Shown one piece after another: positions 1 through 20,333 of a DNA stretch of 20,333 nucleotides. A program made the position numbers and the translations under genes. The stretch covers positions 1 through 20,333 of the IMG/VR virus record IMGVR_UViG_3300044695_004132; one strand, written 5' to 3'. This DNA comes from a virus. Below the pieces are notes generated by a model. It had not been told where the DNA came from and did not search any database. It worked only from the letters and a program-made list of their open reading frames with translations. Each line of letters opens with the position of its first letter. Positions within the stretch are counted from its first letter, which is position 1.

Positions 1-290
1 AAGGCTGATGTTAGATTATTCTTGATTTCTGCAATTGCTTCTACAACTACATCATCTGACTTAGATACATCTGCGTCTGTGTCTGCTACCTTTTCAACTG
101 ATTCTACAACTGGTGCATCTTCAGTAGTTTCTGCAACTGCTTCATCTGACTTAACAACATCTGCTGTCTCTGTCTCTTCTGCCTTTGCAACTTCTTCAGT
201 AACTTCTTCAACCACGGCATCTGCCTCTGGAGCGACCACAACATCTTCAACTACATCTGTTTTTTCAACTTGTGTTTTTGATTTTGTCAT
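1..290 (-). CDS. Probable nested scaffold protein from an internal in-frame start of the protease gene (partial)
   Basis: The ATG at 288-290 is codon 254 of the protease frame and is preceded by a full-consensus ribosome binding site (AAGGAGGT) with 7 bases of spacing, better than that of the protease itself. The product starts MTKSKTQVEK and continues as a highly acidic Val/Glu/Ala/Thr/Asp-rich, low-complexity, probably helical polypeptide that runs off the window edge. This composition matches capsid scaffold proteins. Nested scaffolds that share the C-terminus of the head protease are known from phage lambda (C/Nu3) and relatives. Seen directly: the strong internal site, the frame and the composition. 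Inferred: separate expression and scaffold function. Confidence 0.65.
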   Translation of the reverse strand, partial: MTKSKTQVEKTDVVEDVVVAPEADAVVEEVTEEVAKAEETETADVVKSDEAVAETTEDAPVVESVEKVADTDADVSKSDDVVVEAIAEIKNNLTSA

Positions 291-1049
291 AGGTTGTACC
301 TCCTTGTTAATCTTAGAAGTATTAATGCCTTTAGCACTATCAACTAAGAATTTTATCATTGTTGTTTTTTCATCATCCGTTTTTTCAACGAACCCTATAT
401 TTTCCATCTGCTCTCCAGTAACTGGGCTAAGTTCTGATTCATTCTCAGATGATATAACAATTCCATTTTCTCTATCATAAAAAACATTTTCTAGTACTGT
501 TGAATCTGCTTTGATAACATCTACGCCATCAACCTTTTCAACTGAAACAATATTTGCAAACTGATTTGCTGGGGAATCTACAAGACTCAACTCAACCAAA
601 TCATAATCCTTAATAATTCTAATCTGTGAGTCTGACTTCTCATCATAACCATCATCCCACTTATTCATTCTTCCGCCAATAGAAAAACCTGTTAGTGTTC
701 CATCAAGAACCTTTTCCCAAGTATCTTGTGCGCCCTTTGAAACATATGCAGAAACAAAAACTCCCTTATAAAACTTCTTTGACTCTGGATCAAAATACTT
801 GTCTTCTCTAAAATTAATCATCTTGCCAACTGCAAGTGGCTGGTGCATTTCTCTAATGTTTCCACGGAACTTTGCAAAGGCATTCATTGATGCTTCAGAT
901 GTAACAATATCCATCTGCTTGTCAAGGTTATCCAGTGAAGCAAAACCTGAAACGATACGACGTTCTTTGTCTACCTTATTAAAAGGCATTGAAAGACGAA
1001 GATTTTCCCCATCTGAATTCCAATGGGCCTTAGATATATTGCTCACCAT
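1..1049 (-). CDS. Prohead (capsid maturation) serine protease, HK97/XkdF-like, C-terminus cut by window edge
   Basis: The ORF reads from an ATG at 1049 through base 1 without a stop (349 codons visible). Residues about 15-170 look like a phage prohead protease of the XkdF / HK97 type (peptidase S78-like). A β-rich stretch (RIVSGFASLDN, about 31-41) is followed by REMHQ with a candidate catalytic His69, then TGFSIGG with a candidate catalytic Ser123, then the typical DLVELSLVDSPAN block at about 150-162. Such enzymes cleave scaffold and capsid delta domains during head maturation. From about residue 254 the protein becomes an acidic Val/Glu/Ala/Thr-rich helical region, as in scaffold proteins. 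The ATG is preceded by a G-rich ribosome site (AAGGGGG, 1061-1067). The gene lies 52 bases downstream of the portal stop, the normal portal-protease order, so the major capsid gene should lie to the left. Family identification is by motif recognition; the catalytic residues are inferred. Confidence 0.85.
   Translation of the reverse strand, partial: MVSNISKAHWNSDGENLRLSMPFNKVDKERRIVSGFASLDNLDKQMDIVTSEASMNAFAKFRGNIREMHQPLAVGKMINFREDKYFDPESKKFYKGVFVSAYVSKGAQDTWEKVLDGTLTGFSIGGRMNKWDDGYDEKSDSQIRIIKDYDLVELSLVDSPANQFANIVSVEKVDGVDVIKADSTVLENVFYDRENGIVISSENESELSPVTGEQMENIGFVEKTDDEKTTMIKFLVDSAKGINTSKINKEVQPMTKSKTQVEKTDVVEDVVVAPEADAVVEEVTEEVAKAEETETADVVKSDEAVAETTEDAPVVESVEKVADTDADVSKSDDVVVEAIAEIKNNLTSA
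298..305 (-). promoter_or_regulatory. Internal Shine-Dalgarno for the nested scaffold
   Basis: The minus strand reads AAGGAGGT, complementary to the 3' end of 16S rRNA, 7 bases before an in-frame ATG at 290. It lies inside the protease coding sequence (codons for INKEVQP), where such a motif has no other obvious reason to exist. Confidence 0.75.
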
Positions 1050-1081
1050 TATATTATAAACCCCCTTTTGTACATATATCA

Positions 1082-1099
1082 CATATTGGACATATTGGA
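1082..1099. repeat. Two tandem copies of a 9-bp unit between portal and protease genes
   Basis: CATATTGGA occurs twice back to back on the plus strand, with partial copies on both sides (cacat before, catt after). It sits in the 52-base gap between the portal stop and the protease ribosome site. No function is evident; it may be a binding site or a replication-slippage product. Confidence 0.6.
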
Positions 1100-1101
1100 C
1101 A

Positions 1102-2694
1102 TTAAGGTGTTTGTCGTCCCTCTCCCTTTGGTGCTCTGCCAGAAACTGTTGAAGTGCTGTCAGAATTATTGTTGGTTCTTTCTGCATCCCTTGATCTTGT
1201 AGTCCTTGCCTCTGCAGATGCTGCTGGGCTAAGATCTAAAACATCATCCCCACCATCTCTCTGTGGCATATCCAAAACAACTCTTGCCTCGTTAGGAGTC
1301 ATGATCTGATTCTTAACATATCTTTCAAGAATTTGAGACTGGGCAATCTCGTCTGTTAGTGTCAACTCGTTAAATACAAACTCAATGATATCTGTCTTTT
1401 CACGAATAATCTTGTTGATCATTTTTTCAAGTTGTCTCTGTGCTGGTCTTGCAACCTGCTCCTTAAAGGTACGATCCTGTGCAAGTGCTGCTGCAATAGA
1501 ACCAGAATCGCCACCTCCAAGTTTAGATAATGGCACTTGGTGTGCTACTAGAATATCATCACGGTTTTGTTTACGATACTCTTTAAATGAGCCGTCCTGT
1601 ATACCGTCTTCGATGGGTTCCATCTTAAATTCAACTTTATTATTTTCGCTATCACCTGGAAGTGGAATATATAGCGTTCTATGAGACTGCCCCCTGAGAC
1701 TTGTTTGCAAGAATCTAAACATCTTATCTTCTGCATCTCCAGAAAGTTTTGCACCCTTTAATGTTACAACGTAGCGTGGAACTGCTTTGTTTGCAAAATA
1801 GTCAATGTTGTATTGTGAAGCAAGAGAGTCTCCATGTAGTGAGTTGATAGCCGACATAATGTCTGGCACTCCGTAGAATGTATTTAAAGGTGAGTACTGC
1901 TTAAAGTGAATAATCTCGTTTGGTCTAGCATCTGTGGTTAATGGGTTTTGGTTCTTTGCCCCAAAGTTACGGAAGTAAACAATTTTGTTTCCAATGATCT
2001 GAACGTAGCCGTCTTTTAGTCTTCTTACTCGCATTGTTGTTGCTGGTATATGCCCAACGTATCCAATTTCTCCACGAGTTGTTCTACCGATTTCTAGGTA
2101 ACCATTTCCTGTTGACTGAAGATCTGTATAAACCTTTTCCATTGTGGCTGTAAAAGAGTCATCATCATTAAGAGACTCTAGCCAATCACGCATTTCAATC
2201 TTTGCTCTTTCAATTCTCTTTCGTGCTTTTTGTGTTGCACTGTTATCTTCTGATGCTTCAAGTCTCATCATTGTTCTTGGAGAAACTTTGAACTCGTACC
2301 CAAGACCAACAATGTTTTCTACCTTGGCATCAATTGCTGCATGGTTTGCAAATGATGTATCATAATAGTTTGCTAATTCATAAAGGTTCCATGGTGGTGT
2401 AATTACGTCGAACATTCCATAGCCATTTACGTATACTAAGCCTGGATTTATTTCTTTTGATTGTGCTCCATCAATACCGCTTTTTCCTGCAAGTGCTGCA
2501 GTTGTATATTGTGTTGTTGGCTCAACCATCTTGGTTGAAAGTCTGCTTGTTCTTCTTTTAAAGTTGGCATCAAGACCATCTAAAGTTTTTAAAGTATCCC
2601 AATTGCCATTGAATGGATCTGACTTTGCAAATGTATCGTCTTTCTTTGCTGCTTCATCAATTCTTGCGCTAATTTCATAATCGTTGTCTTCCAT
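1102..2694 (-). CDS. Phage portal protein, HK97/PBSX type
   Basis: The protein has 530 residues, a normal size for the HK97-like/PBSX portal family. It would form the dodecameric ring at the head vertex through which DNA passes and to which the tail connects. Recognisable family features are the IIHFKQYSPLNTFYGVPD block (about 265-280), the SLASQYNIDYFANKAVPRYVV helix-strand (about 290-310), the HQVPLSKLGGGDSGS loop (about 390-405) and the following long helix ending in KMINKIIREK. The last 35 residues or so are low-complexity, polar and probably disordered. The ATG at 2694 has a GAGGAG ribosome site inside the end of the preceding gene, whose stop lies 2 bases away, indicating translational coupling. 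No terminase gene lies directly upstream, unlike the common terminase-portal-protease order. Confidence 0.9.
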   Translation of the reverse strand: MEDNDYEISARIDEAAKKDDTFAKSDPFNGNWDTLKTLDGLDANFKRRTSRLSTKMVEPTTQYTTAALAGKSGIDGAQSKEINPGLVYVNGYGMFDVITPPWNLYELANYYDTSFANHAAIDAKVENIVGLGYEFKVSPRTMMRLEASEDNSATQKARKRIERAKIEMRDWLESLNDDDSFTATMEKVYTDLQSTGNGYLEIGRTTRGEIGYVGHIPATTMRVRRLKDGYVQIIGNKIVYFRNFGAKNQNPLTTDARPNEIIHFKQYSPLNTFYGVPDIMSAINSLHGDSLASQYNIDYFANKAVPRYVVTLKGAKLSGDAEDKMFRFLQTSLRGQSHRTLYIPLPGDSENNKVEFKMEPIEDGIQDGSFKEYRKQNRDDILVAHQVPLSKLGGGDSGSIAAALAQDRTFKEQVARPAQRQLEKMINKIIREKTDIIEFVFNELTLTDEIAQSQILERYVKNQIMTPNEARVVLDMPQRDGGDDVLDLSPAASAEARTTRSRDAERTNNNSDSTSTVSGRAPKGEGRQTP

Positions 2695-2696
2695 GA

Positions 2697-3083
2697 TTAC
2701 TCCTCATCCCCATACTTAGCAATTGTATCTTTTGCTGCCTGTACTGCACCAAGGTCGTTAAGAGAAGGGATAAGTCCTTCTTTCATTCTGTCAACTTGTT
2801 CAGAATACTCTTCTTCGGAAACTCTTGTTAGGCCTGGCACAAATACACAAGTGCCATCTCCTGGATCTCCATAGTACATTGCAGTCTTTTTTAGTTCTGC
2901 AATTCTAGAAATGTCATTTTTGTCTGACGGAATATTAAGAACTGAGCCATTGCCATCTGTAAACCACTTGCCGTTAGCCTTCTTGTATACGTACAAACCC
3001 CAGTCGTAATTCTTTTCAATTACCTGTCGTCTAACGTTCTTTACAATTGGCTGACCAGTTTTTGGGTCTATTAGGGAATCCAT
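2697..3083 (-). CDS. Conserved-looking phage protein of unknown function, apparently leaderless
   Basis: A 128-residue protein I do not recognise. The N-terminal half is basic and mixed (IDPKTGQPIVKNVRRQVIEK), followed by YDWGLYVYKKANGKWFTDG, which looks like a short β-hairpin. The C-terminal half is acidic and helical (SEEEYSEQVDRMKEGL). There is no signal peptide, membrane segment or cysteine pattern. It sits between the LamG-type gene and the portal and abuts the portal with a 2-base gap, so it probably serves head assembly, head-tail joining or packaging; that is position-based inference. The start has no Shine-Dalgarno, but a strong extended -10 ends 7 bases before the ATG, implying a leaderless mRNA. 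Confidence 0.75.
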   Translation of the reverse strand: MDSLIDPKTGQPIVKNVRRQVIEKNYDWGLYVYKKANGKWFTDGNGSVLNIPSDKNDISRIAELKKTAMYYGDPGDGTCVFVPGLTRVSEEEYSEQVDRMKEGLIPSLNDLGAVQAAKDTIAKYGDEE

Positions 3084-3090
3084 AACTACA

Positions 3091-3099
3091 AGTATACCA
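3091..3099 (-). promoter_or_regulatory. Extended -10 promoter (TGGTATACT) giving a leaderless transcript
   Basis: The minus strand reads TGGTATACT immediately after the LamG gene stop. The -10 hexamer ends at 3091 and the ATG begins at 3083, so a normal start site (about 7 bases downstream of the -10) falls on or next to the start codon. No clear -35 is visible. It would drive the 128-residue gene, the portal and the protease. Confidence 0.55.
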
Positions 3100-3101
3100 T
3101 A

Positions 3102-6100
3102 TTAGACTGGATCTTGTACGAACTGGTTCCAATTTACATCTGTGAACACTGTATATGAGTACTCCCCAAAACTAACTGGTCGCTCATCATCTACTATAAT
3201 CTTATTTGTTCCAGTATAACTCTTGTAAACATCTGAAGGATTTACTCCATAATAACTTGTTTCTGACAAAACCAGGACCTTATTCCAATTAAATGAACCA
3301 GTATCCCAGAACTCCCAGTCAAGTTCAAAGGACCCAAGAACCTTTACTCTAAACCATGGTCTTTCTGCTATGTTCTGTACTTCTTGAAGATTTGTAGACT
3401 GATAATAAGAAATGCTATTAAATAATAGTGGCCCAGTCAGCCTTACTGCCCCTTCAAAAAATGAGAAGTTTAGGCTGCTAGAAAAGTTAATTCCAAGGAA
3501 TCCCCATTCCTGCAATGTTAAAACAGGCTCTTTTACTATTTTTCCGTTCCAATAAAATCCAATACCATTTTGTATTAGTCCTGTGTTTGCGTCTATTGCA
3601 TAAACTTTTGCTCTTCTACCAGAAGGATCGCTGGCAACCATGTAAAACTTTATATAAGAATCTTTGCTCTGTATCTCAAATATTTGTGTTGGAGCATATG
3701 GGAAATAGTCCCCGTCAAACCTAACGGCCATTTGCATTGCAATAACTTTGAATCCTTCAGCCCTGCTTTCATTTACAGGAATTGCAAGACCCCTATTTAC
3801 AAGTGGGTCATATCTTCCTTTTAGTTGAATACCACTTGTTTTTGTTAAATACAAATATGGAGACGATCCTGTATAAATTGCAAAAGGATTGTTCTTTTTA
3901 AAGTTATAATAAATTCCAGTCTTAGTATAAGGGTATATAGATGTGCCAAATCTTGTACCTATTGGACTTGCGTCTGACTCATTTAATGCTTGTGATGCAT
4001 AAGAAAGTTTTTTTATTGAAACGTTATTTGTTTGTGAATTTTTTACATTCATCTCTACATGCGTAACGATAGACAAATCGTTAAAGTCTACACCTGCTGG
4101 TGGATATATAATCATATTGTCTACAACTTCATACTTTGTTGTCATCCAGTCTGATCCAGGAATAAGAATCCCATCTCTTGATGGTCTTTCTGTTTTTGTA
4201 AAGTAGAAGTATGTTTGGTTTGCACCTAACTCTGTATATTGAAAAGTTACATATGTTTTTACAACTGCGCCATCTGTGTCATACCTATAGTCTTTTGATA
4301 TTTTATTTTTTAAATCTTCATAGTCGTTGTATCCAGTAAATAAATAATTATCTAAGGATGTGTAAGTTCTTTGAACTGGCACACCGTACTCGTTTGCTAA
4401 CTCTGCGTATGTCCAACTTTCTGGCTTTGTCTCTATTGCAATTGTTTTTGATGGTATAGGATAGTCAACGTTAAATTGAATAAAATCAAGATCAAAATAT
4501 TGATCACCTCTTCTATCAAGAACAGACTCAGCAAAGTATGTTAAAGGAAGTTGATCTTCCCAATATGCATTTGATGCAACTATTAGTTTATATGTATTAA
4601 AAGTTGTTTCTGGCAAAATAGTGTAACTTGCAATATGATCCAGCAAAGAGTCTTCTTCAAGTACTACAACTCCACCACCAGAAATTGCTCCGTTGGCTGT
4701 GTCTGTTATGCCTCCGTATGGTGGCATCGAAGTTGTATCTATTCCTCCATCTATATTAATTAACTGGTTGTTTTGATAAACCCCAAATAGATCCTCATTC
4801 CAGATTGGCACCCCTATTTCATTAAACAAGAATCTAATTTTTTGAAAATTGTATGCTGTACACAGGCCAATATTGTAAATCTTTCCTGTAAATGTTGATA
4901 GGCCATTCTTATCTCCACCGACATACATTCTTAAATCTGACAAAGACCCAAAAAAATCTGATGCTGGATTTCCAAATCTTGAAACAAATGCTGGAATATT
5001 TATACCAACATCAACAACTTCTCCTGGTTCTCCGACTAGAGGAGAATAAACTATTTCTTCTGCTCCGCCGTAGTTAATTTTATATGATATCTGATTATTT
5101 AACAACTCTATAGCAAAATAACTACTTGTATTTTCTTTTTCAATTCTAAAAAGTGTTTGTACCGACCCTGAATTTTGTGGCAATCTAAAGCAGCCATAAA
5201 AAGCAGAAACTGGGTTTTTCATAAAAGCAAAACTTTTAAAGAATAAGTGTCCAGAAACAGAGTTCCAGGAAGAGTCTGGCCTAAATGAAAAAAAGTTTTT
5301 TGTGTCGGATTCCTGGACTGCTTTGCATGCAGATAAAAGTTCTTGCTCTGTTCTTGAAGAAAGAAGTAACTCTGGTAGCGGATATTCTTGAACAGAAAGT
5401 GACCTATTGGCAGTTGATACGTTATCTCCAAAACCCTGATTCCAAGACCCTATTTTTGGATATGAGTAGTTTGAGGTATAGTCAGCAAAAGAGTAATCAA
5501 TAAAAACAGATGTACCGCTATATGAAGTATTGATGTTTTCTGGAATGTCAACGCCCTGACCAAACACAAATCTTCTTTTTGCAACTGATGCTGAAACAGT
5601 ATATGGATATATTCCAACACAGTCAATCTCTATTGGGAACACGTCTTCGTATGCGTAGAAGCCTATCCAGTCTTGATCTTTATCGTCATTTAGCATATCT
5701 GGTAAAAGAAGATCTTCAGTCAAGTAACTTAAAGATATAACCTCTTGTCCATTAATAAGCAAAGAAGAATTATTTTTTCCTACTCTTAGATGAATAAGCA
5801 TTGGTCTGGTCCACTCACCAACATAGTAAGTGCTGTACTGCTCTCCTACTTTTAAACCTATAGATGGACCATCTATATATATACCATCATCTGAGGCAAT
5901 TGGGCCAATGATCCTCTTTCTGTCATCACTATATGAATTTATTCTAAGCCATGTTTCTAAAGTGTACTGCCTAAACTTTCCAGCCTCATTTAAAAATCCC
6001 ACTCCAGGAATTATTAAAGATGGGTTTCCGTTGTTTGGATACATTGTTGTTAGGCCAGAAGTTCCATATACAATTGGTATTCCTGAATTTTTTGCTTTAA

Positions 6101-6815
6101 GCATATTGTCAGAAACTAGGTAGTAGGCATCTAACTCTTGAAGACCGTAGCACCTGGCAACAACACCCTTTTGTGGAGCAATAGATATGCTTGATGGAAT
6201 GTTTACTGTTTCAACACCGAGAGATGCTGAAGCAAACTCTTCTGACCACTGGCCAAGACTTATTCCATTTACCAAAAACACATCTTCTGTTTCTGAACCT
6301 CCAATAAAATTAATCTTAAAGACTATTCTTATCTTTGTATCGTCTGGAGGAGTGTCAAATGTTTCTGATATAAAAATCCAATTGCTATTTATAACGGTAT
6401 CGTAATTCTTAAGATGTGTTATATCTTGTCCGCTTGTTGTGTCTGTATACTGGTATCCAATTTCAAAACCAGCAACGTAAGCGCTTTGTGAGTAAAAATA
6501 TCCTCCTATAGAAAATGTTCTAAGGTATTCATTAAAATCCTTTAGATCCATTATGTCATTGCTTGTTGCTGTTATCGATGCAAACTCATTTGTAGTTGGT
6601 GTTGCCGTTATCTTTCCCACATAACTATTAATAAAGGGTTCATCTATTGAGTTAGGATAGGATTCATAAGTACCGCCAACTATTGTCCAATTTAACAAAT
6701 TTCTTTGAGATTCTGAAATCAAAGAAATATAGTCTGCCTTATCATCTAATGCCCATAGGCCAGTCGGATGCTCAGCAAAGACTTTTTCTGCATACAGGTT
6801 TGATGGTGTTGTCAT
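3102..6815 (-). CDS. Very large minor tail / receptor-binding-type protein with LamG-like (concanavalin A-like) domains
   Basis: The protein has 1237 residues and is β-rich throughout. Residues about 283-405 have the LamG pattern: YTLETWLRINSY, then GLKVGEQYSTYYVGEW, then LIHLRVGKNNSSLLINGQEV. A second, more divergent jelly-roll-like segment lies at about 525-660 (FYGCFRLPQNSG, FAIELLNNQISYKINYGG). The N-terminal 200 residues resemble a carbohydrate-binding β-sandwich (SNWIFISETFD, KIRIVFKINF). LamG-type domains usually bind glycans, so the protein is probably a virion surface or minor tail protein involved in adsorption; the exact role is inferred. It has no signal peptide or transmembrane helix. 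The ATG at 6815 has an AGGAG ribosome site (6821-6825), and its own extended -10 promoter overlaps the end of the preceding oxygenase gene. It is followed directly by the portal operon. Confidence 0.75.
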   Translation of the reverse strand: MTTPSNLYAEKVFAEHPTGLWALDDKADYISLISESQRNLLNWTIVGGTYESYPNSIDEPFINSYVGKITATPTTNEFASITATSNDIMDLKDFNEYLRTFSIGGYFYSQSAYVAGFEIGYQYTDTTSGQDITHLKNYDTVINSNWIFISETFDTPPDDTKIRIVFKINFIGGSETEDVFLVNGISLGQWSEEFASASLGVETVNIPSSISIAPQKGVVARCYGLQELDAYYLVSDNMLKAKNSGIPIVYGTSGLTTMYPNNGNPSLIIPGVGFLNEAGKFRQYTLETWLRINSYSDDRKRIIGPIASDDGIYIDGPSIGLKVGEQYSTYYVGEWTRPMLIHLRVGKNNSSLLINGQEVISLSYLTEDLLLPDMLNDDKDQDWIGFYAYEDVFPIEIDCVGIYPYTVSASVAKRRFVFGQGVDIPENINTSYSGTSVFIDYSFADYTSNYSYPKIGSWNQGFGDNVSTANRSLSVQEYPLPELLLSSRTEQELLSACKAVQESDTKNFFSFRPDSSWNSVSGHLFFKSFAFMKNPVSAFYGCFRLPQNSGSVQTLFRIEKENTSSYFAIELLNNQISYKINYGGAEEIVYSPLVGEPGEVVDVGINIPAFVSRFGNPASDFFGSLSDLRMYVGGDKNGLSTFTGKIYNIGLCTAYNFQKIRFLFNEIGVPIWNEDLFGVYQNNQLINIDGGIDTTSMPPYGGITDTANGAISGGGVVVLEEDSLLDHIASYTILPETTFNTYKLIVASNAYWEDQLPLTYFAESVLDRRGDQYFDLDFIQFNVDYPIPSKTIAIETKPESWTYAELANEYGVPVQRTYTSLDNYLFTGYNDYEDLKNKISKDYRYDTDGAVVKTYVTFQYTELGANQTYFYFTKTERPSRDGILIPGSDWMTTKYEVVDNMIIYPPAGVDFNDLSIVTHVEMNVKNSQTNNVSIKKLSYASQALNESDASPIGTRFGTSIYPYTKTGIYYNFKKNNPFAIYTGSSPYLYLTKTSGIQLKGRYDPLVNRGLAIPVNESRAEGFKVIAMQMAVRFDGDYFPYAPTQIFEIQSKDSYIKFYMVASDPSGRRAKVYAIDANTGLIQNGIGFYWNGKIVKEPVLTLQEWGFLGINFSSSLNFSFFEGAVRLTGPLLFNSISYYQSTNLQEVQNIAERPWFRVKVLGSFELDWEFWDTGSFNWNKVLVLSETSYYGVNPSDVYKSYTGTNKIIVDDERPVSFGEYSYTVFTDVNWNQFVQDPV

Positions 6816-6830
6816 ATATTCTCCTACCCC

Positions 6831-6839
6831 ATTATACCA
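6831..6839 (-). promoter_or_regulatory. Extended -10 promoter (TGGTATAAT) for the LamG-type gene
   Basis: The minus strand carries a perfect TGnTATAAT extended -10. It begins two bases after the oxygenase stop codon (6841-6843), and the expected transcription start is near 6824. That leaves a leader of only about 9 bases that begins inside the AGGAG ribosome site. No good -35 is visible, which is usual for extended -10 promoters. Confidence 0.6.
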
Positions 6840-6840
6840 G

Positions 6841-7395
6841 TTACAAACCCATATCGTTGTATATTATTGGAGACCTTTTGTCTTTTTCCATTGAGTGCCA
6901 CATTGCCATGGTGTACCTTTTACCTCTAGTTATTTTTTTTACAGAGTGCGAGTATTCTGTTCCACCAGACGGGAATGTTACGATGTCACCTGCTTTTGGC
7001 TTGTATAGAAAATCTTGATTTGGGAAGTATAACTCTCCACCAGAATAGTTATCATTTAAATACAAAACAGAACTAAACTGAACAAACTCATATCCAGAAT
7101 GAGAGTCTATGTGCTTGCCAGCATAGGACCCCTCTTCCCATAAAGATAGGACAGCACTTACCGTGTAAAGTTCTGGGATAAATCCATTATTGTTTTTATT
7201 TAGTTTATTTACAATTTCAGAATACTTGCACAATAAAGACACCACGCTCCTGTCTTCGGGAGCAACTAGGACATATGGGTTATCCTCAAAAGGAACAAGT
7301 TGGCCGTTATCATAAAAAGAGTCAATAAGATTTATTCCAAGGTCACAATCTTTTTTTGAAACCTTTAGATCATTAATAACTATTCTATGTGAAAT
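6841..7395 (-). CDS. 2-oxoglutarate/Fe(II)-dependent oxygenase, full-length form without an ordinary start codon
   Basis: A double-stranded β-helix dioxygenase (P4Hc-like). Counting from an ATT at 7395, the metal ligands are His95-x-Asp97 (KHIDSH) and His150 (EYSH), with Arg160 (RGKRYTM) for 2-oxoglutarate. The LNDNYSGGELYFP block between them is the family's core turn. The frame is open back to the reductase stop at 7402-7400 and reads as convincing protein (RIVINDLKVSKKDCDLG, LVPFEDNPYVLVAPEDRSV), yet it has no ATG, GTG, TTG or CTG before a GTG at 7245. An ATT at 7395 lies 7 bases after AGGA, so a rare ATT start or coupled reinitiation is plausible. The fallback is the pair GTG 7245 / GTG 7242 behind AGGAG, giving about 134 residues that keep all catalytic residues. 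I give the longer form; the true 5' end is uncertain. Confidence 0.75.
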   Translation of the reverse strand: MSHRIVINDLKVSKKDCDLGINLIDSFYDNGQLVPFEDNPYVLVAPEDRSVVSLLCKYSEIVNKLNKNNNGFIPELYTVSAVLSLWEEGSYAGKHIDSHSGYEFVQFSSVLYLNDNYSGGELYFPNQDFLYKPKAGDIVTFPSGGTEYSHSVKKITRGKRYTMAMWHSMEKDKRSPIIYNDMGL

Positions 7396-7399
7396 TATA

Positions 7400-9430
7400 T
7401 TATCCTGTCTTTATTTCGCAGTAGTCTGTTGTGCAGTACATCTCTCCTTGAGCCTCAAGATTTTCTGCTCCATCATAGATAGCAGAGAAATCAATGTGCT
7501 TTAACTTGCCGATATGGGACTCATACTCTTCTTCAGTAATTTGAGTATATGGCTGCTGAGGATAAACGGTGTTTCCCATTGGAAGGAATGAGACTGCCTT
7601 TAATTGTCCCTCGTACATATGCAGTGCTGGAACAACATGCTTTGACTCTGTTTCCTTGTCAAATGAAAGAGTTACAGAAACACCATTGTCAGACCAGTAC
7701 TTCTGAGCAGTTGCTGCAAGAGCAATCTTTTCAAATAGAGTTACATCCTTTTCAGATCTTGGATGACCCGACTTGATTGGGAAGTAAACTACTGATGTGT
7801 TTGCTGATACTACGTCATCTTCAATTGTGTACCCTGCTGCTTTGAACAAGTGCATCATTGGGTCTGTGTTTCCAAATCGAACTGCACGAAGGAAGAAGTT
7901 TCCTCCAGGTCCCCAGTGAACTCCAGGAGTTGCACCAGAAAGAATTGAAACTGATCCTGAAGGCTTGACTGTTGTTACACGAATTGATTCACGAACACAA
8001 AGCCACTCTGAATACTGGTGGTCATAGTGACGGATCTTGTTGTATCCTTCATCCATCCACTCACGAACAATTGGCAAACCTTTTTGATCTGCAAACGATG
8101 CAATACCTGTTAAAGATGTACCAATACGACGATTACGTTGCATGATACCGTTTGTTTGTGGCCAGTGTGTTGGAACAAGTGTTACAGTCTTTCCGTAAAG
8201 GTATGCAAACTTCAGGGTACGCAGGAAGTCCTCCTTAGATTCATGACGATTTAAGTGCACTTCTACAAGTGTACACAATTCGTATGATTCCAATGGCTGC
8301 TCCGCACATGGGTTAAATCCCATCACACGATAATCCTTACCGTCTGGCGCATCCTTTAGTCGTCCATAATTACGAGCAACATCCAGCCAAATAAAACCTG
8401 GTTCTCCGTTTTCTGTAATTAAATCTACATAGTCTTCGTACTTTGTTCCTACTTCTGCTGAGATAGAATTGTTAGACATCCAAGCCCAACCTGGATTTTC
8501 TGGATCAAATGAGTTACGTTCTGGGAACATATCTGAATTCTTTAGATTCATAAATGTTTCATCTCCTGCATTACCCAAAGCAAGAGTTGCTGATCTTCTT
8601 ACGTTACCTGATACCACACAGGTACCAATAAGGTTTACAAGGTCCACGATGGCACGAGAGTCTAGTGTTTCTCCGCCTCTGGAGCCGATTACACGGTCTA
8701 TCTGGTCATGCAACTTGATAAGAGGTGCAGGACCTGATGCAACGCCTCCAAAGCCCTTGATAGGTGCTCCAAGAGGTCTGATCAAGTCATAGTTAAACTT
8801 CTGGATACTCTGGTTTGGTCTTAGGTATGAGTTGATTAGAAGTCTAACTGACTCTACCCAGCCTTCACGAGTGTCTGGGATTTCAAAGATCTGCTCTGGC
8901 TCTGTTGGAGCATAGATTGCAAAATTCTTATCCTGTCCCACTGTATCAAACCCAACACCAATACCAAGCATCAGTGCATCCATAACCCAAGCGAATAGGG
9001 CTCCTGGATCATTCTTATCAATGTCCTTGGTAGATACCATTGCACAATTTTGCAGTGCTGCAGAGTTTTTCTTCTCCATAGTCATAGGAGTTCCAAATGC
9101 CCACATACCTCGTCCTGGTGGTGTCCACTTCAATTCAAACATTCTTTGGAATGCTTCTTGTGCAGACTTCTGAGCCTTGTAATCATTCCATGGTAAACGG
9201 TTTTCTTTAGCATGATTCTTTTGAACTGAATACATACCCTCGATTACACGACGACATACCTCGTGCCATCTTTCCTTAGTTCCGTCTTCCTTCATGCGAG
9301 AATAAGTACGAATAAAAGTAATTTCTCCAAGTGAGTTTTCTGCTGCATCTTTAAAACCAAATGGACTTTCTGTGTTTTTGTACTTTTCTACAAAATCTTC
9401 TGGAAGTCTAAAACTAAAAAAATCTGTCAT
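7400..9430 (-). CDS. nrdJ: Class II adenosylcobalamin-dependent ribonucleoside-triphosphate reductase, monomeric
   Basis: The enzyme reduces ribonucleotides to deoxyribonucleotides for phage DNA synthesis in the host cytoplasm, using vitamin B12 instead of a di-iron radical subunit. All expected cysteines are present: Cys129 (QNCAMVST) and Cys386 (ELCTLVE) as the substrate-reducing pair, Cys375 and Glu377 in the thiyl-radical motif NPCAEQPL, and the C-terminal shuttle pair Cys666/Cys671 (CTTDYC). The 676-residue length and this layout fit the monomeric Lactobacillus leichmannii-type enzyme, which acts on triphosphates; that substrate level is inferred from the family. The ATG at 9430 has AAAGGA with 8 bases of spacing. 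It is preceded by its own extended -10 promoter and followed at once by the eighth oxygenase. Its placement among oxygenase and virion genes, not replication genes, is unusual. No thioredoxin or NrdR gene is visible nearby. Confidence 0.93.
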   Translation of the reverse strand: MTDFFSFRLPEDFVEKYKNTESPFGFKDAAENSLGEITFIRTYSRMKEDGTKERWHEVCRRVIEGMYSVQKNHAKENRLPWNDYKAQKSAQEAFQRMFELKWTPPGRGMWAFGTPMTMEKKNSAALQNCAMVSTKDIDKNDPGALFAWVMDALMLGIGVGFDTVGQDKNFAIYAPTEPEQIFEIPDTREGWVESVRLLINSYLRPNQSIQKFNYDLIRPLGAPIKGFGGVASGPAPLIKLHDQIDRVIGSRGGETLDSRAIVDLVNLIGTCVVSGNVRRSATLALGNAGDETFMNLKNSDMFPERNSFDPENPGWAWMSNNSISAEVGTKYEDYVDLITENGEPGFIWLDVARNYGRLKDAPDGKDYRVMGFNPCAEQPLESYELCTLVEVHLNRHESKEDFLRTLKFAYLYGKTVTLVPTHWPQTNGIMQRNRRIGTSLTGIASFADQKGLPIVREWMDEGYNKIRHYDHQYSEWLCVRESIRVTTVKPSGSVSILSGATPGVHWGPGGNFFLRAVRFGNTDPMMHLFKAAGYTIEDDVVSANTSVVYFPIKSGHPRSEKDVTLFEKIALAATAQKYWSDNGVSVTLSFDKETESKHVVPALHMYEGQLKAVSFLPMGNTVYPQQPYTQITEEEYESHIGKLKHIDFSAIYDGAENLEAQGEMYCTTDYCEIKTG

Positions 9431-9463
9431 GTGTATCGTCCTTTCAAAAACGGAATAGTGTTA

Positions 9464-9472
9464 AGTATAGCA
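9464..9472 (-). promoter_or_regulatory. Extended -10 promoter (TGCTATACT) for the reductase gene
   Basis: The minus strand reads TGCTATACT, with an expected start near 9457 and a leader of about 27 bases containing AAAGGA. A possible -35 (TTTTGC or TTGCTT) lies 15-17 bases upstream, inside an 8-bp inverted repeat that abuts the -10. Confidence 0.55.
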
Positions 9473-9496
9473 GAGTTTTTAAAAAAGCAAAACTCT
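9472..9496. repeat. 8-bp inverted repeat abutting the reductase promoter
   Basis: AGAGTTTT (9472-9479) and AAAACTCT (9489-9496) form a perfect 8-bp stem with a 9-base loop. On the minus strand it is not followed by a T-run, so it does not look like a good intrinsic terminator. Its position directly upstream of the extended -10 suggests an operator or mRNA structure. Bases 9431-9519 otherwise hold only the promoter and ribosome site. Confidence 0.45.
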
Positions 9497-9519
9497 CACC
9501 CTGTTGTTAATCTTTATAA

Positions 9520-10239
9520 TTAGTTAAAATTCTTTTTTTCCCAAGCCCACTTGCGATATGCATTTGGATATAGGCCTGCTCCCTTTTTTCTTTGATCAGA
9601 GATAGCGTCTGGATCATTGTGCATATTAATATCCATTTCCCAAGAATCTCTTTTGAATGGTATTACCTGAAGTATTGGTGTCCCTTGCTTTATCACCCCA
9701 TCAAAATCTTTTTCCAAAAAGAATGAGTTTAGTCCAGCAGTTAAAAACTTGTCTGTATCTACTACTGCCTCTATTGCTTTAATAGGAATATTTGATTGAT
9801 GAATGGGAGATGTAAAGAATGAACTATATCCTTTAGGAGTTCTAGTCATCCACATTGGATTAATCCTAAGTAGGTCATCTACATAAAAATTAGACTTAGA
9901 TGGATAATGAGATATATGTTCTGAAGAGTGCCAGTTAATCATTATATCTTTAACAAAAGAAAACTCTTCTGAAATACTCCACTCAATTTTTTTATTTTTA
10001 GTATTTAGATAAAGATCAACTGGCATCCTTAACAAATATCCCATAGTCATTGCATCAAAAAATGGCAAACATTTTTTTACAGTTAAGTTTAGGTTTCTGT
10101 CTTCATTTTCTTGGCTAAAAGAAGAAGGCTGATCTTTATACCAGGCAGGTGATGTTTCCTGTGCAGAAGTTGGGTGTGGAAAATTATACTCAAAACCTTT
10201 TGTTGGCAATGGTATAAACTCAATTTTATTTGTTAACAC
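9520..10239 (-). CDS. Phage protein of a DUF6065-like family (copy 3 of 3 in the window), function unknown
   Basis: The protein has 239 residues and no known activity. It shares a clear pattern with the product of 15772-16539: PAWYK (about 31-35), KCLPFFDAMTMGYLLRMPVDL (about 56-76; C-x-P, D-A, G-Y and P-x-D-L in both), PKGYSSFFTSP (135-145), VVDTDKF (159-165), GTPILQVIPFKRDSW (186-200) and a C-terminal Y-x5-W motif. The assignment to DUF6065 is from memory of the family pattern and is tentative. It lies next to an oxygenase gene (10286-10915), as do both other copies. The start is a GTG at 10239 with GAGGG five bases away. The gap of 46 bases upstream holds a weak TATAGT -10-like element. 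Confidence 0.7.
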   Translation of the reverse strand: MLTNKIEFIPLPTKGFEYNFPHPTSAQETSPAWYKDQPSSFSQENEDRNLNLTVKKCLPFFDAMTMGYLLRMPVDLYLNTKNKKIEWSISEEFSFVKDIMINWHSSEHISHYPSKSNFYVDDLLRINPMWMTRTPKGYSSFFTSPIHQSNIPIKAIEAVVDTDKFLTAGLNSFFLEKDFDGVIKQGTPILQVIPFKRDSWEMDINMHNDPDAISDQRKKGAGLYPNAYRKWAWEKKNFN

Positions 10240-10285
10240 GCCTACCCTCTAACTATAAATATCAGACTAAAAGTAAAAAAGAAAA

Positions 10286-10915
10286 TTAATGAATCCAGTG
10301 CTGCGGAACCATAATCTTTTCACCACTCTTTACTAGGTGCGCTGTGTGGTGATATGGTGGTGATGGAGGAAACACTATAATGCTTCCTGCTTTTGGCTTT
10401 ACAGCAAAAGTATAGTTACCATTCTTTTCCGCTTCTGCAAAATCTGACTCTGGACTAGCCTGATTTAATACACCGTCTGGTGATGCTATAGTAAAAGATA
10501 TTTCTCCACCTTCGTAGTCATCATTAAGATACATCACAAAAGAAACCTTAAGTCTTTCGTCACCCTCTTGCTGATCAAAGTGTGCACCCATGAATGTTCC
10601 TGGCTGATACTTTTTAATTGGGTATTGAGGAAACAACTTTGGCTCATCTGTTATGCCCTGAGCCTTAGCATAATCTCTTGCTACATCATCAAATGCTTTT
10701 TGCAAAGTATCGTAAATGTACTTATTTTTTTCATCTGTTTCTGATGTCAAAGCAATAGTCTTATCTGTTCCATAGACGTAGTGCTGACCACTACAAGCCA
10801 TCCACTCGCCCCAAGGGTCTTGATTATCGTTTTCAATTGCCTCAACAAGTTTTTTTGGGTCTTCAATTACGTTTGTGTAATAGTAAACCTTTTCCTCAAG
10901 TATTTCTCTGTTCAT
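10286..10915 (-). CDS. 2-oxoglutarate/Fe(II)-dependent oxygenase with Lys at the 2-oxoglutarate site
   Basis: A 209-residue P4Hc-like dioxygenase. Iron ligands are His112-x-Asp114 (GAHFDQ) and His190 (YHHTAH); Lys200 (GEKIMV) stands ten residues after the distal His, where most relatives here have Arg. Collagen prolyl 4-hydroxylase also has Lys at this spot. The core turn YLNDDYEGGEISF is at about 129-141. It is followed by an extra loop of about 25 residues (about 143-168, acidic and Ser/Pro-rich) absent from the neighbours, which may shape substrate choice. The enzyme would hydroxylate a protein or small molecule with O2 and 2-oxoglutarate; the substrate is unknown. AAGGAG lies 7 bases before the ATG and overlaps the stop of the gene upstream. 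Confidence 0.88.
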   Translation of the reverse strand: MNREILEEKVYYYTNVIEDPKKLVEAIENDNQDPWGEWMACSGQHYVYGTDKTIALTSETDEKNKYIYDTLQKAFDDVARDYAKAQGITDEPKLFPQYPIKKYQPGTFMGAHFDQQEGDERLKVSFVMYLNDDYEGGEISFTIASPDGVLNQASPESDFAEAEKNGNYTFAVKPKAGSIIVFPPSPPYHHTAHLVKSGEKIMVPQHWIH

Positions 10916-10926
10916 TTTGTATCTCC

Positions 10927-11589
10927 TTAGTATTTATTTTTTTCGTAAAACCCTGTGACCTTCATAAAGCCTACAGTTACATATCTAATAGGTCCTTCTC
11001 CAACAGTCCTAACACCGTGCTCGTACTCTTCGTTTCCTGGGAAAACAAGCAAGGTTCCTGGCTTTGGCCTTAGATCTGAATCTTCTTTATTTTTGAAGAA
11101 TAGAGTTCCGTCCTTATAGTCGTCATTAATATAAAGTATAGCAGCATATCTAATGGATGGGTCTGTATGCTGGTCTGTATGAGACTTTAACTGAACACCT
11201 GGTTGCATTCTTTGCATAGTGCCAAATCCACCAAGTTCTAAAGATGGGTCTGCTATTTCAAGCAACCTTGAAAGCCTATTATTTAAAGTAACGCTTATCT
11301 TTCTGTTGGTTATGTCTAAATTTTTATCTTCCCAGCCTACTGTGATTTCAAACTTTCCTTCTGCTACCAAGTTCTCCACATCATCTCTTCCAAATTTTTC
11401 CATGCAAAATCTAGAAAGATTTTTGGTATACTCAATAGACCAAACTTCGTTATCGGTTGTTTCAATTATTTCTAAAATCTCCTGAAGTTCTTCTTCTTTT
11501 AAAAAGTCTTTTACAAACAAAACATGATCATGAAAAACTTCAACATCATATCCAGCATCTTCAAACTCTTTCTTTAAAAAAACTTCCAT
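10927..11589 (-). CDS. 2-oxoglutarate/Fe(II)-dependent oxygenase
   Basis: The protein has 220 residues. The N-terminal half is α/β with a degenerate helical region (KEEELQEILEIIETTDNEVW). The catalytic half has His137-x-Asp139 (KSHTDQ), the turn LYINDDYKDGTLFF, the PKPGTLLVFPG strand, His191 (YEHGV) and Arg202 (IRYVTV), so iron and 2-oxoglutarate sites are complete. Its ATG directly follows the TAA of the gene upstream with no gap. AGGTGA inside that gene's end is the probable ribosome site, implying coupling. It is clearly diverged from the other oxygenases here, so the block is not a recent tandem duplication. Confidence 0.87.
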   Translation of the reverse strand: MEVFLKKEFEDAGYDVEVFHDHVLFVKDFLKEEELQEILEIIETTDNEVWSIEYTKNLSRFCMEKFGRDDVENLVAEGKFEITVGWEDKNLDITNRKISVTLNNRLSRLLEIADPSLELGGFGTMQRMQPGVQLKSHTDQHTDPSIRYAAILYINDDYKDGTLFFKNKEDSDLRPKPGTLLVFPGNEEYEHGVRTVGEGPIRYVTVGFMKVTGFYEKNKY

Positions 11590-12336
11590 TTATAGGTCAC
11601 CTGCCTTGTACTTATTACCATCGGCATCAAGTTTCCACCCTTGCTTTAACAACTCTTGCCATTCTGCTCTTTCAATTTCTTGTTTTGCTCTGGTTTCTTT
11701 CATTTCTTCTGCCCAAGCATCTCTTAGTTCTTGTGGATAAGCATCTTCTTCTCTATCGTCCCAGAAAGAACCTATGGTGTATCTGACTCCACTAGTTATA
11801 AGAGTTACTTCGTGCATATTGTTAAATCCCCCGTCAAATGCAGCAAGCATTCCGACTTTAGGCTGCAGGCTTATGTCTTGGTCTGGAAACTGCAACATCC
11901 CGCCCTCAAAATCATCGTTCAAATATAAAAAGGCTGCATATCTACTTCTGGTAAAAGCACCAGAATGGCCGTGCTCATCTGTGTTGTCAGAATGTTTTCT
12001 TGCATATGCTCCAGGCTCCCACTTTTGTGTATGGTAACCAATTTGAGAAATAATTTTTGGATCAAGATCATGTACGCTTGCAACAGCATCAATAATGCCC
12101 TGCTTTATTTGTGAGAATATGTTACTTGGTAACCCTTCATTTTCTACATGCTCGTCATTGTCTTGTGGCAATACTGAAGAGTAGGACTCGTAAAATGATA
12201 TTGGCATCCATGTAATTAATCCAAGTTCGGCATGCTTGTCTAATACCTTTACAAGTTTTGCAGCAGTTTCTGCATCAATAAAGTTTTCATAAACAACTAT
12301 ATCCTTTGTTATTCTTTTTTTGTTTTCTAGATTCAT
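11590..12336 (-). CDS. 2-oxoglutarate/Fe(II)-dependent oxygenase
   Basis: The protein has 248 residues. Catalytic residues are His115-x-Asp117 (RKHSDN), His175 (NMHEVT) and Arg185 (GVRYTIGSF), with the core turn YLNDDFEGGMLQFPDQD at about 138-154. A charged helical tail (about 200-235, Glu/Arg/Lys/Trp-rich) follows the β-helix and is not found in the neighbours; it could mediate oligomerisation or partner binding. The ATG overlaps the previous stop (ATGA), and AAGGAG lies 10 bases upstream. The substrate is unknown; the P4Hc-like architecture favours a peptide or a small amino-acid-like substrate, which is inference. Confidence 0.88.
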   Translation of the reverse strand: MNLENKKRITKDIVVYENFIDAETAAKLVKVLDKHAELGLITWMPISFYESYSSVLPQDNDEHVENEGLPSNIFSQIKQGIIDAVASVHDLDPKIISQIGYHTQKWEPGAYARKHSDNTDEHGHSGAFTRSRYAAFLYLNDDFEGGMLQFPDQDISLQPKVGMLAAFDGGFNNMHEVTLITSGVRYTIGSFWDDREEDAYPQELRDAWAEEMKETRAKQEIERAEWQELLKQGWKLDADGNKYKAGDL

Positions 12337-13211
12337 CTTAGCCTCACTCCTTCTGGTATTTCAAATCTATTTGGGATTATCTTATTATACTCCTGCATTA
12401 TGTTATTTTGCATACTTGCCCAAACCTCTTTTCCAAACTCATTTTCTTTGTCAAACCACTCTTGACTTCCTACGCTATACTTTCTCCAATACATCCTAGC
12501 AAAATATTTTTCGTTCTCATAAGATGGGAAAACTCCATGAAGGTATACGGTATCTCCTTTTTTTAGTACTTCTGGATGGCCAGAAGGAAACAACAGCCAG
12601 TCTCCTGCTTCTGGCTTATACTTTATAAGTTCTCCGTTTACAAAAAAATCAACTTCTCCTCCGACATAATCTTCGTTAAAATATGCATTTGCCGTTATAG
12701 CAAACTTATATCCTGGGCTAGGTATTGGCTCTCTTATAAAATCAGAATGATAGGTCATAGACATTCTCTCTGGCATGTTTTTGTGATACTTAGAAATTGA
12801 TGGACCATACATTTGCCACAAAGGAACAGAGTCTCCGTCTTTTGTTTGTATGGTTTCTGTTTTATCAAAATCAAAATCTTTTCCAAATTTTGAAATATAG
12901 TGACCCGTAACCTTGTCAAAACCTTTTGCTAACTCTAGTAAAAAATATTTCTGATCCTCTTGTACTTCGTTGTGCGTTTCTATAGTCTGTATATTCTCAT
13001 AACTCCAGTTTTTACCAAAAAATTCTCCTACTGGATAGTTTATGTAATGACCAAAGTGAGACCATTCAGACCACTCTCCAAAAATTTGATCAACTTCAGT
13101 CTCTGAAGAATTCTTTAATATCTCATAAATTTTTTCTGGATCTTCAAAGACATTTTTGTATACAAGAATATTGGGATATATCTCTACAAAGTCAATATCT
13201 TTATCTGTCAT
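12333..13211 (-). CDS. 2-oxoglutarate/Fe(II)-dependent oxygenase, the longest of the set
   Basis: The protein has 292 residues. His155-x-Asp157 (TYHSDF), His225 (YLHGVF) and Arg239 (KYFARMYW) form the catalytic set. The distal His to Arg distance is 14, against 10-11 in the others, because of a longer loop (PSYENEK). The core turn YFNEDYVGGEVDFFVNG is at about 177-193. The N-terminal region is long, with aromatic segments (GEWSEWSHFGHYINYP). It is joined to both neighbours by ATGA overlaps (13211-13208 and 12336-12333), so five oxygenase genes from 13882 to 10286 read as one operon. Confidence 0.87.
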   Translation of the reverse strand: MTDKDIDFVEIYPNILVYKNVFEDPEKIYEILKNSSETEVDQIFGEWSEWSHFGHYINYPVGEFFGKNWSYENIQTIETHNEVQEDQKYFLLELAKGFDKVTGHYISKFGKDFDFDKTETIQTKDGDSVPLWQMYGPSISKYHKNMPERMSMTYHSDFIREPIPSPGYKFAITANAYFNEDYVGGEVDFFVNGELIKYKPEAGDWLLFPSGHPEVLKKGDTVYLHGVFPSYENEKYFARMYWRKYSVGSQEWFDKENEFGKEVWASMQNNIMQEYNKIIPNRFEIPEGVRLR

Positions 13212-13882
13212 GGCTGTCTGTCACCAGTATGCTTAACAATTTCCCAAAAAAATGGGCAGGTAAATCTAAGGCCACTCTTTATTTCTGTTACTCCATGAAT
13301 ATAGTTTTTATCTCCAGGGAAAAAATATGCTGCGCCCTTCTTAGGTTTAAACTGAACATCTTGAAGTGGAAAGTATAGTTCTCCACCCTCATAATCATCA
13401 TTTAAGTAAAACAAACTTGATAGATCGTAATTTGGAAAATCATTAGGAAGACCAGCATCTGGTCCTTCATGAAGTTCCTTGTCAGCATGTGGTTTTTGAA
13501 ATTGCCCTGGCAGCCACTTTACAATTGTTGTTCCTGTTGGCACAACCTCAACCTTGTAGAACTCTTCGACAATTGGCTTTAGTCTTTGAAACAATCCCGC
13601 AATAACTGGGGCAATGGCTGGATCATTTTTGTCTAGAGTTGGACTAGTTGCAACTCTGTCTTTCCAGTAATCTGAGTCATAAACGACTGTTCCGTTTTCA
13701 TTTACATGGCTTTCTGTTACATCCCAAATAGTTAAAGACTTCGCAGCCTTTTCTAAAAAGTCTATTTCCTCTTGAGTCATAAAGTTTTCTAACTCAACGA
13801 TCATATCTTTACTGCTTCCAAACCATCCAGAAGGTGTCATAGACGGCTTTCTTACTACAACAGAGGCATTTATATTTTCCAT
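13208..13882 (-). CDS. 2-oxoglutarate/Fe(II)-dependent oxygenase, apparently leaderless and first of a five-oxygenase run
   Basis: The protein has 224 residues. The catalytic set is His132-x-Asp134 (KPHADK), His196 (YIHGV) and Arg206 (GLRFTCPFFW), and the core turn is YLNDDYEGGELYFPLQD (about 159-175). An acidic Pro/Gly insertion (HEGPDAGLPNDFPNYD, about 138-153) follows the HxD motif. The ATG at 13882 has no Shine-Dalgarno; the TGATATAAT promoter ends 7 bases upstream, so the transcript probably begins at the start codon. This is the only gene of the block separated from its upstream neighbour (by 29 bases), which marks the head of a sub-operon. Confidence 0.88.
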   Translation of the reverse strand: MENINASVVVRKPSMTPSGWFGSSKDMIVELENFMTQEEIDFLEKAAKSLTIWDVTESHVNENGTVVYDSDYWKDRVATSPTLDKNDPAIAPVIAGLFQRLKPIVEEFYKVEVVPTGTTIVKWLPGQFQKPHADKELHEGPDAGLPNDFPNYDLSSLFYLNDDYEGGELYFPLQDVQFKPKKGAAYFFPGDKNYIHGVTEIKSGLRFTCPFFWEIVKHTGDRQP

Positions 13883-13888
13883 AATTTG

Positions 13889-13897
13889 ATTATATCA
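13889..13897 (-). promoter_or_regulatory. Extended -10 promoter (TGATATAAT), leaderless
   Basis: The minus strand has a perfect TGnTATAAT. The hexamer ends at 13889 and only six bases separate it from the ATG (13882-13880), so transcription should start at the A of the ATG. It lies between the stop of the preceding oxygenase-block sub-operon's last gene downstream boundary at 13912 and the oxygenase start. Confidence 0.6.
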
Positions 13898-13911
13898 TAG
13901 GATCTTATACC

Positions 13912-14367
13912 CTACAATTTCCTGTCTATTTCTAGTTGTTTTAAAAATCTTTCTATGTTGAATCTCCAATTATCTTTTGCAAAAGAGGTTACAATTTTAA
14001 TACACGTCTCCTCATAATCTTCTTTGCTTAGTTTATCTTTTAAACCGTGAAGCGCTTCCACAGTATCTATGTAGTTTTGTCTAACAAAAGATGGGTCTCC
14101 TGCATGATTTCTTTTTAAAACCTTTGTAAGTGTATTTCCAGATGGTTGGTACAAAGATACCGTCAGATATTCTTTAGCAAAGCCTGCGTCTTGATACATC
14201 TCGTACCCTTCTAGTGCTTGCTCAATATTGTCAAAAGAAATTATTGACCTTACTGGAGACTCTCCATCTCTAGAAACTGTTATTATGTAGTGACCTACTC
14301 TTCCTTCTTTTGCATTTGCAACATAATCATTAACCATGTCGTCATGTGTCATATTTAGTTCGCTCAT
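13912..14367 (-). CDS. Hypothetical protein of unknown function
   Basis: A 151-residue protein I do not recognise. The first two thirds look α/β (GHYIITVSRDGE, SIISFDNIEQALEGYEMYQ, EYLTVSLYQPSG); the last third is helical and charged (LHGLKDKLSKEDYEETCIKIV, WRFNIERFLKQLEIDRKL). It has one cysteine and no signal peptide, membrane segment or known catalytic motif. Its ATG overlaps the stop of the DUF6065-like gene (TAATG), so it is translated together with that gene and ends the first sub-operon of the oxygenase block. The N-terminal pattern resembles small accessory proteins that pair with an enzyme, but this is only a guess. Confidence 0.75.
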   Translation of the reverse strand: MSELNMTHDDMVNDYVANAKEGRVGHYIITVSRDGESPVRSIISFDNIEQALEGYEMYQDAGFAKEYLTVSLYQPSGNTLTKVLKRNHAGDPSFVRQNYIDTVEALHGLKDKLSKEDYEETCIKIVTSFAKDNWRFNIERFLKQLEIDRKL

Positions 14368-15077
14368 TATTTACCAGTATTATCTTTTACGCTAAGTTTT
14401 AAAGTTTTTACTTCGTGAGACCCTAAAGACTCTTGTTTTTCATTAACAGCATTTCTGTACCAATCTGTCCATTCTCCAGAAGAGTTTAGAATTTGTGCAG
14501 CCTCTCCATATGAAATATTTGCTTCTATTCTTTTTCTGTCTTCATCTTTGTATTCAACTATATCTATTGACGTATTATTTAGTTCTGACAAAGATATTGG
14601 TATTATTGTTGCTAACGGTGTGCCTGATTTAATCAATACCTTTTTGTTTGCAGACTTTGCTTTTATTGCTAGTGGCAAAGGGTTATCATAAAAAGATGTG
14701 CTAATTAAATTAGACATTGTTTCAAAATCTTCATTAAAGTAGTTTACTGGATTGATAGTAAAAAGGCTAACATTTTGTCCTGTTCTAAATATTAACCCAG
14801 TATTAAAACTAATAGATGACTGGCCTCTTCCAGTATACGAGCCTTCTGGTCCAGAGACAATATCGACGTGGTCCTGAGTTTGATCATTTATTCCGTCCCA
14901 CAAAAACTCTATATCTTCTTTGCAAAAAAGGCTCCAACCAACTACGTTTGACTGTGTTACTGGAAAACATCTATATGCGTGACCTTCTGATGTGCTGTCC
15001 ATCCAATCTCTTTTTATAGACATTGGAGCAATATCAAATGGGGCACCATTCATTTTCTCTACTGAGATATCAAACAT
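14367..15077 (-). CDS. DUF6065-like phage protein (copy 2 of 3), function unknown
   Basis: The protein has 236 residues. It carries AYRCFPVTQSNVVGWSL (34-50), where C-x-P and G-W match the C-x-P...G-Y block of the other two copies, then EDIEFLWDG (54-62), a GQNVSLFTINPVNYF segment equivalent to their GYS-x2-F-x-TP block, and SGTPLATIIPI (151-161) equivalent to GTP-x-LQ-x-IPF. The Tyr/Trp C-terminus of the other copies is replaced by a different Ser/Lys-rich tail. It is thus the most divergent member, and probably the one nearest the DUF6065 consensus as I remember it. It overlaps both neighbours by TAATG junctions and follows an oxygenase gene. Confidence 0.68.
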   Translation of the reverse strand: MFDISVEKMNGAPFDIAPMSIKRDWMDSTSEGHAYRCFPVTQSNVVGWSLFCKEDIEFLWDGINDQTQDHVDIVSGPEGSYTGRGQSSISFNTGLIFRTGQNVSLFTINPVNYFNEDFETMSNLISTSFYDNPLPLAIKAKSANKKVLIKSGTPLATIIPISLSELNNTSIDIVEYKDEDRKRIEANISYGEAAQILNSSGEWTDWYRNAVNEKQESLGSHEVKTLKLSVKDNTGK

Positions 15078-15760
15078 TACTCGTTATCCCACTTTGGATC
15101 GTACATGTCTGGAGTGTGAAACTTTTTGCTATAGTCTAGCATTGTGACAATAGAATATTTTGTTCCTGAGTGCACTGGCATTGCTTGATGAGGATACATA
15201 AAGTTAGATGGAAATATAAAAAGATCTCCAGCCTCTGGCTTGATATTTAAGCCCTGTAACCTAAAGAAAAGTTCTCCACCTTCGTAGTCATCATTAACAT
15301 ATGCAACAAGAGAAACTGTACAGTTGTATGAGTATCCGTGATCATGGTGTTCTTTAAAGTGCTGTCCTGGACCATACTTAATAAAGTTAAAAGCCTCCCA
15401 ATACTTTAGTGGCATAATGTTGTGATTTCTTCTATAATCCTCAACTGCTTCAAATTGTGCATCATATATGTCTTGCCAAAGAGATTGCAACTTCAAAGAC
15501 TCTTCGCTAGGGTCATGCTCTATATCTGCCTTCTTATACTTAAAATCAACACAATCTCTATAGTCTGGCATTAATTGCTGGTATCCGACATACGCTGGCA
15601 TCCAGTGATACTTGTTTCCTTCTGGAGACAACTTTCCATATTCGGCAACTGAGCCAATTGCATTTTCAATCCTATTGATTACATCAAACTCTTTTTTAAT
15701 GACATTCTTGTAAAGATATATGCCATTTCCAAGGTCTTTTTTCTCTGTCCATGTTTGCAT
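15077..15760 (-). CDS. 2-oxoglutarate/Fe(II)-dependent oxygenase with Lys at the 2-oxoglutarate site
   Basis: The protein has 227 residues and is closely related to the product of 16539-17252: DFKYK, YWEAFNFIKYGPG, HxDHG-x2-YNCTVS and SGTKYSIVTM all recur there. The metal ligands are His138-x-Asp140 (EHHDHG) and His191 (YPHQA), and Lys201 replaces Arg ten residues after the distal His, as in collagen-type prolyl 4-hydroxylases. The core turn YVNDDYEGGELFFRLQG is at 154-170. The ATG has AAGGA with 8 bases of spacing. It lies between two DUF6065-like genes. The pair with 16539-17252 is the one clear local duplication among the oxygenases. Confidence 0.9.
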   Translation of the reverse strand: MQTWTEKKDLGNGIYLYKNVIKKEFDVINRIENAIGSVAEYGKLSPEGNKYHWMPAYVGYQQLMPDYRDCVDFKYKKADIEHDPSEESLKLQSLWQDIYDAQFEAVEDYRRNHNIMPLKYWEAFNFIKYGPGQHFKEHHDHGYSYNCTVSLVAYVNDDYEGGELFFRLQGLNIKPEAGDLFIFPSNFMYPHQAMPVHSGTKYSIVTMLDYSKKFHTPDMYDPKWDNE

Positions 15761-15771
15761 TTTTATATTCC

Positions 15772-16539
15772 TTATCTATATTCTCTTCTTGACCATACTT
15801 TATTTTTGTATACCCCGCCATCTGGCTGACGGTAAAACTCCATGTTCTTAACCATTTTATCATAAATTTTAGACTGATCTAAAATTTCTATTTCGTGATC
15901 CCAGTTTTCTCTTTTAAAAGGAAGAATCTGAAGATATGGTGTACCTGCTGGAAGTGTTCCTTCCCATCCTTCAGCAATAAAAAATGGAAAACTTCCAAGA
16001 AGATGAACTTTGTCTGAATCAACTACTCCAGTAGTATTTAAAAATGGAAGATCAAATCTATTCATTGGTGTCATAAACAAAGCACTGTATCCTTCTGGCA
16101 ATTCTAATCCCCAGTCAGCAGACCATGCAAAGTGATATCTATAGTATCCGAGTGGATGCTCAAACTGTGGCATTGGTGGTCTTTGAGTACAAAAATCTTT
16201 ATGTCTTGGATCTTCAACCTTGACATTAATGTTTCCATATGCATCTTTAAAAAAAGTCAAATCGCAGGGAGTCTTAAAAACATAACCAGTTGAAAATGCA
16301 TCCATGATTGCAGGACATGCTTTCCATGTTGGAATCTTTCCGTAGTCATCTTTTGTGCCTTCTTTTGCAACTGGGCAGATTTCTTTTGTTGCTTTATAGT
16401 AATCTCCATTTGGCATTTTTGCAAACCTATCTGCTTCCTTATACCATTCGGGAATTACAGCCTGGGTTGGTCCTGGAACAGAAAGACTATCCTTATTTAG
16501 CCATGGCCTAAATGATGTAAATATTGCAACTAAAGACAC
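15772..16539 (-). CDS. DUF6065-like phage protein (copy 1 of 3), function unknown
   Basis: The protein has 255 residues. Shared blocks with 9520-10239 are PEWYKE (30-35), KACPAIMDAFSTGYVFKTPCDL (73-94), LPEGYSALFMTPMN (147-160), VVDSDK (172-177), GTPYLQILPFKRENW (199-213) and the C-terminal YKNKVWSRREYR. It has an extra segment with Cys55 and Cys75, and more cysteines (five) than its relatives. The start is a GTG whose first bases overlap the TAG of the upstream oxygenase, with AGGA 8 bases away, so translation is coupled to that enzyme. No catalytic motif is visible; possible roles are partner or substrate adaptor of the oxygenase, or an independent virion or metabolic protein. Confidence 0.7.
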   Translation of the reverse strand: MSLVAIFTSFRPWLNKDSLSVPGPTQAVIPEWYKEADRFAKMPNGDYYKATKEICPVAKEGTKDDYGKIPTWKACPAIMDAFSTGYVFKTPCDLTFFKDAYGNINVKVEDPRHKDFCTQRPPMPQFEHPLGYYRYHFAWSADWGLELPEGYSALFMTPMNRFDLPFLNTTGVVDSDKVHLLGSFPFFIAEGWEGTLPAGTPYLQILPFKRENWDHEIEILDQSKIYDKMVKNMEFYRQPDGGVYKNKVWSRREYR

Positions 16540-17252
16540 TACTTGTGTCCTAGTTCATTAATATCTGTCATTACCACAACACAATACTTGGTTCCTTTTT
16601 TCATTGGTAAGGAAGCATGTTCATAGATGTAATTTGAAGGACAAAGAATAATGTCTCCTATTTTGGGAGAATGTGTATAGTTATCCATTCTTGGAAACTT
16701 AATTTCTCCACCATCATAGTCCTCGTTTATATATATTACAGCAGATACGGTGCAGTTATACATTGGACCATGGTCTGCATGTATATTGAAGTGTGTTCCT
16801 TCTCCTTCATACTTTACAAAGTTAAATGCCTCATAATAAACTACATTAATTCCCCAGTAACGTGCATAATCGTCAACACAAAATTTTAACTTTTGATAGA
16901 TCTCTTCGTGTAGATCAATAAGTTCAGAATTATGCTCATCTCTTGGCCCCAAGTTTTCTTGTTTATATTTAAAATCTACAGCGTCTCTAGCCTTTTTAAT
17001 TGGAACATCAGAGTTAGTTACCTTTGCCTCTGACCATTTATATTTTCCATTACCGCCCAAGTTTGACTCAAGAGTATTTATATATCTTTCAGAATCCTCT
17101 TTTGAAAAAACATTCCTATATAGGTTAATTCCTAGCGCTGGGTTTTCAACTAAAATATTGTTACCAATAGTTTTTGATGGATATCTGTTTATTGTTGTTT
17201 CTGACCTATCCTTAGTGAACCATGGGGTTTCATTTTCATCATATGTATTCAT
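16539..17252 (-). CDS. 2-oxoglutarate/Fe(II)-dependent oxygenase with Lys at the 2-oxoglutarate site, first gene of the block
   Basis: The protein has 237 residues. Catalytic residues are His158-x-Asp160 (NIHADHG), His212 (YEHASL) and Lys222 (GTKYCVVVM), ten residues apart as in collagen prolyl 4-hydroxylase. The core turn YINEDYDGGEIKFPRMD is at 174-190. It is sister to the product of 15077-15760 (shared DFKYK, YYEAFNFVKYEG, YNCTVSAVIYIN) but has about 35 extra polar N-terminal residues. The ATG at 17252 has AGGGAG with 6 bases of spacing, behind an extended -10 at 17284-17292 built into the terminator of the preceding Phe/Pro-repeat gene. Its position just after that gene makes the repeat a candidate substrate (inference). 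Confidence 0.9.
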   Translation of the reverse strand: MNTYDENETPWFTKDRSETTINRYPSKTIGNNILVENPALGINLYRNVFSKEDSERYINTLESNLGGNGKYKWSEAKVTNSDVPIKKARDAVDFKYKQENLGPRDEHNSELIDLHEEIYQKLKFCVDDYARYWGINVVYYEAFNFVKYEGEGTHFNIHADHGPMYNCTVSAVIYINEDYDGGEIKFPRMDNYTHSPKIGDIILCPSNYIYEHASLPMKKGTKYCVVVMTDINELGHK

Positions 17253-17277
17253 AATTTTCTCCCTATTACTCTCTACA

Positions 17278-17316
17278 AATAAAAGTATACCACACCAAAT
17301 TTATGATGTGGTATAC
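17278..17316 (-). terminator. Intrinsic terminator after the Phe/Pro-repeat gene
   Basis: A perfect 10-bp stem (GTATACCACA at 17285-17294 and its complement at 17307-17316) with a 12-base loop is followed on the minus strand by TTTTATTT. It lies 15 bases after the stop of the gene ending at 17332. The plus-strand side is also T-rich, so it could work in both directions, but no plus-strand gene needs it. The stem is AT-rich and so not very stable. Confidence 0.65.
17284..17292 (-). promoter_or_regulatory. Extended -10 promoter (TGGTATACT) embedded in the terminator stem
   Basis: The distal arm of the terminator stem reads TGGTATACT on the minus strand, the same nine bases found before the gene at 3083. 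The expected start is near 17277, giving a leader of about 25 bases with AGGGAG before the oxygenase ATG at 17252. Whether it works as a promoter, a terminator or both is not settled by sequence. Confidence 0.5.
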
Positions 17317-17331
17317 CTTTATTATTTTATG

Positions 17332-18315
17332 TTATCCGAGTTGTGGATCCCACTTACCTCCACCGAAGGACGGCCCAAAACTTGGGAAGAACGGTGGGAA
17401 GAATGGTGGGAAGAACGGGAAGAATGGGAAGAACGGTGGGAAGAATGGGAAGAACGGGAAGAATGGGAAGAATGGTGGGAAGAACGGGAAGAATGGGAAG
17501 AACGGTGGGAAGAATGGGAAGAACGGGAAGAATGGGAAGAATGGTGGGAAGAATGGGAAGAACGGTGGGAAGAATGGCGGGAAGAACGGGAAGAACGGTG
17601 GGAAGAATGGTGGGAAGAACGGGAAGAATGGCGGGAAGAATGGCGGGAAGAATGGAGCAATAGTAGTTACACTACCAGAGGCAGCAGATGTATCAGAGTT
17701 TCCGTTAGCATTAATTGCATAAACAGTATATGTTTGAGCAGTATTTGCTTCTTGTGAAACAACTACAGATGTTGCATTAAGAGGCCCTCCTCCAGGAGTT
17801 CCTCCTGCAAGGTTAGTCTTACTGTCTGAAGATGCCCAAATATAACCTGAAATAGCCTTTCCACCATTTAGTGGTGCTGACCATGTAACTGTATCTTGGT
17901 TAACTCCTGCAGTTGCACTTGGTGCTGCTGGTGTTGCTGGTCTTGATGTAACAGAAACTGACCCAGTAGAAGAAGAAGATGCTGAAGTTCCAGAAGCATT
18001 TGTTGCGGTAACAGCAAATGTATAAGATGCTGCAGACTTAAGTCCTCCGATAACAACTGGAGAAGATACTCCAGACTGTGTTACAGTAGTACCACTTACT
18101 CCGTCTCCTCCTGAACCAGTTGCAACAAAGGTTGCAGTTACTGTGTAAGAAGTCGCTGGTGGAGATCCTGCTGGCAACTCAAAAGCAACTGATGCTGCTG
18201 CACTGTTAAACGCTCTACCTGTTCCAACATCCGTAGCAGATACGTTTATTGGTGGCTTTGGTTCCAAGAAGTCATTTGCTGCTTGGGACTTTTTACCTAC
18301 TCTTTTGTTTGCCAT
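17332..18315 (-). CDS. Fibronectin III-type protein with a 26-unit Phe-Phe-Pro(-Pro) repeat, probable virion surface protein
   Basis: The protein has 327 residues. After a basic N-terminus come two fibronectin type III-like β-sandwiches: about 20-125 (SYTVTATFVA, then LKSAASYTFAVTATNASGTSASS) and about 127-218 (TVTWSAPLNGG, AQTYTVYAINANGNSDTSAAS). Residues 222-311 consist only of Phe and Pro: 12 FFPP and 14 FFP units. The end is SFGPSFGGGKWDPQLG. There is no signal peptide. AAGGAG stands 9 bases before the ATG, 29 bases after the tail fibre stop, so the two are probably co-transcribed and this is a tail or fibre-associated protein. The repeat is in frame with the FN3 part, which shows it is real and not a shadow. 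It could form a rigid polyproline-like or membrane- or surface-seeking arm; its function is unknown. An intrinsic terminator follows. Confidence 0.82.
   Translation of the reverse strand: MANKRVGKKSQAANDFLEPKPPINVSATDVGTGRAFNSAAASVAFELPAGSPPATSYTVTATFVATGSGGDGVSGTTVTQSGVSSPVVIGGLKSAASYTFAVTATNASGTSASSSSTGSVSVTSRPATPAAPSATAGVNQDTVTWSAPLNGGKAISGYIWASSDSKTNLAGGTPGGGPLNATSVVVSQEANTAQTYTVYAINANGNSDTSAASGSVTTIAPFFPPFFPPFFPFFPPFFPPFFPFFPPFFPPFFPFFPPFFPFFPFFPFFPPFFPFFPFFPPFFPFFPFFPFFPPFFPFFPFFPPFFPPFFPSFGPSFGGGKWDPQLG
17383..17655. repeat. Degenerate short tandem repeat coding for Phe/Pro, all frames open
   Basis: This stretch of 273 bases is built from 9- and 12-base units (TTC TTC CCA/CCG on the coding strand, with or without a second Pro codon). 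Every Phe codon in the 222-311 segment that I checked is TTC, and Pro alternates between CCA and CCG, unlike the TTT-rich usage elsewhere in the window. The plus strand is almost all purine with many GGG runs. Since unit lengths are multiples of three, slippage would change repeat number without a frameshift. The plus-strand readings (WEE/REE- and GKNG-like) are shadows. Confidence 0.9.
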
Positions 18316-18344
18316 TATTTAATTCTCCTTTTCTTCTTACAAAA

Positions 18345-20201
18345 TTACTTAAGATCTCCGTAAACAACCCATGTGTTTGCTGCTCTCTTGAAGAGAGTTG
18401 CAGATGACCATTGTGTACGTAGTGTTAATCCTGGAGTAGCATTTGCTGTTACACCTGCTGCTCCTGCAATTGCAACTCCACCAGTGTTTGTTTGAAGAAC
18501 ATCAATAGAAGTTCCGATTGGGAAGTTTAATGTTGAATCTGCAGGAATTGTAATGTTAACTGCTGATCCACCTGTATGTGAAACTTCAATTAGAGAATCT
18601 CTTTCAGTTAGTGCTGAAAGTGTATATCCTGCTGTCTTTTGAATAATTGGAGTACGAGAAGGAGTACCTTCCTTTGTCTGTGTACCGTCTGTAAAGACAA
18701 CTCCTGCTGCTACCAAGTTATTTAGTTCAAGGTTATCAAGTGATCCTTGAGCAAAGTTAACTGTAGTTGTAGGCTCTGATGTTACACCCTTAAAGAGTTT
18801 CCATTCATCATCAGATACGTCTCTTACAAGACCTGAGTGCTTTGCTGCTCCATCATTGTAAGCAACAACAATACCTAAGTCAACTGTGTTTGCTGCATTT
18901 TGGTGAGCAAGTTGCAACATATTATCCTCAATTACGATAGATGTTGAAGATGCGTTAAATGTTGTACCGTTAACTGTTAGGTTTCCGTCAACAACTAAGT
19001 CGTTTGATGATGTAACTGTTCCAGTAAATGTTGGTGCTGACTTTGGAGCCTTAGCATCAATCTGTGTTTGGATTGATGAAGTTACACCATTAAGATATCC
19101 AATTTCAGTATCTGAAACATCTGCAACTCTAAGTTGTAATGTTCCACTTGCGTCTGGAAGACTTACTGTCCGATCTGCTGTTGGGTCTACAACTGTTAAA
19201 ATTGTTTCAAATTCATTATCTGTTGGACCTTCAAACATAATTCCATGCGGTGAAGGAAGTATAATACCGTGAATTGTAGGAATTCCACCTTCTGCGGTAA
19301 GTGTTGGACCATTAATTGTTGGAGTTGTAAGAGTCTTATTTGAAAGAGTCTGTGTTCCAGTTGTTGTTGCAAGAATTGAAGTATCTGCAATTCCGTGAAC
19401 ATTTAATGTGTCTGAATCGTGTGTTGAAACAGCGTTATCTGCATATGTCTTTGTTGCAACTGTTGAGTCAATATCAAATCTTTCATCAACTAAGTTCCAA
19501 TCAAGACCTACGCCTGCAAGATCTTGTTGGTCAACTGTTGCTCCTGAAATAGCAGCAGCGAGATCTGCCTGAGTAACTAGATCTGCTGTATCTAAAATTC
19601 CGTGAACATTTGTTGTGTCATTATTATGTGTTGTGATATCTCCAGTTGTTGCAAGTAGAGAAGTATCTGCAATTCCATGGATTGATGTTGTGTCTGTAGC
19701 GTGTGTTGAAAGTGCTCCTGCTGCATCTTGTGCTGCTGTGTTTACTTCAGACTTAAGTGCTAGTGCAGTCATATCCTGAATACCGTGTACCAAGGTTGTA
19801 TCTGAAGCATGTGCTGCAAGTGCACTGGCAGCATCTGATGCTGCTGTGTTAACATGACTCTGAAGGGCTAGAGCAGATGTGTCTGCAATTCCATGAATCA
19901 TGGTTGAATCATTTATGTGTGCTGTTAGGTTCTGTCCAACTGTTGTAAAGAATGCTGGATCATCTCCAATCGCTGCTGCCAACTCATTAAGAGTGTTGAG
20001 AAGTTCTGGAGCACCATCGATTATTGATGCTAGTTCTGCTGCATTAGCAAAGTATGTTAAAGAACTCCATGCTGATGAGCCATTACCCATCTTAAACTTA
20101 CTTGTGTCGGTTTCGAATCCGATTTCACCTGCTGCTAAAATTGGGTTTGCAGCCGTCCATTGTGCTGCAGTACCTCTGCGCTGTTGCATTCTTGTTGCCA
20201 T
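18345..20201 (-). CDS. Tail fibre protein with Mtd_N-like head and H-x7-HGI repeats
   Basis: The protein has 618 residues. Residues 1-53 (QQRRGTAAQWTAANPILAAGEIGFETD...KMGNGSSAWSSL) match the N-terminal particle-attachment domain common in phage tail fibres (Mtd_N-like). Five copies of H-x2-D-[ST]-x4-HGI follow, with HGI at 103, 139, 175, 200 and 269; such paired His in trimeric fibres can bind metal ions. Further fibre hallmarks are DWNLVDERFDIDSTVATKTYAD (about 234-255), TLSNKTLTTPTI (285-296) and EIGYLNGVTSSIQTQIDAKAP (366-386). The C-terminal 200 residues are β-rich and unrecognised. The role is host recognition. AAGGAG lies 9 bases before the ATG; just upstream is a small 5-bp stem (20217-20231). 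Confidence 0.87.
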   Translation of the reverse strand: MATRMQQRRGTAAQWTAANPILAAGEIGFETDTSKFKMGNGSSAWSSLTYFANAAELASIIDGAPELLNTLNELAAAIGDDPAFFTTVGQNLTAHINDSTMIHGIADTSALALQSHVNTAASDAASALAAHASDTTLVHGIQDMTALALKSEVNTAAQDAAGALSTHATDTTSIHGIADTSLLATTGDITTHNNDTTNVHGILDTADLVTQADLAAAISGATVDQQDLAGVGLDWNLVDERFDIDSTVATKTYADNAVSTHDSDTLNVHGIADTSILATTTGTQTLSNKTLTTPTINGPTLTAEGGIPTIHGIILPSPHGIMFEGPTDNEFETILTVVDPTADRTVSLPDASGTLQLRVADVSDTEIGYLNGVTSSIQTQIDAKAPKSAPTFTGTVTSSNDLVVDGNLTVNGTTFNASSTSIVIEDNMLQLAHQNAANTVDLGIVVAYNDGAAKHSGLVRDVSDDEWKLFKGVTSEPTTTVNFAQGSLDNLELNNLVAAGVVFTDGTQTKEGTPSRTPIIQKTAGYTLSALTERDSLIEVSHTGGSAVNITIPADSTLNFPIGTSIDVLQTNTGGVAIAGAAGVTANATPGLTLRTQWSSATLFKRAANTWVVYGDLK

Positions 20202-20242
20202 TTATGTATTCTCCTTATGGGGGCTGCCCATTAACTTATCTT

Positions 20243-20248
20243 ATTATA
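20243..20248 (-). promoter_or_regulatory. Candidate -10 (TATAAT) before the tail fibre gene
   Basis: A perfect TATAAT lies on the minus strand 10 bases after the stop of the upstream gene, with an expected start near 20236 and a leader of about 35 bases. It lacks the TG extension of the other promoter candidates, and the -35 region is weak. Confidence 0.4.
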
Positions 20249-20257
20249 ACCCCTGTT

Positions 20258-20333
20258 TTAATTGAAGTTATCTACTACACTACCGCCATCGAATACAACT
20301 GTCCACTCTGTTGTAGAGGGTCCACCTGCATCC
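20258..20333 (-). CDS. 3' end of an upstream structural gene (partial, 24 codons)
   Basis: The minus strand has an open frame from the window edge to a TAA at 20260-20258; it reads DAGGPSTTEWTVVFDGG followed by SVVDNFN. The Gly/Ser/Thr-rich, β-type composition resembles the C-terminus of a phage tail or fibre-associated protein. The gap to the tail fibre gene is 56 bases. Too little is visible for a function. Confidence 0.55.
   Translation of the reverse strand, partial: DAGGPSTTEWTVVFDGGSVVDNFN

Follow-up and report, generated by a model that had tools for sequence, protein, structure and literature searches.

How can a gene be translated when its reading frame holds no standard start codon ahead of its conserved coding sequence? 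The question is raised by an oxygenase frame (7395-6841, minus strand) in the window, i.e., the whole 20,333-nucleotide stretch of viral DNA analyzed here. According to the sequence and its translation, this frame lies directly downstream of a gene for ribonucleotide reductase (RNR; 9430-7400, minus strand), the 3' end of which reads ACA GGA TAA, with the stop codon TAA at 7402-7400. From a TAA at 7413-7411 to its own stop at 6843-6841, the oxygenase frame runs uninterrupted, and between that upstream TAA and a GTG pair (7245 and 7242) it contains no ATG, GTG, TTG or CTG. An ATT codon (7395-7393, minus strand) is found 4 nt past the RNR stop. A 7-nt spacer separates it from AGGA (7406-7403, minus strand), a likely Shine-Dalgarno (SD) sequence within the final RNR codons, and exactly 50 codons (7395-7246, minus strand) run from ATT to the codon preceding GTG 7245 (7245-7243, minus strand), the first standard start in the frame. 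A preliminary description of this DNA had noted the lack of standard starts over 50 open codons and the ATT 7 bases after AGGA, all of which were confirmed, and had offered three options: initiation at a rare ATT by coupling to the reductase, an internal GTG start, or a sequencing error or start mutation. The evidence assembled below argues for the first of these. The frame is very likely a functional 2OG-Fe(II) oxygenase gene with the prolyl-4-hydroxylase (P4H) fold, started at AUU with an SD sequence in the RNR end; its translation is probably coupled to that of RNR and would be expected to be low.

The upstream gene encodes a class II (adenosylcobalamin-dependent) RNR of 676 aa, which matches PF17975 and PF21995 above the cut-off as well as phrog_367, and scores 335.3 bits against TIGR02505, slightly below the cut-off of 340.05. 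Counted from ATT, the downstream frame encodes a 184-aa 2OG-Fe(II) oxygenase of the P4H type, as judged by PF13640 (46.9 bits; cut-off 27), phrog_2297 and a P4H fold match. Its HxD metal-ligand motif (H95 and D97; 7113-7105, minus strand) and distal metal-ligand histidine (H150; 6948-6946, minus strand) are invariant in an alignment of 19 oxygenases, including seven from the window (the paralog 12333-13211 was left out) and eight of the 34 remote relatives described below, 19 of which were inspected. From the P4H fold, we would guess that the enzyme hydroxylates a phage or host protein. In the window as a whole, eight 2OG-Fe(II) oxygenase-like genes lie between 6841 and 17252, seven of which exceed the PF13640 cut-off, the gene at 12333-13211 falling slightly short of it; the same stretch also holds three copies (9520-10239, 14367-15077 and 15772-16539) of phrog_7084, a family of unknown function.

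When viral contigs were scanned with the 184-residue protein, 39 loci were obtained, comprising five close relatives (L009, L010, L011, L012 and L013; 78-95% identity) and 34 remote ones. L012 and L013 end at contig edges before the start and thus provide no start region. L009 and L010 were recovered from separate metagenomes and differ across 700 nt upstream; they were counted as one lineage because they are identical over the gene and 2822 comparable downstream nt. Three distinct start regions are thereby available (the window, L009/L010 and L011), of which the window and L010 are close, and the two other lineages show 93% and 78% protein identity to the window oxygenase. ATT, AGGA, and the 7-nt and 4-nt spacings are identical in all three, the latter keeping the RNR stop and ATT 4 nt apart, as in a coupled pair. 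This conservation, together with the aligned start of a distant homolog, supports the suggestion of a rare ATT start. In none of the close relatives does an ATG replace ATT 7395 or the GTG pair, the finding that the preliminary description had named as contrary evidence; the distant cyanophage homolog has GTG at the 7395 position. A DNA pattern scan for the junction in viral contigs recovered the same three contigs. Neither a profile search, nor the start-region DNA pattern, nor a second protein query revealed a further close-relative start region in viral contigs, the last adding two remote loci, L146 and L147 (45% over 66 residues). Genome contigs yielded one remote match (33% over 57 residues), and annotated phage records gave no DNA-level match.

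Of the ATG-like codons from the upstream in-frame stop to codon 4, only ATT is common to all three sequences. Its retention by itself is weak evidence, because ATT is used more often for Ile than any other codon (193 of 368 Ile codons in 16 window genes) and, of seven internal positions occupied by Ile in all three sequences, two keep a single codon. The spacer is ordinary, since the distance from SD 4-mer to ATG peaks at 7-8 nt in 321 distinct ATG upstream regions from these phages. Frame openness alone is modest evidence, because the 50-codon opening of the window was kept in 2.0% of 20,000 simulations under an order-1 base make-up model, and the 42-codon stretch of L010 and the 29-codon stretch of L011 stayed open in 4.8% and 14%, respectively. 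No mRNA structure beyond that of shuffles was detected over the oxygenase start (z 0.74, 0.75 and 1.35). Three start regions are few, and the case for an AUU start rests on a combination of evidence, in which the lack of a standard start before the conserved coding sequence and a conserved ATT at SD distance are joined by selection, fold and homology.

The alternative that survives best is initiation at an internal standard start (GTG 7245 in the window), which would give a shorter protein keeping the HxD...H core and leave the upstream frame untranslated. The PF13640 match does lie wholly within this short form, which scores 47.7 bits as against 46.9 for the full-length protein, and the start of the gene is less constrained, with dN/dS of 0.16-0.45 over the first 50 codons vs. 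0.03-0.11 over the rest. Yet the lineages do not agree in their first standard start, which is GTG at codon 51 in the window, TTG at codon 43 in L010, ATG at codon 30 in L011 and TTG at codon 43 in the partial L013. The TTG is thus common to L010 and L013 and missing from the window and L011, and no standard start is present in all. Codons 2-29, which lie ahead of every standard start, are moreover constrained as protein, with pN/pS of 0.18 (window-L010), 0.32 (window-L011) and 0.30 (L010-L011). Amino-acid-changing differences there are proportionally fewer than silent ones (one-sided Fisher p 0.0054, 0.006 and 0.00036 for the same pairs, values that are not independent, as the three pairs share branches). 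The window-L013 comparison, over codons 21-42, gave p 0.022, and L011-L013 fell short of significance (p about 0.3); L009, which equals L010 over the gene, was omitted from the rate comparison. The other two frames carry stops across this N-terminal stretch in all three sequences. Judging from these substitution patterns, the region of codons 2-29 is very probably translated; if so, initiation must take place before codon 30 and without a standard start.

The predicted fold points in the same direction as to position. The model has a pLDDT of 84.6 and a pTM of 0.83, and 10-residue blocks within the first 50 residues range from pLDDT 72 to 96. Predicted there are a strand (5-8), a helix (14-29), a second strand (41-44) and the start of a helix (49-68), and the short form would be without the first three of these. 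Of the 50 structural alignments listed, 48 start from residue 1 of the model and two from residue 5, although many represent the same human enzyme and the ranges show no more than the two end points of each alignment. P. putida P4H gave the best structural match, with Z 19.8 and an rmsd of 2.8 across 166 residues. The fold is common to the window oxygenase and prolyl-4-hydroxylases such as P. putida P4H (4j25/4iw3) and PBCV-1 vCPH (5c5t) over about residues 1-171, although identity is only 17-19%.

Distant homologs provide a further reference point for the start. Matches were found in 103 annotated phage records, mostly from Synechococcus phages and each under 60% identity, and phrog_2297 covers oxygenase residues 4-169 by profile positions 3-161 of 163. 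The cyanophage oxygenase family phrog_2297, represented by gp115 of ACG-2014d (NC_026923; AAJ59_gp115), resembles the window oxygenase in length and in the position of its proposed start, the first residue of gp115 aligning with the ATT residue (VRDRIIIADNIISKVDCD against ISHRIVINDLKVSKKDCD). The annotated gp115 start overlaps the stop of the preceding gene; unlike that of the window oxygenase, it is a GTG inside TAGTG, and the two proteins are 31% identical. The ACG-2014b homolog is annotated as starting one residue later, where it aligns with residue 2. As an aside on nomenclature, gp115 (L135 1501-1977) and phrog_2297 are named DNA endonuclease in RefSeq and PHROGs, and leprecan protein in GenBank; the endonuclease label looks wrong because homology supports an oxygenase.

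Because ATT is conserved, codons 2-29 are protein-like, the homolog start is aligned and the fold uses the first 50 residues, an internal GTG start, a recent start loss and a sequencing error all fit badly. The first of these, contradicted by the lineage-specific standard starts and the protein-level selection upstream of them, is in our estimate improbable.

To place this arrangement in context, adjacent genes were surveyed in 120 loci (the window and L009-L127), using non-overlapping long frames that formed 697 adjacent same-strand pairs. Six pairs showed an open extension that lacked a start and measured at least 60 nt; four of these are the oxygenase gene itself (window, L009, L010 and L011). 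The other two, RNR leaders in L111 and L119, were considered as further start-less genes and rejected as false positives, the reductase having its own ATG. Apart from the oxygenase gene, no gene among these 697 pairs looked alike. Reductase ends were also checked in 86 loci and were visible in 85 (L124 was dropped). In 81 of the 85, the ATG of the next gene lies within 40 nt of the reductase end, and the remaining four belong to the ATT oxygenase family; for L059 and L133, where the first standard in-frame codon is a TTG inside the reductase, the downstream ATG was counted. The 81 next genes comprise 61 tail proteins, 16 genes with an oxygenase motif and four unclassified genes, tail proteins being told from chance oxygenase-motif matches by an SNLYA N-terminus (10 cases). 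All 16 of these other oxygenases have ATG starts directly after or overlapping the stop (for example, TAATG in L134 and L120); a motif match in L030 was put down to chance and disregarded. The slot between the reductase and the SNLYAEK tail gene (7400 junction, L048-L127) is empty or holds an oxygenase, of which there are several types, or a small protein that resembles a membrane protein, and it looks like a variable cargo site.

A start codon would be unneeded if a programmed frameshift at the reductase end fused RNR to the oxygenase. In the window and L010, the oxygenase frame does run past the reductase stop without interruption, and in the mobile element IS911, AUU initiation occurs alongside programmed frameshifting, according to a title cited in PMC9523058. 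At the oxygenase junction, in contrast to IS911, no programmed frameshift signal was noticed. In L011, the oxygenase frame is closed by a TAG just before GAT AAA AAC ATT; this leaves only the stop itself and the final sense codon of the reductase as places for a shift, and no re-pairing is apparent, as judged by eye, at GGA TAA. No conserved shift site was seen, again by eye and over three start regions, in the overlap of the two frames, and the nearby ATG of the next gene in 81 of 85 loci also speaks against a fusion, which we consider very improbable. Equally hard to credit is the idea that the start was lost recently or through an assembly error, leaving a gene that is decaying or starts elsewhere. 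ATT is only one base away from ATG, but the same codon occurs in three further contigs, each from a different metagenome and together representing two other lineages, which contradicts the sequencing-error option. The window and L011 have both kept it at a silent divergence of about 1.1 per site (codons 51-174), in a strongly constrained enzyme.

Initiation could in principle occur at another near-standard codon, ATA 7398 or ATA 7383, and AUA is the start of infC in Staphylococcus aureus (PMC13009471). The first of these, the codon before ATT, is present in the window and L010 but reads AAC in L011. The second (codon 5) is found in all three sequences but, at 19 nt from AGGA, lies well beyond the peak of SD distances, so that either choice appears highly unlikely. 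A TATAAT at 7399-7394 overlaps the ATT of the window and may conceivably be a promoter, but the box is absent from L011. Leaderless initiation from this TATAAT was rejected, as distances of 6 or 9 nt fall, by hand count, on TAG or AAT and L011 is without the box.

Those two distances derive from a separate observation on these phages. Among the 321 distinct upstream regions, TAWAAT precedes ATG by exactly 6 nt in 10 cases and by exactly 9 nt in 17, in L048-L127, L009-L013 and the window at 13882 (gene 13208-13882), and none of the 27 has an SD 4-mer in the stretch examined. The spacing suggests that these genes may have leaderless or near-leaderless transcripts, alongside the SD-led genes.

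Initiation at AUU thus remains the preferred explanation. Use of the codon itself we infer from the layout, its conservation, protein-level selection ahead of any standard start and the alignment with the distant homolog start. The proposed sequence of events is as follows. Ribosomes finishing RNR would stop at UAA, 4 nt before AUU, and the AGGA in the last RNR codons, 7 nt from AUU, would position initiation. Either the terminating ribosomes or fresh 30S subunits on the cleared site would then initiate, placing fMet at AUU. Given this layout, oxygenase translation is probably coupled to that of RNR. Re-initiation is reported to occur a few nucleotides from a stop codon and, where an SD sequence is lacking, to be inhibited by extra IF3 (PMC2268962). 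Since AUU is a poor start and is discriminated against by IF3, a low oxygenase level relative to the reductase would be expected, and sensitivity of the oxygenase to IF3 is possible in light of the literature. IF3 is described as repressing non-standard starts (PMC2268962, PMC5472188). In a cell-free survey, more IF3 lowered productive initiation for weak pairs, that of AUU with the CAU anticodon dropping to 31.1% (PMC10158994). ARAGORN found no tRNA, and hence none reading AUU, in the window, a weak negative in a record of only 20.3 kb.

Few non-standard start codons are said to have been characterized experimentally (PMC5472188), although proteomics of Deinococcus deserti reported more than 60 non-standard starts (cited in PMC9523058). 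The infC gene, which starts with ATT in Escherichia coli and ATC in Streptomyces, resembles the oxygenase gene as a functional gene with a non-standard start, and in E. coli it is repressed by IF3 (PMC5472188). However, infC encodes IF3 itself and is autoregulated, whereas the oxygenase gene, which lies immediately downstream of a different coding sequence, specifies a phage enzyme. In another example, the AUU start of E. coli pcnB is said to limit translation (title cited in PMC13009471); unlike the phage oxygenase gene, pcnB is chromosomal. For cvfC1 of S. aureus, AUU and the SD sequence were reported to be conserved among staphylococci, and the start was mapped by retapamulin ribosome profiling (PMC13009471). 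That gene is the first in its operon and has a very strong extended SD sequence, whereas the oxygenase gene follows another and has only AGGA. A literature search limited to open-licence papers found no phage gene with an AUU start.

The three phage sequences offer a comparative case for asking whether poor start codons set phage protein ratios. It is tempting to go further and regard the AUU as a conserved regulatory device that, by linking the oxygenase to reductase translation and to a start rejected by IF3, sets a small oxygenase/reductase ratio and allows more oxygenase whenever infection lowers the free IF3 per ribosome, although we consider this extension rather doubtful. The locus also illustrates a blind spot in annotation: an ORF listing limited to ATG, GTG and TTG starts the gene at three different internal codons and thereby loses 29 to 50 N-terminal residues.

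Two further features were noted in these phages. A long FFPPFFPF repeat, encoded by a degenerate 9/21-base tandem array at 17332-17700 of the window, forms the end of the protein encoded at 17332-18315. In L010, a homolog (2224-2850) of the window oxygenase at 10286-10915 is split by an in-frame TAG, which may be real or an assembly error.
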